Shown: in pieces, positions 1-64,000 of the stretch
Position numbering within the stretch: the first letter of the stretch is position 1
Layout: every line of letters begins with the position of its first letter
IMG/VR virus record: IMGVR_UViG_3300031603_000002
Location: 32,596-96,595 of that record
Strand: one strand, 5' to 3'
Source of the DNA: a virus
Length of the DNA: 64,000 nt
Notes under the pieces: model-generated
What the model was told of the DNA's origin: nothing
What the model saw: only the letters and a program-made list of their open reading frames with translations
The model's database searches: none
Translations under genes and position numbers: made by a program

Positions 1-1
1 A

Positions 2-214
2 CTTCTTTCCGAAATGAACCCTAACGGAACAATTTCTGATGATGAGGACCAGGCACGAGATGATCTTATGGCAGCTGTCGAAATACAGGTCGATGAGCTT
101 GTACAATATATTGAAGAGCAAGCGTGGAAAATCGGCGGAGACTTTAGAGGTCCAGGAATCAGATATCAGGCATTGAAGATTCTCAATAAAAGAGTTCAAA
201 GGAGATCACTATGA
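2..214 (+). CDS. 5'-truncated small protein, probable tagged virion cargo
   Basis: The reading frame is open to the left edge of the window, so the true start lies outside. The first visible residues are LLSE followed by MNPNG. LLSE is the kind of ending seen on the N-terminal leaders of several other genes here (LIRE, LLAE, LLQE), so the first ATG at 14 is probably not the real start. The rest is acidic and helical, ending in a basic RVQRRSL tail. It overlaps the next gene by 4 bp. No family is recognised. Confidence 0.5.
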   Translation, partial: LLSEMNPNGTISDDEDQARDDLMAAVEIQVDELVQYIEEQAWKIGGDFRGPGIRYQALKILNKRVQRRSL

Positions 215-708
215 AAATCACACGCAGACAAATCAGAAATTTGATTAGCGAGCAGTCAGACAACGGTTTTTCAGTTGGCGACACAGTCGTTGCAACAATT
301 TTCGGCAAGGCCAAAAAGGGAAAAATCACAGAAATGCATGGCATGGGTGACATGGCAAGCGTAGATTTTGGAAACGGAGACGTTTATGGAATTATGCTGA
401 ACAGGCTAAAACCTTCGAAACGGGTTAACGAGCAGAACTACGGCCGCGGTCAGAACTATGGGTACTCACCCACTGGTCGTCCACCTCGCAAACGCGGATT
501 TAATCAGGCTAGCTCGGCATCAATGTCAGCGGCAAAATCATTGCGTGCAAAATTCAAACGACGATACCCTGACGCACAGATAAAAATTGATGGCAGAAAC
601 GGGTGGATCATCGTAAATGGAAAGAATGTCGTAAACATGGGTGCCAACGGCGCCAGCAATTATGACGAAATGGCAGAAAAAATGGAAGCTGCGTTATCAG
701 GATTCTAG
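211..708 (+). CDS. Tagged virion-cargo protein with SH3-like segment
   Basis: 165 residues, unknown function. It starts with MKITRRQIRNLISE followed by Q, a basic amphipathic leader ending in an I-S-E site that resembles the T4 capsid targeting sequence cut by the gp21 protease. After the leader comes a segment of short beta strands (VGDTVVATIFGKAKKGKITE) like a KOW/SH3 barrel, a Gly/Arg-rich linker at about residues 75-95, and a C-terminal alpha/beta part. A good Shine-Dalgarno site (aaaggag) precedes the ATG. It sits just before the tail tube gene. The packaging role is inferred from the leader only. Confidence 0.65.
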   Translation: MKITRRQIRNLISEQSDNGFSVGDTVVATIFGKAKKGKITEMHGMGDMASVDFGNGDVYGIMLNRLKPSKRVNEQNYGRGQNYGYSPTGRPPRKRGFNQASSASMSAAKSLRAKFKRRYPDAQIKIDGRNGWIIVNGKNVVNMGANGASNYDEMAEKMEAALSGF

Positions 709-762
709 GTTTACCATACTTAGACTTGCAATATAGCGAAGCCTCAGTCTTAGGAGATTAAA

Positions 763-1251
763 ATGGCAGAAACACTATCAGTAACGGACATGCTTCCGAA
801 TAAATTTGAACCAAAACGCCAGTTTAGGTGGGTCCTTGCTGTTGAGGGTATTGATGCCTTTATCGTAAAGACCGCTTCACGACCAAACATCGCGATTGAA
901 GAGCTGGAAATCCCGTATATCAATCACAAACGATATGTGGCAGGCAAGGCGACATTCGAAACGCTTTCAATTACATTGCACGACCCAATTGCTCCGTCAG
1001 GCGCTCAGCAGGTTATGGAATGGATTCGAACACACTTCGAGTCGGTCTCAGGTCGAGCAGGCTATGCAGATTTCTACAAGCGCGACATTCAGTTGAAGAT
1101 GCTTGATCCTGTCGGCACAGTCGTTGAACTGTGGGATATCCGTGGTGCATTCTTGACTGCAGCTGATTTCGGTACGCTTGATTACAGTACATCAGACGCT
1201 TCAGAAATCGCATTGACGGTCCGGTATGATAATGCCGTGCTTCAATATTGA
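763..1251 (+). CDS. Tail tube protein (T4 gp19-like)
   Basis: 162 residues, the usual size for the T4 gp19 / Phage_T4_gp19 family. It should stack as hexameric rings around the tape measure to form the inner tube of a contractile tail. Family-like features are the early FRWVLAVEGIDAFIVKT strand, the P-x-I-x-x-E-E-L-E-I-P-Y segment and a C-terminal strand ending YDNAVLQY. An AGGAG ribosome site lies 7 nt upstream. The gene stands before the probable assembly chaperone and tape measure genes, the normal order in tail modules, although an HNH gene and a tagged gene lie between. No sheath gene is in the window. Confidence 0.85.
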   Translation: MAETLSVTDMLPNKFEPKRQFRWVLAVEGIDAFIVKTASRPNIAIEELEIPYINHKRYVAGKATFETLSITLHDPIAPSGAQQVMEWIRTHFESVSGRAGYADFYKRDIQLKMLDPVGTVVELWDIRGAFLTAADFGTLDYSTSDASEIALTVRYDNAVLQY

Positions 1252-1273
1252 TGTAACGTTACGATAACGAGAT

Positions 1274-1302
1274 TTTACATAATCCCTTCCTGTTGGTATA
1301 CT
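1274..1302 (+). promoter_or_regulatory. Sigma70-like promoter for the HNH endonuclease gene
   Basis: TTTACA (1274-1279), 17-nt spacer, TATACT (1297-1302), with TGG directly before the -10 box (extended -10). It lies in the 71-bp gap upstream of the HNH gene, about 20 nt from its start and before an AGGGGAGGGG ribosome site. This suggests that the homing gene carries its own promoter. Confidence 0.65.
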
Positions 1303-1322
1303 AATATCATAGGGGAGGGGTT

Positions 1323-2126
1323 ATGTTTTTATGCCCAAATTGTAATTACAAAACTGAAAAAATCAACTCGTTACGTGTTCATGCACAAAAAGTGCATAAA
1401 CTTTCAAGCGAATCAATTTATCTGTCAACGGTTATTGGAGGCACACGGCCTACGTGTGCGTGTGGCTGTGAATCAAAGACAAAATTCCACGGCATCACAA
1501 AAGGTTATTCAAAGTTTTGCCCGGGTCATCAAGCAAGGATCAAAAACAATTGGGGACATAATGAAAATGCAAAGAAGAAAAGCCAGCAAATACGAAGAGG
1601 AATGTTGAAATCTGGAGAAATGGTCGTGTGGAATAAAGGCTTGACGAAGAATGATGACGAAAGACTTCTCAAGGCCGGAATATCAGTTGCAAAAACTTGG
1701 ACTCCAGAAAAACGAGAAAAGTATAGCAAAATAATGTCAAAAAACAGGTTGGCTGGGATCATTCCATCCTTGACAGGATCAGCACACCCGCAATGGAAAG
1801 GTGGGACATCAACAATCGGTGCTTTATGTCATTCAAACAATCGATTATACAGCGAATGGAAATATCCAAAACTCGCAGCAGCAAAATTCAAATGCGAAAG
1901 ATGCTCAAGCACCACAAAATTGCATGTTCATCATGATAAAGAAAAAATGGCTGCGATCATAAAGGGGCTCCGGAGCGACATTGATGACCTTGTCTTGACA
2001 CCAAAGCAAAATCAAGCAATCGTTGAAAAAGTGATTGATTACCACACATCACAAAAAGTGTCCGGAATCGTCCTGTGTAAGGTTTGCCATGGGCATGAAC
2101 ATCCATCTTTGAATTTTGACAACTAG
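1323..2126 (+). CDS. HNH homing endonuclease, free-standing
   Basis: 267 residues. The N-terminus is a C2H2-type zinc finger (C-x2-C near residues 4-7, H-x4-H near residues 20-25), followed by a second Cys-rich segment (CACGC). The middle has NUMOD3-like text (WNKGLTK and an EKREKYSKIMSK helix). The C-terminal nuclease part has HPQWKGG, a C-x2-C pair (CERC), the core LHVHHDKE near residues 199-206 and a second C-x2-C (CKVC) followed by HGHEH. This is the layout of phage HNH homing endonucleases that cut intronless alleles of neighbouring genes. It is inserted between tail genes and has its own promoter. Confidence 0.85.
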   Translation: MFLCPNCNYKTEKINSLRVHAQKVHKLSSESIYLSTVIGGTRPTCACGCESKTKFHGITKGYSKFCPGHQARIKNNWGHNENAKKKSQQIRRGMLKSGEMVVWNKGLTKNDDERLLKAGISVAKTWTPEKREKYSKIMSKNRLAGIIPSLTGSAHPQWKGGTSTIGALCHSNNRLYSEWKYPKLAAAKFKCERCSSTTKLHVHHDKEKMAAIIKGLRSDIDDLVLTPKQNQAIVEKVIDYHTSQKVSGIVLCKVCHGHEHPSLNFDN

Positions 2127-2240
2127 CTCAATCATGTCAATCATCTAACAACCCCAGTCGTCCATCCAGCCACCGGAAACTCATTCAATACATACTACAC
2201 CACTTTATTAGTTACGGACGTCCAGAACCCATCATGCGTG

Positions 2241-2252
2241 ATAATTAGTGAT
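2241..2252 (+). promoter_or_regulatory. ATAATTA-N5-ATG motif, possible leaderless start
   Basis: ATAATTA (2241-2247), five bases, then the ATG at 2253. It is a near match to the ATATTTA-N5-ATG pattern before other genes here that lack a Shine-Dalgarno site. No convincing -35 is seen, so it is weaker than the other examples. Confidence 0.35.
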
Positions 2253-3041
2253 ATGAACATCTCATCAATAAGAGCATTTGTCCGCACCACTCTCCTACAA
2301 GAAAAAGCTTCAACGGCAGAAATGGCCTCGAATGACAATTTAGCGCTGGCAACATATAAAGACCGTGACGAGTATGGCGACATTTCATATGTCCTTTTCG
2401 ATAGAAATTTGTTCATTCATTTTTTCATACAAGAAGTCAAGGCAATTGCGAAAGACGATGGCATATCAATCTCTGACATAATAAGAGACGAGTTTGATGA
2501 TGTCTTATCTGACTTATCTGCTAGAATGGCGGAACACGCAGTTTCGTTCGTCCTAGGCACAATTGACATAGAGAAGGCATGGGACGGGCCGAGTAACGAC
2601 GCCAGTATGGTACATGCTCCGGCGGCCTCAAAAGGTTATGGCCCGTTGATGTACGATATAGCCATGGCAGACGCCGGCGAGCTCATGCCTGATCGTCAAC
2701 CCGATGTGTCGAAATCTGCACAGAGCGTTTGGAAATATTACAAAAACAAAAGAAGCGACGTCGTATCAACACCCCTAGACAACATTCGTAATCCGCAGAC
2801 ACCACAAAAAACAGACGATGCCTCTGTTCATAAAAAAGGCAAAGAGAATTTTGGTAACTTCTTGGATTCATCGTACCATCTTAAGGGTAAGGGTCCTGAC
2901 GTTGCTGGAATGACTGCATCATTTAAACAACTCGAGGCGTATGTTGGCAAGAAGCTAAACATAACTCCGTACACCCTCCATGACATTTTGTGGACTTCTG
3001 CCGAGGCTTTTTACGACATCAGGCACGACACAGAAAACTAA
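2253..3041 (+). CDS. Tagged virion-cargo protein, 262 residues
   Basis: The chosen ATG gives MNISSIRAFVRTTLLQE then K, a leader with an L-Q-E cleavage-like site. A GTG 15 nt upstream is possible, but neither start has a Shine-Dalgarno site. The body contains a segment rich in small residues (ASKGYGPLMYDIAMADAG) followed by SVWKYYKNKRSDV. I associate this GPLMYD...VWxYYxxxR pattern with internal proteins of marine phages, but cannot name an enzyme. It lies between the tail tube and the gp26-like gene, an unusual site for a cargo gene. Function unknown. Confidence 0.6.
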   Translation: MNISSIRAFVRTTLLQEKASTAEMASNDNLALATYKDRDEYGDISYVLFDRNLFIHFFIQEVKAIAKDDGISISDIIRDEFDDVLSDLSARMAEHAVSFVLGTIDIEKAWDGPSNDASMVHAPAASKGYGPLMYDIAMADAGELMPDRQPDVSKSAQSVWKYYKNKRSDVVSTPLDNIRNPQTPQKTDDASVHKKGKENFGNFLDSSYHLKGKGPDVAGMTASFKQLEAYVGKKLNITPYTLHDILWTSAEAFYDIRHDTEN

Positions 3042-3128
3042 CTCACGCGACTTTCACACACTTATACTTATGTTTACAAGCGTGCATACAGGGCTACAGT
3101 ATGTATGTGACAATTACAGGAGTAATAC

Positions 3129-3983
3129 GTGAGCAATAAAAGAGAAGGGAACCATGTTTTCGATGCCCAGCGAGCGCAAGCCAGCGGAATGCAGACAAGA
3201 AATGTGATGAGGGAAGATTTTGGAATGGAAATTCCAGTTGATGCCGCACCACTACCATCACAGGGAAAAATCTACCCAGAAGGTTCGGCGGCACACAATT
3301 GTGAAACGCTTGAAATCAGGGCTATGACGGCAAAGGACGAGGACATTCTAACCAGTCGTGCTCTCCTCAAGAAGGGCACGGTTATCACGGCACTTCTTCG
3401 TTCATGCCTGGTAAACAAAGCAGTCAGGGTTGATCAGCTCATCTCAGGCGATCGTAATGCGCTAATGGTTGCGGTCAGGATTACAGGATACGGCTCTGAT
3501 TACGAGGTCGATATCCCATGTCCAGAGTGTGACCAACACCAAAAGCAAACGTTCAGTCTCGCTGAGCTTCCTATCAAGCGACTAGAAATCGAACCATCAG
3601 AACCAGGCGAGAACAAATTCACCTTCACATTGCCAGTTAGCAAGAAGGTCGTAACGTTCAGGTTCCTAACAGGCGCCGACGAACAGAATATTTCCCTAAC
3701 GGCAGAGCGAAAGAGAAAGAAGAAGCTATCGGGTGATCTCGACAGCATGGTGACTAGTCGACTCCAAGCGGCCGTTGTTGCCGTTGATAACATTGAAGAC
3801 CGTTCAAAGCTCGCAATGTTTGTGAATAACATGCCGGCTCGAGACAGTCGGGCACTTCGCAAGTTCATGAATGATAATGAGCCGGGTATCGAGATGAAGT
3901 GCGTTATGACTTGTGAAAGCTGCTATGAGTCTTCGGAGGTAGACCTGCCCATCGGCACTTCGTTTTTTTGGCCTGACGCCTAA
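3129..3983 (+). CDS. gp26-like baseplate/tail assembly protein, probable chaperone G
   Basis: 284 residues, GTG start with AGGAG 6 nt upstream. It matches the T4_baseplate family that includes T4 gp26: an N-terminal LPSQGKIYPEG segment, then LEIRAMTAKDEDILTSRALLKKGT, and a zinc-ribbon-like pair of Cys-x2-Cys motifs (CPEC near residue 137, CESC near residue 264). It lies between tail tube and tape measure, where long-tailed phages encode the assembly chaperone G. The 3' end runs over seven T residues (3963-3969) and stops at 3981-3983, while an overlapping frame continues to 4218. I infer that some ribosomes shift there to make a longer product. Confidence 0.75.
   Translation: MSNKREGNHVFDAQRAQASGMQTRNVMREDFGMEIPVDAAPLPSQGKIYPEGSAAHNCETLEIRAMTAKDEDILTSRALLKKGTVITALLRSCLVNKAVRVDQLISGDRNALMVAVRITGYGSDYEVDIPCPECDQHQKQTFSLAELPIKRLEIEPSEPGENKFTFTLPVSKKVVTFRFLTGADEQNISLTAERKRKKKLSGDLDSMVTSRLQAAVVAVDNIEDRSKLAMFVNNMPARDSRALRKFMNDNEPGIEMKCVMTCESCYESSEVDLPIGTSFFWPDA
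3963..3969 (+). other. Candidate ribosomal frameshift site (7-T run)
   Basis: In the gp26-like frame the codons are TCG TTT TTT TGG. A tRNA-Phe on the second TTT can re-pair perfectly one base forward (+1) or two back (-2). Either way the ribosome enters the frame that reads GGC CTG ACG CCT AAT GAC and stays open to 4218. The zero-frame stop comes only 12 nt after the run. A small GAGGTCTACCTC hairpin at 3991-4002 lies downstream. Direction and efficiency are not known. Confidence 0.55.
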
Positions 3984-4218
3984 TGACAAAGAGGTCTACC
4001 TCGAGCCTATATTTTCATTGATGTATTACATGGGCTTTACGTTTTATGATGCCATGAATTTGCCGATTTGGCAGCGTAAATGGTTCGTACAAAGATTCAT
4101 CACGGAAATTGAGTCAAGCAACACATCAAAAAGCGTGACCGACAATGCTCCGGACCAAAGAGCGCTAATGGGGCGCCAGAGAGAACAGGTACCGGCAAGA
4201 TTACGTAGATTCACCTAA
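3970..4218 (+). CDS. Frameshift extension of the gp26-like gene (GT-like / gp51-like)
   Basis: 82 codons in the +1 frame relative to the gp26-like gene. It reads GLTPNDKEVYLEPIFSLMYY, then MGFTFYDAMNLPIWQRKWFV, a compact helical domain ending in a basic tail. This conserved-looking sequence begins before any usable start: the first ATG is at 4021, in the middle of the domain and without a Shine-Dalgarno site. In T4, gene 51 (hub assembly catalyst) follows gene 26 directly, so this may be its counterpart. The fused product would be about 362 residues. A separate protein starting at 4018/4021 is less likely but possible. Confidence 0.6.
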   Translation, partial: GLTPNDKEVYLEPIFSLMYYMGFTFYDAMNLPIWQRKWFVQRFITEIESSNTSKSVTDNAPDQRALMGRQREQVPARLRRFT

Positions 4219-4242
4219 CTTTTTCGAAGTCATATTTAGTAT
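4210..4242 (+). promoter_or_regulatory. Late-type promoter before the tape measure gene
   Basis: CATATTTAGTAT (4231-4242) lies just before a GAGGTG ribosome site. The same 12 bases recur at 53118-53129 before another virion gene. A weak -35 (TTCACC, 4210-4215) sits 17 nt from TATTTA. Confidence 0.45.
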
Positions 4243-4253
4243 AGAGGTGTGGC

Positions 4254-7200
4254 ATGGCAGAAGAAGGCTCAGTCCAACTACAAATACAGAATCAAATGAA
4301 CGAAGCCGTGAAGGCTCGTTCTACTTTGCTTAACACTCAAACTAAGATTTTGTCGACGCAACTTGATTTGGTTGTCAAAATGCGTAATGCTTTGAAAGGT
4401 GAAGGCCTCAAAGAGGCACAGAAGGCAATTGATGATGTAAACAAAGCTTTGGATGCCAACATCATTGCCAGCGAAAAAGCCGCTGAAGGTAACCGTGATC
4501 TAGGAACCGCAGCCGCAGAAACTGGCCAAAAGCTGGAGAAGACAAAAGAGTCCCTTGTCACCGGCAAAAAGGTTTTCGGTGTGTTTGCTGATGCAATGTC
4601 AGCTGGTATCAGCACAATGACAAATGTTGGGAGTTCAATCCTCAACATCGCCGGCGCTATTGGTAAGTTAGGAATCACAATACTATCGACGCCATTCAAA
4701 ATATTTGATGCATTTGTTGAAACAGCACAGACACTTCCAAGAAACACGGCGATTGTTGATGCCCTAGAGGACATCCGCGACGCATTCGGTGATATTGCAA
4801 CAGGACCAGGAAAAGCTGTTGCAAGCCAACTGGGCACGATTAGCAAATCAGCAAGGAATCTGGCTGGGACTGGGTTGAGCGTTACTCGAGTTTTCGGTTT
4901 CGGCGCAGAGGGAATCGCAGGAGCGCTCAAGGCTGTAAACGAATTGGCCCAAGGCACCGGTGAATCGTTCACACGATTGAAAGGGGTTTTCCAAGAGTCC
5001 GGCTTACAGCTCACGATGATGCAAAAAGGCTTGGGCGTCACGGCCGAGAACATGGGCCAGTTGATGAATATCGCTGAACTCCGTGGTGAAGATGTTGGCA
5101 AATCGCTCGAGGAATTCTCAAAAATAACATTGCAAACGGCTGACGAATTTGGAATGGGCGTTAAAACCATGGCCAAAGGAATGGCAGAACTTAATGTAGA
5201 AGTCTCGACGTTTGGTCACCTGGGCCCGAAAGCATTTGCACCGATGGTTGTGTATGCAAAGAAATTGGGTATCGAGGTGAAGCAACTGTCAGGAACAATG
5301 AAGAAATTCTCAGGGTTCTCTGACACAGCAAAAGCTGCATCAGAATTGGCTCAAGGTTTCGGTATGAACATCGATGCTATGAAATTGATGGCTGCGCAGA
5401 ATCCTGCCAAGAAAATTGATATGTTGAGGAAGTCATTTTTCAACGCAGGCAACGACATTTCGAAGATGAGTTACCAGCAACGACAATACCTCGAGCAAAC
5501 AACCGGTCTTGAAGGAACAGCGTTGGAAGCTGCGTTCTCACTGGACAAACAAGGCCTGTCATACGAGAACATTGAAAAACAGGCAAATAAAGCCGGCAAG
5601 CGGCAAATTACACAAAAGAAAGTAATGCAAGATCTCGGTAAGCAAATCAAGAAACTCAATCATTTGATGAACGTCGAAAAATATGCCGGCTTCTTTGATG
5701 CGTTCATCAAAGGCTTTGGCGTTGGGCTTCTGAAGGCTGGCGGAATGCGCGGCGCCCTGAAAAATATCCAGAAGGTACTTCTGAAGGTGCACGTCGCCGG
5801 CCGTCAAGTTGCAAAAATGTTCGTGAAATATTTCCCCGGTGTACAGACGATGCTGTCGGCGATAGGCGAATTGTTTGATCCTGCAAAGATAGACGGATTC
5901 ACTGACGGCATAAAGCATGCATTCAAAACACTATTCCAATCGAAAAATGGGTGGGGTCAGTTCTTCACTGACATTGAAAATGTATTTGAAGAACGTGCTG
6001 GTGTGGGCGGAAGCATACTAAAAAAGCTAAAATCCGGATTCAACAAGTTCGCAACTTTCATTTTGAAGGGCGTAACCTCAGGTATATCAGCAGCTGTCGG
6101 GCAAATAGGCGAAAAAGTATTGCCAGCGATACAAAAATTCCTTGATGGTCTGGCATCTGACCTGGCCAAAGAAGAGAATAAAGGAAAAGGTCTGTTATCG
6201 GTGTTGTTCCAGAAAGCATCATCATCAGACATAACTAAAAAGTTTGGGCCGCTGATGGAGCCGGTGCTTGGTGCTTTACAAAAAGCGTTTACGACATTGG
6301 CACCTAAGGTCGGCAAAATACTCGAGACAGCTTGGCCGCTTATTAAGCCCTATGTCATGAAACTCGCCGGCGTCATGGCACTTTCATTCGCCGCAGGATT
6401 CGCAAAAAGCCTCATAGGCGGAATTGCATCCATCGGTATGTCTGTCATCGGCGCGAATATTTGGGGCGGAGCTAAAAAAAGTGTCGAGAAGGCATCTGGA
6501 AAAGAAGGGCTTGTCCTGCAATCAACGATTCGCGACAAGCTGGATCTCCATGTCAACTCAGCAATAAATAAAATCGATAATACTAAAATTGGCAAAAAGC
6601 TACTTGAAAAATTCGATCGTGTAGCGCTGAAATTCGGCCCGAAAATTGCCGCAGTTGGGACAAAATTAATACCGATTGCAGGCTGGGCAATTGCAATAGG
6701 CGACGCCGCGTTGAGCATAAACAGTCAAATGGACAAAATGGAGGGCAGCTTACAAAAAGATTATGGGAAGCTCGAAGGTACAATTGGCGCTGGCTCAGCA
6801 GGCATGCTCGCTGCATTGACATTGGGATTGCTTCCTGACACGATTTATAAAACGTTCGGCGAAGGTACTGCATCAATCGTAAAGTCTATGCGCGATATGA
6901 GCAAAAAAATTGGTATGGAGAATATATTTGAGACGTACCTGAAGGGCATCCGCGGCCAGATAAAAATATTCCAGGGTCTCGGAGATGTACTCGTCGGCAT
7001 ATTCGAAGGTGATACAGATCGGATCGGCACTGGATTAATCAGAATGTTTGATGGGCTTATGACAAGCCTCACGCTGTTCCCGAAGATGCTGTTTAGTGCA
7101 GTCATCGATTTGGGTCCAACGATTATCAAGGGTTTCTACCGCGCGCTGGAATTTATGTTTTTGGACATTCCGATCGGCATATTCGACATTGTTGTGGGCG

Positions 7201-8369
7201 CAGTAAATGGTTTCGTCGCCCTGGTCTCCGGAGACGGCAAGGGGTTCAGTGGCACCGTCGGTGCAATCGGTGATGCACTCGCGAACATGTTTAGCAGTCC
7301 TTTGGGCTTGCTGCAAGCAGCGCTGGAGGAAACTGCGAACAATTTCATGGAGCAGGGCAAAAGGATTTTCCTTAAGATCAAGCTTGTTGTGGCCAAAGGG
7401 CTGAACGTGATCGGCCAAGTTTCAGATGCAGACGTCAAGGCTGCGAAGATCAATCTCGCCACATTCAATGATGGCGTTAAAGAATCTACAGAAAAAAAGC
7501 TTAAAATTATTGAAGTTGCAAAAAAAGATAGCGAAAATAAAATTAAGCAAATGGGCAAATATAAAGACACCAGCTGGCTTGATATGATAGGTGCCCCTTT
7601 GGATGCAATGAAAAAAATGGAGGCTGCAAAAATATCAGCAGCTGAAAAGAAGAATTATGAAAAAATGTCTGCAGCACGCAGAATGGTTTCACAGATTGAT
7701 GACATAAAAGATATAGAAAAAAAGCTAGCTGCTGCCACAAAAAAATTAGCAAAAATTAACATCAAGAAACTAAAAAAGGATGTAAAATACTCAGTCGAAA
7801 AGCTTGGGCAGATATTTTCCGAAATCGCGACAGTTTTAGATGCTGGTAAGCTAAACGAAACAGCAAAAATAATCGCCCCGGCGTACGACACTTTTTCTTT
7901 GGCCATCGACCAGACACTGGTTCCTATTATGAAGCTCAATGATAAATTCATAGCGCTGAAAACAGGTATGTTGGGAATTACAGACAGCACCGGTATAGCC
8001 GTAAAGGCGATGCGTAAAGCACCGTTTACAAGGCTCACAAAAGAGCTACCGCATATGGAGGCAGCAATTCTCGGTATTGACAAGGTGGTCTCGTCTGTCA
8101 ATACTGCAGGCGGCAAGCTAACAAACGAAAATATCTCAAAGATGCAACCCGTTCTTGATGCTATAAAGGGTTTCAAAGGCGGTAAGATTGAAGTTTCACA
8201 TAACCTGCCCAATACTAAAATAGAGCTTACTGTGAATATAGACAGCAAGAAGCTCGCCGAAGCACTTGTGGCTGTCGACCTAGGCAAAACACCAGCATCA
8301 ACAAGCCCTAACGACAGAACGTATTTAAGCACACAAAAAGGCCAAACGAAATTACCTGGAAGTAAATGA
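4254..8369 (+). CDS. Tape measure protein
   Basis: 1371 residues, by far the longest gene in the tail module. It sets tail length and is expelled with DNA. The N-terminal third is helical and rich in Ala, Lys and Gln. Hydrophobic stretches lie near residues 115-145 (TNVGSSILNIAGAIGKLGI) and 700-735 (VMALSFAAGFAKSLIGGIAS). The 1000-1200 region is very Lys/Ala rich and probably coiled coil. The C-terminus (ISKMQPVLDAIKGFKGGKIE and following) is a short beta-rich tail. It follows the gp26-like frameshift locus directly. At roughly 0.15 nm per residue it implies a tail near 200 nm if most of the chain is extended. No lytic domain was recognised. Confidence 0.85.
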   Translation: MAEEGSVQLQIQNQMNEAVKARSTLLNTQTKILSTQLDLVVKMRNALKGEGLKEAQKAIDDVNKALDANIIASEKAAEGNRDLGTAAAETGQKLEKTKESLVTGKKVFGVFADAMSAGISTMTNVGSSILNIAGAIGKLGITILSTPFKIFDAFVETAQTLPRNTAIVDALEDIRDAFGDIATGPGKAVASQLGTISKSARNLAGTGLSVTRVFGFGAEGIAGALKAVNELAQGTGESFTRLKGVFQESGLQLTMMQKGLGVTAENMGQLMNIAELRGEDVGKSLEEFSKITLQTADEFGMGVKTMAKGMAELNVEVSTFGHLGPKAFAPMVVYAKKLGIEVKQLSGTMKKFSGFSDTAKAASELAQGFGMNIDAMKLMAAQNPAKKIDMLRKSFFNAGNDISKMSYQQRQYLEQTTGLEGTALEAAFSLDKQGLSYENIEKQANKAGKRQITQKKVMQDLGKQIKKLNHLMNVEKYAGFFDAFIKGFGVGLLKAGGMRGALKNIQKVLLKVHVAGRQVAKMFVKYFPGVQTMLSAIGELFDPAKIDGFTDGIKHAFKTLFQSKNGWGQFFTDIENVFEERAGVGGSILKKLKSGFNKFATFILKGVTSGISAAVGQIGEKVLPAIQKFLDGLASDLAKEENKGKGLLSVLFQKASSSDITKKFGPLMEPVLGALQKAFTTLAPKVGKILETAWPLIKPYVMKLAGVMALSFAAGFAKSLIGGIASIGMSVIGANIWGGAKKSVEKASGKEGLVLQSTIRDKLDLHVNSAINKIDNTKIGKKLLEKFDRVALKFGPKIAAVGTKLIPIAGWAIAIGDAALSINSQMDKMEGSLQKDYGKLEGTIGAGSAGMLAALTLGLLPDTIYKTFGEGTASIVKSMRDMSKKIGMENIFETYLKGIRGQIKIFQGLGDVLVGIFEGDTDRIGTGLIRMFDGLMTSLTLFPKMLFSAVIDLGPTIIKGFYRALEFMFLDIPIGIFDIVVGAVNGFVALVSGDGKGFSGTVGAIGDALANMFSSPLGLLQAALEETANNFMEQGKRIFLKIKLVVAKGLNVIGQVSDADVKAAKINLATFNDGVKESTEKKLKIIEVAKKDSENKIKQMGKYKDTSWLDMIGAPLDAMKKMEAAKISAAEKKNYEKMSAARRMVSQIDDIKDIEKKLAAATKKLAKINIKKLKKDVKYSVEKLGQIFSEIATVLDAGKLNETAKIIAPAYDTFSLAIDQTLVPIMKLNDKFIALKTGMLGITDSTGIAVKAMRKAPFTRLTKELPHMEAAILGIDKVVSSVNTAGGKLTNENISKMQPVLDAIKGFKGGKIEVSHNLPNTKIELTVNIDSKKLAEALVAVDLGKTPASTSPNDRTYLSTQKGQTKLPGSK

Positions 8370-8563
8370 AAACCGACGATGAAAAAATTGATGCAGTCAA
8401 AAAATGGCTTGTAACTGAATCCGCAACTGGAAATGAGCTAGCGGCGGTATACTCATCTTTGCTAACATCGGCAAACACAGAAATTACGTCGCACTATTAT
8501 CTTATGCTCCACGATATGTTAGAATCATTCAAGAAAGTTGCGGCATCTTTCAAGGACAAGTAA
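8366..8563 (+). CDS. Small helical protein in tail operon
   Basis: 65 residues, overlapping the tape measure gene by 4 bp (ATGA) and ending directly before the next gene. Charged and helical (MLHDMLESFKKVAASFKDK at the end). Its size and place suggest a tail assembly or baseplate accessory factor, but no family is recognised. Confidence 0.6.
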   Translation: MKTDDEKIDAVKKWLVTESATGNELAAVYSSLLTSANTEITSHYYLMLHDMLESFKKVAASFKDK

Positions 8564-11500
8564 ATGTCAAAAAACACATTCGAGCAAATCGCAGCACAGC
8601 AACTGACAGATCCTGCGTATGACCCGCAATCAGATGATAAGAAGAGTCTGGAGGGCGTCCCGGTCACGGAGCCCAATCAGGCAGACCTCAGTTCGTCGGG
8701 CATAACTGTACTCGGTTCATATCTCAATAGCTATACAACGTCTGGCCGGCGACAAAACGGAACAGGCAACGAATTCTATCCATCATGGGAGGCGTCAGAA
8801 GCACCTTCGCTGAATCGCCCAACAGGAAAAAAAGAGATTCAAAAAGAAGGCAAATCATTCCTGCAACAAGACGATAATGCAAAGATTTCATCCGATGCCT
8901 TTTTCGACACGAAAGATTTAGAAGATCTCCTGAGCAAAGATGGAAGCAAAGAAAGCCCGTCGGGCAATGAGCTACTCCGCTCGGTTGAGGGGAACGACCA
9001 CCCGTTAGTTAGGGCTGTCCTGGACAAGCTTACCAAAGATAACGTGTACACCCCTGAAAAGCATACACAGTTCATCAAGGACAACGGAACGACCAACGAA
9101 GAAATCGCGACACGAGGACTGTTCACAATACAACGCGATCTGGGATCATTTATCCTGGATGGGAAACAAGGAAAAAATGAGTCGTCGGGTCGCCGCGTTC
9201 AAGTTTCAGACATGTCGAAGATGGCACTCGCATTGCTTGCCCAGAGTGTAGGAAACTACACCGCCGCCGGTTCAATCATGGAAAACGGTACGATATCGTT
9301 TCTTTCGAGGAACCTTGCCAACCCTGTTGAGCAATTGGGAATTCAGGGAGTAAGTGTCGATCGCCTAAGACTGTCCGGGCTTTATAGCTCGAACCCAGAC
9401 ATCCGTAGGCTCATCGATGGTGCCAAAGGCCAGAATGATCTGATAACAACACAGAATCAAACAAATCTCAACAATCGCGGCATATCATCAGATGGTGGAA
9501 CCGATCCAAAGCTCCAGTCATCAGCATATAACAGCGTGTCACATTCACAATTGAACTCATTCATGGCACCATTCGGTGGCCTAGTAGGCAGCGCAGGAAT
9601 GCTGACAATTGCCATCGAGGGTGTTTTAGGATTACTCGCGATCTCACTATTACTTTCAGCATTACCTAAAGGAGAAACAAAGGACTACATCGATCCCGAG
9701 AGTCCATGGCTGTACGGGTTAGGCTCACATAGGAAAAATGAAACGACAGGAGCAACGACGATACTTTATGATCTGTTGCGAATCACAGACACAGACTACG
9801 ATTTCAAAAGTTGCGTCGAGACTGGAATTTTATTGCTGCTGGGTTTCAACCCGTCAGTGGGAAAAACCGGTCTTAAAGCGGCGCTTTCAAACCCGGCAAG
9901 CCTGGGTGTATTTGCAGCCAACCTGGCGCTGACTCCGTCATACTACGCAAACCTATTTCGACAAATCACTCGTGATACGAATGATGTTGTTGCAGGTTTC
10001 AGAGAAATCGGAGGAACATACTCAAGCGGTCTAACATCAATAGCAGCAGCAATAGACAAACTGGTGAACTCAAAAGCATACCAATTTGTGATGATGGCTG
10101 CAGGTGTGGGAGATGCGGCCTTAAAATCGATAAACGGCCAACTCGATATGGGCACTACAAATGTGTTGCTTCAAAACCAAGACATCGTACCGGAACAGCT
10201 TGAAGATAAATCTTCGAAAAGCTTCAGGGCGCTTGGTGATTGGCGTCGGCATGTCTCTAGGTGGTCAGGAGGCCGGAACCCGTTGTCATTGCATACTTTC
10301 CCCGCCGCGATTGTTCGACAAACTGAAACCGCAGGTAAGCACACCGCGATTAGATCATACAAAAAGCCAAGTCGGGATGAGGTAGAATCGATTGAAAATG
10401 ATCTGGATGCTGAGTACATGCCATTCTATTTTCATGATTTGAGAACACACGAAATTATATCATTACCTGCGTTCATCACACAGTTTGATGAAAGCTTTAA
10501 TGTAACATACAACTCAAACATCGGGTATGGACGACAAGATCCTGTTCGAATCTATGATAACACAGAGCGTTCTATGAGCTTCGGTTTCAAACTTGTTGCA
10601 TTCAACAAAGAGGACTTTGATGAGATGTGGTTTATGGTTAACAAATTAGTCGCTATGTGTTATCCGCAGTACTCCAAAGGCCGCGAACGACAGTTTTCAG
10701 AAAATGAAACAGAATATAAGTTCACACAACCATTTTCACAAGTACCGGCCGCAAGCCCAATGATTCGTTTACGTCTAGGTGATGTACTGAAATCGAATTA
10801 TAGCCTAAGCTCGGCAAAGAAACTGTTTGGCGATCTGTCGATTGAGGCAGCCACCGAACGAAATGAATACGAAGTTGCAAAAGCAAACAATATTGAGAAG
10901 GCGAGGAAGAAGTTTGAAGCTGACAAACTCGGCACAATGTTCGAATATGGTAAACTCAAAGATCCTACTAAAACATTCCCATACGCAAGTCTCGGCGGAA
11001 GACGGAAAGCTACATGGCCAGACTATGCAGTTGTCAATTTTGTGCCAGCATCATTCGCCGGCAAGTTTAATTTAGGTTCTATCATTCCAGGCACGAAAGA
11101 TAATCAGCGCGACGTAATTGCGAAGTCAACAACAGGATCTGGTAGGTATATCATAAAGGTTACTGCTGCCGACATCGCGTTTGACGTTGCATCTGCAAAA
11201 AAAGCAATATCAGCAGACGTCGAGGCCGCGAAGGCGAAGCTTGATGCAAAACTAAAACTAATACGTGCGCCGACAAATACGCAGCAGTCTGACTTCTTCA
11301 GGCCAGAAAATAATGCAATCATAAGATCATTCAATTCAACACGAGGTAAAGGTCTTGCAGGCGTTATCACATCATTGGCATTCGATTACGGAACGTACCC
11401 GTACGAGATAACCCCAGGAAGTAGGGCACCAAAAATGATCGATGTATCACTTGGCTTTGCGCCAATTCATGACTTGCCACTTGGGTTGGACTATAAGGGC

Positions 11501-11710
11501 GAATTACGGGCGCCATCACACCCAGTCGGCGGTATCGCCGGCGATTTTGGTGATGTGTACGATGATGTGCCGCCATCAGCTGCAGATTTGGAAAGCGTAA
11601 GCTCGCAAATATCAGATCTGTTCGGCTCCAATACAGTAGCTGGCCAGGAAACAATGGAGCGTTTATCAAAGATCGCAAAAGGCCCGAATGACAAATCGAA
11701 GGGGGCATAA
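8564..11710 (+). CDS. Large baseplate or tail-tube-initiator-like structural protein
   Basis: 1048 residues. The N-terminal 300 residues are polar and probably extended. A hydrophobic stretch (AGMLTIAIEGVLGLLAISLL, near residues 345-365) stands out. Around residues 635-720 comes a recognisable tail-type segment: PAFITQFDESFNVTYNSN, then GYGRQDPVRIYDNTERSMSF, then a helix ending in YPQY. This order resembles the domain of baseplate tube-initiator proteins that precedes LysM parts in contractile tails. The next gene is LysM/gpX-like, which fits. Exact T4 counterpart (gp48/gp54 or another) is uncertain. Confidence 0.65.
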   Translation: MSKNTFEQIAAQQLTDPAYDPQSDDKKSLEGVPVTEPNQADLSSSGITVLGSYLNSYTTSGRRQNGTGNEFYPSWEASEAPSLNRPTGKKEIQKEGKSFLQQDDNAKISSDAFFDTKDLEDLLSKDGSKESPSGNELLRSVEGNDHPLVRAVLDKLTKDNVYTPEKHTQFIKDNGTTNEEIATRGLFTIQRDLGSFILDGKQGKNESSGRRVQVSDMSKMALALLAQSVGNYTAAGSIMENGTISFLSRNLANPVEQLGIQGVSVDRLRLSGLYSSNPDIRRLIDGAKGQNDLITTQNQTNLNNRGISSDGGTDPKLQSSAYNSVSHSQLNSFMAPFGGLVGSAGMLTIAIEGVLGLLAISLLLSALPKGETKDYIDPESPWLYGLGSHRKNETTGATTILYDLLRITDTDYDFKSCVETGILLLLGFNPSVGKTGLKAALSNPASLGVFAANLALTPSYYANLFRQITRDTNDVVAGFREIGGTYSSGLTSIAAAIDKLVNSKAYQFVMMAAGVGDAALKSINGQLDMGTTNVLLQNQDIVPEQLEDKSSKSFRALGDWRRHVSRWSGGRNPLSLHTFPAAIVRQTETAGKHTAIRSYKKPSRDEVESIENDLDAEYMPFYFHDLRTHEIISLPAFITQFDESFNVTYNSNIGYGRQDPVRIYDNTERSMSFGFKLVAFNKEDFDEMWFMVNKLVAMCYPQYSKGRERQFSENETEYKFTQPFSQVPAASPMIRLRLGDVLKSNYSLSSAKKLFGDLSIEAATERNEYEVAKANNIEKARKKFEADKLGTMFEYGKLKDPTKTFPYASLGGRRKATWPDYAVVNFVPASFAGKFNLGSIIPGTKDNQRDVIAKSTTGSGRYIIKVTAADIAFDVASAKKAISADVEAAKAKLDAKLKLIRAPTNTQQSDFFRPENNAIIRSFNSTRGKGLAGVITSLAFDYGTYPYEITPGSRAPKMIDVSLGFAPIHDLPLGLDYKGELRAPSHPVGGIAGDFGDVYDDVPPSAADLESVSSQISDLFGSNTVAGQETMERLSKIAKGPNDKSKGA

Positions 11711-12007
11711 ATGGCATCAATAAACAGATATGAAAATGACAAGCTGGTGTCAGCCGGCAAGCTTTTAGGGACTAACGCCGCGATAATAAAACTCAGAAAT
11801 GCGATTTCAGCGGGCACAATACAAACGACGGCGACAGTGTTAAGAGGCGCTCAGCGCCTCGACGTAATTGCCCACGATAGTTATGGAGACGGTCGGCTTT
11901 GGTGGGTTATTGCGGCGGCATCAGGTATAGGTTGGTGGCTTCAGGCCCCCGCGGGCACTCGGATCGTAATCCCAAGCGATATCAGCGCGGTTTTAGAGGT
12001 AATCTAA
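11711..12007 (+). CDS. LysM/gpX-like baseplate protein
   Basis: 98 residues. The second half reads DVIAHDSYGDGRLWWVIAAA then SGIGWWLQAPAGTRIVIP, a pattern typical of tail protein X / gp53-type LysM domains (YGDPRLWW followed by an aPGTxLxIP turn). Such proteins link the tube end to the baseplate. It starts 11 nt after an AAGGGGG ribosome site, and its stop codon overlaps the ATG of the next structural gene at 12007. Confidence 0.7.
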   Translation: MASINRYENDKLVSAGKLLGTNAAIIKLRNAISAGTIQTTATVLRGAQRLDVIAHDSYGDGRLWWVIAAASGIGWWLQAPAGTRIVIPSDISAVLEVI

Positions 12008-14964
12008 TGGCAGTTCGAACAGCGAGAAAAATATACAATGACTTAGCACGATACTTCGGACTGCGCGAGCAGGATGCATTTCTGTCTGCAATTGAAAGCT
12101 CATCGGCGAAATCAACAAATTCAACACGTCAAACCAGCAAGGACATATTCTTTCAGGAGATTTTTGGTGACGGTGTCGAGTTCATGTCAGACGCTGAAAT
12201 CTATAAGCTGCTAAGTAGCTACGGCAAAAATGCAAAAATCGATGTTTGCGTGACGCCAGCAGATGAGCAAGGCAGTATACCAGACGATGTATTGAATTTG
12301 CCGGGTAAAGATCAGGGGTGGGGTAAACCAAAAGAAAAGCATTACGGAATATACACAGATCTTATCCAGACATCGAAAGTGGCTGAGCATTCATCGACTG
12401 TTTACCAGGTTTTCCCGGCTGCTCGAGGACATGACATTGCAGACACCGAAATCATCACACTGTTTCTGAGCAACTTGACATCACTAGAAATGTCTCGTGC
12501 AGTGCCGTACATCGACATCGCAGTGTCGACGGCTGTAGGGGAAGCCGGCGTTGATAAAGACACCGGAAACTTCGTGCAAGACGCACATTTTTCACTGGGT
12601 AGGTTTTTAGGTGCTGGTAAGTCTGAAAAGGCTCTCCGAGGCAAGTTTTTGGGTGAGGTTGGAACTGCTGACACGTTTGCGTCTAGCAAGCAATCAAATT
12701 TGCAAGCTGTTTCGTCAATGGAGGTTTTTACGTCTCCACAAACAATGGTGAACGCCGATAGAACATATGAGGCAGGTGAATCGAGGCCAATTGATAAGTT
12801 CCGGCCGTTTTTGAGTCTTGATGGGATAGAAATTAGCATTGTACCAACAGCGTTTGGAACTATTTCTCATAAGTCTGCGAAGCTGAATATGAAACTGTTC
12901 GACAGAGGCCGCCTGCAGGATATTGCCCCACTAGTTTCACCACAACGAAAAGGAAACATACAGTTTTATATCACATACGGCTGGTCGCACCCAGACGGCC
13001 AGTTTATACAAAGGGATGCCGATGCATCACAGGCAAAAATGGGCGACCTGATAAATGCAATGCGTATATCAGAGGCATATATTGTAACAAACAGCTCGTT
13101 TGAATTTGAAAGTGACGGAACTGTGGCGATCAGCGTTGACTTGGCAATGGTAGGTACAGGCGCTGCGTCGGCAACAGACATCCTAAGTGTTGCCGACAAC
13201 GAAAGCGTTGCTAGCGTGATGTCTGTTATGCACGCAATTCAGAAAAAGATGCGAGACATTCAAAAAAGGATGCCGAACGTTAGCATTCCCCAAATCGTCA
13301 TGGGCATAAGCCCAGAGAACGTTCTAAACCTTACGAAGAAGGATAAAAAAGCCCTGCATAAGGCATCCGCGAAGCTCAGAAAATCAGGAACAAGCCTAAA
13401 AGACATCAGCGCCGAGCTTGTCAAGTTAATCGGTGTCAGATCCCGTGGTAAGCAGTCATTGTTAAGTCGTGCTGAAAAAACAGTGCAAGATAATATCAAT
13501 GATCATATCGACTACCTTCGTTCAACCCCAGATCCATTTCTTCGACCGACTAAGCTCGGCGTTACATCATCGAAACTAAGTGGTAGGCACCTCACCAAGG
13601 CCGGCAAGCTTAACCAAAACAAGAAATCAAAAGCTGGAAAGCAGTCGTATATCTCATTTGGAAAGCTGATGACGCACTTTTTGACGCCAGTGTTCTCATC
13701 AGACAATAATGATTTGCAGTTGGTTTTTACGCCATTCAACAGTTCAGCCGGGGCGATGTATGATCACAATATTTCGCAGTTCCCAATTGACATTGACGAT
13801 TTACGAAAATATCTCGTTGCCGAAGCGAAAAAGAAGACAAAAATCTCAGCGTATGAATTACTGCAGTTTGTAGAGAAGTACTTTTTGTCATTTCAAGGAA
13901 ATAGCGCGTATGGTCTATCAGGGATTTACAGGCCTGACAAGCGAGATGATAAAACCCATGCCGCTGTGTATAGAAGGGAGATTGACAGGATACTAAGCAA
14001 AAAAGGAAACAGAAAATCGTTCAACAATAAGCTCCATGAGAATTTGCGAAACATTTATGAAATGAAACGAATCAGGCCAACGTTTAGACCACCACATGTG
14101 ACAATGAATATTGTGACAAGAAAGAGTTCCGACAACTCAGGAAAGAACATCACCCGGGTGACATTTTTTGATGCCGCCGCTGGCCAGGTTATGCCGATCA
14201 TAGACACATTCAACAAAGCAGCTCGATTAGGTCACTTCGTAAATGATTCGCTTAATGGTCCTGCAAACGAAAGAGGGGCGAGGCACAGCGAAACGTCAGC
14301 CGCAACATACAAAACTCTCCGTGATAGAAAACTTACGGCTTCACTTGCTGACCATCTCGACGGCGGCACAAAGAAAATTGATGACATCATCGAGGAAATA
14401 AAAAGGATATCGAAGGCTGATAAACTCCCGTTCCCACCAAAGAAAGAAATTGAACTAAGGGAGCGCCTCAACGCAACAGAGGTTTTCAATTTCAAAAAGG
14501 CAAAAAACAACATCAAAGAACTGTTTTTTGAGTTTGCCCCGAGTCTTATATATGGATCAGCAGGATCTGGTATCCTGTCGGCGAATTTGGCATCTCAACA
14601 AAATGATGCCCTCCTGTCAATCGCGCTAACGAAGGCAATAACTGGAAAAGATGGAGTCGGAGCAAAGGAAGATATGTCACTCCCACTGATGGTTCACCCT
14701 ACGACACTGAGGCTGGAAACATTTGGATGCCCGTATTTCCGGATGGCGCAGAAGTTTTTTGTTGACATGGGAACGAATACATCTGCTGACAATTTTTATG
14801 CAGTAACAAGTGTGAGCCACACAATCAACCGAGGCGAGTTCAAAACAAACGTCGATATGATTCAAACTGATGCATACGGATCGTTTGTCCATGTAGACAG
14901 CGAAATTGAAGATACGATCATCACTGTCGAAATTGCGAATGCATCGCAACGAAAAAAGTCCTGA
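12007..14964 (+). CDS. Large virion structural protein, probable baseplate hub/wedge
   Basis: 985 residues from the ATG at 12007 (TAATG overlap with the gpX-like gene). A longer frame runs upstream but would lie inside that gene. The segment around residues 260-350 (RPFLSLDGIEISIVPTAFGT, then HKSAKLNMKLFDRGRLQDIA and FYITYGWSHPDG) looks like a beta-rich domain shared by large baseplate-region proteins of marine myoviruses. The C-terminus has LMVHPTTLRLETFGCPYF and a final strand-rich part. Placed after the tape measure, LysM and tube-initiator-like genes, it most likely belongs to the hub or wedge. Confidence 0.6.
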   Translation: MAVRTARKIYNDLARYFGLREQDAFLSAIESSSAKSTNSTRQTSKDIFFQEIFGDGVEFMSDAEIYKLLSSYGKNAKIDVCVTPADEQGSIPDDVLNLPGKDQGWGKPKEKHYGIYTDLIQTSKVAEHSSTVYQVFPAARGHDIADTEIITLFLSNLTSLEMSRAVPYIDIAVSTAVGEAGVDKDTGNFVQDAHFSLGRFLGAGKSEKALRGKFLGEVGTADTFASSKQSNLQAVSSMEVFTSPQTMVNADRTYEAGESRPIDKFRPFLSLDGIEISIVPTAFGTISHKSAKLNMKLFDRGRLQDIAPLVSPQRKGNIQFYITYGWSHPDGQFIQRDADASQAKMGDLINAMRISEAYIVTNSSFEFESDGTVAISVDLAMVGTGAASATDILSVADNESVASVMSVMHAIQKKMRDIQKRMPNVSIPQIVMGISPENVLNLTKKDKKALHKASAKLRKSGTSLKDISAELVKLIGVRSRGKQSLLSRAEKTVQDNINDHIDYLRSTPDPFLRPTKLGVTSSKLSGRHLTKAGKLNQNKKSKAGKQSYISFGKLMTHFLTPVFSSDNNDLQLVFTPFNSSAGAMYDHNISQFPIDIDDLRKYLVAEAKKKTKISAYELLQFVEKYFLSFQGNSAYGLSGIYRPDKRDDKTHAAVYRREIDRILSKKGNRKSFNNKLHENLRNIYEMKRIRPTFRPPHVTMNIVTRKSSDNSGKNITRVTFFDAAAGQVMPIIDTFNKAARLGHFVNDSLNGPANERGARHSETSAATYKTLRDRKLTASLADHLDGGTKKIDDIIEEIKRISKADKLPFPPKKEIELRERLNATEVFNFKKAKNNIKELFFEFAPSLIYGSAGSGILSANLASQQNDALLSIALTKAITGKDGVGAKEDMSLPLMVHPTTLRLETFGCPYFRMAQKFFVDMGTNTSADNFYAVTSVSHTINRGEFKTNVDMIQTDAYGSFVHVDSEIEDTIITVEIANASQRKKS

Positions 14965-14989
14965 AAATCTGGCATAACTTTGTTAGTAT
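14961..14989 (+). promoter_or_regulatory. Promoter giving a leaderless PolA-like mRNA
   Basis: CTGAAA (14961-14966), 17 nt, TAGTAT (14984-14989) with TGT before the -10 box. Only six bases separate the -10 box from the ATG at 14996 and there is no Shine-Dalgarno site, so the transcript should begin at or near the start codon. Confidence 0.55.
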
Positions 14990-14995
14990 TACTAC

Positions 14996-16111
14996 ATGGA
15001 TTTATGCCTCCAAATCAAAAATGAGCTTCTTAGGGTCGGCAATGTTGCAGAAGATCTTGACGGGATTCTGACGCTTGATATGCTCGAGGAATTTCTATCG
15101 ATCGTCGACAATGAAAAGTACCAATTCGTTGGTGACGAAACACTTGCCATGACGAACATCCTCACAAGCGATTCATCATTGTGGCCCGTCATGATTGCAA
15201 AAAAGAAGCGGGATGAGATTGTCGCGGCTGCTCTTCGGGCAATGAAGCAAGCGATGAGTTTCGATGAAAACCAAACGTACTTGTCAACATGGCTGCAGGT
15301 TCGGGGTTTCCTTGACAGTTTGCACAGGATCTACACGGTTCCGAAGCCATGGAGCACAATCCGCCAAGAATCACAAATCATGAAAGGGAATGCATTCAAG
15401 GCATCAATTTTGACCGGAATTCTTCCAAGGGTGAAGTACTCAACGGCGGGTTCTGCAACGGGTCGCCTGACGATTACCAAGGGGCCGAATTTTCTTGTCG
15501 CCCCTGCAAAATCACGAAAAGCTCTCCGGGCGTCAAATGAAGAATCAGACATAGCAATTATTGATTTCACGTCCATGGAGCCACGAGTTGCCCTAATGCT
15601 ATTGAAACATGATATCGGAGACATGGATGTGTATGAGCATCTTATGGATGCCTGTGATATTTCGACAAGACCAGTAGCCAAGCTCGCGACGATCTCAGCA
15701 TTATATGGAGCGTCAGCACGTAGCCTCATAGAAACAGTAAAGTCAAAAAGTAAGGCGACATCAGTCGTGGCAAACGTCAAGGCATTTTTTGATGTGTCGA
15801 GCCTAGAGGAAATGCTAGAAGAACAAGCCAGACAAGGATTGGTCAGGAACTTTTTCGGGAGACCGCTCTTCGACGCGACAAAAACGGAAAGAGTAAGGGT
15901 TAACCACTACATTCAATCAACCGCTGCCGAATTGGCAGTATTACTATTCGCGAAGCTGTGTGACGCGGTACCTTCCTTAAAGCCTCAATTGGTGATTCAT
16001 GATGCTTTAGTAGCTGAGGTTCCAAAGCACGACATTGAAAAATTGAAATCCGCTCTGAGGAATCTTCAGTTTGAAAACACAAAGTTTCCATCGACGCTGG
16101 CTATTGTTTGA
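14996..16111 (+). CDS. Minimal family A DNA polymerase domain, no exonuclease
   Basis: 371 residues, much shorter than Pol I (about 930) or even Klenow. Three polymerase motifs are in order. TGRLTI is near residue 157. Motif A is IDFTSMEPR near residue 190, with the catalytic Asp. Motif B is R-x3-K-x3-I-x3-Y-G near residue 226, where Pol I has Phe in place of Ile. Motif C is VIHDALVAEV near residue 335, with the second catalytic Asp but Ala in place of Glu of HDE. No 3'-5' exonuclease or 5' nuclease domain is present. It lies between tail and replication genes. With a DnaE-type polymerase at 46730 it may serve repair or primer processing. Confidence 0.8.
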   Translation: MDLCLQIKNELLRVGNVAEDLDGILTLDMLEEFLSIVDNEKYQFVGDETLAMTNILTSDSSLWPVMIAKKKRDEIVAAALRAMKQAMSFDENQTYLSTWLQVRGFLDSLHRIYTVPKPWSTIRQESQIMKGNAFKASILTGILPRVKYSTAGSATGRLTITKGPNFLVAPAKSRKALRASNEESDIAIIDFTSMEPRVALMLLKHDIGDMDVYEHLMDACDISTRPVAKLATISALYGASARSLIETVKSKSKATSVVANVKAFFDVSSLEEMLEEQARQGLVRNFFGRPLFDATKTERVRVNHYIQSTAAELAVLLFAKLCDAVPSLKPQLVIHDALVAEVPKHDIEKLKSALRNLQFENTKFPSTLAIV

Positions 16112-16117
16112 TATTTA
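16111..16117 (+). promoter_or_regulatory. ATATTTA late-type -10 motif
   Basis: ATATTTA followed by TTATG, 20 nt before the ATG at 16138 and its ribosome site. No clear -35. It resembles the motif before the tape measure and other virion-associated genes. Confidence 0.3.
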
Positions 16118-16137
16118 TTATGTGGAAAGGTGATACA

Positions 16138-16635
16138 ATGAACGACAAACTTGATGCGATGCTTTTAGAAGCGGTTAAAGATTTTCTACATGAGGAAAAA
16201 GCCAGTAAGAGTAAGGTGGACTATCGGGGAGCGTATGGCACCGGCGGTGCCTTTAGCAAAGAGATCGCGTTTACTAAAGGCCGGGCTGAAACTGATCCAA
16301 AAGGCCTATTACGCGATCTCGGTATAACTCAAAAAGCAGAAGGAAAGACTGACGCAATCAAAGCGGCATCTATCTTGCAACAAGCAATTCGGGCAAACGA
16401 GACCATGGCTGAGGCCTTCGGTGACGTCAAAAGAACGATGACGAAGACTTCAAAAGGTAAAGACATTGAAGGTTTTAGCATTTCGTTTGATGACGATTTG
16501 AAACAACGTGATGCAACGAAATATCTCGTCATCACCTTACGTGCTGCGGAGAATGGTGGCGTGCTGCACCTCGACAAGGGCATCAGTTTTGCTAGTGCTA
16601 AATTGGTTTCAAAACCAACAATTTACTCAAAGTAA
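16138..16635 (+). CDS. Tagged virion-cargo protein, 165 residues
   Basis: The start at 16138 has GGAAAGG upstream; a longer form from 16108 or 16120 is possible but less likely. It begins MNDKLDAMLLEAVKDFLHE then E, an amphipathic leader with an L-H-E site. The remainder is a small alpha/beta protein (DATKYLVITLRAAENGGVLH near the C-terminus) with a Gly/Ala segment after the leader. Function unknown; proposed to be packaged in the head like the other tagged proteins. Confidence 0.55.
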   Translation: MNDKLDAMLLEAVKDFLHEEKASKSKVDYRGAYGTGGAFSKEIAFTKGRAETDPKGLLRDLGITQKAEGKTDAIKAASILQQAIRANETMAEAFGDVKRTMTKTSKGKDIEGFSISFDDDLKQRDATKYLVITLRAAENGGVLHLDKGISFASAKLVSKPTIYSK

Positions 16636-16664
16636 TTGAAAATATTCCGCTATATGACTATAAT
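16636..16664 (+). promoter_or_regulatory. Strong sigma70-like promoter, leaderless start
   Basis: TTGAAA (16636-16641), 17 nt, TATAAT (16659-16664), then six bases to the ATG at 16671. There is no Shine-Dalgarno site. Confidence 0.65.
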
Positions 16665-16670
16665 GTTATC

Positions 16671-17243
16671 ATGGAAAATTTTGAAGAACTAAAACAAACG
16701 TATAGCATGTATTTGACACTTCTCGAGAAGTTCTTTCCCGAATCCGTCGATGCAATTAAAGGCATCGAAGCAGATCTTGGAGAACGATTATTTCTTGCGC
16801 CGAGAGACATAACCCCAGATTTGGGCGGGGTTCCAGGGGGATTAATATCGTTTTCACTGAATGTGGCTAAGCGGACGAAGATATTTCATGAAACTGTCAA
16901 TCATAGATCGTTGGTGAGGGTTGCCTTACTTCATGAACTGGGTCGTGTCGGTGGTCCTCACGCTGATTTGTTTGTGACGGAAACGTCTGATTGGCACCGA
17001 GAAAAACTGAATCGCAACTACAAATACAATGAAGCATGTCCAAAAATGTCGTCATCTCATAGAACGCTATTCTACATAGCGAAGTATGGTTTCAAGGTGA
17101 CGGTGGACGAGTGGGTTGCCATCTTGACATCGGCCGGGTTTCAATATGACGAGAACCGTTTTTACGCGAATGAGAACCTACCATTGGCCAGCGCGCTACA
17201 AATGTGCCGCACGTTAGAGTTCAATGAAATGAAACAAAAGTGA
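16671..17243 (+). CDS. HD-superfamily-like protein with altered metal motif
   Basis: 190 residues. The core VALLHELGRVGG near residues 84-95 sits where HD phosphohydrolases have HD (LLHDLGKIG). A following SDWHREKLNRNYKYNEAC segment and a histidine (SSSHRTLFYI) near residue 125 match a phage HD-like family I know as conserved near replication genes. The Asp of HD is Glu here, so catalysis may differ or be lost. It has its own TTGAAA/TATAAT promoter and appears to be translated leaderless. Substrate unknown. Confidence 0.55.
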   Translation: MENFEELKQTYSMYLTLLEKFFPESVDAIKGIEADLGERLFLAPRDITPDLGGVPGGLISFSLNVAKRTKIFHETVNHRSLVRVALLHELGRVGGPHADLFVTETSDWHREKLNRNYKYNEACPKMSSSHRTLFYIAKYGFKVTVDEWVAILTSAGFQYDENRFYANENLPLASALQMCRTLEFNEMKQK

Positions 17244-17251
17244 ATATAATG

Positions 17252-17280
17252 TTGTCAAAACGAATGCAACAGGATATTTA
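17252..17280 (+). promoter_or_regulatory. Promoter with leaderless start
   Basis: TTGTCA (17252-17257), 17 nt, TATTTA (17275-17280), five bases, ATG at 17286. No Shine-Dalgarno site before the ATG. Confidence 0.6.
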
Positions 17281-17285
17281 GATAC

Positions 17286-17552
17286 ATGAAGAATAACAAG
17301 GAAAAGAGCCTTTGGGAAGTTGTAAAGTGGATGCATGAAATCTATGATAAGGGTGAGGACGATGATCCATCGACTGAATTGCTCGTAGAACCAGACGCAT
17401 CGACTGAAAATGAGGAAGATGCCCAAGAGCAAAGCGTTGCAGCCGGTGTAGCCGGTGTCACGACTCCGCTGGGAACAGACTCAGCATATCCAGACAAGAA
17501 GTCCGCAGTCGCGGCATCCGGTGGCAACGCAAAAGCACCAAACACTAAATAA
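17286..17552 (+). CDS. Small acidic low-complexity protein
   Basis: 88 residues: a short basic/aromatic start (KEKSLWEVVKWMHEIYDKG), a run of Asp/Glu/Ser (residues 20-50), then AAGVAGVTTPLGTDSAYP and a Lys/Ala/Gly tail. No family recognised. The translation start is set by the leaderless promoter pattern. Stands just upstream of the SSB gene. Confidence 0.5.
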   Translation: MKNNKEKSLWEVVKWMHEIYDKGEDDDPSTELLVEPDASTENEEDAQEQSVAAGVAGVTTPLGTDSAYPDKKSAVAASGGNAKAPNTK

Positions 17553-17606
17553 ATATTTGAACAACAGCAACAAAAACAATAAGATATAACATACAAATTT
17601 GACAAA

Positions 17607-17635
17607 TTGCAAATTGTGGAAGCCTAATTTATAAA
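17607..17635 (+). promoter_or_regulatory. Promoter for the SSB gene
   Basis: TTGCAA (17607-17612), 17 nt, TATAAA (17630-17635), followed by a TTGGAGG ribosome site and the ATG at 17650, inside an AT-rich 97-bp gap. Confidence 0.5.
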
Positions 17636-17649
17636 CTTGGAGGTTTAAG

Positions 17650-18438
17650 ATGGCAGTTAATTTAGAAGCACTACGTAAGAAGTTGGCCCAATTGAATGGT
17701 GAGGGCTCTCGAAAGAATGCGTTCTGGCGACCTGAGAAGGGTAAGGAGTCCGTTGTACGACTCATCTCTTTTCCAGACAACGACGGACAACCGTTTAAAG
17801 AACTTTGGTTCTACTACAACATCGGAAGCAATCGCGGCCTGTTGTCACCGAACCAGTATGGTAAGCCTGACCCAATTCAGGAGCTAATCAACAAGCTACG
17901 TGCCCAGGACACAAAGGAAGGTTACGAGCTTTGCAAGAAGCTATACCCGAAAATGCGTTCATACGTCCCAGTCATCGTTCGTGGTGAAGAGGACAAGGGC
18001 GTTCGTTTGTGGGGCTTCGGAAAGCAGGTTTACCAGGACTTGATTACCACAATGCTTGATTCTGACTTTGGCGATATTACAGACCCGAAGAACGGATTTG
18101 ACATCAAGGTCACCGTGACCCAGCCTGCTGGTCAGCAGTACGCGAAGACGACTCCTCGAGCTCGTCCAGTTCGCTCGCCGTTGAGTGAGGACAAGAAGCA
18201 AGCGAAGGAATGGCTCGACGCCATCCCGAACCTTGATGACCTGTTCACCTTGAAAAGCTACGATGAGTTGGAAAACATCATCAACGCGTGGTTGGAGAAC
18301 CCAGACGACGATGCGCCCTCGGCTCCTCGTCATTCCCCAAAGAAAGCCGACGAGTCAGAGGAAAAAGCAGGTGATGCTGCTAAGCCTTCGACGTTCCAAG
18401 AGTTGGACGACGCTTTCGCTGATTTAGACAAGATGTAA
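17650..18438 (+). CDS. Single-stranded DNA-binding protein (T4 gp32-like)
   Basis: 262 residues. Near the start is LEALRKKLAQLNGEG, like the LAST-type N-terminus of gp32. Next comes KNAFWRPEKGKESVVRLISF and a FKELWFYYNIG strand as in the gp32 OB core. The C-terminal tail is very acidic and ends FQELDDAFADLDKM, as gp32 tails that contact other replication proteins do. The His/Cys zinc ligands of T4 gp32 are not seen; only one Cys (ELCKK near residue 95) is visible. It has its own promoter, a strong ribosome site and a terminator, consistent with high separate expression. Confidence 0.8.
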   Translation: MAVNLEALRKKLAQLNGEGSRKNAFWRPEKGKESVVRLISFPDNDGQPFKELWFYYNIGSNRGLLSPNQYGKPDPIQELINKLRAQDTKEGYELCKKLYPKMRSYVPVIVRGEEDKGVRLWGFGKQVYQDLITTMLDSDFGDITDPKNGFDIKVTVTQPAGQQYAKTTPRARPVRSPLSEDKKQAKEWLDAIPNLDDLFTLKSYDELENIINAWLENPDDDAPSAPRHSPKKADESEEKAGDAAKPSTFQELDDAFADLDKM

Positions 18439-18459
18439 ATGACTGTGTAAGGTCAGCGA

Positions 18460-18502
18460 CAAAGCGGGGACGGCATTTATTGTCATCCCCGCTTTGTTCT
18501 TT
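18460..18502 (+). terminator. Rho-independent terminator after the SSB gene
   Basis: Perfect 11-bp stem CAAAGCGGGGA (18460-18470) / TCCCCGCTTTG (18486-18496) with a 15-nt loop, followed by TTCTTT. It separates the SSB gene from the recombinase. Confidence 0.75.
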
Positions 18503-18541
18503 GGAGGTAAAAATACTAATATTACATACATGGAGAAAATT

Positions 18542-19795
18542 ATGGTAGTAAAAAAGAAAGTAACGCCAAGAAAGAAACCAGCGCCACGAAAAAAGAAAGT
18601 CGCTAAGAAAGACGAGTTGACCGAGGACTTTACAAAAGACCTGATTGCCTCGCTAAACAAAGAATTTGGTTCAAAGGTTGCGTATAATCTAGGCACCGAA
18701 ATTTCTCCTACACATGTAAAGCGGTGGATTCCAACAGGATCACGCCAGATTGATTACATGGTCGCAAACCGCCGCCATGGCGGGCTTCCAGAAGGTCGTA
18801 TTATCGAAATTTTCGGTCCGCCTTCGATCGGCAAGTCACACATCGCAACCCAGATTGCAAGGTCAACTCAAGAAATGGGCGGGCTGGCTGTATATATTGA
18901 CACCGAGAACGCAACCTCAGTTGAGAATCTGGCAATGCTCGGTATCGATATTTCAAAACGATTCGTTTATGTTGACCAACACTGTACAGAAGACGTCTTG
19001 AAAACCGCAGAGTCCACGATCTTGAAAGCGAAAGCTATGAAAAAAGACGTGCCGATTACAATAATCTGGGATTCTGTCGCAGCATGTTCCCCAAGGGAAG
19101 AACTTGACGGTGATTACGACAAAAACTCAATTGGACTTCAAGCAAGAGCTATCTCAAAGGGCATGCGCAAAATCACAGGTGTCATTGGAAGCCAAAATGT
19201 CCTCCTTGTTTGCCTGAATCAAACGAGAACGAAAATCGGTGTGATGTTTGGTGACCCAACGACGACTCCAGGTGGTGCCGCGATCCCATTCCATTCGTCA
19301 GTAAGGATCAGGCTCGGTGCCGGTCAACAAATCAAAGCCAAAAATGGAGATGTGATCGGCATCCACGTGTGGGCAAAGACAATCAAAAACAAGGTTGCCA
19401 TGCCCTTCCGGAAAGTCAAATTCGAAATCCACTTTGGTAAGGGCATTTTTGAACATGAGCAGATTTTTGATGTGTTGCGGAAACACGGCCCTGAAGATAT
19501 TGATGGGAAAACGATATCAGTCAGCGGAGCCGGCGCAAGCAAAGATTTCATTGTCACCGACACAGAAACCGGCGAAGTCCTTATCGAAAAGAAGTTCTAC
19601 AAATCGAAATTCAACAAACTCCTAGATAGCGATGAATATGGTCCGTACCTCGCAGATTTGTTCGACAAGGTTTACGTGAAAACAATAGCGAACCCATATG
19701 ACATGGAAATCGACGAGAACTCATATGAAGAGGTAAGTGCCTTAGCGGATGAGCTAGGAGCCATCGACGCCGATGTCCTAGAGGAAATTGCATAA
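18542..19795 (+). CDS. RecA/UvsX-type recombinase
   Basis: 417 residues from the ATG at 18542, which has GGAG 8 nt upstream; ATGs and frames further 5' overlap the terminator region. The N-terminus is a Lys/Pro-rich tail (residues 1-25). The ATPase core has Walker A FGPPSIGKSH near residues 91-100, IDTENA, Walker B TIIWDSVAA, and the RecA signature LNQTRTKIGVMFGDPTTTPG with loop L2. It forms filaments on ssDNA for recombination-dependent replication and repair. It sits between SSB and 5' nuclease in a replication block. The stop TAA is one base from the next ATG. Confidence 0.9.
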   Translation: MVVKKKVTPRKKPAPRKKKVAKKDELTEDFTKDLIASLNKEFGSKVAYNLGTEISPTHVKRWIPTGSRQIDYMVANRRHGGLPEGRIIEIFGPPSIGKSHIATQIARSTQEMGGLAVYIDTENATSVENLAMLGIDISKRFVYVDQHCTEDVLKTAESTILKAKAMKKDVPITIIWDSVAACSPREELDGDYDKNSIGLQARAISKGMRKITGVIGSQNVLLVCLNQTRTKIGVMFGDPTTTPGGAAIPFHSSVRIRLGAGQQIKAKNGDVIGIHVWAKTIKNKVAMPFRKVKFEIHFGKGIFEHEQIFDVLRKHGPEDIDGKTISVSGAGASKDFIVTDTETGEVLIEKKFYKSKFNKLLDSDEYGPYLADLFDKVYVKTIANPYDMEIDENSYEEVSALADELGAIDADVLEEIA

Positions 19796-19796
19796 G

Positions 19797-20762
19797 ATGA
19801 ATCAGCCTGCCCACCAAGATCGTCCAGTTTTGATTATCGACTTCATGAACATGTTCATCAGGCATTTCAAAGCCAACCCGTCAATGGCATCCACCGGAGA
19901 ACCAGTCGGCGGAGTTATGGGCTTTCTTGGTGGTTTGGGACGGTTGTGCGAAACATACAATCCAAAAAAGGTAATCGTTGTTTTCGAGTCAGGCGGAAGC
20001 CAAAGAAAACGAGCAATTTCAGCGTCGTATAAGAACGGTCGAAAGGCACCGAAAATGAATCGGTACTACGGCGATGACATTCCAACGACACCTGAGAATT
20101 TTGCCATGCAAGTTCTGTTTATTACCCGTGCATTGAAATGTTTGCCGGTGACACAGGTGTACGTCTCAGGCTGCGAAGCAGACGACGTTATAGGTTACCT
20201 AGGCCGGTACCATTTCAAGACGTCCAGGGTCATTCTGGTGTCTTCAGACAAGGATTTCTATCAGCTCATCGATGAACGAGTGCAACAATGGTCGCCCGGA
20301 CAGAAAAAGTTGATTACAGAACAGGCTGTTATAGACAAGTTTGGTGTTTCTCCACAGAATTTTTGTTCAGCGAGGGTGTTCATCGGGGATCCGAGTGACA
20401 ACGTTTCTGGTGTGAAAGGTGTAGGCTTCAAGAATATGGCAAAGTGGTTCCCGCAACTGGGTGGATCCGAGTTCATTAGTCATAACGATGTTGTTGATAG
20501 CGCCATCGAATTGGCGAAAACAAAGGCAGCCAAAACGATTCATCGGATTGCTGAATCTAGAGATTTGGCGCTGAAAAACTGGAGACTGATTTACCTGGAT
20601 ACATCTCAACTATCAGGAGACCAGATTCAAAAGGTAAATCATCAGATTGAAAATGAGGGTGAGGGAAACAAGATGCAGTTGATGCGTCAGTTAATCCAAT
20701 CGGGCATGCAAAAATTTGATATTGATCGACACTTCGCCGCGATTATGTCAATTCGACGCTAG
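19797..20762 (+). CDS. 5'-3' exonuclease / flap nuclease (T4 RNase H-like)
   Basis: 321 residues. Motifs in order: IIDFMNMFIRHF near the start (first metal Asp), VVFESGGSQRKR, ASYKNGRKAP, SGCEADDVIGYLG (acidic cluster), VSSDKDFYQLI and GDPSDNVSGVKGVGFKNMAK (the helix-hairpin-helix region). This is the FEN/T4 RNase H family that removes RNA primers. The ATG at 19797 is preferred over a TTG at 19788. A second member of the family begins at 63349. The stop overlaps a convergent gene's stop in CTAG at 20759-20762. Confidence 0.85.
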   Translation: MNQPAHQDRPVLIIDFMNMFIRHFKANPSMASTGEPVGGVMGFLGGLGRLCETYNPKKVIVVFESGGSQRKRAISASYKNGRKAPKMNRYYGDDIPTTPENFAMQVLFITRALKCLPVTQVYVSGCEADDVIGYLGRYHFKTSRVILVSSDKDFYQLIDERVQQWSPGQKKLITEQAVIDKFGVSPQNFCSARVFIGDPSDNVSGVKGVGFKNMAKWFPQLGGSEFISHNDVVDSAIELAKTKAAKTIHRIAESRDLALKNWRLIYLDTSQLSGDQIQKVNHQIENEGEGNKMQLMRQLIQSGMQKFDIDRHFAAIMSIRR

Positions 20763-21091
20763 CCAGAATATTCTGTGCCCCATTCTTCAACAGCAGCCTG
20801 GACCCGCTGAACAGGGACGCCTTCATCTTCGGCGACTTGTTCAATTGCATACTTCTCAGCGTTATAACCAGGTGCACCGTAAGCAATGTATTCACCAACA
20901 TATTGAGCGAGGTTAAAGTCAGAAGCCTTAGGTGGTCGACTCTGTTGTGGTCTCCGGCGTGGCGTTGAAGCCCCGGGAACCATACGTTGTTCACCATTGT
21001 GATCTGTGTACCAATCAAGCGTTGAATCTCGAATATCAGCCAGTCCGGCTTCACGAATGAGTTTTGTTAGTCGTTTTTTTGTAATTTTCAT
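20759..21091 (-). CDS. Tagged virion-cargo protein (minus strand)
   Basis: 110 residues, starting MKITKKRLTKLIRE then A. The rest has a polar middle with RRRPQQSRPPK and an alpha-helical C-terminus (EQVAEDEGVPVQRVQAAVEE). It overlaps the upstream minus-strand gene by 4 bp and ends tail-to-tail with the 5' nuclease gene. Together the two genes form a small inverted island among + strand replication genes. Function unknown; packaging is inferred from the leader. Confidence 0.65.
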   Translation of the reverse strand: MKITKKRLTKLIREAGLADIRDSTLDWYTDHNGEQRMVPGASTPRRRPQQSRPPKASDFNLAQYVGEYIAYGAPGYNAEKYAIEQVAEDEGVPVQRVQAAVEEWGTEYSG

Positions 21092-21390
21092 TCTGTCCCG
21101 CTTATTAGGTCACGCGTGTTGACTGTAAAGAGTCTGTCTCTACGAAGGTCATACACTTCTGTTCGCGATCCATCATCGCTTGTGCGTCCCACTTCAATTT
21201 CAGTTCCTGCGAGCAGCCACGCTGTTCGTCCTGATGAGCGATTTTGCAGTCCGCCCTGGTTGAGCCATAAAACATCACCGGTCAGGACTTCGCGACTACC
21301 AGGCCCTAGACCGTAATCTTCGAGCTCTGATTGGTGCAAATCAGCATATTCTCGAATGAGCCTTGTCAGGCCATTTTTTGTCATTTTCAT
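21088..21390 (-). CDS. Tagged virion-cargo protein (minus strand)
   Basis: 100 residues, starting MKMTKNGLTRLIRE then Y. The body has a beta-rich C-terminal half (TAWLLAGTEIEVGR, then TEVYDLRRDRLFTVN), possibly SH3-like. AAGGA lies 7 nt upstream of the ATG and an ATATTTA box further upstream. It is first in the two-gene minus-strand island. Unknown function. Confidence 0.65.
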   Translation of the reverse strand: MKMTKNGLTRLIREYADLHQSELEDYGLGPGSREVLTGDVLWLNQGGLQNRSSGRTAWLLAGTEIEVGRTSDDGSRTEVYDLRRDRLFTVNTRDLISGTE

Positions 21391-21413
21391 AGGTTATCCT
21401 TTTCTTCTTTCTA

Positions 21414-21420
21414 TAAATAT
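21414..21420 (-). promoter_or_regulatory. ATATTTA late-type -10 motif (minus strand)
   Basis: ATATTTATAG read on the minus strand, about 24 nt before the ATG at 21390. It is the same motif seen before tagged and virion genes on the + strand. The -35 is poor. Confidence 0.4.
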
Positions 21421-21447
21421 CTGCACAACACACCAGCGAAAATAAAC

Positions 21448-21476
21448 ATGTAAATACGGGTTTGCTTTCCTATTAT
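21448..21476 (+). promoter_or_regulatory. GTGTAA-class promoter for the helicase operon
   Basis: ATGTAA (21448-21453), 17 nt, TATTAT (21471-21476). It lies in the 131-bp divergent gap. The -35 differs by one base from the GTGTAA shared by four other promoters in the window. Confidence 0.5.
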
Positions 21477-21521
21477 TTATGCATACGAACGTGTCGGAGT
21501 TAGGCACCAAAGAGGCAATAA

Positions 21522-22967
21522 GTGGCGGAATCGAAAAACAACTTCATGCAGAACATCATCGACAACGCAAACAATGTACCATATTTTGCCCAACATGGAA
21601 AATCATTTCAAGAGAAAATCTTTCAGGGCCTAATTTTTGACATTCCATGGGCATCTCAAATGGTTGAGGTCATGCGCCCGAACTTTTTTGATGTTGAGTA
21701 TCTCCAGTTTCTAACTGAAAAATACTTCATGTATCACCAGAAATACAAGTGCTTTCCGACATTGGGTTTACTCGTCAACGTCATCCGCGATGAGTTGTCC
21801 GACGGCGAAGATGACATTCTACGTGACCAAATTATCGAGTTCTTGCTTCGTGTCAAGGCCAACCGCAACCCAGGAGACATCGCTTACGTCAAAGATAAAT
21901 CGCTAGACTTCTGTAAGCGACAAGCATTCAAGGCTGCGTTGGAAAAGTCTGTCACGTTGATTGAGGGCGATGGGTTCGAAGAAGTCATGGTGTTGATGAA
22001 GGACGCTATTTCGTTGGGAATGCCTCACACAGTCGGCCATGATTTTTTTGAAGATATCGAAGCGAGGTTTCTGAAAATAAACAGAAACGCTATCCCAACA
22101 GGATTTCCAATCCTAGATGCGAAGGACATACTCAGCGGTGGTCTCGGAAGAGGCGAAATTGGAATTATCGTTGCCAACACAGGCGTGGGAAAATCACATT
22201 GGCTTGTTGCATTGGGCGCAAATGCAATGCGTGCGAAAAAGAATGTACTGCATTATACATTCGAACTGTCAGAAACTAAAGTCGGAATCAGATATGACAG
22301 CAATTTATGCGGAATACCTTCAAATGATGTACAGGACAATATTGAATTAGTCAAGGGTGTATACGACAAAAAGGGTCTCGGACGACTAATCATCAAAGAG
22401 TACCCGACAGGAAGCGCGACAGTTCAAACGTTGCGCAACCACATCGAAAAACTCGCGATGAAAGGCTTCAAACCTGACATCGTCCTCGTAGACTATGCTG
22501 ACATCATGCGGTCAGACAGGAAATCGAGCGAGCTTCGACATGAGCTAAAATTCATTTATGAAGAACTAAGAAACCTTGCCATGGAATTAGACATTCCAGT
22601 TTGGACAGCATCACAAGCGAACAAAGACAGCGCGCAATCGGACGTCGTAGGCCTCGAAAACATGTCAGAGGCATATGGCAAAGCCATGGTTGCAGACGTT
22701 GTCATAAGCATATCAAGAAAAGCAGCCGAAAAAGATCTCGGCGTTGGGCGTCTTTTCATTGCAAAAAACAGAGCAGGAAGAGATGGCATACTTTTTCCAA
22801 TCTCAATTGACACAGCAATGTCAATGTTTGAAATACTTGATGACAAGTCTTTAACATTGTCAGAAACAATAAGACAATCAGACAGCAGCGCAAAAGCAAC
22901 ACTAATGGATGCGTGGAAAAAAGTAAAAAGTGACGGCGAGCCGTGGAAGACAGAAGGAGTGAATTGA
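21522..22967 (+). CDS. Replicative DNA helicase (DnaB/T4 gp41-like)
   Basis: 481 residues, GTG start with AGAGG upstream. The N-terminal 180 residues are helical. Walker A is ANTGVGKSHWLVALGANAM near residue 219, and the Walker B region is PDIVLVDYADIMRS near residue 325, followed by WTASQANKDSA and an Arg-finger region near IAKNRAGRDG. This is the RecA-like motor of hexameric DnaB helicases that unwind the fork. No primase domain is attached, so a primase should lie elsewhere. The ribonucleotide reductase gene follows after 2 bp. Confidence 0.88.
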   Translation: MAESKNNFMQNIIDNANNVPYFAQHGKSFQEKIFQGLIFDIPWASQMVEVMRPNFFDVEYLQFLTEKYFMYHQKYKCFPTLGLLVNVIRDELSDGEDDILRDQIIEFLLRVKANRNPGDIAYVKDKSLDFCKRQAFKAALEKSVTLIEGDGFEEVMVLMKDAISLGMPHTVGHDFFEDIEARFLKINRNAIPTGFPILDAKDILSGGLGRGEIGIIVANTGVGKSHWLVALGANAMRAKKNVLHYTFELSETKVGIRYDSNLCGIPSNDVQDNIELVKGVYDKKGLGRLIIKEYPTGSATVQTLRNHIEKLAMKGFKPDIVLVDYADIMRSDRKSSELRHELKFIYEELRNLAMELDIPVWTASQANKDSAQSDVVGLENMSEAYGKAMVADVVISISRKAAEKDLGVGRLFIAKNRAGRDGILFPISIDTAMSMFEILDDKSLTLSETIRQSDSSAKATLMDAWKKVKSDGEPWKTEGVN

Positions 22968-22969
22968 TA

Positions 22970-25435
22970 ATGTATACGAAAGAGGAGGTGTTAGCAGCAT
23001 CACGAAAATATTTCAGCGGTGATGAGCTTGCTGCAACGGTCTTTACGACCAAATATGCGCTGACAGACAAATATGGTGCCATCTGGGAAAACACGCCAGA
23101 TGGTATGCATCAACGATTAGCAAAAGAATTCGCAAGAATCGAAAGAAAATATCCCAACCCAATGAATGAATCTGAAATATTCAGGTTGCTTTCATCATGG
23201 GAGGTTGTTCCACAAGGTTCACCGATGTCAGGCATTGGAAACGACCACCAGCTCCAGTCACTTTCAAACTGTTTCGTCATTGGTGCTCCAGAGGATTCAT
23301 ACGCAGGCATTCTCCACACAGATCAGCAGCAAGTCCAGATAATGAAGCGTCGTGGGGGCGTTGGGTTTGACATTTCAAACCTTCGACCGAAGGGAATGGT
23401 TACATCCAATGCAGCCAGGACAACGGACGGTCTTGCAATCTTCATGGAACGCTTCTCCAACTCGACAAGAGAAGTTGCTCAAGGAGGGCGGCGTGGTGCA
23501 CTGATGATTTCAATCGATATTCGCCACCCTGAGATCGAAACATTCATCAACATTAAGCGAAACCTCGATAAAGTCACCGGCGCCAATATTTCAATTCGCC
23601 TAACAGATGAGTTCATGCTGGCAGCAGCCAGCAACAAGAATTACACACAACAATGGCCAGTAGACTCAGCTAATCCTGAATGTGCAAAATCTGTCAGCGC
23701 CCGAAAAATCTGGGACATGATTATTGATTCGGCATGGACAATGGCTGAGCCGGGTGTTCTGTTCTGGGACAACGTAATTAAGAGCTCAATTCCAGATTGC
23801 TACGCCGACTTGGGTTTCAAAACAGAATCATGCAACCCGTGTGCGGAGCTGGTTCTTTGTCGAGATGATAGTTGCAGATTGTTGCTCATCAACCTCGCCA
23901 AGTTCATCAAGGGCGCATTCACCGGTAATGCTCGCTTCGAGTGGGACCGTTTTTCAAAGGTGGTCCAGCAATCGCAACGTCTCATGGACGACCTGATTGA
24001 TTTGGAGATTGAAAGCGTTGACAAAATCATCGCCAAAATCAAGGCTGATCCAGAGGATGAAAGTGTCAAGGCTATTGAGTTAGATTTGTGGGAGCGAATC
24101 AAGAAGAAGGCACTCCTGGGACGAAGAACAGGATTGGGTGTCACCGCAGTTGGTGACGCTGTTGCAATGCTGGGCGTGAAATACGGATCCAACAAATCGA
24201 TCAAGGTCATCGGGGAAATCTACAAGGCACTTGGTGTTAATGCTCACATCTCATCATGCAAGCTGGCCAAAGAGCGTGGCGCATTTCCGATTTTCGATGC
24301 AGCACGTGAAACAGATCTTCCGTACTTGGTACGACTATTGGCTTCAAACAAAGAGCTTGCCAGCTTGTACAAGAAATATGGTCGCAGAAATATTGCGTTG
24401 ACAACAACAGCGCCGGCGGGTTCTGTTTCGACAATGACACAGACAACTTCAGGGATCGAGCCGGTCTTCATGCTCAAGTACCGCCGCCGAAGGAAAATCA
24501 CCCATGGGGAGAATCTCAAGGCTGATTTTGTTGATGCGATGGGTGATGAGTGGGTCGAGTACGATGTTTACCATCACATGCTTAAAAAGTGGATGGATGT
24601 GACAGGTGACGACAACATCGAGAACTCACCGTATTGGGGCGCAACGGCTCCTGAGTTGGATTGGGTACAACGTGTGAAAATCCAAGCAGAGGCCCAGAAG
24701 TGGGTTGACCATGGAATTTCGTCGACGTGCAATCTACCAGCAGACGTTTCAAAGGAAACAGTTCGCAAGATTTACGAGGCTGCCTGGAAATCAGGATGTA
24801 AGGGTTTCACTGTTTATCGAGATGGTTGCCGAACGGGTGTGTTGGTTTCTGCAGATGATAAGAACGATAGTGCACACAAGGACGACTTTTTCCCAGCGGT
24901 CAGCGCCCCGAAACGCCCTGACTCGCTTGAATGTGAGATTCGTCACGCATCGATCAAAGGAGAAAAGTGGGTGATTCTTGTTGGGATGTACAAAGGTCGT
25001 CCCTACGAGTTGATGGCAGGACTTAGTTCCTCAATTGAGATCCCTGGAAAGTATAAGACCGGTCAAATCATCAAGCGCCCACGAAAGACAAAGAACAGCA
25101 TTTACGATTTAAGCTTCGGTGAGGAAGGTTCACAGATTGTTATCAAGGACATTGTGAAAATGTTTGATAATCCGTTGCACGCGGCATTTACTAGAACGAT
25201 CTCATTGGCCCTCAGGCATGGGGCGGATGTTAAATATATTGTTGAACAATTGAATAAATCAGGCGAAATTGATTTCACGAGTTTCAACAAGGTCGTATCA
25301 AGAATCCTAAAGAAATATATCCAGGACGGCGAGGTCGTGAGCGGTTCAAAGGAGTGCGATGCCTGCGGTGACAATGCTCTGGTGTATCAGGAAGGCTGCG
25401 TGACATGTTCATCTTGCGGAAACTCAAAATGTTGA
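22970..25435 (+). CDS. nrdJ: Class II (B12-dependent) ribonucleotide reductase
   Basis: 821 residues. The start MYTKEEVLAASRKYFSGDEL, then PDGMHQRLAKEFARIERKYP, is typical of NrdJ. The catalytic segment ESCNPCAEL lies near residue 287. The late part has GFTVYRDGCRTGVL, and the C-terminus carries a four-Cys zinc-ribbon-like tail (CDACGD ... CSSCGNSKC), the usual redox/zinc end of NrdJ. It reduces ribonucleotides using adenosylcobalamin, without oxygen and without a separate small subunit. A start further upstream at 22943 would overlap the helicase gene. B12 must come from the host. Confidence 0.9.
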   Translation: MYTKEEVLAASRKYFSGDELAATVFTTKYALTDKYGAIWENTPDGMHQRLAKEFARIERKYPNPMNESEIFRLLSSWEVVPQGSPMSGIGNDHQLQSLSNCFVIGAPEDSYAGILHTDQQQVQIMKRRGGVGFDISNLRPKGMVTSNAARTTDGLAIFMERFSNSTREVAQGGRRGALMISIDIRHPEIETFINIKRNLDKVTGANISIRLTDEFMLAAASNKNYTQQWPVDSANPECAKSVSARKIWDMIIDSAWTMAEPGVLFWDNVIKSSIPDCYADLGFKTESCNPCAELVLCRDDSCRLLLINLAKFIKGAFTGNARFEWDRFSKVVQQSQRLMDDLIDLEIESVDKIIAKIKADPEDESVKAIELDLWERIKKKALLGRRTGLGVTAVGDAVAMLGVKYGSNKSIKVIGEIYKALGVNAHISSCKLAKERGAFPIFDAARETDLPYLVRLLASNKELASLYKKYGRRNIALTTTAPAGSVSTMTQTTSGIEPVFMLKYRRRRKITHGENLKADFVDAMGDEWVEYDVYHHMLKKWMDVTGDDNIENSPYWGATAPELDWVQRVKIQAEAQKWVDHGISSTCNLPADVSKETVRKIYEAAWKSGCKGFTVYRDGCRTGVLVSADDKNDSAHKDDFFPAVSAPKRPDSLECEIRHASIKGEKWVILVGMYKGRPYELMAGLSSSIEIPGKYKTGQIIKRPRKTKNSIYDLSFGEEGSQIVIKDIVKMFDNPLHAAFTRTISLALRHGADVKYIVEQLNKSGEIDFTSFNKVVSRILKKYIQDGEVVSGSKECDACGDNALVYQEGCVTCSSCGNSKC

Positions 25436-25490
25436 GTATATTTTTGTATACATATTGCTAAAGAAACAATGAACGAAGAGAAATCATTGC

Positions 25491-26135
25491 ATGAGAAATA
25501 GAAACAACGACCCAACGTTCAAAAAAATCCTGAACACGATGCTCAATCATACAGAAGAAGTCGTCCGGAATACAGCGAAATACATTAGAAAACGGGGCAC
25601 GCCCGTGTATGTCGTCGGTGAAGATGTCACCCCTGAGATCCCATACATCATTAATGGGATCAAATCCGCATACCAACTAACATACAAAGATTTGATTCCG
25701 TTTTCTGGTGCGACGCTGTGCAATGAAATATTTCTATCTAAAGCGCTGTTTCACCAAAACGACAGCTTCAAAGTGGAAGATTTGAAACATGTGATCTGCG
25801 ACGACGGCTATAAAATAGATCCTGTTATCGAGCTACAAACGATTGCAGTAATCGTCCACGAGGTAAACCACATAATAAACAGACAATATGTCACAGGCTC
25901 TCACTTCACACCAACATTTGAAGATTACGTTGTGTCTTTCGATGCAAAATCAAAATATGAACAGGCTCAACTCAGGGCAAAAGACGAATATCACGCATAC
26001 TCTTCAGCACAGGGTGTACTTTACGGGATGTCAGACAACAACATCAAAAAAACAATCCGTCGGGAAGCCCTTTGGGGGTGTGCAATTGATGAATCAAGTT
26101 TTGCCTTTGACTGGAACACAACAAATGAACGATAA
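25491..26135 (+). CDS. Putative zinc metallopeptidase-like protein
   Basis: 214 residues. The helix QTIAVIVHEVNHIINRQY carries HEVNH (HExxH, near residue 123), the zinc and catalytic motif of many metallopeptidases. A downstream Glu (AKDEYHAYSSA, near residue 165) could be the third ligand. No signal peptide is seen, so it would act in the cytoplasm or the virion. Ribosome site is poor. The next gene overlaps by 11 bp. Whether it is an active protease or a metal-binding relic is not known. Confidence 0.55.
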   Translation: MRNRNNDPTFKKILNTMLNHTEEVVRNTAKYIRKRGTPVYVVGEDVTPEIPYIINGIKSAYQLTYKDLIPFSGATLCNEIFLSKALFHQNDSFKVEDLKHVICDDGYKIDPVIELQTIAVIVHEVNHIINRQYVTGSHFTPTFEDYVVSFDAKSKYEQAQLRAKDEYHAYSSAQGVLYGMSDNNIKKTIRREALWGCAIDESSFAFDWNTTNER

Positions 26136-26316
26136 AGAAGTACGAAAAGAGCTCGAGCACATCATGGGCAAAATATCCATAAAAGACCAGCTTCTTGCGT
26201 GGCACAGAAAAACCCATGATGACTATGAAGGGTTCGACAATTACAACGATTACATCAAGTACGGTGGAATGTTTGTGCCAGTCGAACCACCGAAAAAACA
26301 GGAGGAAACGAAATGA
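26125..26316 (+). CDS. Small hypothetical protein
   Basis: 63 residues from the ATG at 26125 (MNDKEVRKELEHIMGK). Overlaps the metallopeptidase-like gene by 11 bp and the next gene by 4 bp, which supports translation in this operon. Charged helical start and a Pro/Lys-rich end. The frame is open further upstream but would lie inside the previous gene. Confidence 0.5.
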   Translation: MNDKEVRKELEHIMGKISIKDQLLAWHRKTHDDYEGFDNYNDYIKYGGMFVPVEPPKKQEETK

Positions 26317-26864
26317 ACACAGAAGAAGAAAATGAAGCCCTTAGGGTTGAAGAAGCGCGACTAGTCAAAGAGCTCAAAGAGTTTTCAGACTTGGCCGCAG
26401 CAGAAGAGGCGAAAGATAGGGCGGCGTTTGAATCAGGCGATGAGAAGTATAAACTGATCGCAGCATGCGAATATGGCGAGCATTGCCTGGAGATTGTTCC
26501 GCCTCCAAGAACGTCACGCCTTGTATACCTGACAGAAAAAGAGTCTGATGAAGCGATAAAATCAGGTAAGATCTCAGCGTGTACTACGCCAGACGGTAAG
26601 TACATCGATGCAACTGTAGACGATGACCTGGAAAAGTTTCAACAATTGGTTGATGAACTCTTTGGGCATGTATATTCAATGGGCCGTAACCTTGGAATGG
26701 GTAACCGTGATCGTAAACTTGAGGCTCACGAACTTATGGCCGCTCTTGACGGCACACGTAACCTAGGTCGCGATCTTGCGGATGACATCATGGAAAAACG
26801 CGGAGATTTCAGCGAGTTGTGCAGTCGGATTTTAGGTTGGGGTTGGTTTGAAGCCGGAAAGTAA
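26313..26864 (+). CDS. Hypothetical protein, acidic helical
   Basis: 183 residues. The first 45 residues are a Glu/Ala/Lys helix, likely coiled coil. A middle part has ACEYGEHCLEIVPPPRTSRL, and the C-terminal half is helical with HELMAALDGTRNLGRDLADD. An AGGAGG site precedes the ATG. No family recognised. Confidence 0.55.
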   Translation: MNTEEENEALRVEEARLVKELKEFSDLAAAEEAKDRAAFESGDEKYKLIAACEYGEHCLEIVPPPRTSRLVYLTEKESDEAIKSGKISACTTPDGKYIDATVDDDLEKFQQLVDELFGHVYSMGRNLGMGNRDRKLEAHELMAALDGTRNLGRDLADDIMEKRGDFSELCSRILGWGWFEAGK

Positions 26865-26887
26865 ATGAACACCTGACGCTCATCCCA

Positions 26888-26893
26888 TATAAT
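26888..26893 (+). promoter_or_regulatory. Possible -10 box (TATAAT)
   Basis: TATAAT in the 49-bp gap before the gene at 26914, followed by an AAAGGGG ribosome site. The -35 (ATGAAC, 17 nt away) is weak. Confidence 0.35.
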
Positions 26894-26913
26894 GTAAGCA
26901 AGAAAGGGGTGCT

Positions 26914-27126
26914 ATGGTTGCCAGGTATACAACGAAATTTGTGTATATTGTGATGTATACGACATTCACGAAGGATGGATTTCCTGAAACGAAAATCCTC
27001 CGCGTTTGCAAGAATGAAGACGCAGCAATCCGCTTTAGTAAGAAGTGTCAATGGGGTGTACCTGAACACGCCGCGAATTACTCCGTAGACACGCACATGG
27101 TATATGATGAAACGTATGATGAATAA
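26914..27126 (+). CDS. Small hypothetical protein
   Basis: 70 residues, alpha/beta (KFVYIVMYTTFTKDGFPETK, then a helix with EDAAIRFSKK). Good ribosome site (gaaaggggtgct). Acidic end. No family recognised. Confidence 0.55.
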   Translation: MVARYTTKFVYIVMYTTFTKDGFPETKILRVCKNEDAAIRFSKKCQWGVPEHAANYSVDTHMVYDETYDE

Positions 27127-27235
27127 GCGCCGAGTCTACGAAATAGACATCAATGAAATCCCCAGCCGCTACGACATATTATCATACATGGAAGGTGTGT
27201 CCCCATGCAATGCGCTTGGTGAAAGAAGCCGATGA
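27119..27235 (+). CDS. Possible very small protein
   Basis: 38 residues (MNKRRVYEIDINEIPSRYDI ...), start overlapping the previous stop as ATGAATAA. The sequence looks protein-like, but a competing frame (27153-27347) covers most of it. It may be a real coupled gene or a remnant. Confidence 0.25.
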   Translation: MNKRRVYEIDINEIPSRYDILSYMEGVSPCNALGERSR

Positions 27236-27347
27236 AGCAGAGCAAAATAAAGAATACGAAGATGCATGCGACCGACTAGATGAACTTTCAAGAAACAGAG
27301 GCTGGAATGATCCAACCGCAAACACACCGGATTACAATGGCGAATAA
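27153..27347 (+). CDS. Small hypothetical protein, start uncertain
   Basis: Up to 64 residues. The second half (EDACDRLDELSRNRGWNDP) looks real and overlaps the methylase gene by 11 bp. The N-terminus is less convincing; an alternative start is the ATG at 27210. Unknown function. Confidence 0.35.
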   Translation: MKSPAATTYYHTWKVCPHAMRLVKEADEAEQNKEYEDACDRLDELSRNRGWNDPTANTPDYNGE

Positions 27348-28194
27348 GACAATTTTCAAATATGCTGGTAATAAAGCCAAAGTTATGGCCAAGATTTCCC
27401 CGTATTTCAAGTGGGATGGTGTGACGGCATACTTCGAACCCTTCTGTGGGACATTAGGCTCAGCACTCAACGTCGAAATCCCGGAAGAGGTCACGAATGT
27501 GATGCTCTCAGACGAGAACTGGGAAGTTATCAATGTCCATAAAATGTTCATCAGGCAACCCGGGCTCCTCGAAGAAAAAGTGAACGCCCTTCCGTTTGGC
27601 GAAGATGCATACTACGAAATCCGGAACAAGGATCGTGAAGAGGTCCACTTCGAGGAAAGAACGAAAGACATCGACCAGGCAGCCAGAACACTTTATCTGA
27701 ACAAGAATTGTTTCAATGGCCTGATGCGATACAACCCGAAGAAAGGGTATTTCAATGTTCCATGGAACCATGCCAAAAAGAAAGCCGTTGTCAACCTGAC
27801 CGGTAAAGACATGCAATATGCCCGCGATTTCTTGGCATCAGAACGTGTTTGTGTTAAGTGGTTGGGTTTTGAGCAGCATTTCGATGGGTTCGGGAAGGGC
27901 GATTTGGTCTATTGTGACCCGCCGTATATCAGCATCAAAAACCCAAAGCAAGAGTTCGTTGGCTTTGTTGGCAACTTTGATAGGGATAAACAATCTGACC
28001 TTGCAAAGGCGGGAGTTGATGCCCACAAACGTGGCGCTAAGGTTTATATCTCAAATTCTGACTGTCCGGCATCACGCGGCCTTTATGCTTTTTACGGGTA
28101 TAGGATTGTTGAGGTAAAAAATGTCCAAAGAAGCTTGTCGTCCAAGGGCACATCGCGTAAGAAAGTCGGTGAAATCCTCGCAATATTGGACTAA
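27337..28194 (+). CDS. DNA adenine N6-methyltransferase (Dam/D12 class)
   Basis: 285 residues from the ATG at 27337, inside the end of the previous gene. Motifs: FKYAGNKAKVM near the start and the SAM loop FEPFCGTLGSAL near residue 30. YLNKNCFNGLMRYNPKKGYF follows, and the catalytic VYCDPPY is near residue 192. This order is that of MethyltransfD12 enzymes such as Dam and T4 Dam. It probably methylates phage DNA against host restriction. No partner restriction enzyme is adjacent. The target site cannot be read from the sequence. Confidence 0.88.
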   Translation: MANKTIFKYAGNKAKVMAKISPYFKWDGVTAYFEPFCGTLGSALNVEIPEEVTNVMLSDENWEVINVHKMFIRQPGLLEEKVNALPFGEDAYYEIRNKDREEVHFEERTKDIDQAARTLYLNKNCFNGLMRYNPKKGYFNVPWNHAKKKAVVNLTGKDMQYARDFLASERVCVKWLGFEQHFDGFGKGDLVYCDPPYISIKNPKQEFVGFVGNFDRDKQSDLAKAGVDAHKRGAKVYISNSDCPASRGLYAFYGYRIVEVKNVQRSLSSKGTSRKKVGEILAILD

Positions 28195-28197
28195 ACA

Positions 28198-28665
28198 ATG
28201 ACTAACGAAGAAAGATTTGCCAAAGCAAGGGCTCGAATTGGCCCGTCAACTCATCCGGCCCCTCCTAAAGTTTTGCCTCAAATCGGTGAGCCCACCGAGA
28301 ACATCAAGTCAGACGACAAAGTGTTGATACGTCCATTTCCATGGAAACTGAAAGCAGATTGGAGTGGAGGCAGGTATGGTTTCAGGCATCAACCATGCCA
28401 TTATATTTGGCTTAAGGGAACTGTTGTCGACCACGAGTCATTTCCAATCTCCAACGGAGTGTTTGTTCAATTCGACAAGAACCAAAACGAATTTGCCGTT
28501 GCTGAAGACTACGAACGCTGGAATAACTGCCCACTGTTTTTCACATGGGAGCAGGTTTCAAAAGGGATCAAGCATTTGTATACACAACATGGGTTCAAGC
28601 AAGGTGATGTTGTAAGACGTAAAAACGCGGATGAAACTGAAATCAAGGAGAAAAGCGAATGCTAG
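28198..28665 (+). CDS. Hypothetical protein
   Basis: 155 residues. Basic N-terminus with ARARIGPSTHPAPPK, then a beta-rich middle (DDKVLIRPFPWK; LKGTVVDHESFPISNGVFV) that may be a small barrel, and a charged C-terminus. It follows the methylase by 3 bp and overlaps the next gene by 7 bp. No family recognised. Confidence 0.55.
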   Translation: MTNEERFAKARARIGPSTHPAPPKVLPQIGEPTENIKSDDKVLIRPFPWKLKADWSGGRYGFRHQPCHYIWLKGTVVDHESFPISNGVFVQFDKNQNEFAVAEDYERWNNCPLFFTWEQVSKGIKHLYTQHGFKQGDVVRRKNADETEIKEKSEC

Positions 28666-28871
28666 GACCACCTGTTTGCGATAAATGCGAACTGATTATG
28701 CAACCAACGACTGATCAGACATCCCCTGATATTCATCATTATGTCTGCCCAAAATGCACGACCCAAAACTGTCACACGTTCAGCAATCGACCAATACTAA
28801 CACGTCAAAACTATCGTAAGATTGTGGCTGACACGTTCCACTTTCTGGAGAAGCATGCTGAAGGAAAATGA
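28659..28871 (+). CDS. Small zinc-ribbon-like protein
   Basis: 70 residues with CDKC near residue 8 and CPKC near residue 30, a four-Cys zinc site, and a helical C-terminus (YRKIVADTFHFLEKHAEGK). Good overlap coupling on both sides. Role unknown; such ribbons often bind nucleic acid or protein. Confidence 0.55.
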   Translation: MLGPPVCDKCELIMQPTTDQTSPDIHHYVCPKCTTQNCHTFSNRPILTRQNYRKIVADTFHFLEKHAEGK

Positions 28872-29187
28872 GTGCCTCGAGGAAGATGAGTTCAAAACCG
28901 GAGATTTGATTTGGACGATAGGAATCAATTCACCGTATATGCAGTATACATCGTTTTCGGCCTTACTCATTGATGCTGAAAACAAAATATTACTTTTCGA
29001 GTGCAAGAAAAAGAAATGGAAAAACCGATTCTACAAAACAGAACAGGAAGCAAAAGACGCGGTCGATGCTAAGCGTCGGAGTATGTATATGAGTGCCAAA
29101 GACATATGTTCTGTTCAGCCTATGACATTACCCAAGAGTGAAATATTTCACCTCCCATATGAATACAAATACAACGAGGATGACTAA
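28855..29187 (+). CDS. Small protein with GDLIW motif
   Basis: 110 residues from the ATG at 28855, which has TGGAGAAG upstream. KTGDLIWTIGINSPYMQYTS near the start resembles the openings of the proteins at 42948, 44807 and 62933. Then come beta strands (ALLIDAENKILLFECKKKKW) and a helix. This looks like a small SH3-like barrel family repeated in the accessory region. Function unknown. Confidence 0.55.
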   Translation: MLKENECLEEDEFKTGDLIWTIGINSPYMQYTSFSALLIDAENKILLFECKKKKWKNRFYKTEQEAKDAVDAKRRSMYMSAKDICSVQPMTLPKSEIFHLPYEYKYNEDD

Positions 29188-29479
29188 AGTGCAAAAGTTC
29201 TATACGGTATGGGAAAACACGAATCCTGATGAACTCGAAGACAGCATTATGTCTATCATTTCATATAAAACGCAGACTGAAGTTGCCCAACTGCGAAAAC
29301 AATCGCCGAGAGCGGTCAGCAACAGGCATTGTGAAGCCGATTGGTATTTCAGGCCAGTCGCACCAGATGATGAAACAATCGCCGAAATGTTCGGGGATAA
29401 TTGGAAATATGAAACAGCTGCCGGCTTTAAGACCGACGAGGCTTTCACAGAGTGGAATAGGGGAAAAGAATGTTTGTAA
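29180..29479 (+). CDS. Hypothetical protein
   Basis: 99 residues from the ATG at 29180 (MTKVQKFYTVWENTNPDELE). Mixed alpha/beta with PRAVSNRHCEADWYFRPVAP. Overlaps both neighbours. No family recognised. Confidence 0.5.
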   Translation: MTKVQKFYTVWENTNPDELEDSIMSIISYKTQTEVAQLRKQSPRAVSNRHCEADWYFRPVAPDDETIAEMFGDNWKYETAAGFKTDEAFTEWNRGKECL

Positions 29480-30093
29480 AGAAGGTAGTGAGTAACTTGT
29501 TGAAGTCTGAAGCTGCGCTCAAGAACGAGCCAGTGATTGTGTACGTCAACAAGTTTAATGAGGAAGCAGCTAAGAAGTTCTCCGAGGACATGGCAAAAGC
29601 CCAGGGAACCGGTCAACCTGTTATTCCTATCGTTATTGATAGTTATGGTGGCGCTGTATATTCGCTGATGTCCATGGTGTCAGCAATCAAAGCATCAGAA
29701 GTTCCGGTCGCTACAATTGTACTTGGAAAAGCAATGTCGTGTGGTACTGTTTTAGCTTCATGTGGTGCTGAAGGCATGCGATTTTGTTCGCCTGACGCAA
29801 CATATTTGATTCATGATGTTTCGTCATGGGCTGTCGGCAAGGTTGAAGAAATGAAAGTCAGCACCAAAGAATCCGACCGACTAGACAAGAAGTTGTACAC
29901 CCTGATGGCACGTAACTGTGGGCAGAAGGACAATTACTTCAAAAAGCTCAGTCGTAAGAAGAAGGGCGCCGACTGGTTCTTCACACCAAAAGAAGCAAAG
30001 AAGCACAATATGGCAAACCATATCTGCATTCCAAAAATGACAGTCAGCGTCGATGTCAACTTCAAGTTTCACAACTGCGATGAGGGTGAATAA
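29470..30093 (+). CDS. ClpP-like serine protease
   Basis: 207 residues, the size of ClpP. The oxyanion region is VIDSYGGAVYSLMSMVSAIK near residues 56-75. The nucleophile is in GKAMSCGTVLAS (Ser near residue 90), and the His is in TYLIHDVSSWAVG (near residue 115). The loop with the third residue is less clear, and the insert KKLSRKKKGADWFF is unusual. Phage ClpP-like proteins may serve as peptidases with host ATPases or in maturation. No head genes are close by, so a role in remodelling host proteolysis is more likely than prohead cleavage, but this is open. Confidence 0.7.
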   Translation: MFVKKVVSNLLKSEAALKNEPVIVYVNKFNEEAAKKFSEDMAKAQGTGQPVIPIVIDSYGGAVYSLMSMVSAIKASEVPVATIVLGKAMSCGTVLASCGAEGMRFCSPDATYLIHDVSSWAVGKVEEMKVSTKESDRLDKKLYTLMARNCGQKDNYFKKLSRKKKGADWFFTPKEAKKHNMANHICIPKMTVSVDVNFKFHNCDEGE

Positions 30094-30096
30094 GTC

Positions 30097-30513
30097 ATGG
30101 ATATCCCCGGGTTTGAAATTAAGGTAAACGTTCCGCCAAAGCCTCGAAAGCTAAGAACGAAATGGGCCAGCGAACCAATCACGGACACACCCGAGGGGCT
30201 ATCAGAAACTCTGAAAAAAGATACTATAAGAGATATAATATCTCAACAGATAGCTGACGAAATTGATGCTGAGATTGCAGCTGATTTCGCTGAAAAACTT
30301 GGTACACTCCACGTGCGATTTGAGGTCGTCCCGAGAAAGGGTATGATGGTGAATTACTGCCATCCTATGAACGAAGAGAAGATGCCAGGATTGATTCTGC
30401 GCGAATGGGATCCAAACGTCAAGAACTCTGGACAAATCCTGCTTGGTGGTGGAACCAAATTCGCTTTCGCAAGTGATGACAACGCTGAGCAATGGTTCGA
30501 GGAAGTTAAATGA
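30097..30513 (+). CDS. Hypothetical protein with major-capsid-like segment
   Basis: 138 residues. Residues 16-65 (RKLRTKWASEP ... IISQQIADEIDAEIAADFAE) recall the R-x-L-K-A-x-W-x-x-E ... E-I-D-x-E-I helix pattern of gp23-type major capsid proteins, but the rest does not match. The C-terminal half is beta-rich with NYCHPMNEEKMPGLILREWD. It sits in an accessory operon, not with head genes. Function unknown; the similarity is from memory of the family. Confidence 0.5.
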   Translation: MDIPGFEIKVNVPPKPRKLRTKWASEPITDTPEGLSETLKKDTIRDIISQQIADEIDAEIAADFAEKLGTLHVRFEVVPRKGMMVNYCHPMNEEKMPGLILREWDPNVKNSGQILLGGGTKFAFASDDNAEQWFEEVK

Positions 30514-30788
30514 ACCCAATGATGCCCAAGAAACCATGGTACAGCGGTCAAGGAATGAGAGTAAACCATGCAAGCGTAAAACTTACGCAGGTCCCGAAAG
30601 CAGGCGATTTGATAAAGTATGTGTTTACGCCTGCAGGTGGGATCGTGAGGTTTGGACTATGTATACAACCACAGATACATGACGGTGTAGGAAGTTTGCT
30701 AATAAATGGCGAAGTCTGGACATTTTCAGATCACCCGACATGTCAGATTGCCTGGTTTGATGTCGTTAACAACAAGGAGATAATATGA
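30510..30788 (+). CDS. Small protein with GDL motif
   Basis: 92 residues, overlapping its neighbours by 4 bp each side. QVPKAGDLIKYVFTPAGGIV, then strands GSLLINGEVWTF, suggests a small beta barrel related in style to the GDLVW proteins. Function unknown. Confidence 0.5.
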   Translation: MNPMMPKKPWYSGQGMRVNHASVKLTQVPKAGDLIKYVFTPAGGIVRFGLCIQPQIHDGVGSLLINGEVWTFSDHPTCQIAWFDVVNNKEII

Positions 30789-31018
30789 TTAAGAATGAAC
30801 AATGCTATAGGTGCGCTTCACTTCTGGATGAAAAACAAACATGCTCAGGATCTGGATTCACATTGAACTGTGCCTCATGTCATAAATGCCACGGTAAGGG
30901 CGGTAAGCCTATCTGCATCACATGTGGAAAATGCGCGTCGTGCGGAAACTATCGGATTAAGTTTAGGTCGCTCAGCCAAGGCGCTCGCCAACTGAAGATA
31001 AAACGATGCGAATGTTGA
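30785..31018 (+). CDS. Cys-rich zinc-binding protein
   Basis: 77 residues with about a dozen Cys, many in C-x2-C pairs (CYRC, CASCHKC, CITCGKCASCG), and a basic C-terminus ending KIKRCEC. Likely binds two or more zinc ions. Ribosome site AAGGAG. Its closeness to a SLOG protein is noted, but no function can be assigned. Confidence 0.55.
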   Translation: MIKNEQCYRCASLLDEKQTCSGSGFTLNCASCHKCHGKGGKPICITCGKCASCGNYRIKFRSLSQGARQLKIKRCEC

Positions 31019-31028
31019 TGGCGATATA

Positions 31029-31445
31029 ATGAAATACGGTATGACGGGCTCACGAAAAGGCATGTCACATGAACAATATCAAAAGTTTTTTGCGCTGTTA
31101 GAACGGTACCCGAAGCTTAACCATTTGATTCATGGCGACTGTCATGGTGCTGATACAGAGGCACACATGCTTGCTGTTGAAAAAGGCCATGAAGTTACAA
31201 TCCGACCGTGCGATTTCCCAGGAGCAAGAGCTCACTCGCATGCATCTACAATTCATGAAGAAAAACGCCCGTTAGTAAGGAACCACGACATCGTCGACGA
31301 AAGTGAAATGATGTTTGCGTTCCCAGCTCAGTGGAAAGAACAGTGGCGTGGCTCCGGGACCTGGGCAACAATTCGGTATGCAAAAAAAGCTGGGAAAATG
31401 CTCTGGGTCATTTATCCTGACGGATCTGTTGTGTCTCACGTGTAA
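31029..31445 (+). CDS. SLOG-family nucleotide-binding protein (YspA/DUF2493-like)
   Basis: 138 residues. KYGMTGSRKGMS opens a Rossmann-like fold; LNHLIHGDCHGADTEAHMLA is the typical second motif, then RNHDIVDESEMMFAFP and GSGTWATIRYAKKAGK near the end. This is the SLOG (LOG/DprA-like) group, which binds nucleotides or nucleotide-derived signals. With macro, deoxyribosyltransferase and ART-like genes nearby it could handle NAD-derived or free nucleotides, but the ligand is unknown. Confidence 0.75.
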   Translation: MKYGMTGSRKGMSHEQYQKFFALLERYPKLNHLIHGDCHGADTEAHMLAVEKGHEVTIRPCDFPGARAHSHASTIHEEKRPLVRNHDIVDESEMMFAFPAQWKEQWRGSGTWATIRYAKKAGKMLWVIYPDGSVVSHV

Positions 31446-31468
31446 AACACCGAATATTGTGGTATAAT
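31440..31468 (+). promoter_or_regulatory. GTGTAA-class promoter for the ligase operon
   Basis: GTGTAA (31440-31445), 17 nt, TATAAT (31463-31468), with TGG before the -10 box. The -35 spans the stop of the upstream SLOG gene. Confidence 0.6.
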
Positions 31469-31506
31469 AAACATGTTCCCGGGGACGATACAAAGAGGCC
31501 AACTAA

Positions 31507-32742
31507 ATGCGTGTTACAGAAATTCTAAATACAGTGAATGAAACAAAAGGCACAAATGCCAAATTGGACATTCTACGAGCCAACGCCGACAACGAAACAC
31601 TGAAGCGTGTTTTGAAGCTCAGCCTTGACCAGACAATTCAATTCTGGGTCAAGAAGGTCCCAAAGATTAGCCTTCGCATTGATGTGAAGCACCCGCGGAC
31701 CGATGCCGAGATTTGGGAGCTGCTTTTCAACGTGTTGGAAATGTGCCAGGCACGAGAGCTTACTGGCAACGCCGCCCGCGAGGCAATCCTTGATGTGCTG
31801 GTTCAGGTCACTCCAGAAGATGAGTACTGGATGCGTCGACTGATTCAGAAGAAGTCAGCCGTTGGCATCGCCCGGACAACCACGAACAAGGTTTTCCCCG
31901 GACTCATCACGACATTCAAGGTCCAGCTCGCCGATAAGTGGAATGAGAAGACTGCTAAGAAAATGCCCGACCGGGTTTTCGCCGAGCCAAAGCTTGACGG
32001 AATCCGTCTTCTTTCAATCGTGCGGAATGGGACATGCGAATCGTATGCCCGTTCAGGCAAGCGAATCTCTAACTTCGATGATACCATCGGCAAAGAATTG
32101 GCCAGTCTACCAGAAGGTGTTTACGACGGCGAGGTTATGGATGAAGACTTCACTGCTTTAATGCGTCAATACCGTCGCAAGACAGGCGCAAACGTTACGA
32201 AATCGTACCTTACAGTTTTCGACTATGTCACATTGGAAGAATGGGACAATCGAAAAGGAACTGTAACGATGCGTGCTCGTCGTGATCTCCTTGAAGACAT
32301 TTTCATGGCTAATCGTCTCGAAGGTGTTTTCCTGATTGAGCAGGTCGAAGTTGACAAGTCCATGGACGCAATTGCGGTCTGGCAGGCCAAGTGGGAATCG
32401 CTAGGTTTTGAAGGCGCCATGGTTAAGAATCCGGATGCCGTTTACAAGTTCGGTCGCTCCCGTGACATGCTGAAGGTGAAGTCATTCATCGACATCGACC
32501 TTGAGGTTATCGGTTTCAAGGAAGGAACCGGCAAGAACATCGGAAAACTCGGTTCACTCTTCGTCGACCACAACGGCGTCGAGGTAAACGTTGGTTCTGG
32601 TTTCGATGACGAGCAGCGTGTCGAGATTTGGAACAACCAAGATGATTTCCTGGGAACCACAGCTGAGTGCCGGTACCAGGAAGAGACCGATGACGGTTCG
32701 CTACGATTCCCGACCTTCGTTTGCTGGAGGCTTGATAAGTAA
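31507..32742 (+). CDS. ATP-dependent DNA ligase
   Basis: 411 residues. An N-terminal helical region (residues 1-130) is followed by motif I FAEPKLDGIRLLS, with the adenylated Lys near residue 162. YARSGKRISNF, GVYDGEVMDE (motif III area) and FEGAMVKNPDAVYKFGRSRD with KVKSFIDIDLEVIGF (motifs IV-V) follow, then a C-terminal OB part. It seals nicks using ATP in replication and repair. Own GTGTAA-class promoter and AAGAGG ribosome site. The small membrane gene begins on its stop codon. Confidence 0.9.
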   Translation: MRVTEILNTVNETKGTNAKLDILRANADNETLKRVLKLSLDQTIQFWVKKVPKISLRIDVKHPRTDAEIWELLFNVLEMCQARELTGNAAREAILDVLVQVTPEDEYWMRRLIQKKSAVGIARTTTNKVFPGLITTFKVQLADKWNEKTAKKMPDRVFAEPKLDGIRLLSIVRNGTCESYARSGKRISNFDDTIGKELASLPEGVYDGEVMDEDFTALMRQYRRKTGANVTKSYLTVFDYVTLEEWDNRKGTVTMRARRDLLEDIFMANRLEGVFLIEQVEVDKSMDAIAVWQAKWESLGFEGAMVKNPDAVYKFGRSRDMLKVKSFIDIDLEVIGFKEGTGKNIGKLGSLFVDHNGVEVNVGSGFDDEQRVEIWNNQDDFLGTTAECRYQEETDDGSLRFPTFVCWRLDK

Positions 32743-32927
32743 TGGAATGTTTTGGGTGGCTTTTCATCATCGGAGGCATCACGCTATGTCTCTTCCTTTT
32801 GCGTGGTCCAAAGCTGTATCACAAGAGACAAGGCAAGCCCAGCGGTAAACGTCCTTCGTTGCCATTCTCACGATTGACAACTGAATATGAGGAACACCCT
32901 GGCATTCAGATCTACAAGGAGTGGTGA
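32742..32927 (+). CDS. Small single-span membrane protein
   Basis: 61 residues. CFGWLFIIGGITLCLFLL near the N-terminus is one membrane segment, followed by a basic stretch (KLYHKRQGKPSGKRPS) that should face the cytoplasm. Starts on the last base of the ligase stop (TAATG). Function unknown. Confidence 0.5.
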   Translation: MECFGWLFIIGGITLCLFLLRGPKLYHKRQGKPSGKRPSLPFSRLTTEYEEHPGIQIYKEW

Positions 32928-32930
32928 TAA

Positions 32931-33473
32931 ATGAGTTTACCCACACGAAAGTTTATTGAAAGCGAGATGACGAACCTGGCTGACTATGTCCAGAAACATC
33001 CAGACGCCAAGAACATCGCCACGGTTTTCTGTGCTCCCAAAGGTTATGCAAGTTCGTACCCGTGGAAAACAGGCGACACACTTCTTTACGTCGGCGAGAT
33101 GCATAACATGGCCGGTCATGGTGTGTTCGTTCCAAATAAAGGAAAAATCGTCTGGGGTTACCATCTGGACAGCTTTTACGTTGAGAAACATGATGAGTTT
33201 GAATATACGTCCGCCAGATTTTTGGTCGGGTTCAGCTACTTCAAAACGTCGTCATGGAGTATGCTAGCCCGTGAACCTTCAATCGTATCGTTTACAGCCC
33301 ATGCTTCAAAGGGGTTGGCATTGAATCTTGATTTCTGGATGGCAGAATCCCTAAAGGAAGGATGGCCGCCGATGACGAAGAACGATTTTTATGACAAGGT
33401 GATGCAGGAGGCCCTAGATTATTATCACGTCTGGGATGGGCCACGAGATGAGATGTTATGCAAAAATGGGTGA
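32931..33473 (+). CDS. Hypothetical protein
   Basis: 180 residues. N-terminal charged helix, then beta-rich parts (GDTLLYVGEMHNMAGHGVFV; KIVWGYHLDSFYVEKH) and a helical C-terminus (DKVMQEALDYYHVWDGP). No family recognised. Overlaps the next gene by 16 bp. Confidence 0.55.
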   Translation: MSLPTRKFIESEMTNLADYVQKHPDAKNIATVFCAPKGYASSYPWKTGDTLLYVGEMHNMAGHGVFVPNKGKIVWGYHLDSFYVEKHDEFEYTSARFLVGFSYFKTSSWSMLAREPSIVSFTAHASKGLALNLDFWMAESLKEGWPPMTKNDFYDKVMQEALDYYHVWDGPRDEMLCKNG

Positions 33474-33742
33474 GCGTCCTTGGCAAAATGCCAAAGAAAG
33501 GTGATCTGGTACGCCTGACAAGGCTCGAACTTTCATCGACGACTTTCGGCGAGGTGACAACATATAGTTGCACACGCAATAACTGGCGTCCAGCAATGTG
33601 TTCAGGGGTGACACGCTCACACGATGCGAAATATATAACATTACAATTTCACGACAGAATGGAGTGGTTTTTCTTTGAAGATGATAAAGACAAAGTGCCC
33701 TTCGCAAAATACGAATTAGGAGTAATAGAAAATGGAAAATGA
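33458..33742 (+). CDS. Small protein with GDLVR motif
   Basis: 94 residues. MPKKGDLVRLTRLELSSTTF and following strands suggest a small barrel, similar in style to the GDLVW proteins of this window. Overlaps both neighbours. Function unknown. Confidence 0.5.
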   Translation: MQKWVSVLGKMPKKGDLVRLTRLELSSTTFGEVTTYSCTRNNWRPAMCSGVTRSHDAKYITLQFHDRMEWFFFEDDKDKVPFAKYELGVIENGK

Positions 33743-34244
33743 AATCAAATATGTCAATGGTGACGCAACAAAACCAATCGGTGAAGGTATAAAGTATATC
33801 ACGCATATCTGTAATGATATCGGGGGATGGGGACGCGGGTTTGTCCTGTCTCTATCGAAGGAACATCCGCATGCTGAAACAGCATACCGGTCGTGGTATC
33901 AGCAGAATGATGATGAGTTGTTTGAGCTTGGACGCGTCCAGCTCGTCGAGTCGAAGGATAAAATCACCGTCGTGAACATGATTGGCCAGCATGGCATCTT
34001 TACCAAAGATGGCGTACCCCCAATTCGCTATCCTGCTGTTCGATCTTGCTTCCACCAGGTTGCGAAGTTTGCAATAGGTGTTGGCGCCTCGGTTCACATG
34101 CCTCGAATTGGTTGTGGGTTGGCAGGCGGTAAATGGTCTGAGATTGAGAAAATCGTGAACGAAGAGTTGATCGCGAAGGGCATCGAAGTCTATGTGTATG
34201 ATTTCGACACAAAAGATGCCCGCACAATCCCTTGGAAGAAGTAA
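33732..34244 (+). CDS. Macro domain protein (ADP-ribose binding/hydrolase)
   Basis: 170 residues, a single macro domain. IKYVNGDATKPIGEGIKYIT gives the first strand and the D-A-x-x-P loop; HICNDIGGWGRGFVLSLSKE holds the Asn/Gly-rich ADP-ribose loop; MIGQHG and MPRIGCGLAGGKW form the phosphate loop. This matches the Poa1p/ALC1-like group that removes ADP-ribose-1''-phosphate or ADP-ribosyl-glutamate. It could reverse host or phage ADP-ribosylation or process tRNA-splicing by-products. A candidate ART is encoded at 43268-44191. Confidence 0.82.
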   Translation: MENEIKYVNGDATKPIGEGIKYITHICNDIGGWGRGFVLSLSKEHPHAETAYRSWYQQNDDELFELGRVQLVESKDKITVVNMIGQHGIFTKDGVPPIRYPAVRSCFHQVAKFAIGVGASVHMPRIGCGLAGGKWSEIEKIVNEELIAKGIEVYVYDFDTKDARTIPWKK

Positions 34245-34762
34245 TGATTACCAACACCGATGAATATTGGGACGCGATTCTTTGGGAAGCGTCGCAGGAA
34301 GACACCAAAACAATCATGATTTCGACGTATGGAATGTACGCCGGCGTTTCTGATACTGGCGAGAATACTGCAGCAAAGTACAGCTTTGATCGACGCCCAC
34401 AGCGAATCTTGGATTTGTCAAACAAGGGTAAGAAGGTGATCTTTCTGTTGTCGGAGAGTGATCCGATCATTTGTACTCCTGGCTGTGAACATTGCATTGC
34501 AAAATCGAAGAAACGCGACGCAAGGAATAATGCCCATTTCGAAGCATGGCCGAATGTCGCTTGGTTTATGACACAAAATCATCACCTCAAGGCATTTATC
34601 GTCCAGAAAAAGGATGGCCGAATTGTAGGATACACCGGAGGACGTAATTTCTCATCTTCTTCCTGGCGTGACGTTTCAGTTGCTCTTTCTGAGGACGACG
34701 CAGCAAACTTGATGAAACACCTGCTTTTCATTATAAAAACGTACGCCGTGAAATTGAACTGA
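34244..34762 (+). CDS. Phospholipase D-like protein, single altered HKD motif
   Basis: 172 residues from the ATG at 34244 (TAATG junction, GGAAGAAG upstream). Strands IMISTYGMYAGVS and KVIFLLSESD, a Cys pair (CTPGCEHC), and the segment NHHLKAFIVQKKDGR then IVGYTGGRNFSSSSWRD resemble PLD family H-x-K-x4-D ... G-(S/G)-x-N-F. The Asp of HKD is Gln here. One motif per chain would require dimerisation, as in Nuc-type endonucleases. It may be a nuclease, or inactive. Confidence 0.65.
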   Translation: MITNTDEYWDAILWEASQEDTKTIMISTYGMYAGVSDTGENTAAKYSFDRRPQRILDLSNKGKKVIFLLSESDPIICTPGCEHCIAKSKKRDARNNAHFEAWPNVAWFMTQNHHLKAFIVQKKDGRIVGYTGGRNFSSSSWRDVSVALSEDDAANLMKHLLFIIKTYAVKLN

Positions 34763-34788
34763 TACTTAGTGTCACAACAGGGGAAACT

Positions 34789-35127
34789 ATGAAAATCACA
34801 AAAAACCAATTGCGCAGACTGGTTCGAGAGCAACTTGAGCCCAGTTCAAAATGGGAAGTGCTTGTCAGGCATTCACAAGATCCTAATGCTATAAAGGGTG
34901 CTCCAGGCGTCCAAGAAGCTCTGCGGGCTCTAGCACTCGAGGTTTCCGAGCTTGGCGTATATAGCGATCAGCATGGCGCCGCGATGGACATACTCGAATC
35001 CGCCGGAATGTCATACAAGGACACGTACCAATATGCAGAAGATGCTATGCGGAATTACGGTAATGTTGAAGAAGGCGATGAAGATTGGGACGACGAAGGC
35101 GAAGGCGACGGCGAAGAAGACTGGTAG
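34789..35127 (+). CDS. Tagged virion-cargo protein with acidic tail
   Basis: 112 residues, starting MKITKNQLRRLVRE then Q. The middle is helical (QEALRALALEVSELGVYS) and the tail is strongly acidic (GDEDWDDEGEGDGEEDW). AGGGGAAA precedes the ATG and GATACTTAGTGT lies 20 nt further up. A DNA-mimic-like acidic tail on a packaged protein would fit an injected inhibitor, but that is a guess. Confidence 0.65.
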   Translation: MKITKNQLRRLVREQLEPSSKWEVLVRHSQDPNAIKGAPGVQEALRALALEVSELGVYSDQHGAAMDILESAGMSYKDTYQYAEDAMRNYGNVEEGDEDWDDEGEGDGEEDW

Positions 35128-35160
35128 CATCCGCGAATAACTCAAACAAAAAGGTGACAA

Positions 35161-35943
35161 ATGCCAGAAGGCGCAGAATGCAAGCTAATTGGTGAGTCTC
35201 TAGCAAAAATGGTGGGCCTTCGTCGCGTTACGTCGATTGAGCCTATCACAGGAAGATATACAAAAAAGCCAATCGAGGGTGTTGAGAATATTCTCGGTGC
35301 CAAGGTCGTTGGCATCGGTGTTAAGGGGAAATTGCTCTTCTGGATATTCGATAACGACCACTTTCTATTAAACACATTGGGAATGTCGGGAGCCTGGTCT
35401 TCTGAGCAACCAAAGAATACCAGAGTCAGCATTGAATTTGACACCGGTAAGCCTGTCTATTTTGCTGACCCACGAGGTTTTGGGACGCTGAAGGCGATTT
35501 ACGGGCGCACGGCATTCCTAAAGAAGCTGGAATCTCTAGGTCCTGACATGCTGACTGAGCCACCGTCATTGGAGGAGTTCACGGCAAGACTGGACACAAA
35601 ACCCCATTGGACAATCTGTAAGGCATTGATGGACCAAGGAGTCATCTCAGGCGTAGGAAACTACGTAAAGGCAGAATCCCTTTACCGAGCGACCGTGTGG
35701 CCTGGGACGACCGTCGCGGCGATGTCCGGCAAGGAAATCAAAGGATTGTATCATGCGATTCTCGGGGTTCTGCAGGAGAGCTACGATTTAGGCTTGAGCG
35801 GGTTGTACGGTAATCATGACAGGTTTCAAGTGTACGGAAAGAAAACTGACCCGTATGGGAACGAAGTGAAGAAAACAGAGTTCTCAGACAAGCGTGTGAC
35901 GCATTGGGTTCCTGCCGTACAAGGCGTTCAAAATAAAGTGTAA
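35161..35943 (+). CDS. Fpg/Nei DNA glycosylase with zincless finger
   Basis: 260 residues. MPEGAECKLIGESL gives the catalytic N-terminal Pro and Glu of the family. FADPRGFGTL is present, and the helix-two-turn-helix is ISGVGNYVKAESLYRA near residues 160-175. At the C-terminus, where Fpg has a four-Cys zinc finger, this has QVYGKKTDPYGNEVKK then TEFSDKRVTHWVPAVQ. The Arg is kept but all Cys are gone, as in zincless members such as NEIL1. It removes oxidised bases from DNA and has AP lyase activity. Stands after a tagged gene and before a GTGTAA-class promoter. Confidence 0.82.
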   Translation: MPEGAECKLIGESLAKMVGLRRVTSIEPITGRYTKKPIEGVENILGAKVVGIGVKGKLLFWIFDNDHFLLNTLGMSGAWSSEQPKNTRVSIEFDTGKPVYFADPRGFGTLKAIYGRTAFLKKLESLGPDMLTEPPSLEEFTARLDTKPHWTICKALMDQGVISGVGNYVKAESLYRATVWPGTTVAAMSGKEIKGLYHAILGVLQESYDLGLSGLYGNHDRFQVYGKKTDPYGNEVKKTEFSDKRVTHWVPAVQGVQNKV

Positions 35944-35966
35944 ACATCACAGATTACCATTATAGT
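35938..35966 (+). promoter_or_regulatory. GTGTAA-class promoter
   Basis: GTGTAA (35938-35943, spanning the stop of the glycosylase gene), 17 nt, TATAGT (35961-35966), followed by a GAGGAA ribosome site and the gene at 35991. Confidence 0.55.
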
Positions 35967-35990
35967 ATTGATATTACTTATGAGGAATCT

Positions 35991-36575
35991 ATGGAAAAGA
36001 CACCCGACTATGGCCACGCGCCGTCAAATTATTCTACCGAAGACACAACCTGGAAAAGGTACTGTAAGAAGTTGCTTCAAAGCACAACACAAAGACTGTC
36101 AAATCAGTTCCTAGACAACGTTGTCACGGAGTGTATTGTCACAAACGACGACCGGAGCATTAACTATTTCGATGAGGAAAAGTTTTTGAATCTCGCTGGC
36201 GAGTTTTTCGACAAGACATTTATTGAGGTTATAATCAACACCAATAGCGATCGCTTGAGCACAGCCAAAATTACATATGTGAAAGAACCCAAAGAACAGA
36301 AGGCTTCCTGGGAATTGGCGCTTTCGGCGGTCCAGAATAACGACAGAATAGTCAAGGGCGCCGCAGGTGCTATCGACATCGAAAACGACGAACGTTTCGA
36401 TGTCGACGGTATGGATCAGCTAATGGCAAGTCTTGAAGTCTTGTCAGCCCGTGACAAAGCAAAACGAAAAGAAAAATTCGGAACAGAGATTGACACAAGC
36501 AGACTCCACAAGTGTGGCGAAATCATGTGGCACGAAGGACCTAAAAAAGATGATCTTACGATCGAGGACAAGTAA
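35991..36575 (+). CDS. Hypothetical protein
   Basis: 194 residues, highly charged. N-terminal helical region, a middle with FIEVIINTNSDRLSTAKITY, and a C-terminal part with MDQLMASLEVLSARDKAKRK. First gene after a GTGTAA-class promoter, so possibly early. No family recognised. Confidence 0.55.
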   Translation: MEKTPDYGHAPSNYSTEDTTWKRYCKKLLQSTTQRLSNQFLDNVVTECIVTNDDRSINYFDEEKFLNLAGEFFDKTFIEVIINTNSDRLSTAKITYVKEPKEQKASWELALSAVQNNDRIVKGAAGAIDIENDERFDVDGMDQLMASLEVLSARDKAKRKEKFGTEIDTSRLHKCGEIMWHEGPKKDDLTIEDK

Positions 36576-36803
36576 ATGAAACTATCAGACAACAGCATTT
36601 CACAATTGGTACGGGTTTTGCAGCTCGCAATTCTCACCGGAACTGATGTAACGGACAACATTCGAATGATTCAATTCGTTGAGGAAGATGGATTCCTCGA
36701 GCTTGATGATGAGTATCTGTCGACGTTTGAAGACAATCTCACCAAACTTAGCGACAGCGGTGATGAAATCCGTGAAGCACGAGTTCCAAAGGACGCTAAC
36801 TAA
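36576..36803 (+). CDS. Small conserved phage protein
   Basis: 75 residues (KLSDNSISQLVRVLQLAILT, then TDNIRMIQFVEEDGFLELD). I recall this pattern from many unrelated phages as a conserved protein of unknown function. Starts directly after the previous stop; its own stop overlaps the next ATG. Confidence 0.55.
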   Translation: MKLSDNSISQLVRVLQLAILTGTDVTDNIRMIQFVEEDGFLELDDEYLSTFEDNLTKLSDSGDEIREARVPKDAN

Positions 36804-37171
36804 TGGCTGATCGTCTCAATCGTATGTTCGTGCAACAACGGGCATTTATCAAACTTTTGGAGGAGAAGCGAGGACATCCCTCGGCTCCACTTGATTTGAC
36901 TGATAAAAAGAATCAGCAATTCCTGAAGCATTTATCGCATGAGTGTATGAATGAGCTTTTTGAGTCGATCGCCCACCTGAAAAACACAAAGATTCATCGA
37001 GCGACGAATTTGCCTGATTTCAATCGTGAGGAATATAAGGAAGAGCTCAGCGATGTGTTGCATTACCTAATTGGCATCATGATCTATTCTGATATCGACT
37101 ACGAAGAAATCTTTGAGATGTATATGAAGAAAGGTGAAGTCAACGTGAAACGAATCGAAACAGGATACTAA
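36803..37171 (+). CDS. All-alpha NTP pyrophosphatase-like (MazG/dUTPase-2 superfamily)
   Basis: 122 residues, all helical. HLSHECMNELFESIAHLKN carries a metal-binding E-x3-E pair, and REEYKEELSDVLHYLIGIMI carries the second E-x2-D type helix; a third helix follows. This is the arrangement of the MazG/HisE/dimeric dUTPase superfamily. Likely hydrolyses a (d)NTP to the monophosphate, fitting the nearby ThyX-like and kinase genes. Substrate unknown. Confidence 0.65.
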   Translation: MADRLNRMFVQQRAFIKLLEEKRGHPSAPLDLTDKKNQQFLKHLSHECMNELFESIAHLKNTKIHRATNLPDFNREEYKEELSDVLHYLIGIMIYSDIDYEEIFEMYMKKGEVNVKRIETGY

Positions 37172-37399
37172 ATGCTATCGCAAAATGTAAAGCAGAGAAT
37201 CAGGGGTGCAGTAGCGCTTGGTGCCCAAATTGTTGGGCCAAAGCTGGTTCCAACAACAGCTCACCCGGTGAGAAACCCACATGCCCATTTGTGGCGAGAA
37301 ATCAAAACAAAAATGGGCAAATCATATTCTGAATGTGAAGACGCCGATGAGAAAGAAATCATGGAAGTCATCAAGTTCTATGTCGAAAACCCGCGCTAA
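37172..37399 (+). CDS. Small conserved phage protein
   Basis: 75 residues. The segment HPVRNPHAHLWREIKTKMGK then SYSECEDADEKEIMEVIKFY resembles a small protein I know from several phages, with no function assigned. Follows the NTP-PPase-like gene with no gap. Confidence 0.5.
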   Translation: MLSQNVKQRIRGAVALGAQIVGPKLVPTTAHPVRNPHAHLWREIKTKMGKSYSECEDADEKEIMEVIKFYVENPR

Positions 37400-37408
37400 A
37401 GAGAAATT

Positions 37409-38353
37409 ATGAAACTCAAGAAAATGCTGAAAAGGCAGAAGAAGTTTTCTGACTGCTTTTTCGATTCAAAGTCATTAACTGAAGCTGAAAAAATTGAGCT
37501 TCATAAAACCTTTTGCCTTTCGATGCACTCTGAGTTGTCATTCTTGGCGAACACGGTGCAATATCGAGATCATCGACCGACAAGCGTAGCGACCCATCGT
37601 GAGAACATTTTGTTCGAGACAATGGACGTTATGCGATATTCCATGGCGATGCTCAATTTGTGGGACTTCTCCATTGAAGAAATTGAGCATGCATTCAAGT
37701 CACGTGCAGCACATCTCGAAAATCGAAATGTAAAGAACATCGAAAGCTGGAATGGCAATCCCGTGATCATATGTGATATGGATGATGTCCTGACGCGGTT
37801 CCGCGAAGATTTCTATGGCTGGATAAATACAGCATACGACCAGGAATTAGATGAGAAATCAGGCGAGTATTACCTGAAGAGTACCGTTGAGGGAAAATCA
37901 AGTGATGCACTCCTTGCAGAATTCACTCACGGTGGGCATAATGAGGATCTAGGCGTTAACACTCATATGATTGCAGAACTAAAGCAACTTCATGATGCCG
38001 GCTACTGGATTCATATTTTGACAGCACGGCCATCGAGTAACCTGAAGTGCCTATATGAAACGTATGAATGGCTGGCAAAGCATGCCCCGTTTTTTGATTC
38101 TGTTTCATTGCAGTCAGAGAAATACCTCTGGTTGGCGAGCACCGAACCTTACAAGGCAGGACAGGTTGTATGCGCGATTGATGATTCGCCGAAACATGCA
38201 GCAGAATTTGCCCAGCACGGTATCCCAACACTGGTTCCAAAAAGGAATTACAACCGCTCAGTGTGGAAAAATGAGAACGTCACGTACTTCGATTGGGAGC
38301 GCGGATCGATTCAAAAATATGTTGCAGAATGCTTGAACAACATCGGCGCATAA
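37409..38353 (+). CDS. Fusion: NTP-PPase-like helices plus HAD phosphatase
   Basis: 314 residues in two parts. Residues 1-105 are helical with SMHSELSFLANTVQYRDHR and ENILFETMDVMRYSMAMLNL, like the dimeric dUTPase/MazG helices. Residues 115-314 are a HAD domain: motif I IICDMDDVLTRF near residue 120, motif II ILTARPSSN, Lys in YKAGQ and motif III CAIDDSPKHA. It could convert a (d)NTP to the nucleoside by two steps (pyrophosphohydrolase, then 5'-nucleotidase). I infer a role in shaping the dNTP pool; the substrate is not shown. Confidence 0.65.
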   Translation: MKLKKMLKRQKKFSDCFFDSKSLTEAEKIELHKTFCLSMHSELSFLANTVQYRDHRPTSVATHRENILFETMDVMRYSMAMLNLWDFSIEEIEHAFKSRAAHLENRNVKNIESWNGNPVIICDMDDVLTRFREDFYGWINTAYDQELDEKSGEYYLKSTVEGKSSDALLAEFTHGGHNEDLGVNTHMIAELKQLHDAGYWIHILTARPSSNLKCLYETYEWLAKHAPFFDSVSLQSEKYLWLASTEPYKAGQVVCAIDDSPKHAAEFAQHGIPTLVPKRNYNRSVWKNENVTYFDWERGSIQKYVAECLNNIGA

Positions 38354-38361
38354 GTTACTAT
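38333..38361 (+). promoter_or_regulatory. Sigma70-like promoter before the ThyX-like gene
   Basis: TTGAAC (38333-38338), 17 nt, TACTAT (38356-38361), then an AAAGGAG ribosome site and the GTG at 38398. Confidence 0.45.
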
Positions 38362-38397
38362 ATCTAAAGTTCGACAACACAAAAAAGGAGCACAATC

Positions 38398-39333
38398 GTG
38401 ACGGCTACAAGAGGATTCAAGGATATTGAGGTTACCCTATTGGACAGTGGAAACCCAGAACCATTCAAGATGTTTTGGAATTGGTACCGTGAGACATGGT
38501 ATTCACTTCGAAACCAGGAGTACGACCCGAAGAACCCTGAGCATCGTAAAGCATGTGAGGATGTGGTCGCAGCACGTGCTCTTCCGATTCCCCAGGAGGC
38601 CCTAAGCTTCCAGGTTCGTGTCGAGGGACTTAGTCGGGTTGGACTGGCACAATTCACAAGAGGCCGTATTGGGTGGGCCTATGTTGTGACGTCGCAAATG
38701 CCAGAGGCAATCGAGCATGCAGTTACGGTTCCAACCAATGTCTACGATTTTGGTTTTGGAGACGAGGCTGAGAAGTTGGTTGCAAAGTCACAGGAATTGT
38801 ACGACAAAATGCTTGAGGCAGGTATTCCTCCACAAGATTGTCGATACCTGACGATTCATGGCCAACAAACAAACCTCACATGTGTGGTCAACTTCATGGC
38901 CCTAAAAGGCTACTTTGCCCGCCGGTGTGAAAATGGTCTGACTGACGAGTTGAATTTGGTTGGTCGTAAGATTCTGTGTGAGCTGAAAAAGGTGCATCTC
39001 AATGCCGATGGAACCGACAAGGTCGTAGGTTCAGGCTGGTCTTTCTTGATGACTAAGCTCGAAGCGATGGGAGGTAATCGCCATTGTCTAAACAGCGACA
39101 AGGTTTTCGGCAATACGGGTCGTGCAGAGAGCGCAGGCCAATGGATTCCATCGCTTGTGAATGAAAACAACCTATGCGATTTTGATTTCAGCAAATCAGC
39201 GTGGTACAAAGAATTGCTTGAGTTACCAGACGAATTATTGTTCGCCGGTGAGAGAGAAATGATCAACGACTGGAAATCGATTGGTTTTAAGGGTCGTCTC
39301 AACAAGCTTGCAGGTCGCCCGGTGAGCAAGTAA
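38398..39333 (+). CDS. ThyX-like flavin-dependent thymidylate synthase family
   Basis: 311 residues, GTG start. The key segment LAQFTRGRIGWAYVVTSQM lies where ThyX has R-H-R-x7-S: the His is Gly. Downstream, CRYLTIHGQQTNLTCVVNFM, then FARRCENGLTDELNLVGRKI, matches the later ThyX substrate helices. It would transfer a one-carbon group to dUMP with FAD, or, given the changed motif, act on another pyrimidine. It is followed without gaps by a methyltransferase and a dNMP kinase, a set seen in phages that make thymidylate or modified pyrimidines. Confidence 0.65.
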   Translation: MTATRGFKDIEVTLLDSGNPEPFKMFWNWYRETWYSLRNQEYDPKNPEHRKACEDVVAARALPIPQEALSFQVRVEGLSRVGLAQFTRGRIGWAYVVTSQMPEAIEHAVTVPTNVYDFGFGDEAEKLVAKSQELYDKMLEAGIPPQDCRYLTIHGQQTNLTCVVNFMALKGYFARRCENGLTDELNLVGRKILCELKKVHLNADGTDKVVGSGWSFLMTKLEAMGGNRHCLNSDKVFGNTGRAESAGQWIPSLVNENNLCDFDFSKSAWYKELLELPDELLFAGEREMINDWKSIGFKGRLNKLAGRPVSK

Positions 39334-40382
39334 TGGCCGAGATATTGACGGCAGCTGATTTTGCAAGTTTCAAATCCCTAAAACAGGGCGGGTTCTCTAA
39401 CAAAGACCAGGATGCAATCTTGGCTAAGATCGTACAATATCTCAAACAAATTGATGGGTTCCCAAGTGAGTATCCATTGACAGGTCGTCCGTTTCCAGAG
39501 AACCCGACATTCAAAGACATCAGGTCGTTCGATGATGAATCGGTGCTGCTGTCAGAGAGTGGTTCAGCAGAAAATGAAGATTGGCATAAGGTTTACAACA
39601 AACCGTCGTATGTCCTGAATTCGTTCTGCTATTACCATTTTGGTTCAAATACGATGATGAATGCATTGATTAGTGCGTTCGGAAAGTTTGAATATATGCC
39701 AAAGGTGATTCTGGATTTCGGGGGCGGTTGTGGACTGACAACGGCACACTTGGCTAGGGCCTTTCCTGATACAGAGGTTCACGTTCTAAATAAGCCAGGT
39801 ATCCAGTTGGAGCTGGCGAAGAATTTTGCAGACAACATCGACAACATGTTCGCGCATGAGATTGATGATTATGACGATGAGATTCCTTTGAAGGCGGACG
39901 TTGTCGTGGCCCTTGATGTTTTCGAACATGTCTATAGGCCCCTCGAGGTCCTGGACAAAATTGTCACACCTGATTGCAAGTTCTTCGTTGAGAACACACC
40001 GTTCAAGACTCCTGGACTTGGACACTTTTCGTTGTTCGAAACGTATGGTCACCCATGTTCCAGGAGGGCATCTCGAAATACAGACCGGGATGCACTTCGC
40101 AAAGCGCTAAAAGACAATGTTTCAATCGATGAAATTATTGCCGCTGGAATTGTCCCGGATGTCAACATCTTATTCAATCACAGGATTCGTCATCACGGAT
40201 TTCATGATGGAGTTGTAAAGCTGTTCAATTCACGTCCAAAGGTTCATATCAATGCTGACATTTGTGAAGAAATTGATGAGAGAACGAAGGATTGGTCAAG
40301 GAATACTCGCCGCCTGATGAAAAATGGTTCCCTCAAGGCTGACTACCGAAAGAAGATGGAAGTCCCGGAGAATCTACAATGA
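39333..40382 (+). CDS. SAM-dependent methyltransferase
   Basis: 349 residues. Class I core: motif I VILDFGGGCGLTTAHLA near residue 125, an acidic second strand (TEVHVLNKP), and VVVALDVFEHVYRPLEVLDK (motif IV/post-I). No DPPY or PC motif, so it is probably not a DNA base methylase acting on polymer. Between ThyX-like and nucleotide kinase genes it may modify a nucleotide, a cofactor or a small molecule. The N-terminal 110 residues are a separate helical part of unknown role. Confidence 0.65.
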   Translation: MAEILTAADFASFKSLKQGGFSNKDQDAILAKIVQYLKQIDGFPSEYPLTGRPFPENPTFKDIRSFDDESVLLSESGSAENEDWHKVYNKPSYVLNSFCYYHFGSNTMMNALISAFGKFEYMPKVILDFGGGCGLTTAHLARAFPDTEVHVLNKPGIQLELAKNFADNIDNMFAHEIDDYDDEIPLKADVVVALDVFEHVYRPLEVLDKIVTPDCKFFVENTPFKTPGLGHFSLFETYGHPCSRRASRNTDRDALRKALKDNVSIDEIIAAGIVPDVNILFNHRIRHHGFHDGVVKLFNSRPKVHINADICEEIDERTKDWSRNTRRLMKNGSLKADYRKKMEVPENLQ

Positions 40383-40912
40383 GCCAGCAGATCGTGATAT
40401 TCGATGGTCCGGACAATTGTGGCAAAACCAATATGGCATTGGATTTGGCAAAGCGGACTCGCGTTACATACTTCAAAAACAAGGACGAACACAAATATTT
40501 CCTGTCAGATCCGTCGTACTTCAAGAACGCGATTCGCTATGTGGACACGTATTTCACATCTTACCTCGAGGCATCTGGCAATTCGGTCATTCTGGATAGG
40601 GCGTGGCCATCAGAGTACGTCTACAGTCATGTTCTGAATAGGCCAACAGACATGGCGGTTTTAGAGGCCTTAGATGCAAGGCATGCAGTGTTAGGCACGA
40701 AGATTATCATCCCATTTCGGACTGATTATTCGATGTGCAAAGACGATTATAAGATTGTGAATGACACAATCAAAAACATTCATGATAGGTATCATGAGTT
40801 TGCAGAGTGGTCAAAGTGTCGCACTCTGCTATTGAACGTAGACGATGAAGATCTCAGTCGAGAAATGGATGAAATCCTTCCATTTTTGGGTATGGCTAAT
40901 CTCACAAAGTAG
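40379..40912 (+). CDS. dNMP/thymidylate kinase-like protein
   Basis: 177 residues. P-loop FDGPDNCGKTNMALDLA near residues 8-24, DRAWPSEYVYSHVL like the DR(Y/F)xxS of thymidylate kinases, and a C-terminal helical part. Probably phosphorylates dTMP (or a modified dNMP made by the ThyX-like and methyltransferase neighbours). Overlaps the methyltransferase gene by 4 bp. The lid region is not clear. Confidence 0.7.
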   Translation: MSQQIVIFDGPDNCGKTNMALDLAKRTRVTYFKNKDEHKYFLSDPSYFKNAIRYVDTYFTSYLEASGNSVILDRAWPSEYVYSHVLNRPTDMAVLEALDARHAVLGTKIIIPFRTDYSMCKDDYKIVNDTIKNIHDRYHEFAEWSKCRTLLLNVDDEDLSREMDEILPFLGMANLTK

Positions 40913-40920
40913 GAAAATAA

Positions 40921-41118
40921 ATGACATTTCAAGAGTTGAAAAAAGAGAATATAAAAGGTGCGAAATCAATAGGCTATCATGTTTATCACGAATCACCAGA
41001 TTGTGTGATTTTGTGCAAGAACGATTTCGCGCAGGAGTGGATAGTCACCAATGAGGGCATTCTCGCAAATGGTAGGCCCACCACTGAAGTTGAGCGCACA
41101 TGGTTACGCAACCAGTAA
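40921..41118 (+). CDS. Small hypothetical protein
   Basis: 65 residues, alpha/beta (HVYHESPDCVILCKNDFAQE). AGGAAA upstream. No family recognised. Confidence 0.5.
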   Translation: MTFQELKKENIKGAKSIGYHVYHESPDCVILCKNDFAQEWIVTNEGILANGRPTTEVERTWLRNQ

Positions 41119-41126
41119 ATTACTTT

Positions 41127-41154
41127 TTTACATTTCTACAATAACAGATACTTA
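41127..41154 (+). promoter_or_regulatory. Promoter giving a leaderless RHH mRNA
   Basis: TTTACA (41127-41132), 16 nt, TACTTA (41149-41154), then six bases to the ATG at 41161. There is no Shine-Dalgarno site. It contains the ATACTTA form of the motif seen elsewhere. Confidence 0.5.
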
Positions 41155-41160
41155 TTAACC

Positions 41161-41337
41161 ATGAACAAAGCAACAATCAACATCGACAAAAACCTACACA
41201 AAAAACTGAAATTGCATTGTGCAATTCATGGTGTAAAACTAGGCACGCTCGTTGATAAGATTGTTGAGGGGTGGTTGGAAGATGCTGGTAGAAATAACGA
41301 GAGAGAACGGGATCCGCGAAGCGATTCTCAAGTGTGA
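41161..41337 (+). CDS. Ribbon-helix-helix DNA-binding protein
   Basis: 58 residues. MNKATINIDKNLHKKLKLHC is the N-terminal ribbon strand (alternating hydrophobic residues) and first helix; AIHGVKLGTLVDKIVEGWLE is the turn and second helix. This is a typical Arc/MetJ/CopG-type RHH dimer that binds DNA in the major groove. The last 18 codons overlap the start of the HNH gene at 41282, so it probably regulates that gene and its own promoter. Confidence 0.7.
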   Translation: MNKATINIDKNLHKKLKLHCAIHGVKLGTLVDKIVEGWLEDAGRNNERERDPRSDSQV

Positions 41338-42220
41338 CCAATGTGATGATACGTTCAGAAAAACGTTTGGTTTCACAAAAAGATTTCATTTTTGTTCAAA
41401 GAAATGTGTATACGCAGCCCAAAGAAAAGGCGGTGTGTCGTATGAACTAAGAAAGAAAAGGTCACTTGAAAAGCATGGTACAGAATTTCCGATGTCAACT
41501 GACGCCGTCAAAAACACCCGCAGAAAAAACGTTAGGGCGAAATATGGTGTCGACAGCGTGTTTCAACTTGAAAGCATGAAGGAAAAGTCAAAACAGACAT
41601 GCCTTGAAAAGTACGGTGTTGAGGTTTATTCACAGGTTGATGAGTTTAAGGAACGCATCGCAGCAACTAACATGACGAAATTTGGCTATGGATCTCCAAT
41701 CGAAAATCCTGACGTTTTGGCGCGCCGCCGTACAACAATGCTTCGATTGTATGGAGGTCGATCAACATTCGAATCGCCTGTATTGCGCGAGCGAGCAAAA
41801 CGAACATGCCTTGAAAGATACGGTGTGCCAAATATCGTTTATTCACCATCATTTATTAGTTCATCGATGGACAAAAAACTCATGAAAACCCATGGTAAGA
41901 CATGGCAGCAATACAAAGACGAGCTACCTGCAAATCACGATTATAGACGAAGGGTCGATCATGTAACGAGAATGCAGCCAATTCATTTGCTTCAAAACAG
42001 CGAAAAAAGAGGTGAGTATCACTTGGACCACAAATATTCAGTAGCAGAAGGCTTCAGGAATAACGTCCCAGTTGAAATTATCGGGAGCATTGCAAATCTT
42101 GAATTTATACCCGCGACTGATAACATGAAAAAGGGCGCAGCATGCTCTATTACTGAACAACAGTTACGAAAACTATACTATACTAATCTAAAGGAGAACA
42201 CAAACAATGAAAACACATAA
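41282..42220 (+). CDS. HNH homing endonuclease with repeated DNA-binding modules
   Basis: 312 residues from the ATG at 41282. The N-terminus has CDQC and FCSKKC (zinc site). Then come several copies of a roughly 30-residue unit: KHGTEFPMSTDAVKNTRRKN, KYGVDSVFQLESMKEKSKQT, KYGVEVYSQVDEFKERIA, YGSPIENPDVLARRRTT and RYGVPNIVYSP, a NUMOD-like array for DNA contact. The C-terminal nuclease is GEYHLDHKYSVAEGFRNNVP, then ANLEFIPATDNMKKG. A free-standing homing gene whose 5' end lies inside the RHH gene and whose 3' end overlaps the next gene by 14 bp. Confidence 0.8.
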   Translation: MLVEITRENGIREAILKCDQCDDTFRKTFGFTKRFHFCSKKCVYAAQRKGGVSYELRKKRSLEKHGTEFPMSTDAVKNTRRKNVRAKYGVDSVFQLESMKEKSKQTCLEKYGVEVYSQVDEFKERIAATNMTKFGYGSPIENPDVLARRRTTMLRLYGGRSTFESPVLRERAKRTCLERYGVPNIVYSPSFISSSMDKKLMKTHGKTWQQYKDELPANHDYRRRVDHVTRMQPIHLLQNSEKRGEYHLDHKYSVAEGFRNNVPVEIIGSIANLEFIPATDNMKKGAACSITEQQLRKLYYTNLKENTNNENT

Positions 42221-42662
42221 ATGCTATCTTGCAGCCGGCTGGTTCAATCCCATTCAAGCCCAGGAACTAGATAAACTCGAGTCAGTACTTGACACCCGAG
42301 CCGATTGGATTGACTTAGCATCACCACGCAGAATCTTTATTTGCCCGCCAAACGCGTCAAAGGAGGTTCAAGACTCTACATACCATGGTAACCTGAAGCA
42401 TATTCGTGAGGCAGATTTTTTGATTGCAAATACGCGCGATAAAGATTTGGGTACGATCATGGAATGCGGCTATGCCGCAGCACATAAAAAACCGATCGTT
42501 TATTTCTGTGACGGACTGCCAGCGGGCGCCAAGTTCAATTTGATGCTGGCAAGATCGGCAATCAAGGTATGCACCTCATTCGACGAGCTTAATGATTACC
42601 TCGACCGATGCCACACGGCAGGTGAGCTTTTGGAGGAGCCATATGACGCAGCAATCGAATAA
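42207..42662 (+). CDS. Nucleoside 2-deoxyribosyltransferase-like protein
   Basis: 151 residues. CYLAAGWFNPIQAQELDKLE is the first strand and loop of the NDT fold, YHGNLKHIREADFLIANTRD contains the base-binding Asp, and DLGTIMECGYAAAHKKPIVY contains the catalytic Glu (T-I-M-E-C-G). NDTs swap bases on deoxynucleosides; related proteins bind or cleave nucleotide signals. AAAGGAGAA lies upstream within the end of the HNH gene. Either pyrimidine salvage or counter-signalling is possible. Confidence 0.75.
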   Translation: MKTHKCYLAAGWFNPIQAQELDKLESVLDTRADWIDLASPRRIFICPPNASKEVQDSTYHGNLKHIREADFLIANTRDKDLGTIMECGYAAAHKKPIVYFCDGLPAGAKFNLMLARSAIKVCTSFDELNDYLDRCHTAGELLEEPYDAAIE

Positions 42663-42951
42663 TATAAAATTGACGTTGACGCCGTCAATCGTGAACCATG
42701 AAGCAACTGTAAACGGTGTTGATGTTTGGTCAATCAAGCGGGGCTATATGTATTGGAACATTGCCGAGAACAGGACTGAAAAGTTTGATCCGCCACAGTA
42801 TAAAATGTTGGGCCTTTATGAAAAGATCGATGCCGAATCAGAGTTTGCACGCTCAGGCCGAGCTCACACGGTTACAATTATCAACTTCCCATCATTTAAG
42901 CCTCAGGAGATGTTTTTCAAGAAAATTGCTGAGGATGAGCTGGGAGAATGA
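42643..42951 (+). CDS. Hypothetical protein
   Basis: 102 residues from the ATG at 42643 (TTGGAGGAG upstream). Beta-rich start (NIKLTLTPSIVNHEATVNGV). Overlaps both neighbours. No family recognised. Confidence 0.5.
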   Translation: MTQQSNNIKLTLTPSIVNHEATVNGVDVWSIKRGYMYWNIAENRTEKFDPPQYKMLGLYEKIDAESEFARSGRAHTVTIINFPSFKPQEMFFKKIAEDELGE

Positions 42952-43271
42952 TTCGCGGTACCTGCAAGGTTGGTGACTTAGTTTGGACGATCGGCCGAGG
43001 TATGCCGCATGCTGTTCGTCCTGGTTTGGTGACACGAGTAATAGCACCAACACACATCGAGTCGACATGGGATAAATATGAAGTCCTAGTCGATGGCCAG
43101 AAGAAAGAATTTTATGCAGAAAGCGTTTGTGAGTCAGAGGAGAAAGCTGAAAAGGTAGCTGTTGAATGCCGCCGCAACTCAGTCAGTCGTACAGGACAAA
43201 CATACCTTGAATCTGGTTTTGTTTATGCTCCGTATGTCCCGTTGGAAGTCACACCAACGCTGGTTGTTTAG
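42948..43271 (+). CDS. Small protein with GDLVW motif
   Basis: 107 residues. CKVGDLVWTIGRGMPHAVRP, then strands LVTRVIAPTHIES and KYEVLVDGQKKEFYAESV, suggest an SH3/KOW-like barrel. The opening closely matches the gene at 28855. It ends 4 bp inside the convergent ART-like gene. Function unknown. Confidence 0.55.
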   Translation: MIRGTCKVGDLVWTIGRGMPHAVRPGLVTRVIAPTHIESTWDKYEVLVDGQKKEFYAESVCESEEKAEKVAVECRRNSVSRTGQTYLESGFVYAPYVPLEVTPTLVV

Positions 43272-44191
43272 GGCCAGTTGGCCATAGCGGCTGCTTCATC
43301 ACGCAAAAACTTTTTGTAGCCGGCGGCACTTTCCACATCAACTGAAATAGCTGCCGCTGGAATTCTTGAGTATGTCCAAAACGATTTGCCTTTGTACCGC
43401 GACGTGGCAAATTCTGAATCTTCATAAAATTTCGTTCCGGGCAGCAATTTGCTCGTGTCAATTCTAAGAAACGTATAGTCCTCATAGTCGGATGCACTCG
43501 CGTCCGGACCATCATCCTGAAATGAAAAGGAGAGCTCGTCTGCCAATTCAAGACTTTGTGTGACGTATACTCGCGGGGAGTATTGCCGACCTTGTTTAAG
43601 CTTTTCTCCCGACTCGCTGTCTTTCCACTTATCTTCTTCAGTTGCATGCGACGCCTGCCGAGGGATTAATCCCTGTCGCAGGATCTTTTTTACGTCGTGT
43701 GATCTGGTGACGTGATATAGGTGAGATTCTGTTTCACTTACACGGTCGCCATAGTTTCTTTCGAGGTTATAACGAAGTTCTCGGGCAGGTGGTGGCCGAT
43801 GATTTGCAGAAAGAACCGACCATCCATAATTTTTAGATGTTTTTCGAATTATATCGTCTGCACGTTTTTCGACCATCGTTCTAATTGGTCCTGGGCTCAA
43901 AAATTGAGAAATATAAAACTCTATGACAACATATCCTGAGCCTCGATGTTGTTGCGCGATGTGTGACGCGTTCGAAATATCATCACGGACAAACCTTTCT
44001 AGCTTGTCATCATCACGAAGACCTGTCGATCCACGCAGTTTCGCTTTCATTTCACTCTTCGCGTCCGGCTCAGACAAAAGTTTCTTGATTTCTAAATTCA
44101 GGCGCTTTACTAAATGCTCAGCACCGACGGGCTGCATGCGTTTCTCAGCGAGTAATGTTTCACGAATTAATTGACGAAGTGTGTTAGTCAT
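43268..44191 (-). CDS. Tagged ADP-ribosyltransferase-like protein (Alt-like role)
   Basis: 307 residues from the ATG at 44191; a longer frame exists upstream but the leader MTNTLRQLIRETLLAE then K starts here. L-A-E at residues 14-16 is a gp21-type site. Residues 157-178 (HLYHVTRSHDVKKILRQGLI) and 207-218 (RVYVTQSLELAD), the acidic strand YTFLRIDTSKLLPG, and the final SRIPAAAISV resemble the NAD-binding H-x-T type of ADP-ribosyltransferase (Tpt1/DarT-like). T4 packages Alt, an ART with a similar leader, and injects it to modify host RNA polymerase. The catalytic Glu is not assigned. Confidence 0.65.
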   Translation of the reverse strand: MTNTLRQLIRETLLAEKRMQPVGAEHLVKRLNLEIKKLLSEPDAKSEMKAKLRGSTGLRDDDKLERFVRDDISNASHIAQQHRGSGYVVIEFYISQFLSPGPIRTMVEKRADDIIRKTSKNYGWSVLSANHRPPPARELRYNLERNYGDRVSETESHLYHVTRSHDVKKILRQGLIPRQASHATEEDKWKDSESGEKLKQGRQYSPRVYVTQSLELADELSFSFQDDGPDASASDYEDYTFLRIDTSKLLPGTKFYEDSEFATSRYKGKSFWTYSRIPAAAISVDVESAAGYKKFLRDEAAAMANWP

Positions 44192-44196
44192 ATCAT

Positions 44197-44203
44197 TAAA
44201 TAT
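44197..44203 (-). promoter_or_regulatory. ATATTTA-N5-ATG motif for the ART-like gene (minus strand)
   Basis: ATATTTA read on the minus strand, then ATGAT, then the ATG at 44191. No Shine-Dalgarno site. TTACAC is 18 nt upstream of TATTTA and is the complement of the GTGTAA used by the divergent promoter. Confidence 0.5.
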
Positions 44204-44215
44204 CGTGTAGTTCGC

Positions 44216-44244
44216 ACCACGTGTAAATGGCGAAAAAACGTGGT
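44216..44244. repeat. Inverted repeat in a divergent promoter region
   Basis: ACCACGT (44216-44222) and ACGTGGT (44238-44244), a perfect 7-bp inverted repeat with a 15-nt centre. It brackets the space between -35 and -10 of the + strand promoter and lies upstream of the ART-like gene, so it could be an operator. Confidence 0.4.
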
Positions 44245-44249
44245 ATAAT
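44221..44249 (+). promoter_or_regulatory. GTGTAA-class promoter
   Basis: GTGTAA (44221-44226), 17 nt, TATAAT (44244-44249), with TGG before the -10 box. Drives the + strand genes from 44307. Confidence 0.6.
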
Positions 44250-44306
44250 ATGAACACGAGGCGTTCACACGTCGAGGACAATAAAACTCAACGGAGGGAT
44301 GATTAT

Positions 44307-44609
44307 ATGACTGCTGAGCACTGTATCACAAAGTTTCGAGAATGTGTGGAAGTCGGTGAATATGTTTCTGCCATACGCGTTTGGGCGGGATTGACTGGAA
44401 AGCTTTCTAGCGGCGCCGCGGAACCTTCAGATCGTAAACTCATCGTTGCTGTTCACGCTGCAATTCGTGTTGAGCTTGTGAATCTCATCGACGCAGCTAG
44501 AAAACCTCAGAATGCGCCGCAGCAGTATGATCGTTCCGGGTTGGATCTCCTGAAAGTGGCAATCGAGACAGGAGACTACAGTGAAACATCGCCAAGCAAA
44601 AAAGATTGA
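44307..44609 (+). CDS. Hypothetical protein, possibly early
   Basis: 100 residues from the ATG at 44307, which has ACGGAGGGA upstream; a longer frame from 44250 would start almost on the promoter. Helical (ITKFRECVEVGEYVSAIRVW; KLIVAVHAAIRVELVNLID). No family recognised. Confidence 0.55.
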   Translation: MTAEHCITKFRECVEVGEYVSAIRVWAGLTGKLSSGAAEPSDRKLIVAVHAAIRVELVNLIDAARKPQNAPQQYDRSGLDLLKVAIETGDYSETSPSKKD

Positions 44610-44820
44610 GAAAAACGCCTTTGACACGACCTGCACTCAATACAAGATCCACACGCTCAACGCTGCATATCGTCACCTGGGCTATGCCCTTCATGTTGTC
44701 GCGACTAATTTCGGTTTGCAACATCGTTGGTTTGAAAAAGGTCGCGATGCATTTGGGTATCGCTACGGTAAAAACCCATACGATTTATACCTGAAAAGGA
44801 AGAAAGATGAAAACCGGTGA
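44581..44820 (+). CDS. Small basic hypothetical protein
   Basis: 79 residues, GTG start after CAGGAGA. Basic and aromatic (KIHTLNAAYRHLGYALHVVA; YDLYLKRKKDENR). Overlaps both neighbours. Confidence 0.5.
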   Translation: MKHRQAKKIEKNAFDTTCTQYKIHTLNAAYRHLGYALHVVATNFGLQHRWFEKGRDAFGYRYGKNPYDLYLKRKKDENR

Positions 44821-45088
44821 TTTGGTTTGGGTAGCGAGAACACGACCGTACGGGCAAGCAACTCCTGCGAATCCCGAGTTTTATCTCGAGGGTCCGGTTT
44901 TGCTTATGGAACCCGTTGATAATTGGTCCGTGAGCTCGTTGAGCAACAAGCGTACAGGAGGGCCAGGCTTCAACGTTTTATACGACGGCAAAATTGGGTG
45001 TGTCTCATATGAAGATGTGTTTATGACAAAAGCCGAGGGTGATGAATGGGCTGATGCACCTATCGGCGATAAAATTGAGTTCCTCTAA
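44807..45088 (+). CDS. Small protein with GDLVW motif
   Basis: 93 residues. MKTGDLVWVARTRPYGQATP, strands LEGPVLLMEPVDNWSV and FNVLYDGKIGCVSYEDVFMT. The same kind of small barrel as at 28855 and 42948. Good AAAGGAA ribosome site. Unknown function. Confidence 0.55.
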   Translation: MKTGDLVWVARTRPYGQATPANPEFYLEGPVLLMEPVDNWSVSSLSNKRTGGPGFNVLYDGKIGCVSYEDVFMTKAEGDEWADAPIGDKIEFL

Positions 45089-45099
45089 AGGAGAATGAA

Positions 45100-45537
45100 A
45101 TGAAAACGTGGCAAGAAAAATCGAAAGAAGCAATGAAGGCCGACTGGAAAATGGTCTGGCAAGGATGCCTGGTTAGGGACTTGACGACTGGTTATTGGCG
45201 CCGAGTCATTACCGTTTACTGTCCAAACATGAATGATTGGCATTTCCTCGGGATCAAAGCAGGGTGCGGACAAGTTCATGACAAGCAAACCGATGTGTAT
45301 CTCGACCTTGTTGACGAGGGAACGGTCGGCTGTATTCAGCGTGCCGTCGAGGGTGCTTGTAATTACTACGAGCTTGATTTGTCGTGGAAGAAAACACATC
45401 GGCCCGATATGTGGACTGTTTCAATTGTCAAGAATGAGATGACGTTTTATTCAAAAACAGTGAAAGCGACTGATGAAGCGGCCCTCGGCATCTTGGCACT
45501 GGATGCCCTAACATGGGTCCGTGGATATGAGGAATAG
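45100..45537 (+). CDS. Hypothetical protein
   Basis: 145 residues, mixed alpha/beta with several Trp and Cys (DWKMVWQGCLVRDLTTGYWR; GCGQVHDKQTDVYLDLV). AAAGGAGAA upstream. No family recognised. Confidence 0.55.
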   Translation: MKTWQEKSKEAMKADWKMVWQGCLVRDLTTGYWRRVITVYCPNMNDWHFLGIKAGCGQVHDKQTDVYLDLVDEGTVGCIQRAVEGACNYYELDLSWKKTHRPDMWTVSIVKNEMTFYSKTVKATDEAALGILALDALTWVRGYEE

Positions 45538-45540
45538 GAA

Positions 45541-45780
45541 ATGAACACTGACAGAATCATTACATTGGTTATTTGCACAGTGATTGCGTGCGGAGCCTCC
45601 TATAACGTTGGGGAAGCCAGAGGTATTACTCAAGGCAAATACGAAGTTGACTGCTACGAAAAAGTGCATAAAACTCGCGCAGCGCTTATCAAAGTAAACG
45701 AGTCACCGTGCCTCATTGAAAAGATTGAGTATGATGCATGTAAGAAAGTAGAGGCATTGATGAAAAACATAAAACAATAG
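45541..45780 (+). CDS. Small membrane-anchored or exported protein
   Basis: 79 residues. A hydrophobic N-terminus (IITLVICTVIACGASYNVG) could be a signal peptide or anchor; the rest has four Cys in a charged context. AGGAA upstream. Unknown; a periplasmic or envelope role is inferred. Confidence 0.5.
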   Translation: MNTDRIITLVICTVIACGASYNVGEARGITQGKYEVDCYEKVHKTRAALIKVNESPCLIEKIEYDACKKVEALMKNIKQ

Positions 45781-45786
45781 AAAAGG

Positions 45787-45814
45787 TTGAGTGTCCATGA
45801 ATGTTACCTATACT
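45787..45814 (+). promoter_or_regulatory. Promoter giving a leaderless endonuclease mRNA
   Basis: TTGAGT (45787-45792), 16 nt, TATACT (45809-45814). Seven bases follow before the ATG at 45822; read as ATACTTA-N5-ATG it fits the leaderless pattern. Confidence 0.5.
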
Positions 45815-45821
45815 TAGACAC

Positions 45822-46733
45822 ATGAAGATATACACCAAAACATGCCAAGTTTGCGATTGCAAATTTGAAACGAAGAACGGGACAGTGAAAACCTGCGGGA
45901 AAACCTGTAGTTACAAGCTTAGGAACAAAACCAGGCACACTAAACATGAACCAATTGAGAAGGTGTGCCTGGTTTGCTCTGGAACGTTCCAAGACACCAG
46001 CAAAAAGAAACAGGTGTCCAAATGTTTTCCGTGCGTCCAGGACGGAATGGTGGCCACCAGAAGGGCAAATGGAAGCTATGTCCGGACTGACGAGCAGAAT
46101 GCGAAACTTAGTGCATCGCTAAATAAGATGTATGCAGCCGGAATCGGGTTTGTGTCTGATGAAGCAAAAGAGAGGATGTCGAAAGACTTAGCGGCTCGCT
46201 GGAAAACCGAAGAATTCAGAACAAAGGTGAAACAAGGATATTTGGAAAACCATGGTGTCGAGCACTGGACGAAAACACCTGAAGCTCGCAAACTTGCAAG
46301 CACCCGAAGTAAAGGATATCGGCACTCTGAAGAAACAAAACGAAAAATGAGAATATCGGCCTCAAAACGTATCCGTGAAGGCAGGAACAAACATTCATTT
46401 TTTGGCCGCGGGGGAACCCGTGAGGATCTAGGGTTGTATGTTCGAAGCAGTTGGGAAGCTAACTTCGCACGTTACTTGGCTCATGAAGGAAAAGTATTTG
46501 AATATGAACCTGACAGTTTCACGCTTGAAAGTGGAAGAACATACACACCGGATTTCAAAGTTGGTGATTTGTATTACGAAGTGAAGGGTTGGTGGACACC
46601 CAGGGCGAAAGAAAAGTTTGCTGAATTTAGGGTGCAATACCCTGAAGTAAAAATTGAAATAGTCGATGAATCTGCGTATAATGATCTTTGTGGACGATAC
46701 TCATCCACAATACAACACTGGGAATCTAAATGA
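45822..46733 (+). CDS. Homing endonuclease with PD-(D/E)XK nuclease domain
   Basis: 303 residues from the ATG at 45822 (an ATG at 45801 is upstream of the predicted transcript). Two Cys-rich zinc sites (CQVCDCKF ... CGKTCS; CLVCSGTF ... CFPC) are followed by NUMOD-like helices (HSEETKRKMRISASKRIREG). The C-terminal domain has SSWEANFARYLAHEG, TYTPDFKVGDLYYEVKGWW: a PD-(D/E)XK core with Asp near residue 240 and E-x-K near residue 252. Free-standing, with its own promoter, placed before the polymerase gene, which is a usual target for homing. Confidence 0.75.
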   Translation: MKIYTKTCQVCDCKFETKNGTVKTCGKTCSYKLRNKTRHTKHEPIEKVCLVCSGTFQDTSKKKQVSKCFPCVQDGMVATRRANGSYVRTDEQNAKLSASLNKMYAAGIGFVSDEAKERMSKDLAARWKTEEFRTKVKQGYLENHGVEHWTKTPEARKLASTRSKGYRHSEETKRKMRISASKRIREGRNKHSFFGRGGTREDLGLYVRSSWEANFARYLAHEGKVFEYEPDSFTLESGRTYTPDFKVGDLYYEVKGWWTPRAKEKFAEFRVQYPEVKIEIVDESAYNDLCGRYSSTIQHWESK

Positions 46734-49700
46734 CAGGTATTCTAACTCCTCCGGATCGCTTTGTGTCTATACACGGCCATTCCGATTTTTCGCCGTATGA
46801 CGGTCTAGGGCACCCCAGCCAACACATTGACTTCTGTTTGTCGAACGAGCTGGACGCCTGGACACTGACAGATCATGGCAATGGCAACGGGCTGGCACAT
46901 GCTCATGCACATGCTAAAAAGCTAAAGAAACAGGGCAGGAACTATCGTCAAATCTACGGCGTTGAGTTCTACTTTGTCCCGTCTCTAAAAGAATGGGCAA
47001 CAAACCGTGCCGCTCAAAAAGACGCAAAAAAGGTGGGACGTGAAGATACTGATAAGGAAGCCGGCCTTGTAGTTGAAGATGTGGCCGAATCCCGCGTGGA
47101 CATTTCAGGTTTCAATGTAAACCGTCGCCACCACCTCGTTGTCATTGCAAAAAACGCAACCGGTCTTTCGAACCTATTCACATTGGTGAAGCGCTCTTTC
47201 ATGGAGGGGTTCTACAGGTTTCCACGAATTGACTATGAGATGCTGAAGGAGCACGGCGAAGGCCTTGTAGTTTCTACGGCATGCGTCTCAGGTCGCCCAG
47301 CAGGCATCATTTTCCAGGAGTTTCCTGATACAAAGTTCATGGGGTTGAATCCCGGACTTGTTGACGACGCAAAATTGCGTGGTAAGATCGTTGGAAATAT
47401 CGAGAACATGATTGACCGCTTCACAGACTGTGTGGGTGTTGACAACTTCTTCTTGGAATTGCAGTTCAATGAGCTCGGGGCGCAGGACCTAACAAACCGT
47501 TGTGTTCTTGATGCTGCTAAAAAGACAGGAACCCGCTTGATTTCGACCGCTGATTCTCACTTTCCTGGTCCTGACCTTTGGAAGGCTCGTGAGATTTATC
47601 GCAATTTGCTTCCCGGCCGGATGAAGGTTGGCGAAGAGATTAAATTGCCCGAGCGTGAAGATATGAAGACCATGCTTTACCCGAAGAACGCAAAACAAAT
47701 GTGGGACGAATACCTGAAGTGTCGTGACAAGTATGACTGGTATGAAGGAACAGAAGATCTGGTTCGTGGTTCCATTGAGAACGGCCACGATGTTGCATGG
47801 CAAATGTGCGACGAGGTCTGGTTCGACACATCAGCCAAATTGCCATCATTCGATAGACCTGAAAAATCAGCATTCGACCAGCTCCGAGATAACGTGAAGC
47901 AGGCTTTGGTTGATGAAGGCCTGTCGAAAGACAAGGTTTACGTCGCCAGAGCGTTGTCAGAGTTAAGCGACATCAAGTTCCTAGGCTTTGAAAACTACTT
48001 CTTGACGCTACAGAAGGTGATGCATCTCGCTGAGCAAAAGACATTGATGGGTGCAGGACGTGGTTCTGGCGCCGGTTCATTGGTGAATTACCTTCTGGGC
48101 ATCACCCATGTTGACCCAATCCCGCATGGCTTGCTTTGGAGCAGGTTCCTTGGGCGTCACCGTGTCGGTTGGCCTGACATCGATGTTGACGCTGGAGACC
48201 GTGATGAGCTGATTTTCGCAGCCCGAGAACTGTTCGGCGACGACTCAGTAATCCCAGTCTCGAACTTCAATACACTGAAATTGAAATCGCTGGTCAAGGA
48301 TGTTTCGAAGTTCTTCGGTGTCCCATTCACTGAAGTCAATGCGGTCACAGGACCATTGGAGAAAGAGGTCGAGCGGAAATCACGTGATCCGAATATGGAG
48401 AAGTCCATGTTTGTGCTCAAGCATGATGATTGCATGAAGTACTCAAAAGCATATAAAGCGTTCATGGAGAAATATCCTGATGTCGAGAGTAACATCAAGG
48501 CTCTCTTCATGATGAATCGATCTGTTGGTCGCCATGCAGGTGGTGTTCTGATTTGTCCTGAATTGGAAAAGTCGATGCCGCTAATCAAGGTCCGCGGAGA
48601 GCTTCAAACGCCATGGACTGAAGGTGTAAACATTCGGAACCTTGAAGAGAACGGGTTCTTGAAATTCGACTTCCTCGGTCTCAAGCAAATGAAAATGGTG
48701 GAGAGTTGTATTCGACGAATCCTGAAAAAGGAAACTGGGAAAGCTCCAACATTCCTTGAAATCAAGGCATTCTATGATGACAAACTCAACTGTCGATACG
48801 TGAAACCTGATGATACCACTGTCTTCGACAACGTGTATAAGCAAGGTAAGTGGCCAGGCATCTTCCAGTTTACATCAAGCGGAGCCCGCAAGTTCTGCAA
48901 AGATGCCCAGGTCAATAATGTGACCGAGTTGGCGGCCGTGACTGCAATTTATCGTCCTGGTCCGCTAAAAGCCAATGTGCATAAGGATTATGTGAAAGCT
49001 AAGGGAAACCCTGCAGCACAGGTCTACGATCATCCTGTTATTAAGGAGGTCTTGGAGGAAACGTGCGGCTTCATTGTGTTTCAGGAGAGTTTCATGCTCT
49101 TGGCTGTCAAACTTGCTGGATTTACCGAAGGTGAGTCTGATAAGATGCGGAAAACGCTGGTGAAGAAGGACCTGACGTCATTAGGTTCGAAAACATCTGA
49201 GAAGGCAATCCTTGAAAAGAAATTCGTGGATGGTTGTATTGAGAAAAGTGGCATGCCTCGCAAGAAAGCGCAGGACTTGTTTGATAAGATTGCGTACTTC
49301 TCATTGTACGGTTTCAACAAGTCACATGCAATTGCGTATGCCATCGATTCGTATTACGGAGCATGGTTGCTGACCCACTATGAGAAGGAATGGCTGGCAA
49401 CTGTCCTTGAAACAGAGAATGGCAGCCCGAAGGGTCTTTCGAAGGCGCTGGCTGAAATCAAGGAGCTCGGACATGCAATCGCGAAGGTCGATGTGAACTA
49501 TTCAGACTTCGAGTGGACATTTGCTGAGGCTGCAGGTGCTTTCGTGCCTCCGATGGCAGCAGTAAAGGGTATTGGTAAGGTCGCCATGCGTGAGATTATC
49601 AGCCAACGGCCATTCAAAACGCTTGATGCACTATTCTTCGATGAGGATGGCAACTGGAAACTGAGCAAGGCTAACAAAACAGCCTTGAAAGCACTCTGCA

Positions 49701-50287
49701 AAATTGAAGCCATGGATTCATTGGAAGATATTCACAATGGATCAGTTCTAAACTACAGGCAACTACTGTTTGCGCTCACTGACGACAAGAATTACATCAA
49801 ACTCAAGCGTGGCAACCTGGGAATGACGACGGCAGCAATCAAAAAGGCAAATAAGCTTGGAGAGGTGCCACCATTGTTCCTGGAAACTGAATTGGCCCGG
49901 TTCGCTGACATCAACGATTGGACTCGAGCTGAAAAGGTTGAAATGTCATACGAGTTAACGGCAGCAGCTAACACCGAGTTGCTGTTTCCACCCAAACTCA
50001 TGGCACATCTTGAATCAAAAGGTATCCCAAAGCTGCATGACATTCCACAAGGCCATGAGGGCATCGGCTGGATGTGTATTGAGACGATTCAGCGTAAGAA
50101 AACGAAGAATGGAAAGGCGTTCATGCGTTGCCGTGTGATTGATAATGAATCACGAATTGCATGGTTGCGTGTCTGGGGCAAAGAAAAGACAAAAGTCGAG
50201 CCGTATACATTATGGTTGGCGTATACCAAGCACGACGCTGACTGGGGACACTCCACGGCAGCATACAAAATGAAGCAAATTCTGTAG
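46730..50287 (+). CDS. DNA polymerase III alpha-type (family C) replicative polymerase
   Basis: 1185 residues, the usual DnaE length. The N-terminal PHP domain has SIHGHSDFSPYDGL and LTDHGNGNGLAHA. The palm has GAGRGSGAGSLVNYLLGI and the catalytic pair in WPDIDVDAGDRDEL near residue 480, with the third Asp in FLKFDFLGLKQ near residue 646. The later FNKSHAIAYA and the helix-hairpin-helix/OB region follow. It is probably the main replicase. No separate proofreading gene was recognised here. Overlaps the homing gene by 4 bp. Confidence 0.92.
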   Translation: MTGILTPPDRFVSIHGHSDFSPYDGLGHPSQHIDFCLSNELDAWTLTDHGNGNGLAHAHAHAKKLKKQGRNYRQIYGVEFYFVPSLKEWATNRAAQKDAKKVGREDTDKEAGLVVEDVAESRVDISGFNVNRRHHLVVIAKNATGLSNLFTLVKRSFMEGFYRFPRIDYEMLKEHGEGLVVSTACVSGRPAGIIFQEFPDTKFMGLNPGLVDDAKLRGKIVGNIENMIDRFTDCVGVDNFFLELQFNELGAQDLTNRCVLDAAKKTGTRLISTADSHFPGPDLWKAREIYRNLLPGRMKVGEEIKLPEREDMKTMLYPKNAKQMWDEYLKCRDKYDWYEGTEDLVRGSIENGHDVAWQMCDEVWFDTSAKLPSFDRPEKSAFDQLRDNVKQALVDEGLSKDKVYVARALSELSDIKFLGFENYFLTLQKVMHLAEQKTLMGAGRGSGAGSLVNYLLGITHVDPIPHGLLWSRFLGRHRVGWPDIDVDAGDRDELIFAARELFGDDSVIPVSNFNTLKLKSLVKDVSKFFGVPFTEVNAVTGPLEKEVERKSRDPNMEKSMFVLKHDDCMKYSKAYKAFMEKYPDVESNIKALFMMNRSVGRHAGGVLICPELEKSMPLIKVRGELQTPWTEGVNIRNLEENGFLKFDFLGLKQMKMVESCIRRILKKETGKAPTFLEIKAFYDDKLNCRYVKPDDTTVFDNVYKQGKWPGIFQFTSSGARKFCKDAQVNNVTELAAVTAIYRPGPLKANVHKDYVKAKGNPAAQVYDHPVIKEVLEETCGFIVFQESFMLLAVKLAGFTEGESDKMRKTLVKKDLTSLGSKTSEKAILEKKFVDGCIEKSGMPRKKAQDLFDKIAYFSLYGFNKSHAIAYAIDSYYGAWLLTHYEKEWLATVLETENGSPKGLSKALAEIKELGHAIAKVDVNYSDFEWTFAEAAGAFVPPMAAVKGIGKVAMREIISQRPFKTLDALFFDEDGNWKLSKANKTALKALCKIEAMDSLEDIHNGSVLNYRQLLFALTDDKNYIKLKRGNLGMTTAAIKKANKLGEVPPLFLETELARFADINDWTRAEKVEMSYELTAAANTELLFPPKLMAHLESKGIPKLHDIPQGHEGIGWMCIETIQRKKTKNGKAFMRCRVIDNESRIAWLRVWGKEKTKVEPYTLWLAYTKHDADWGHSTAAYKMKQIL

Positions 50288-50294
50288 GAATACT

Positions 50295-51296
50295 ATGAAG
50301 CAAATTAAAAAAGCCCTGGTGACGGGCGGGCTGGGATTTATTGGATCACACCTTGTAAGAGAGTTATATGTAAAGGGCTGGACGGTTACCATCGTCGATG
50401 ATTTTTCGGCAGGAACACCATACAACCTCGCTGATAAAGAAGTCGAGTATAGGGTAGTACTGCCATCGATGATACGCCAGTTTCGAGATCAGCTTCCTGA
50501 CTTTAATGACGTGCTAGTTTTGAATGGTGATTTTGCTCACAGGCAGGTTCTCCGGGAGTTAGTGACGGGAGATTACACACATGTGTTTCACCTCGCCGCG
50601 AATCCAAGGGTAGAATATTCTGTTGAGCACCCAGTGGAGACGACTGAAACGAACGTCATGAAGACCGTGAAGCTTCTCGACGCATGCCGCAAAGCAAACT
50701 TGGAGCGGTTTGTCTTTGCATCATCATCATCTGTTTACGGCGATCATGACAGCACATGGTATGATGAACGAGATGCATGTGAACCGGTCAGTCCGTATGG
50801 TCTCCAGAAACTCGTCTGCGAACAGTTCATAAAGCTGTATGCAAACCTGTACGACTTCCCAACGGTAGCACTCAGGTTCTTCAATGTATACGGCCCAGCG
50901 AGAGCTGATGGTACGAAATACATGACAGCCATCACAGCATGGGTTGATGCAATTGCAACTGGGAAGCCATTACGGCTTGATGGGGACGGCACCCAAACAC
51001 GAGATCTGGTATATGTCGACGATGTTGTCGGTACCATGATAGCAGTTGCGATCCGGAAATCACCACCAAGGTTTACGTGTCTCAACGTGGGCACAGGACA
51101 ATCTGTTTCTAGCAATGAAATCTTGAAGATATTGAAAAAGCATTGTCCAGGGATTATAATCAATAAGTCACCTCCTCGTCGCGGAGACGTGAAGCATACA
51201 TGCGCTGGAACCATTCGGCTCCGTAATGTATGGGATGTCAAAACGACAGTTGAGCAAGGGCTCGAGAAGATATTGAAACTAAAAGGACTAATTTGA
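50295..51296 (+). CDS. NAD-dependent sugar epimerase/dehydratase
   Basis: 333 residues, extended SDR fold. ALVTGGLGFIGSHLVRELY at residues 8-26 is the NAD loop, FASSSSVYGDH is the Ser motif, and YGLQKLVCEQF (near residue 167) carries the Y-x3-K pair. The C-terminal part has LDGDGTQTRDLVYVDDVV, typical of UDP-glucose 4-epimerase and relatives. It may alter a host surface sugar or supply a sugar for phage DNA or virion. No glycosyltransferase is seen nearby. Confidence 0.82.
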   Translation: MKQIKKALVTGGLGFIGSHLVRELYVKGWTVTIVDDFSAGTPYNLADKEVEYRVVLPSMIRQFRDQLPDFNDVLVLNGDFAHRQVLRELVTGDYTHVFHLAANPRVEYSVEHPVETTETNVMKTVKLLDACRKANLERFVFASSSSVYGDHDSTWYDERDACEPVSPYGLQKLVCEQFIKLYANLYDFPTVALRFFNVYGPARADGTKYMTAITAWVDAIATGKPLRLDGDGTQTRDLVYVDDVVGTMIAVAIRKSPPRFTCLNVGTGQSVSSNEILKILKKHCPGIIINKSPPRRGDVKHTCAGTIRLRNVWDVKTTVEQGLEKILKLKGLI

Positions 51297-51850
51297 GCAA
51301 CGTAAGGAACCCGAAATTTGTATTGTATGTAGGCCCCATGTTTGGTGGGAAAACCTCATGGATGCTGGCAGCAATTGACAGGGCGAAATACCAGTCTAGA
51401 ACAGTCGCCGCGTTCAAGCCGAAAATGGATCATCGCTATACAATTGACAAGATTGTGACGCACGGAGGTGCTGAGGTACCGGCTATGTGTGTGAGTACCG
51501 GCGAAGAGATTTTAGGACTCAGCGCAGGTGCAGACGTGATTGCCGTCGATGAGGCCTTCATGATCGATGGTGCTGCAGACGCTCTCATCAAGCTGTTCAA
51601 GTCTGGGAAAGATGTATACGTATCATCGATCCAGTTGTCGTCAACAGGCGAACCATTTGATGAAATACAGAAAATGTTTCCATGGGCAACTGCGGTCGAG
51701 GTATGCCCTGCAGTTTGTCCAATTTCCGGTGCTGATGCGTTCTACACGATCGCGACGGTCGAAGGCTTAGATAAAATCCATGTGGGTGGAGAAGAAGTGT
51801 ACTCACCAAGATGCCACGAACATACATTTTTTATGAATGGCGATGAGTAA
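51293..51850 (+). CDS. Thymidine kinase (type II/TK1-like)
   Basis: 185 residues, TTG start overlapping the epimerase stop (TTGA), with AAAGGA upstream. YVGPMFGGKTSWML near residue 12 is the P-loop; VIAVDEAFMIDG holds the Asp-Glu; VSSIQLSSTGEPF is the next strand. The C-terminal lasso has CPAVCPISG and SPRCHEH, a zinc site. Makes dTMP from thymidine, joining ThyX-like and kinase genes in dTTP supply. Confidence 0.85.
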   Translation: MSNVRNPKFVLYVGPMFGGKTSWMLAAIDRAKYQSRTVAAFKPKMDHRYTIDKIVTHGGAEVPAMCVSTGEEILGLSAGADVIAVDEAFMIDGAADALIKLFKSGKDVYVSSIQLSSTGEPFDEIQKMFPWATAVEVCPAVCPISGADAFYTIATVEGLDKIHVGGEEVYSPRCHEHTFFMNGDE

Positions 51851-51867
51851 ACAAAAGGGGAATAAGA

Positions 51868-52710
51868 ATGAGTAGAGTTAATCCTAGTGATGTTAACGTG
51901 GTGATTTACCATGCAAAGTGTTCTGATGGTATGGGCGCAGCATATGCAGCCTGGAAGCTATTGGGGAACAGGGCGGAGTACATTCCATGTGCACACGGAA
52001 ACCCACCACCCGATGTCAAAGGTAAGAACGTCGCAATTCTTGATTTTTCGTTCCCAAATGCGGTGACGAAACAGATGATTGAAGATGCGAACTCGCTGAT
52101 TATCATTGACCACCACAAAAGTGCGATGGTTGAGTTGCACGACATTTCTGAAACAATATTCGACATGAATAATTCAGGTGCGTCGATGGCGTGGTTGTGG
52201 TTCCACCCGGACAAAAGTGTCCCGAAATTCATTCAGTATATTACTGACCGTGACCTTTGGAAGTTTGAGCTGCCATATTCTAAGGAATTCAGTCGTGCAT
52301 TCGACATGGTCCCATTTGATTTCGAGGACTATGAAAAATTCGAAGACGACAGCGTATTTGATGATGCAGTTAAGCGTGGAAGCTATATTCTGGCATACAC
52401 AAAAACAGTTGTCAAGACACTGATGGAAAAAGCAGCGAAACGGAAACTGCAGGGTCACGATGTGTTGGTTATCAACTCTCAGCACCTGATGTCAGAGCTA
52501 GGCGCCGCAATGGCGATGAAGGCAGATCTTGCTGTGATTTGGTTCTACGATCATCACAGCAACAAAACGAAAGTCAGCTTACGAGGCCAGCATGCGATCG
52601 TAGATGCATCAGAGATTGCAAGGAAGTTCGGTGGCGGTGGCCACGCAAATGCATCCGGTTTCATAATCGACGGCATGGACATTGAGGGCATTTTTGATGT
52701 CGAAGAATGA
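51868..52710 (+). CDS. DHH-family phosphoesterase (nanoRNase-like)
   Basis: 280 residues. NVVIYHAKCSDGMGAAYA near the start carries the first metal Asp, NVAILDFSF the second, and SLIIIDHHKS (near residue 80) the DHH motif. The C-terminal DHHA1 part has ARKFGGGGHANASGF. This matches oligoribonuclease/NrnA-like proteins that digest short oligonucleotides or dinucleotide signals. It may recycle degraded host nucleic acid or remove a cyclic-oligonucleotide product. AAAGGGG upstream. Confidence 0.8.
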   Translation: MSRVNPSDVNVVIYHAKCSDGMGAAYAAWKLLGNRAEYIPCAHGNPPPDVKGKNVAILDFSFPNAVTKQMIEDANSLIIIDHHKSAMVELHDISETIFDMNNSGASMAWLWFHPDKSVPKFIQYITDRDLWKFELPYSKEFSRAFDMVPFDFEDYEKFEDDSVFDDAVKRGSYILAYTKTVVKTLMEKAAKRKLQGHDVLVINSQHLMSELGAAMAMKADLAVIWFYDHHSNKTKVSLRGQHAIVDASEIARKFGGGGHANASGFIIDGMDIEGIFDVEE

Positions 52711-53113
52711 AAGACCGTCATGGGATTCGATCTGGATGCAATTTGCCAGAACGATTTCCCATAGAAGCATTGACCCTCGCTGGAAGGTGGGTGCTATTGT
52801 TGTGTCAGGGAATAACACTCAACTCTTGGCAGTAGGATATAATGGCGACGAGGCCGGTGGGTCTAACGAGGTTGAATCTGCACTCCCAGGTGAAAGTGGA
52901 TGTATTCATGCCGAAATCAATGCTTTGATAAAAATGGACTACAACAATCCTGTCGACAAACGAATGTACGTGACATTGTCACCATGCGCATCGTGCGCTA
53001 AAGCAATCGTCAACGCCGGTATTGATGAAGTCATTTATGACGTGAAATACCGCGATGAGAGAGGAATCGAACTCCTACAAAATTCTGGCACTTCAGTTCG
53101 TCAATTTGAATAG
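52697..53113 (+). CDS. dCMP deaminase-like protein
   Basis: 138 residues from the ATG at 52697. SRIDPRWKVGAIVV-like start (SHRSIDPRWKVGAIVVSGNN), CIHAEINALIKM near residue 70 (zinc His and catalytic Glu), and LSPCASCAKAIVNAGI near residue 96 (zinc Cys pair). Converts dCMP to dUMP, the substrate for a thymidylate synthase. Overlaps the DHH gene by 14 bp. Confidence 0.85.
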   Translation: MSKNERPSWDSIWMQFARTISHRSIDPRWKVGAIVVSGNNTQLLAVGYNGDEAGGSNEVESALPGESGCIHAEINALIKMDYNNPVDKRMYVTLSPCASCAKAIVNAGIDEVIYDVKYRDERGIELLQNSGTSVRQFE

Positions 53114-53117
53114 CCGC

Positions 53118-53130
53118 CATATTTAGTATG
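53118..53130 (+). promoter_or_regulatory. Late-type promoter motif before the second virion cluster
   Basis: CATATTTAGTATG, identical over 12 bases to the motif before the tape measure gene (4231-4242). It is followed by AAAGGGG and the ATG at 53147. The -35 is poor. Confidence 0.45.
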
Positions 53131-53146
53131 GCAAAGGGGTATAGCA

Positions 53147-53383
53147 ATGGCAAAGATTTCAAAAACAGAATTACGTAAGTTGATCAAAGAACAATTCACC
53201 GGGGATGGAACAAGTGCCGCTGATGTTGCATTATGGGAAGCCGTTAATGATTATCTGGCACTGAAAGAAGAAGAGCTGGGGTATAATACGATGGGAGGCC
53301 AGCTTGTTGACGAGTGCATGAGAGTTGTTAAAGAAGCCCTTGCTGACGCAGAAGGTGTCGGCTACGGTCCGGGTGGATACTAA
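53147..53383 (+). CDS. Small tagged virion-cargo protein
   Basis: 78 residues, starting MAKISKTELRKLIKE then Q, one of the clearest leaders. The body is helical (ADVALWEAVNDYLALKEEEL) with a Gly-rich end (GVGYGPGGY). First gene of the second virion cluster. Function unknown. Confidence 0.7.
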   Translation: MAKISKTELRKLIKEQFTGDGTSAADVALWEAVNDYLALKEEELGYNTMGGQLVDECMRVVKEALADAEGVGYGPGGY

Positions 53384-53388
53384 ACAAG

Positions 53389-54549
53389 ATGAAAAACCGC
53401 ATGAAAATTGTCGCTGACCCAAAACTACAAGTAATTTTGGAAAAATGCCTGGATGCAGATCGGGCTATGGAATTGTGCCTTTTTGAAGGCAGTGTCTCAC
53501 GTCTTATAACTGAAGAGATTGATGCTGCCGATATCCAGGAAGTCCAGGCAGCTCTTGAAAAAGCAAGAAAAGCAGCAGCGGAGATAACGAAGTACATTTC
53601 AGGTTTAGGTGTCCCGCTGACCCAGGTGACTGAATATATTTCTGGCATTGAGCAGGCTTTGAACACAGCGCAAGGTGAACTTGCAAATATTAGTTTTGCA
53701 GGAGGTAACCCAGTCGCGCAGGCTTGGGGAGGAAAAGTTACCCTTCCGCGAATAGTTAAAGCTGTCGCCGTACTGTACACAAAGGCAACAGATTTCACAA
53801 CAGGCTTCACCGGCATGATGACAAACATTCAAACAAACCTGAAACCTATGTTTACATCAGAGAATGATGAAGCCGGATGGCTTCACCTAAAAGGTACATT
53901 GATGACTCACGCTGGCAAGAATGGAGTCCCTACTGGCGAAAAGCTCGAATCGGGAATAAAAAACGCCGTGACTCAAGCTCTCAAGGGTGGCTATTTAACT
54001 CGAATCAGGAATTTTTTTGGGAAAGGCAAAATAGGAAGTGTTGAAAAAAAGATAATGAGTTCTATTCCAAGCATTGACGATTCAATGATCGAACGTATTG
54101 TCGACGACATTATGCGTATACCTCTTTCAAAGCTTACACCGCCACCCGAAGGTGACCCTAACCCAAGCGATGATATCGGTAATTCATCAAAAGAAGCCGA
54201 AGCTGAGCTAGAGCAGGAAACGTCTGAGACCGAAGCCGAAAACACCGAACAAGGCGACCCAGAAGATCAGGCTGGTGAACAGGCCGATGAACAAGCTGAC
54301 GAGTCTCCTGTCGTTTCGAAGCAGGCGTTTATCGATTTGCTGAAAAGGTCGCCACGAATGGGCCAATCCAAGAGGGGCGGAAAGCAGCAGCGACTCAAGT
54401 TCAAACAGGCCGTAAACAAAGCAGCCGGCAAAACAGTCTTCGAGGAAGGGCTTTTGACGGGTCCTCGTCGCATTAAGGCAGACAAAGTCAGTGACAAGGA
54501 TGCCGAGATATTTAGCAGGTGGAAAAACTTGGCAGGGGTGATTGACTAA
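53389..54549 (+). CDS. Virion-associated protein, long helical and acidic
   Basis: 386 residues. The N-terminal region has LCLFE-G and SRLITE-E sites at about residues 33 and 42, possible cleavage points on a longer leader. The central region is helical (IQEVQAALEKARKAAAEITK), followed by an acidic linker (residues 265-305, Glu/Ala/Gln rich) and a C-terminus ending IFSRWKNLAGVID, an ending I know from internal proteins of marine phages. Likely a head-internal or scaffold-related protein. Start may be 53389 or 53401. Confidence 0.55.
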   Translation: MKNRMKIVADPKLQVILEKCLDADRAMELCLFEGSVSRLITEEIDAADIQEVQAALEKARKAAAEITKYISGLGVPLTQVTEYISGIEQALNTAQGELANISFAGGNPVAQAWGGKVTLPRIVKAVAVLYTKATDFTTGFTGMMTNIQTNLKPMFTSENDEAGWLHLKGTLMTHAGKNGVPTGEKLESGIKNAVTQALKGGYLTRIRNFFGKGKIGSVEKKIMSSIPSIDDSMIERIVDDIMRIPLSKLTPPPEGDPNPSDDIGNSSKEAEAELEQETSETEAENTEQGDPEDQAGEQADEQADESPVVSKQAFIDLLKRSPRMGQSKRGGKQQRLKFKQAVNKAAGKTVFEEGLLTGPRRIKADKVSDKDAEIFSRWKNLAGVID

Positions 54550-54905
54550 TGCAGAACATAAAAGAAATGGACGTGAAAGATCCCCGCGGGAATGTAGTAA
54601 TCTCAAAAGGCCTTAAAGTGCGACATGTATCGTCGCAATACGAATATACAGTTGACAGTGTAATTCAGGAACCTTCGGGTGATATAACGGTCATGCTGGC
54701 CTCGCCAGAAGCAGCAAGGTTTGACACGAAGAAGAAGTCGAAAGTACTACCACATCAGCAACGTCAGGGCGGAGTGCTTTATGAAACGGAGCCTGTCGAA
54801 GATCTTGGCTCGATGTATTATGAACCCACAGACCAGGCGCAAAAGAAAGATGACTTGCTGGCAGTACCGTCAGATGAGTTTGAAAAGGAGTATGAGGTTA
54901 GATGA
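54549..54905 (+). CDS. Hypothetical virion-cluster protein
   Basis: 118 residues. Strands GLKVRHVSSQYEYTVDSVIQ and DITVMLASPE suggest a small beta domain, then a polar acidic tail. Overlaps the previous stop (TAATG) and the next gene by 4 bp. Function unknown. Confidence 0.55.
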   Translation: MQNIKEMDVKDPRGNVVISKGLKVRHVSSQYEYTVDSVIQEPSGDITVMLASPEAARFDTKKKSKVLPHQQRQGGVLYETEPVEDLGSMYYEPTDQAQKKDDLLAVPSDEFEKEYEVR

Positions 54906-55591
54906 AAAGCAATATCAAAAATGACGTGCTACGAGCTATCGATGGCGTTCTACCAAAACGAAAACGACTGAATGAAGCATACGTCGTATCTCCTCGTAAG
55001 TTTCAACTCAGTACCGAAAAGCTCAGTGAGAAAGTGAAGGCTGCCAGGATCAGGCACTTCGAAAAGTCAGTGACGACCCTAAACAGGGTGAGCGCTGAAC
55101 TGGACGGAGCTCGAATTGAAGAAGCCGATAACGACATCAGTAACACGTTTCGAAATCTTAAAATCGCGGAGTCATTCGCAATCAATGATTCTTTCCTACA
55201 AGGAAAGTTCATGGACAACATCAGCGATCCAAACAGTGAAATCAACATGGATATGCTATGTTATATGCGCCTCACACGAGACTTCGGAACGTTTGATAAC
55301 TGGCAGAAGCACTTTATCGCGTGTGCTAAGAGTTCACGTGATGGGTACGCCGTAACAGCATACAGTATATACCTCAGGCGATATATCAACTTTGTCGTTG
55401 ACTCTGCAGACATTGGCGTCCCATTCTCAGCAATTCCAGTTATCGTCCTGGACGTATCAGAAGGTTGCTACTACAGAGATTACTTGGACAACATAGAACT
55501 ATACATCACAAATATGATGCGAGAACTCAAGTGGGGAATCATCGACGATCGATTTAAGACGTGCGAGAAGATCGCAAGGATAACAGAATGA
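54902..55591 (+). CDS. Tagged protein with superoxide-dismutase-like fold, ligand lost
   Basis: 229 residues. A basic leader ends RKRLNE then A (Glu25). Residues 128-218 resemble the C-terminal domain of Fe/Mn superoxide dismutase: GTFDNWQKHFIACAK, YAVTAYSIYLRRYINFV, IPVIVLDVSEGCYYRDY and ELKWGIIDDRF. In SOD the metal motif is D-V-W-E-H-A-Y; here Asp184 is kept but the His is Gly188. Near residue 95, INDSF stands where SOD has NHTF, so a second His is Asp. I infer a structural or internal virion role rather than dismutase activity. Confidence 0.65.
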   Translation: MKSNIKNDVLRAIDGVLPKRKRLNEAYVVSPRKFQLSTEKLSEKVKAARIRHFEKSVTTLNRVSAELDGARIEEADNDISNTFRNLKIAESFAINDSFLQGKFMDNISDPNSEINMDMLCYMRLTRDFGTFDNWQKHFIACAKSSRDGYAVTAYSIYLRRYINFVVDSADIGVPFSAIPVIVLDVSEGCYYRDYLDNIELYITNMMRELKWGIIDDRFKTCEKIARITE

Positions 55592-56307
55592 ACAAATTCA
55601 CCTTAAAAAAACTAGTCTACGGTCGACTTTTCGAGCAGGACGAAGAACCCGATGTTGAACCAGAGGGTGGCGACGATGACCTTTTCGGAGATGAAGACGC
55701 TAGTGGCGACGACGGCGAAATTTCCGGTGATGCTGGCGGCGAAGGTGGAGAAGAAGGCGCCGAAGAATTCGGTGATGATGCTGACTTTGGCGGCGGCGGC
55801 GGCGGTGGTGGAGGTATGGGCGGCGGCGGCGGCGGCGGAATGGGTGGAGATGACATGGGCGGAGAACCAGCAGCTGAAGCTGAACCAGAGGTCGAGGTTT
55901 CTGCCGCAGAGGAATACAGTATGAGCGACTCAATTGATCAAGAGCTTGACGCTCTCATGATTGATTTTGAGGAAGAGGCCAGAAAATCATCAGTCGTAAA
56001 TTCACCTGTCACCGAGTCTCGTATGCTTTATGAGGGAGAAGGAAGTGACATTGACCTTCAAAGCTTTGCAGCTAATGTTGCAAGGTTCGTAAAAAATTAC
56101 CAGAACTTGATTGATTGGGAGTCAGTAATCCTAAACAAGGCGAGGTCATTTGTCAATAATCACTATGGCGAAGAAACATCAAAGGCACTCTTCGATATTT
56201 TGGAACAGGAATATGACATTGAAACAGGAAGCATCGGCGGAACCGAAAAAGAAGAAGCACCAGAAGCCCCAATTGCGGTCGGTGGCTCAGCGGCAGGCGG
56301 ACTCTAA
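55588..56307 (+). CDS. Tagged acidic Gly-rich virion protein
   Basis: 239 residues from the ATG at 55588. Leader MNKFTLKKLVYGRLFE then Q. Residues 18-70 are Asp/Glu/Gly rich, residues 68-90 nearly all Gly, then a helical acidic part. A second L-Y-E site (ESRMLYE then G) lies near residue 148. The C-terminal domain (DLQSFAANVARFVKNYQNLI, then KARSFVNNHYG) resembles a small domain I know from phage internal or neck-region proteins. Acidic, removable leaders and loops fit a scaffold or internal protein. Confidence 0.6.
   Translation: MNKFTLKKLVYGRLFEQDEEPDVEPEGGDDDLFGDEDASGDDGEISGDAGGEGGEEGAEEFGDDADFGGGGGGGGGMGGGGGGGMGGDDMGGEPAAEAEPEVEVSAAEEYSMSDSIDQELDALMIDFEEEARKSSVVNSPVTESRMLYEGEGSDIDLQSFAANVARFVKNYQNLIDWESVILNKARSFVNNHYGEETSKALFDILEQEYDIETGSIGGTEKEEAPEAPIAVGGSAAGGL
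55789..55848 (+). repeat. GGC triplet repeat coding poly-Gly
   Basis: Two runs of GGC/GGT/GGA codons separated by ATG, coding about 17 Gly with two Met. Prone to slippage in replication; length may vary between relatives. Confidence 0.85.
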
Positions 56308-56593
56308 AGTTAGGGCAATGCTCAACGCGGGCAGGAAGAAATCTGTTCATGTTTCAATGTTTGGTAAAACACACATGGGCTTGAAAAAGGAACTGGTGAC
56401 GCGTGGTCTATCAATTCAGGAGACGCTAGAGTACGTTGCATCATTGATCGTTGAAGGCCATCCTCATGCAATTAAAATGCTCGATGAGCTCCAAGCTTCA
56501 AAACACAACAAAGAGGTTGGCAAGCTTGAAGAAAAATACGCTGAGAACCTTTACGATGTAATCGGTAATGAAGGTCTCTTCAAGGAAAACTAA
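56213..56593 (+). CDS. Basic hypothetical virion-cluster protein
   Basis: 126 residues from the ATG at 56213 (acaggaat upstream), overlapping the acidic Gly-rich gene by about 95 bp; a shorter form from 56318 is possible. Lys-rich start (AEPKKKKHQKPQLRSVAQRQ), then MLNAGRKKSVHVSMFGKTHM and a helical C-terminus with IQETLEYVASLIVEGHPHAI. Basic partner of an acidic neighbour. Function unknown. Confidence 0.5.
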   Translation: MTLKQEASAEPKKKKHQKPQLRSVAQRQADSKVRAMLNAGRKKSVHVSMFGKTHMGLKKELVTRGLSIQETLEYVASLIVEGHPHAIKMLDELQASKHNKEVGKLEEKYAENLYDVIGNEGLFKEN

Positions 56594-56594
56594 C

Positions 56595-56978
56595 ATGTGG
56601 ACAAAAACAAAAAACTTTGTGTCGAAATATTGGCAGGTACTCATCGGTGTCGCGTTAGCAATCGGTTTGTCGATTCGATTTGCTTTGATATCCCATGAGC
56701 AGCGACAGGTTCTAACGAATGAAATAGAGACCAACATTCGTATTGATGAAATCAAAAGGCAATATGACGTTAGCATTGCTCGCCATGAAAAGGCCATTGA
56801 AAAAACCCGTAGCGAAGCGCTCGTAAAAATCGAAACTGCAAAGATTAAAGACTTGAAGGCTGCGAAAGATAAGGCCATCGAACGAGAGCAGGAAAATGGA
56901 AAGCTTACAGGTGAGGAGCTGACCAAGCGCTTTGCCAATACATTCGGTGCGGAGGTTGTTGATGCAGAAGATGAGTAA
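56595..56978 (+). CDS. Membrane-anchored coiled-coil protein
   Basis: 127 residues from the ATG at 56595. One membrane span (YWQVLIGVALAIGLSIRFAL) near residues 12-31, then a long charged helix (TNEIETNIRIDEIKRQYDVS and on) likely coiled coil. With the next gene it could form an inner-membrane / periplasm pair, such as a spanin-type lysis pair, but no endolysin or holin is beside it. AAGGAAAA upstream. Confidence 0.55.
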   Translation: MWTKTKNFVSKYWQVLIGVALAIGLSIRFALISHEQRQVLTNEIETNIRIDEIKRQYDVSIARHEKAIEKTRSEALVKIETAKIKDLKAAKDKAIEREQENGKLTGEELTKRFANTFGAEVVDAEDE

Positions 56979-57423
56979 ACGTATCACCGCATTCCTTCTG
57001 GTTTTTTTCATGGCCATGGGATCGGCGCTTGCCAACCCTGGAGACAAAGTTTCAAACCTGCAAAAAGGCCAGCGCGCACCGTTTGCTGGAACGCTGATGA
57101 ATAAGCAGTTGGCTAGCAGGATTGAAGCAGAAAGGAAGACACATCTCCCGAAGAAGTTATGTGAAGCAAGCACAAAAGCATCAGTTGCAATGTGCGAAGC
57201 TGAAGCAACACGCAAACTTGCACTAGCGGATGCCAAGTACACCGCCACTGAAGAAAAGCATAAAGCGATCCTGGGTACCAAGCAAGAGCAAATTGACTTC
57301 TTGAGAAAAAACTATCTTCCGAGGGCTTGGTATGAGTCAACACCTGTGCTAATTGGTATCGGTGTCCTCGGTGGTTTTGGTTTGGCGTTGGGTGCAGCAA
57401 AACTTGTCAGTCTATCAAAATAG
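56962..57423 (+). CDS. Exported or membrane protein with signal peptide and C-terminal span
   Basis: 153 residues from the ATG at 56962 (GGAGG 6 nt upstream). Signal peptide KRITAFLLVFFMAMGSALA, then NPGDKVSNLQKGQRAPFAGT, a charged helix with several Ala-Lys-Glu repeats, and a C-terminal membrane segment (TPVLIGIGVLGGFGLALGAA). I recall the KGQRAPFAGTL-type segment in membrane proteins of marine phages with no assigned role. Possible lysis or virion-membrane function. Confidence 0.55.
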   Translation: MQKMSKRITAFLLVFFMAMGSALANPGDKVSNLQKGQRAPFAGTLMNKQLASRIEAERKTHLPKKLCEASTKASVAMCEAEATRKLALADAKYTATEEKHKAILGTKQEQIDFLRKNYLPRAWYESTPVLIGIGVLGGFGLALGAAKLVSLSK

Positions 57424-57433
57424 TGCCTATTTA
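57404..57433 (+). promoter_or_regulatory. Promoter with leaderless start
   Basis: TTGTCA (57404-57409), 18 nt, TATTTA (57428-57433), five bases, ATG at 57439. No Shine-Dalgarno site. Confidence 0.55.
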
Positions 57434-57438
57434 TGAAT

Positions 57439-58620
57439 ATGAGAAAACTCCGAATAACTAAAAGAAAGCGATCAAGCAAGAAAGCGTTGAATGAACTTAC
57501 CATGGACTATGGTATGTTTGATCAGCCCGGACCTGTTGAGGACGACGAAGAAAAGTTTGGCTTGGAAGATGTGGTAACCCCGGTTGTGGCATCTGAACAG
57601 GTCGCCACCCAACTTTCTGTTGACCGTCCACCTGTCGACGATCCGGATTATGTGCCAACAACAATTAAAAGTTTATCGCTTGCTGTTGCGGAGCTGGCAA
57701 AAACGATACCTGAAGAACAAATCCATGCATTTTATAAGCAGTACCAAGGCATGGTTGAAAAAATTGAAATGGAAGCTGAGCAAGAAATCGCAGGGGGACC
57801 GATGAGCGAATCAAAAACACTAAACATGCTAATCAAAGAGGCAATGGAAGATGAGGATATCGATTATCTTCGAAAGCAATTTGAAGAGGAATTCGGCACC
57901 AGTTCTGAAGACACGTTAGATGCGTTGATGGATGACAGCGGATCAGCACCTGAACCTGAGCCTCCACAAGACGAAACATCACTAAAGGATATTGCAAACG
58001 AGACAGGTTTTGCGGGCCCGAGTGGTGTGAAAAACTTTTTGTACAAGCTCCTCGGGCGTGTCAAGCAGTTTTCTAATATCCCTGACGATGAGTTCGACGC
58101 ACTAATTGAGTTTGGTGTCGGTGAGTACCTTGATTTGCTTGAACAATCAGGTGCTGTCAGTGGAGAAGATGCTAAGTACATGGCTCAGAACAAATCTGAG
58201 GTTGCAAACCTGCCATCATACAAATACTTTTTGTTCCATGCGATGGTACTGCCTGCTGCAAAAGCTGTTGAGAAGCAAGGCAAAAATTCGCTGAACCAGG
58301 CACTCGGTAAACTGAACCTGCCACCAAGAGTTAAGGCGTCGATGATTAATCAGCTCGTTGGAGAGGTTCCAAGAAATCATCAAATTATCACTGACCAACT
58401 CCAGGCTGCAGTTAAAGCTGGACAAATCAAGCAAAGCAGGGCTGACGATCTGGCCGATGAACTCGCGAACAAGTTCCGTGCGCTCCAGACACTTGCTGTA
58501 ACAGGTGACGACTTCGCCGAAATGGCGTTGCAACGATATGCGAAGCTGAACAAGAAGAAGCTAATGAGCATTCTGAAGAAAGCATCAAACGACGCAAACG
58601 TACAATCAGCAGCGGTGTAA
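57439..58620 (+). CDS. Tagged virion protein with possible internal second start
   Basis: 393 residues from the ATG at 57439 (the ATG at 57433 lies in the -10 box). Basic leader MRKLRITKRKRSSKKALNE then L. An in-frame ATG at 57802 has CAGGGGGACCG before it and begins MSESKTLNMLIKE then A, itself leader-like; it would give a 272-residue form. The C-terminal half is helical (LPSYKYFLFHAMVLPAAKAV; QLQAAVKAGQIKQSRADDLA). No family recognised. Likely head-internal. Confidence 0.6.
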   Translation: MRKLRITKRKRSSKKALNELTMDYGMFDQPGPVEDDEEKFGLEDVVTPVVASEQVATQLSVDRPPVDDPDYVPTTIKSLSLAVAELAKTIPEEQIHAFYKQYQGMVEKIEMEAEQEIAGGPMSESKTLNMLIKEAMEDEDIDYLRKQFEEEFGTSSEDTLDALMDDSGSAPEPEPPQDETSLKDIANETGFAGPSGVKNFLYKLLGRVKQFSNIPDDEFDALIEFGVGEYLDLLEQSGAVSGEDAKYMAQNKSEVANLPSYKYFLFHAMVLPAAKAVEKQGKNSLNQALGKLNLPPRVKASMINQLVGEVPRNHQIITDQLQAAVKAGQIKQSRADDLADELANKFRALQTLAVTGDDFAEMALQRYAKLNKKKLMSILKKASNDANVQSAAV

Positions 58621-58626
58621 TGAAAT

Positions 58627-58983
58627 ATGGAAGTCGCAACCCTAATGCAGGAATATTTCAAAGCCAATGGTCGAAGGCTCTTCGAAGCGCCGGGTAGGGA
58701 CGTTCCCATTACCGTTACAAAGGAAGTATGGACGAGAACAGAAAACCCAGAAGCGATCAGGCGACTATTCGAGTTTGAAACGACACAGGCCTTGATTGAT
58801 TTTTTGGAAGACGTCCTACAAATGCAGGAGGAGCTCGGTCATCATGGCAAGCTCCTGGTTGAGAAAAAGAAGGTTTTGGCACACGCAACAACGGAAGTTC
58901 TTCAACAGGTTACCGAGCTCGATATTGAGTGGGCAGCCAAGGTAGACGAGATTTATGACGACATCGCAGCATTCGACAGATAG
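58627..58983 (+). CDS. Tagged protein with pterin-dehydratase-like fold
   Basis: 118 residues, leader MEVATLMQEYFKANGRRLFE then A. After it, RRLFEFETTQALIDFLEDVL, MQEELGHHGKLLVEKKKVLA and VTELDIEWAAKVDEIY follow the order of pterin-4a-carbinolamine dehydratase (F-x-F ... E-x3-H-H-P ... V-T-x2-D-x3-A). The HHP of the enzyme is HHG here (residues 72-74). In a virion cluster, and with a leader, a structural or adapted role is more likely than pterin recycling. The match is from pattern reading only. Confidence 0.55.
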   Translation: MEVATLMQEYFKANGRRLFEAPGRDVPITVTKEVWTRTENPEAIRRLFEFETTQALIDFLEDVLQMQEELGHHGKLLVEKKKVLAHATTEVLQQVTELDIEWAAKVDEIYDDIAAFDR

Positions 58984-58993
58984 CACACTAATC

Positions 58994-59290
58994 ATGAGCG
59001 AAGAGCTTGAAAACAGGGTAGGCAACCTACTTGAAGAGTCAACAGGCACGGGATTACAGTTGAGCATCCCTTCGCTATTCGCATCGTTTGATGTTGTAGG
59101 GTGGGACACAATTGATAACAGCATTTCAATTCACTCGCCCGCGAGACATCTCATTCAGTTTTTCAGAGATTTACCGCTTCATGGTCTTGTATGCGAATCA
59201 GCAATTGTTGCAAATCATACGAATGCCGAGTGCAATGAAGGTGTATGGACTGTTCGCCTTTTTTTGAATGATATGACACATGTCGGATGA
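58994..59290 (+). CDS. Hypothetical virion-cluster protein
   Basis: 98 residues from the ATG at 58994. NLLEESTGTGLQLSIPSLFA, then strands with DTIDNSISIHSPARHLIQFF. Small alpha/beta. No family recognised; ribosome site weak. Confidence 0.5.
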   Translation: MSEELENRVGNLLEESTGTGLQLSIPSLFASFDVVGWDTIDNSISIHSPARHLIQFFRDLPLHGLVCESAIVANHTNAECNEGVWTVRLFLNDMTHVG

Positions 59291-59301
59291 CGGGATATTT
59301 A
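59273..59301 (+). promoter_or_regulatory. Promoter with leaderless start
   Basis: ATGACA (59273-59278), 17 nt, TATTTA (59296-59301), five bases, ATG at 59307. This supports the start at 59307 over the ATG at 59280. Confidence 0.55.
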
Positions 59302-59306
59302 TGGTT

Positions 59307-59474
59307 ATGCAAGAATTTAATTTTGACAAGTTTATGAAGGACATCGAGAAACGTACTGAAAAGAACAAAACTCGAAAGAAACAGCAGAAACGTGATGAGG
59401 ATGAGTCACTTGGAAAAAAGTGGCGCCGCCGATATCAGGAACTGCCAGGCAACAAAATAAGGTATGATAAATGA
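59307..59474 (+). CDS. Small basic virion-cluster protein
   Basis: 55 residues (MQEFNFDKFMKDIEKRTEKN ...), strongly Lys/Arg rich with RRRYQELPGNKIRYDK at the end. Probably binds nucleic acid or an acidic partner. Starts at 59280 or 59301 are possible but would lie in or before the predicted promoter. Confidence 0.5.
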   Translation: MQEFNFDKFMKDIEKRTEKNKTRKKQQKRDEDESLGKKWRRRYQELPGNKIRYDK

Positions 59475-60148
59475 GTTTTCTCGACGAGCTTGATGATTTG
59501 GTTGTAAAGGCAGTTAATGAGACGTTTGGCTCTCGTGAACGATTGCGTCAAAAAGTACAATCAAAAAAGATAGATAAGCATAATTTCCGGGCCCCCGCGA
59601 AGAACGAGGACGAAGAGGTTGTAGAAGTCGAAGATGATATTGAAGACGATGAGAAAGAAGAGAAGCCCAAGGGTATCAAGCTAACAGGCGATCCAGACGT
59701 GGCTGCTGCAAAGGTTGAAAAGCAGAAGACTGACATTGCAAAACAGACACCAGGAACTCCTACCTCAAAGAGCATGCATGATCCAACCGAGCAGGAACTG
59801 CAGGCACCGGATTTTCAGACGATTGCAAAAAACATAAATCTACTCAGAGGCGGTAAGTCAATCAAAGATACGATGGTTCGCAGGAACTTGAAAGCCTATA
59901 TTGATAAGCTTGATCAGGTCGAGCGCCGTGAGGTACTGATTTATCTGAACAGCCTGGCACAGGTAATGTCAGGGGTGTCGTCAGGAACAACAGCCGCCGA
60001 ACCAGATCATTCTGCGCCTGTAACAACTCCGAAAGAACAACCAAAACAGGCACAACCGCAAAAGAAGCAGGAACCAAAGAAGAACCTAAACAAAGGTTCC
60101 ACATTACCAAAGACGCGACAAGACGTAATCGTTGTTGGGGCATCATGA
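59471..60148 (+). CDS. Conserved virion-cluster protein
   Basis: 225 residues. An acidic middle (residues 40-65), then PDFQTIAKNINLLRGGKSIK, VRRNLKAYIDKLDQVERREV and LIYLNSLAQVMSG, a helical unit I know from head-region proteins of marine phages, then a Gln/Pro/Lys tail. Overlaps both neighbours by 4 bp. Function unknown. Confidence 0.55.
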   Translation: MSFLDELDDLVVKAVNETFGSRERLRQKVQSKKIDKHNFRAPAKNEDEEVVEVEDDIEDDEKEEKPKGIKLTGDPDVAAAKVEKQKTDIAKQTPGTPTSKSMHDPTEQELQAPDFQTIAKNINLLRGGKSIKDTMVRRNLKAYIDKLDQVERREVLIYLNSLAQVMSGVSSGTTAAEPDHSAPVTTPKEQPKQAQPQKKQEPKKNLNKGSTLPKTRQDVIVVGAS

Positions 60149-60507
60149 TAATTCCAATTGGTTCGGGCACAAATGTTAATGTCCTTATCGAACAAAAGAA
60201 GAAGACGGGACAACACAAATGTCTCACCGGTCGTGTCGTAAAATTCTACAGCGACCGAGCCCGCAGTGACATTGAAAAGAGAATCACCGATGCAACACAT
60301 TCACGCAACGAAGAAAAACTTCGGTCTGCGGCGCGAAGCCACTACAACGGCGTTTTGAAGGTTCTCCGCGGCAAACTCAGGGACATCAATCGTAACCTGC
60401 CCAAAGATGACATTTTAGAGTCCCACGTCGTCCCCAGAACGTCCCGAAGGTCACGCCATGGGGTATTACATGCCCAAAGACTCCTGAAGCTCTCTGGCGT
60501 CCTTTAG
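60145..60507 (+). CDS. Basic hypothetical protein
   Basis: 120 residues. Strand-rich start (IPIGSGTNVNVLIEQKKK), then a helix with many Arg (RARSDIEKRITDATHSRNEE) and a basic end (PRTSRRSRHGVLHAQRLLKL). Possibly nucleic-acid binding. Overlaps the upstream gene by 4 bp. Confidence 0.5.
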   Translation: MIIPIGSGTNVNVLIEQKKKTGQHKCLTGRVVKFYSDRARSDIEKRITDATHSRNEEKLRSAARSHYNGVLKVLRGKLRDINRNLPKDDILESHVVPRTSRRSRHGVLHAQRLLKLSGVL

Positions 60508-60552
60508 GGTACATTGCCGATTCAATATTTATAATACAATCAAGGGGTTGTA

Positions 60553-61854
60553 ATGTCATCAAATTTAGAAACAAGAATAAATTACCTGACGGCGAAGCGA
60601 AAGTATGAGAAGATTCTTCGTGAAGCCAAGGTAATCGTTGAACAAAGATGGGATCCAGGTTCTGGTCCGGCGGTAAAGGCGTTCGTGAAACCATTCGCGG
60701 ATATTTTCAAAGCGTTAAAACTGACTGCAATGGATATCGGTAACTCGACAAGGCTTATTTTGGGGACGTTGCTTGCCTTCGACTCGAAAAAGCTGATTGA
60801 AAAAAGAAAGGCCTTTGAAGAGAGACGAGCAATGCTTCGTGCAGAATGGAAGCCCATCATCGGAGACTCGCTCGACGCGATCAAGAACGCTGACCCACTC
60901 CTTTCGTTTTCATTGATGCCCACAGCATATTTTGCAGCCCAGGGTCTAGCGGCCGGAATTAAGACGGGCGCGACCGCCGCCGAGATCATCTCAGGTGAAT
61001 CTTGGGAACGACTACTTGAAAAGTTGTGGAGAATGCCAACGGAGCTTGATGCCCTGAATGCAATTTTGAAGTTGCAATCGGAAGAAGCTGGCAAAGGTAA
61101 TAGCAAAGGTTCAACAATCAAAAGTAAGTTATCAAGACTCTTCTTTGGTGGGGAAACAAACGAATCAGTTCTCCGCGAACAAAAAGAAAAAGCAGCCAAG
61201 TATGACACAAGCAGCGAACAGGCATGGTTGGCAGATTTCTTCAAAGACACCGGTCTTGATCAGGCGTTTGATGAGGTTGCAGCGGATTCAATCAAAAACC
61301 AGCTTAGCGTTCAACAGGAGGTCGCATCAGCTACGCAGCGAATGCTCGTGGTCGCAGAACTAATTGGAACAGACTCAGTGGAGGATTTCCAGGAGGTCCT
61401 GAAAGCTGCTGTTTCAAAAAACCAATTGGACGCTGGCGATATATCAGAGTTCGAAAAGATCATACCACAAATCGAGCAGCAGGCAAAACAATTAGCAAAC
61501 AGTCAGGATTTTAGGGTTACTGCAGCGCAGACACAAGGTGTTGATGCAGAAAAGGTGACAGACGCAACGCTGGCAGATGCTGCACGTAAAGTGGCGTTTA
61601 ACGCCGGGAAGGTAAGTTTCAATGAACAAGCAATTGGTGGAGCCGGTGGACTCGGCATTGCAAATTTCGCATCCGAGATAAAAAAACTCCGCGAAGAAAC
61701 CAAGCTAGATTCAAAAACGATTGAGCAACTCAAAAAAAGAACGAATATCCCAGAAGCCAAGCAACTCATAGAGATTTACGAAAATTCCCAGCAAAGTTAT
61801 GATAAAGCACAACAGGCACTGACGAATGCGCTCGGTTCCTCACAAGCTAACTAG
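60553..61854 (+). CDS. Virion structural protein, helical
   Basis: 433 residues. LTAKRKYEKILREAKVIVEQ, then RWDPGSGPAVKAFVKPFADI near the start matches a structural protein type I know from marine myoviruses. Hydrophobic segment PLLSFSLMPTAYFAAQGLAA near residues 115-135, then long Ala/Gln/Lys helices (QQAKQLANSQDFRVTAAQTQ). AAGGGG upstream and an AT-rich ATATTTATAAT box at 60525-60535. Likely packaged or neck/head-associated. Confidence 0.55.
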   Translation: MSSNLETRINYLTAKRKYEKILREAKVIVEQRWDPGSGPAVKAFVKPFADIFKALKLTAMDIGNSTRLILGTLLAFDSKKLIEKRKAFEERRAMLRAEWKPIIGDSLDAIKNADPLLSFSLMPTAYFAAQGLAAGIKTGATAAEIISGESWERLLEKLWRMPTELDALNAILKLQSEEAGKGNSKGSTIKSKLSRLFFGGETNESVLREQKEKAAKYDTSSEQAWLADFFKDTGLDQAFDEVAADSIKNQLSVQQEVASATQRMLVVAELIGTDSVEDFQEVLKAAVSKNQLDAGDISEFEKIIPQIEQQAKQLANSQDFRVTAAQTQGVDAEKVTDATLADAARKVAFNAGKVSFNEQAIGGAGGLGIANFASEIKKLREETKLDSKTIEQLKKRTNIPEAKQLIEIYENSQQSYDKAQQALTNALGSSQAN

Positions 61855-61867
61855 AGGTAAATTAACG

Positions 61868-62218
61868 ATGTCAAATCAATGGGTCCCAGAAATTTTTTAT
61901 GAAGATGATTCCGATGCTGCGCTGACCAGCCATATTCCATTCATCGCCGTTCCTGACGATGAAGAAATGCCGAAGATGCTCTTCATTTTTGAATCTAGGG
62001 AGTCCGGTGATGTCGAGCCAGGTCCTGATGGTGAGGAGTTGCCAATCACAGAACTTACGCTGACGCAGTATGCAAATACTGATACACTGAAGCGCAAACT
62101 TGATGCAGTGACATACGATAAAGTACGTTCAGCCCTAGGTTTGCAGCCGCTAGTTGAGGCAACAGCCGCCGGACAACAGATTACAGAAAACATCCGTAAA
62201 GCCATTTCATCTGTGTAA
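61868..62218 (+). CDS. Small acidic virion-cluster protein
   Basis: 116 residues from the ATG at 61868 (GAGGTAAA upstream). Acidic N-terminal half (EDDSDAALTSHIPFIAVPDD; RESGDVEPGPDGEELPITEL) and a helical C-terminus. No family recognised. Last gene of the cluster; its stop lies in the next promoter. Confidence 0.55.
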   Translation: MSNQWVPEIFYEDDSDAALTSHIPFIAVPDDEEMPKMLFIFESRESGDVEPGPDGEELPITELTLTQYANTDTLKRKLDAVTYDKVRSALGLQPLVEATAAGQQITENIRKAISSV

Positions 62219-62241
62219 AAGTACATCGTTTGTGTTATAAT
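62213..62241 (+). promoter_or_regulatory. GTGTAA-class promoter
   Basis: GTGTAA (62213-62218, spanning the upstream stop), 17 nt, TATAAT (62236-62241), with TGT before the -10 box. Starts a new unit after the virion cluster. Confidence 0.6.
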
Positions 62242-62275
62242 GTTCTAGAGGCCAATGGTGGCTGATGGAGCAAAA

Positions 62276-62932
62276 ATGACGTACATCACACGTGAACATG
62301 CAAGATTGGCCCTTTCCGATATGAAAAAGTTCAATACTGAATTACAATCGTTGTATGGCAGGCATGGTTTGTCGATGGCGTCAAACACGGGCCGTCGTAA
62401 CATGATGATGTCACAACCGCAGGAACGTTTTTTTGCGAATGCCTTATCTTCATCATTTAGTGGTGTAAAAAACGATGGAAACACAGGTGCAGCTGATATC
62501 TTGATTGGCGAGCTTGACAAAGAGCTTGAGTGCAAGCTAACAACTCCGTATAAGTCTGGCGCTGTGGTGTTTCAAACGGATTATGCCACGCTACAAAAAA
62601 AGAAAAAGCTGGATTATCTTTACGTCATAGCTGATAAATCTTTTGAAAACTTCATCGCAATCCATTATACTGGTCTAGAGGTAACTGACTTCGCAAAGCC
62701 TCATGCATCTGGCAGGGGCAAAGCAAAGATGTTGAAGCATGTTGCTCTTCCTAAGCGAAGGGTTATTTGGGGAAACATTCATGATAAGAATGAAATCAGG
62801 TTGAAAAAGCTGAACACGCAACTTGATAATTGCTCACAGCGAGCGGTAAAAAAACGTGAAAAGTTGCTAAAACAAATTGAACATTGGAAAACAACACCCA
62901 CAGAATTCGTATATGAATTCGAGGCTGCATAA
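62276..62932 (+). CDS. PD-(D/E)XK-like nuclease
   Basis: 218 residues from the ATG at 62276 (GATGGAG upstream; an ATG at 62255 is only 13 nt from the -10 box). The segment TGAADILIGELDKELECKLT near residues 70-87 gives an Asp followed by E-x-K, as in PD-(D/E)XK nucleases, then VVFQTDYATLQKKKKLDYLY with a Gln after the motif. The C-terminal part is Lys-rich helices. It is behind a probable early promoter, so host DNA breakdown or counter-defence is possible. The target is unknown. Confidence 0.55.
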   Translation: MTYITREHARLALSDMKKFNTELQSLYGRHGLSMASNTGRRNMMMSQPQERFFANALSSSFSGVKNDGNTGAADILIGELDKELECKLTTPYKSGAVVFQTDYATLQKKKKLDYLYVIADKSFENFIAIHYTGLEVTDFAKPHASGRGKAKMLKHVALPKRRVIWGNIHDKNEIRLKKLNTQLDNCSQRAVKKREKLLKQIEHWKTTPTEFVYEFEAA

Positions 62933-63352
62933 ATGTATAAAATTGGACAAGTATTATGGTTGGTTTCGAAGACATCGAGTTCAATTGCACCGGTACAGAT
63001 TGTATCGAAAACAACGACCGAGAATGTTGACGGGTTTGCGACGGCGCACACCATTCAAACTGTAGAGGGTCAAACTGCGTGTCTTGAAGATACGAAAGCG
63101 GACATTACAGTTTTCGAAACGTCAGCAGACGCCGAAAATCACCTGCTTGAAAACGCGAAGAGGTTCATCCAAGCTCTCAGCATGCAGGCGAAAGAAAAAG
63201 CAACGCACTTCGCGAAGGCACAGGCCGCACCGGCCGGGATGATGCCAGTGCCCCAAACAAAACAAACAGATCCAAACGTCAAGCAAATTGTTCTAGAGAA
63301 TGGAACAAAAGCAAATGTGAGCATGATCGTTCCAAAAGGCTTCCAAGCATGA
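62933..63352 (+). CDS. Small conserved protein with SH3-like start
   Basis: 139 residues. MYKIGQVLWLVSKTSSSIAP, then VQIVSKTTTENVDGFATAHT: a barrel-like start related in style to the GDLVW proteins. Then a helical part and a Pro/Gln-rich end. I recall similar short proteins upstream of phage replication genes. Starts directly after the nuclease stop; overlaps the next ATG by 4 bp. Confidence 0.55.
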   Translation: MYKIGQVLWLVSKTSSSIAPVQIVSKTTTENVDGFATAHTIQTVEGQTACLEDTKADITVFETSADAENHLLENAKRFIQALSMQAKEKATHFAKAQAAPAGMMPVPQTKQTDPNVKQIVLENGTKANVSMIVPKGFQA

Positions 63353-64000
63353 AAGTATTGATAATCGATTCGCATAACATGCTTCATCGTGCCAGGTTTG
63401 GTTTCGGGCGAGGCGACTACAAAATCTACTTCAATTTTTTCCGAATGCTCATGAGCGAAATGAAGCGTCACTCACCTGACATCATATATATTGTTGATGA
63501 GGGCACGCCAACTCAGTCGCTAAGTCTCCAGCCTGACTACAAGGCAAATCGTCCGAGGCTTGATCTCCCGCAGTTCCACCGCGAAAAAGCGGAGGTTTTC
63601 GAAACGATCAAGAACATATCTGGATTGGTATACATTCAGCATGACGACTTCGAGTGCGACGATGTAATTGGACAGATCGCAACTGATTTCCACAAGGACG
63701 ACGATGTAACAATCGTGTCGAACGATACGGATTTCATCCAGCTAATATCTGACACAGTCAAACTTTGGGATCCGAGGAAAAAAGCATTCACCGAACCGTG
63801 GTATTGTGATTACCTCATTTGGAAAGCCTTGAAAGGTGACCCAACGGACAATGTCCCGGGCGTTGCCGGCGTCGGTAAGAAGCGCGCAGATGCACTCGCA
63901 GTGGCACCAGAGCAACTCGAGGAGTTCCTTGATGCCAAGGAAGGTCGGCGGTATGCATATGAGACATCATATGCTGTCATCAAGCTCAAAAATGTCCCCA
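63349..64000 (+). CDS. Second 5'-3' exonuclease / flap nuclease, 3'-truncated by window
   Basis: 217 codons are open to the window end. KVLIIDSHNMLHRARFGFGR holds the first metal Asp, IYIVDEGTPTQSL, DYKANRPRLDLP, DDFECDDVIGQIATDF (acidic cluster), VSNDTDFIQLIS and GDPTDNVPGVAGVGKKRADA (helix-hairpin-helix). This is the FEN/PolA-5'-nuclease family, distinct from the copy at 19797: it keeps the more usual DNVPGVAGVG text. It begins on ATGA shared with the previous stop. One may replace the 5' nuclease domain missing from the short family A polymerase. Confidence 0.85.
   Translation, partial: MKVLIIDSHNMLHRARFGFGRGDYKIYFNFFRMLMSEMKRHSPDIIYIVDEGTPTQSLSLQPDYKANRPRLDLPQFHREKAEVFETIKNISGLVYIQHDDFECDDVIGQIATDFHKDDDVTIVSNDTDFIQLISDTVKLWDPRKKAFTEPWYCDYLIWKALKGDPTDNVPGVAGVGKKRADALAVAPEQLEEFLDAKEGRRYAYETSYAVIKLKNVP

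What the first reader, a model, noticed from the sequence alone, without database searches (positions are those of the whole stretch)
43268..44191. Alt-like strategy: ADP-ribosyltransferase-like protein with the packaging leader
The minus-strand protein combines the leader MTNTLRQLIRETLLAE with an ART-like domain (LYHVT ... ILRQGL, RVYVTQS, IPAAAIS). T4 Alt is also an ART with a targeting leader that is injected to modify host RNA polymerase. This gene lacks overall similarity to Alt that I can see, so it may be an independent or very diverged solution, and it supports the packaging idea for all tagged genes.
Basis: partly seen in the sequence, partly recalled or inferred. Interest (0 to 1): 0.75.

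Follow-up and report, generated by a model that had tools for sequence, protein, structure and literature searches.

The report
Leader-tagged phage ART, probably head-packaged
A large-phage gene encodes an NAD-binding enzyme of the ADP-ribosyltransferase kind behind a short leader that looks like the address-and-cut tag T4 uses to load proteins into its head, and the same domain with the same cut site recurs across huge-phage contigs; it is probably carried in the virion and injected, though what it modifies is unknown.

Summary
In detail: window 43268-44191(-) encodes a 307-aa protein starting MTNTLRQLIRETLLAE, with the quoted motifs. It belongs to an apparently unnamed ART-superfamily family, found here in over 30 large-phage contigs. 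A 32-sequence profile and an AlphaFold model both match Tpt1/KptA first and DarT1 second, not Alt. The NAD histidine is kept (31/32), but the catalytic glutamate is G/A/C/S in 32/32 and Tpt1's RNA lobe is not recognisable. So it is a separate KptA-like family.

The packaging idea gains support. 30/31 relatives have [hydrophobic]-x-E|G/A where the variable leader meets the conserved domain. The genome has a gp21-type prohead protease and a gp23-type capsid protein with an expected cut VIRE|A, matching the leader's LIRE|T. A promoter-like ATAYTTA element precedes capsid and scaffold genes, this gene and most leader-tagged genes. In several relatives the gene sits among leader-tagged neighbours, and the domain is fused to ART-PolyVal domains in polyvalent proteins.

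Head-packaged phage ARTs are already predicted in the literature. New here are the family and the leader/cut-site/promoter evidence. Packaging, injection, activity and target are untested.

The parts
43268..44191 (-). ART-like gene, 307 aa (P0001)
   Evidence: Open frame; family alignment A6; AlphaFold and Foldseek
44144..44191 (-). Leader, residues 1-16, MTNTLRQLIRETLLAE; candidate prohead-protease cuts after IRE-11 (base 44159) and LAE-16 (base 44144)
   Evidence: Predicted helix 3-17; relatives have xE|G/A at this junction; own capsid-protein site VIRE|A
43742..44134 (-). N-terminal domain, about residues 20-150; helices then an alpha/beta part resembling S6-like folds; not a Tpt1-type RNA lobe
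   Evidence: AlphaFold secondary structure; Foldseek matches to ribosomal protein S6 permutants, E 0.004-0.02
43334..43723 (-). ART domain, residues 157-286: H160, R207, Y209, D258, S270 (at the position of the DarT1 glutamate), T273
   Evidence: Column counts; Foldseek ranks 1-18 all Tpt1/KptA
44197..44203 (-). Promoter-like element ATATTTA (ATAYTTA class), starting 12 bases before the ATG
33732..34244 (+). Macro-domain protein, possible partner that reverses or processes ADP-ribose products
   Evidence: phmmer against PDB: 2afc E 3e-60, 5e3b macrodomain E 4e-49, ADP-ribose 1''-phosphate phosphatase 6lfu E 1.7e-7
211..708 (+). Other leader-tagged gene, MKITRRQIRNLISEQ
20759..21091 (-). Other leader-tagged gene, MKITKKRLTKLIREAG
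21088..21390 (-). Other leader-tagged gene, MKMTKNGLTRLIREYA, with ATATTTA upstream
34789..35127 (+). Other leader-tagged gene, MKITKNQLRRLVREQ, with ATACTTA upstream
53147..53383 (+). Other leader-tagged gene, MAKISKTELRKLIKEQ, with ATATTTA upstream

Best explanation
It is a virion-delivered effector. Late in infection the gene is transcribed from its own ATAYTTA promoter together with the head genes. The N-terminal helix (LRQLIRE) docks on the scaffold core as T4's capsid targeting sequence does. The gp21-type prohead protease then cuts after IRE-11 or LAE-16, leaving a mature protein of about 291-296 aa in the head. It enters the next cell with the DNA and there uses host NAD+ through a KptA-like ART domain. 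Because the catalytic glutamate is absent, as I judge it to be in KptA, the acceptor is more likely a nucleophile that needs no activation, such as a phosphate on RNA or DNA, than the protein side chains that Alt modifies. Shown here: ART fold by profile and model, conservation of pocket residues, leader and cut-site conservation, protease and capsid genes, promoter-like element. Inferred: encapsidation, cutting, injection, activity, acceptor.
For: Fold: A6 profile to KptA 4.5e-5 and DarT1 1.5e-3; Foldseek ranks 1-18 KptA/Tpt1 with the first and second model. Pocket: H160 31/32, R207 30/32, Y209 29/32, D258 and T273 32/32. Cut site: [hydrophobic]-x-E|G/A at the leader-domain junction in 30/31 relatives. 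Protease PF03420 and capsid protein PF07068 in the own genome and in most bearing records; capsid cut motifs [LIVM]xE|A/T, own VIRE|A. ATAYTTA before capsid, scaffold and tagged genes and at -12 here. Tagged neighbours in relatives. Fusion to ART-PolyVal domains. T4 Alt and internal proteins use short leaders cut by gp21 (PMC5694885, PMC3012670).
Against: No virion data. P0001 itself has T or K after the cut, not G or A. The catalytic glutamate is missing in all 32 members, so activity is not assured. The gene lies among replication and metabolism genes, not in the head cluster. xE is a short, frequent pattern. The base rate of gp21-type proteases in comparable large phages was not measured, and the promoter element was noticed before it was tested.
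Confidence: 0.6

Rival explanations
1. A genuine RNA-repair enzyme: it removes 2'-phosphates from repaired tRNA like Tpt1/KptA, is made and used inside the infected cell, and the phage Macro protein deals with the ADP-ribose phosphate product.
For: KptA is the closest fold; some jumbo phages carry KptA for tRNA repair (PMC9503650); Macro protein similar to an ADP-ribose 1''-phosphate phosphatase is encoded.
Against: [quoted passage not shown]); PF01885 below cut-off in all members; RNA repair does not explain the leader, the conserved xE|G junction or fusion with ART-PolyVal.
Confidence: 0.12
2. A DarT-like toxin domain used inside the cell against host or competing phage DNA, kept in check by the phage's own Macro protein, without packaging.
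For: DarT1 is the second-best profile match; PADLOC DarT matches 7 of 32 members weakly; Macro protein present.
Against: DarT's essential glutamate is absent in 32/32 (PMC11543638); the Macro gene lies about 9 kb away, not adjacent; the leader and cut site are unexplained.
Confidence: 0.08
3. The leader is not a packaging tag but an ordinary amphipathic helix; xE sites arise by chance in acidic N-termini, and the protein is simply cytoplasmic.
For: [LI]xE is a short, frequent pattern; over ten 20-kb regions xE|A/G/S is only 1.6-fold enriched in the first 45 residues (p 0.001).
Against: 30/31 conservation at the domain junction, match to the capsid-protein cut motif, association of tags with the promoter-like element, clusters of tagged genes.
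Confidence: 0.12
4. A catalytically dead ART fold that is packaged but acts by binding NAD+, ADP-ribose or nucleic acid, for example as a decoy or inhibitor.
For: Catalytic glutamate absent in 32/32.
Against: H160, R207, Y209, D258 and T273 are nearly invariant despite about 20% identity, which suggests an active pocket; by my knowledge KptA works without that glutamate.
Confidence: 0.08

Closest known systems
Tpt1/KptA RNA 2'-phosphotransferase
   Same: Best profile and fold match; LYHxT, GLxP and final IPP.I motifs in order; H-x-T of the NAD lobe; no glutamate at the third ART position in this family
   Different: No recognisable winged-helix RNA lobe or Arg-His pair; below PF01885 cut-off; has leader and a different N-terminal domain
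DarT1/DarT2 DNA ADP-ribosyltransferases
   Same: Second-best profile match (E 1.5e-3 to 9e-5); same core fold
   Different: Essential glutamate replaced by G/A/C/S in 32/32; no adjacent antitoxin gene
Phage T4 Alt
   Same: Phage ART with a short N-terminal leader ending in (I/L)xE; same kind of protease and capsid protein in the genome
   Different: Alt is of the R-S-E class; no sequence similarity; target of P0001 unknown
T4 internal proteins with capsid targeting sequence
   Same: 10-20-residue leader ending in an xE cut site, shared by unrelated proteins of one phage
   Different: Leader letters differ (LRxLIRE); packaging not demonstrated
ART-PolyVal (PF18760) in polyvalent proteins
   Same: Predicted phage-injected ARTs; the present domain occurs in the same polypeptides (L097, L020)
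   Different: Distinct family (H-Y-D active site, PMC5512222); P0001 is a stand-alone protein

Membership tests
ART superfamily | ART fold | tested here: met
   Profile to KptA and DarT1; Foldseek of two models
ART superfamily | NAD-contacting histidine in strand 1 and aromatic residue in strand 2 | tested here: met
   H160 31/32, Y209 Y or F in 31/32
ART superfamily | Catalytic glutamate or aspartate at the start of strand 5 | tested here: not met
   S270 in P0001; G/A/C/S in 32/32. By my knowledge KptA also lacks it, so this does not exclude the superfamily
ART superfamily | NAD+-dependent transfer activity | not testable with these tools
   Needs purified protein
Tpt1/KptA | Arg-His-Arg-Arg tetrad with winged-helix RNA lobe | tested here: not met
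   No conserved Arg-His pair; N-terminal part resembles S6-like folds; R207 may match the fourth residue, unresolved
Tpt1/KptA | Pfam PF01885 above curated cut-off | tested here: not met
   Best E 0.011 among 12 members, where scored 13.5-15.7 bits against a cut-off of 26; P0001 none
DarT | Essential glutamate (E152 in DarT1) | tested here: not met
   PMC11543638
Alt/ModA/ModB (R-S-E ARTs) | R-S-E active site | tested here: not met
   H and Y at positions 1 and 2, no E; no Pfam match
ART-PolyVal | Pfam PF18760 match and H-Y-D site | tested here: not met
   P0001 none; PF18760 matches only other regions of the fused relatives L097 and L020
T4-type capsid-targeted protein | Short N-terminal leader ending in (I/L)xE | tested here: met
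   IRE-11, LAE-16; junction conserved in 30/31 relatives
T4-type capsid-targeted protein | gp21-type protease and gp23-type capsid protein with a matching cut site in the same genome | tested here: met
   PF03420 E 5e-25, PF07068 E 1.5e-77; VIRE|A read from sequence
T4-type capsid-targeted protein | Late expression | tested here: inconclusive
   Shares the ATAYTTA element with capsid and scaffold genes; no transcript data
T4-type capsid-targeted protein | Found in virions with the leader removed | not testable with these tools
   Needs mass spectrometry of virions

The most novel reading that the evidence does not exclude
Large T4-headed phages may use a readable delivery code: a genome-specific leader plus an xE|G/A/S cut marks a whole set of proteins for loading and injection, and polyvalent proteins are polyproteins that the prohead protease separates at xE|(A/G) linkers into several ARTs inside the head, including this KptA-like ART that modifies nucleic-acid phosphates on entry.
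Probability: 0.2. Interest if true: 0.85.

Novelty: new variant of a known kind. Interest (0 to 1): 0.62.

Why it matters
Which of the hundreds of unknown genes in huge phages are injected is largely unknown. A leader whose cut motif can be checked against the same phage's capsid protein would let one predict the injected set from sequence and test it by virion mass spectrometry. It also adds a KptA-like ART family without the usual catalytic glutamate, recurring across large phages, to the enzymes that phages may use in the first minutes of infection.

Tried and rejected
Single-sequence searches of Pfam, PHROGs and PDB gave nothing significant for P0001; relatives came through profiles. A diverged Alt was rejected (active-site class). 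T4's late promoter TATAAATA was tried first and is nearly absent; ATAYTTA emerged from reading upstream sequences and was then tested against 140 letter permutations. Tpt1 RNA repair was considered seriously and kept as a rival. tblastn with a 22-aa consensus leader found nothing in the phage collection, which says little at that length. Relatives of a second tagged minus-strand protein (G000:20708-21427) were sought without success; its PDB matches to designed repeat proteins look like composition. No near relative of window 40000-64000 is in the phage collection by megablast. The first AlphaFold model (14 sequences) was poor in the N-terminal half and was replaced by one with 32 sequences.

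Full report
Observation. The window is bases 32596-96595 of a 96,595-base virus record. Window 43268-44191(-) is an open frame of 307 aa beginning MTNTLRQLIRETLLAE. Alone it matches nothing significant in Pfam, PHROGs or PDB. A translated search found weak C-terminal matches in uncultured huge phages LR756508 and LR756501; aligned with them it shows shared LYHxT, IL..GL.P, RVY/RIY, FY.D and IP motifs.

Family. Profile searches of viral contigs brought in relatives from more than 30 contigs, several of 132-414 kb, and the phage collection added Prevotella Lak phages and other huge phages. A 32-sequence alignment (A6) has about 20% identity to P0001 but nearly invariant Y159, H160, K169, I170, G174, L175, R207, Y209, D258, T273 and a final IPP motif. 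The one genome-contig scan returned a single relative, in a rumen Bacteroidales MAG contig.

Fold. The A6 profile matches Tpt1/KptA (E 4.5e-5) and DarT1 (E 1.5e-3) in the PDB; an earlier 12-sequence profile gave DarT1 9e-5 and KptA 9e-4. AlphaFold with A6 gives mean pLDDT 75.7, mostly 70-97 in the ART domain except the loop 181-200; Foldseek places Tpt1/KptA at ranks 1-18, best E 1.2e-6. TM-scores are moderate (TMt 0.43-0.49 for these), as expected if the N-terminal part differs; that part resembles S6-like alpha/beta folds rather than Tpt1's winged helix. The alignment to DarT1 puts its essential E152 (PMC11543638; the crystallised protein carries E152A) opposite S270, and this column is G, A, C or S in 32/32. 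[quoted passage not shown] no Arg-His pair is conserved here. So it is an ART-superfamily member of its own family, nearest to KptA, and not filed as KptA, DarT or Alt.

Leader and cut site. In 30 of 31 relatives a hydrophobic-x-E followed by G or A (LKE|GLI, ITE|GVF, LNE|GLI, IHE|GGV and so on) sits where a leader of variable length meets the conserved domain (the exception is ENE|G). P0001 has IRE|T at 11 and LAE|K at 16. [quoted passage not shown] The own genome has a gp21-type protease and a gp23-type capsid protein (PF03420 and PF07068). Capsid cut sites read by eye from the sequences are VIRE|A here and LKE|A, LME|A, VVE|T, INE|A, LRE|A, MTE|A, VTE|T in bearing relatives. PF03420 is found in 19 of 26 bearing records (17 over the cut-off) and in 0 of 14 control genomes; records without it may be fragments. 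The base rate in other large phages was not measured.

A set of tagged genes. In the own genome the leader motif class falls 13 of 20 times in the first 31 residues (p 5e-8; one gene counted twice; motif drawn from these leaders). Two internal hits are in acidic proteins, the scaffold-like one (LRRMVRE|AAEDE) and G000:90028-91215 (LNMLIKE|AMEDE), where cuts might also be expected. In LR756508 the homologue is surrounded by tagged ORFs such as MKIKEKKLRKIINEE, MKLTQTKLQKLIKEE and MRLSERKLRRIVKEE; in G012 the same region has MIKLLDILRE, MIKLLEVLNE and MIKFSNILNE; in LR756502 MIKKWNQFINE and MKRFSDKINE. Across ten regions xE|A/G/S is 1.6-fold enriched in the first 45 residues (p 0.001).

Promoter element. 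ATAYTTA occurs 29 times in the genome, 23 of them near ORF starts on the same strand; no other of 140 letter permutations does as well (mean 3.2). It precedes the capsid protein (-27), the scaffold-like protein (-24), several other ORFs of the structural region and this gene (-12). Leader-tagged genes have it more often than others (9 of 15 against 14 of 107, Fisher p 1.6e-4; one tagged gene is counted twice, so 9 of 14). Four genes, including this one, have it at exactly -12, which leaves little room for a Shine-Dalgarno and suggests leaderless mRNA.

Fusions. In L097 the domain is part of a protein of at least 1067 aa with three ART-PolyVal stretches (E 9.8e-33) and repeated NIHE|AGG and NIHE|GGV linkers; in L020 it lies between a PARP-like and an ART-PolyVal region. 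Polyvalent proteins are predicted to be injected (PMC5512222), and about 44% of phage ARTs lie in contexts suggestive of packaging (PMC9503650).

Mechanism and verdict. The simplest account is a late-expressed, leader-targeted, protease-trimmed, injected KptA-like ART. My estimates: ART fold 0.95, packaged with the leader removed 0.75, catalytically active 0.7, acceptor a nucleic-acid phosphate about 0.5. The genome's Macro protein could process or reverse the product. The closest capsid proteins are from LR756508, Rhodothermus phage RM378 and Flavobacterium phage immuto, so a Bacteroidota host is plausible (inference). Head-packaged phage ARTs as a class are already proposed; the family and the leader/cut-site/promoter evidence are what I did not find described.

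Noticed in passing
L005:4909-5628 (-), i.e. G000:C1:20708-21427, outside the window: A second minus-strand, leader-tagged gene with ATATTTA exactly 12 bases before its ATG. By eye (TLYRIDKRP, GIFMSTNP, GTEVLI) it could be an R-S-E type ART, but no database match supports that.
   Followed up: partly
window 33732-34244 (+): Macro-domain protein (PDB 2afc E 3e-60), missed by Pfam at E 0.01 and below the Macro cut-off in the genome search.
   Followed up: partly
window 44197-44203 (-); G000:C1 21427(-), 49881(+), 78396(+): ATAYTTA followed by five bases and ATG in four genes: possible leaderless late mRNAs.
   Followed up: no
L097:2-3205 (+): Polyvalent protein with three ART-PolyVal stretches and repeated NIHE|AGG / NIHE|GGV linkers, which may be protease cut sites between domains.
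   Followed up: partly
L004:3557-6619 (+), outside the window: The portal-like ORF appears, by eye, to carry an intein with a homing-endonuclease-like insert.
   Followed up: no
window 42207-42662 (+): Nucleoside 2-deoxyribosyltransferase (PF05014, E 7e-14) close to the ART gene.
   Followed up: no
L147:18846-19367 (+): Another leader-tagged protein (VIKLLDILREAKQAGTLYHYTT) with a LYHYT motif, perhaps a further ART; no Pfam match.
   Followed up: no
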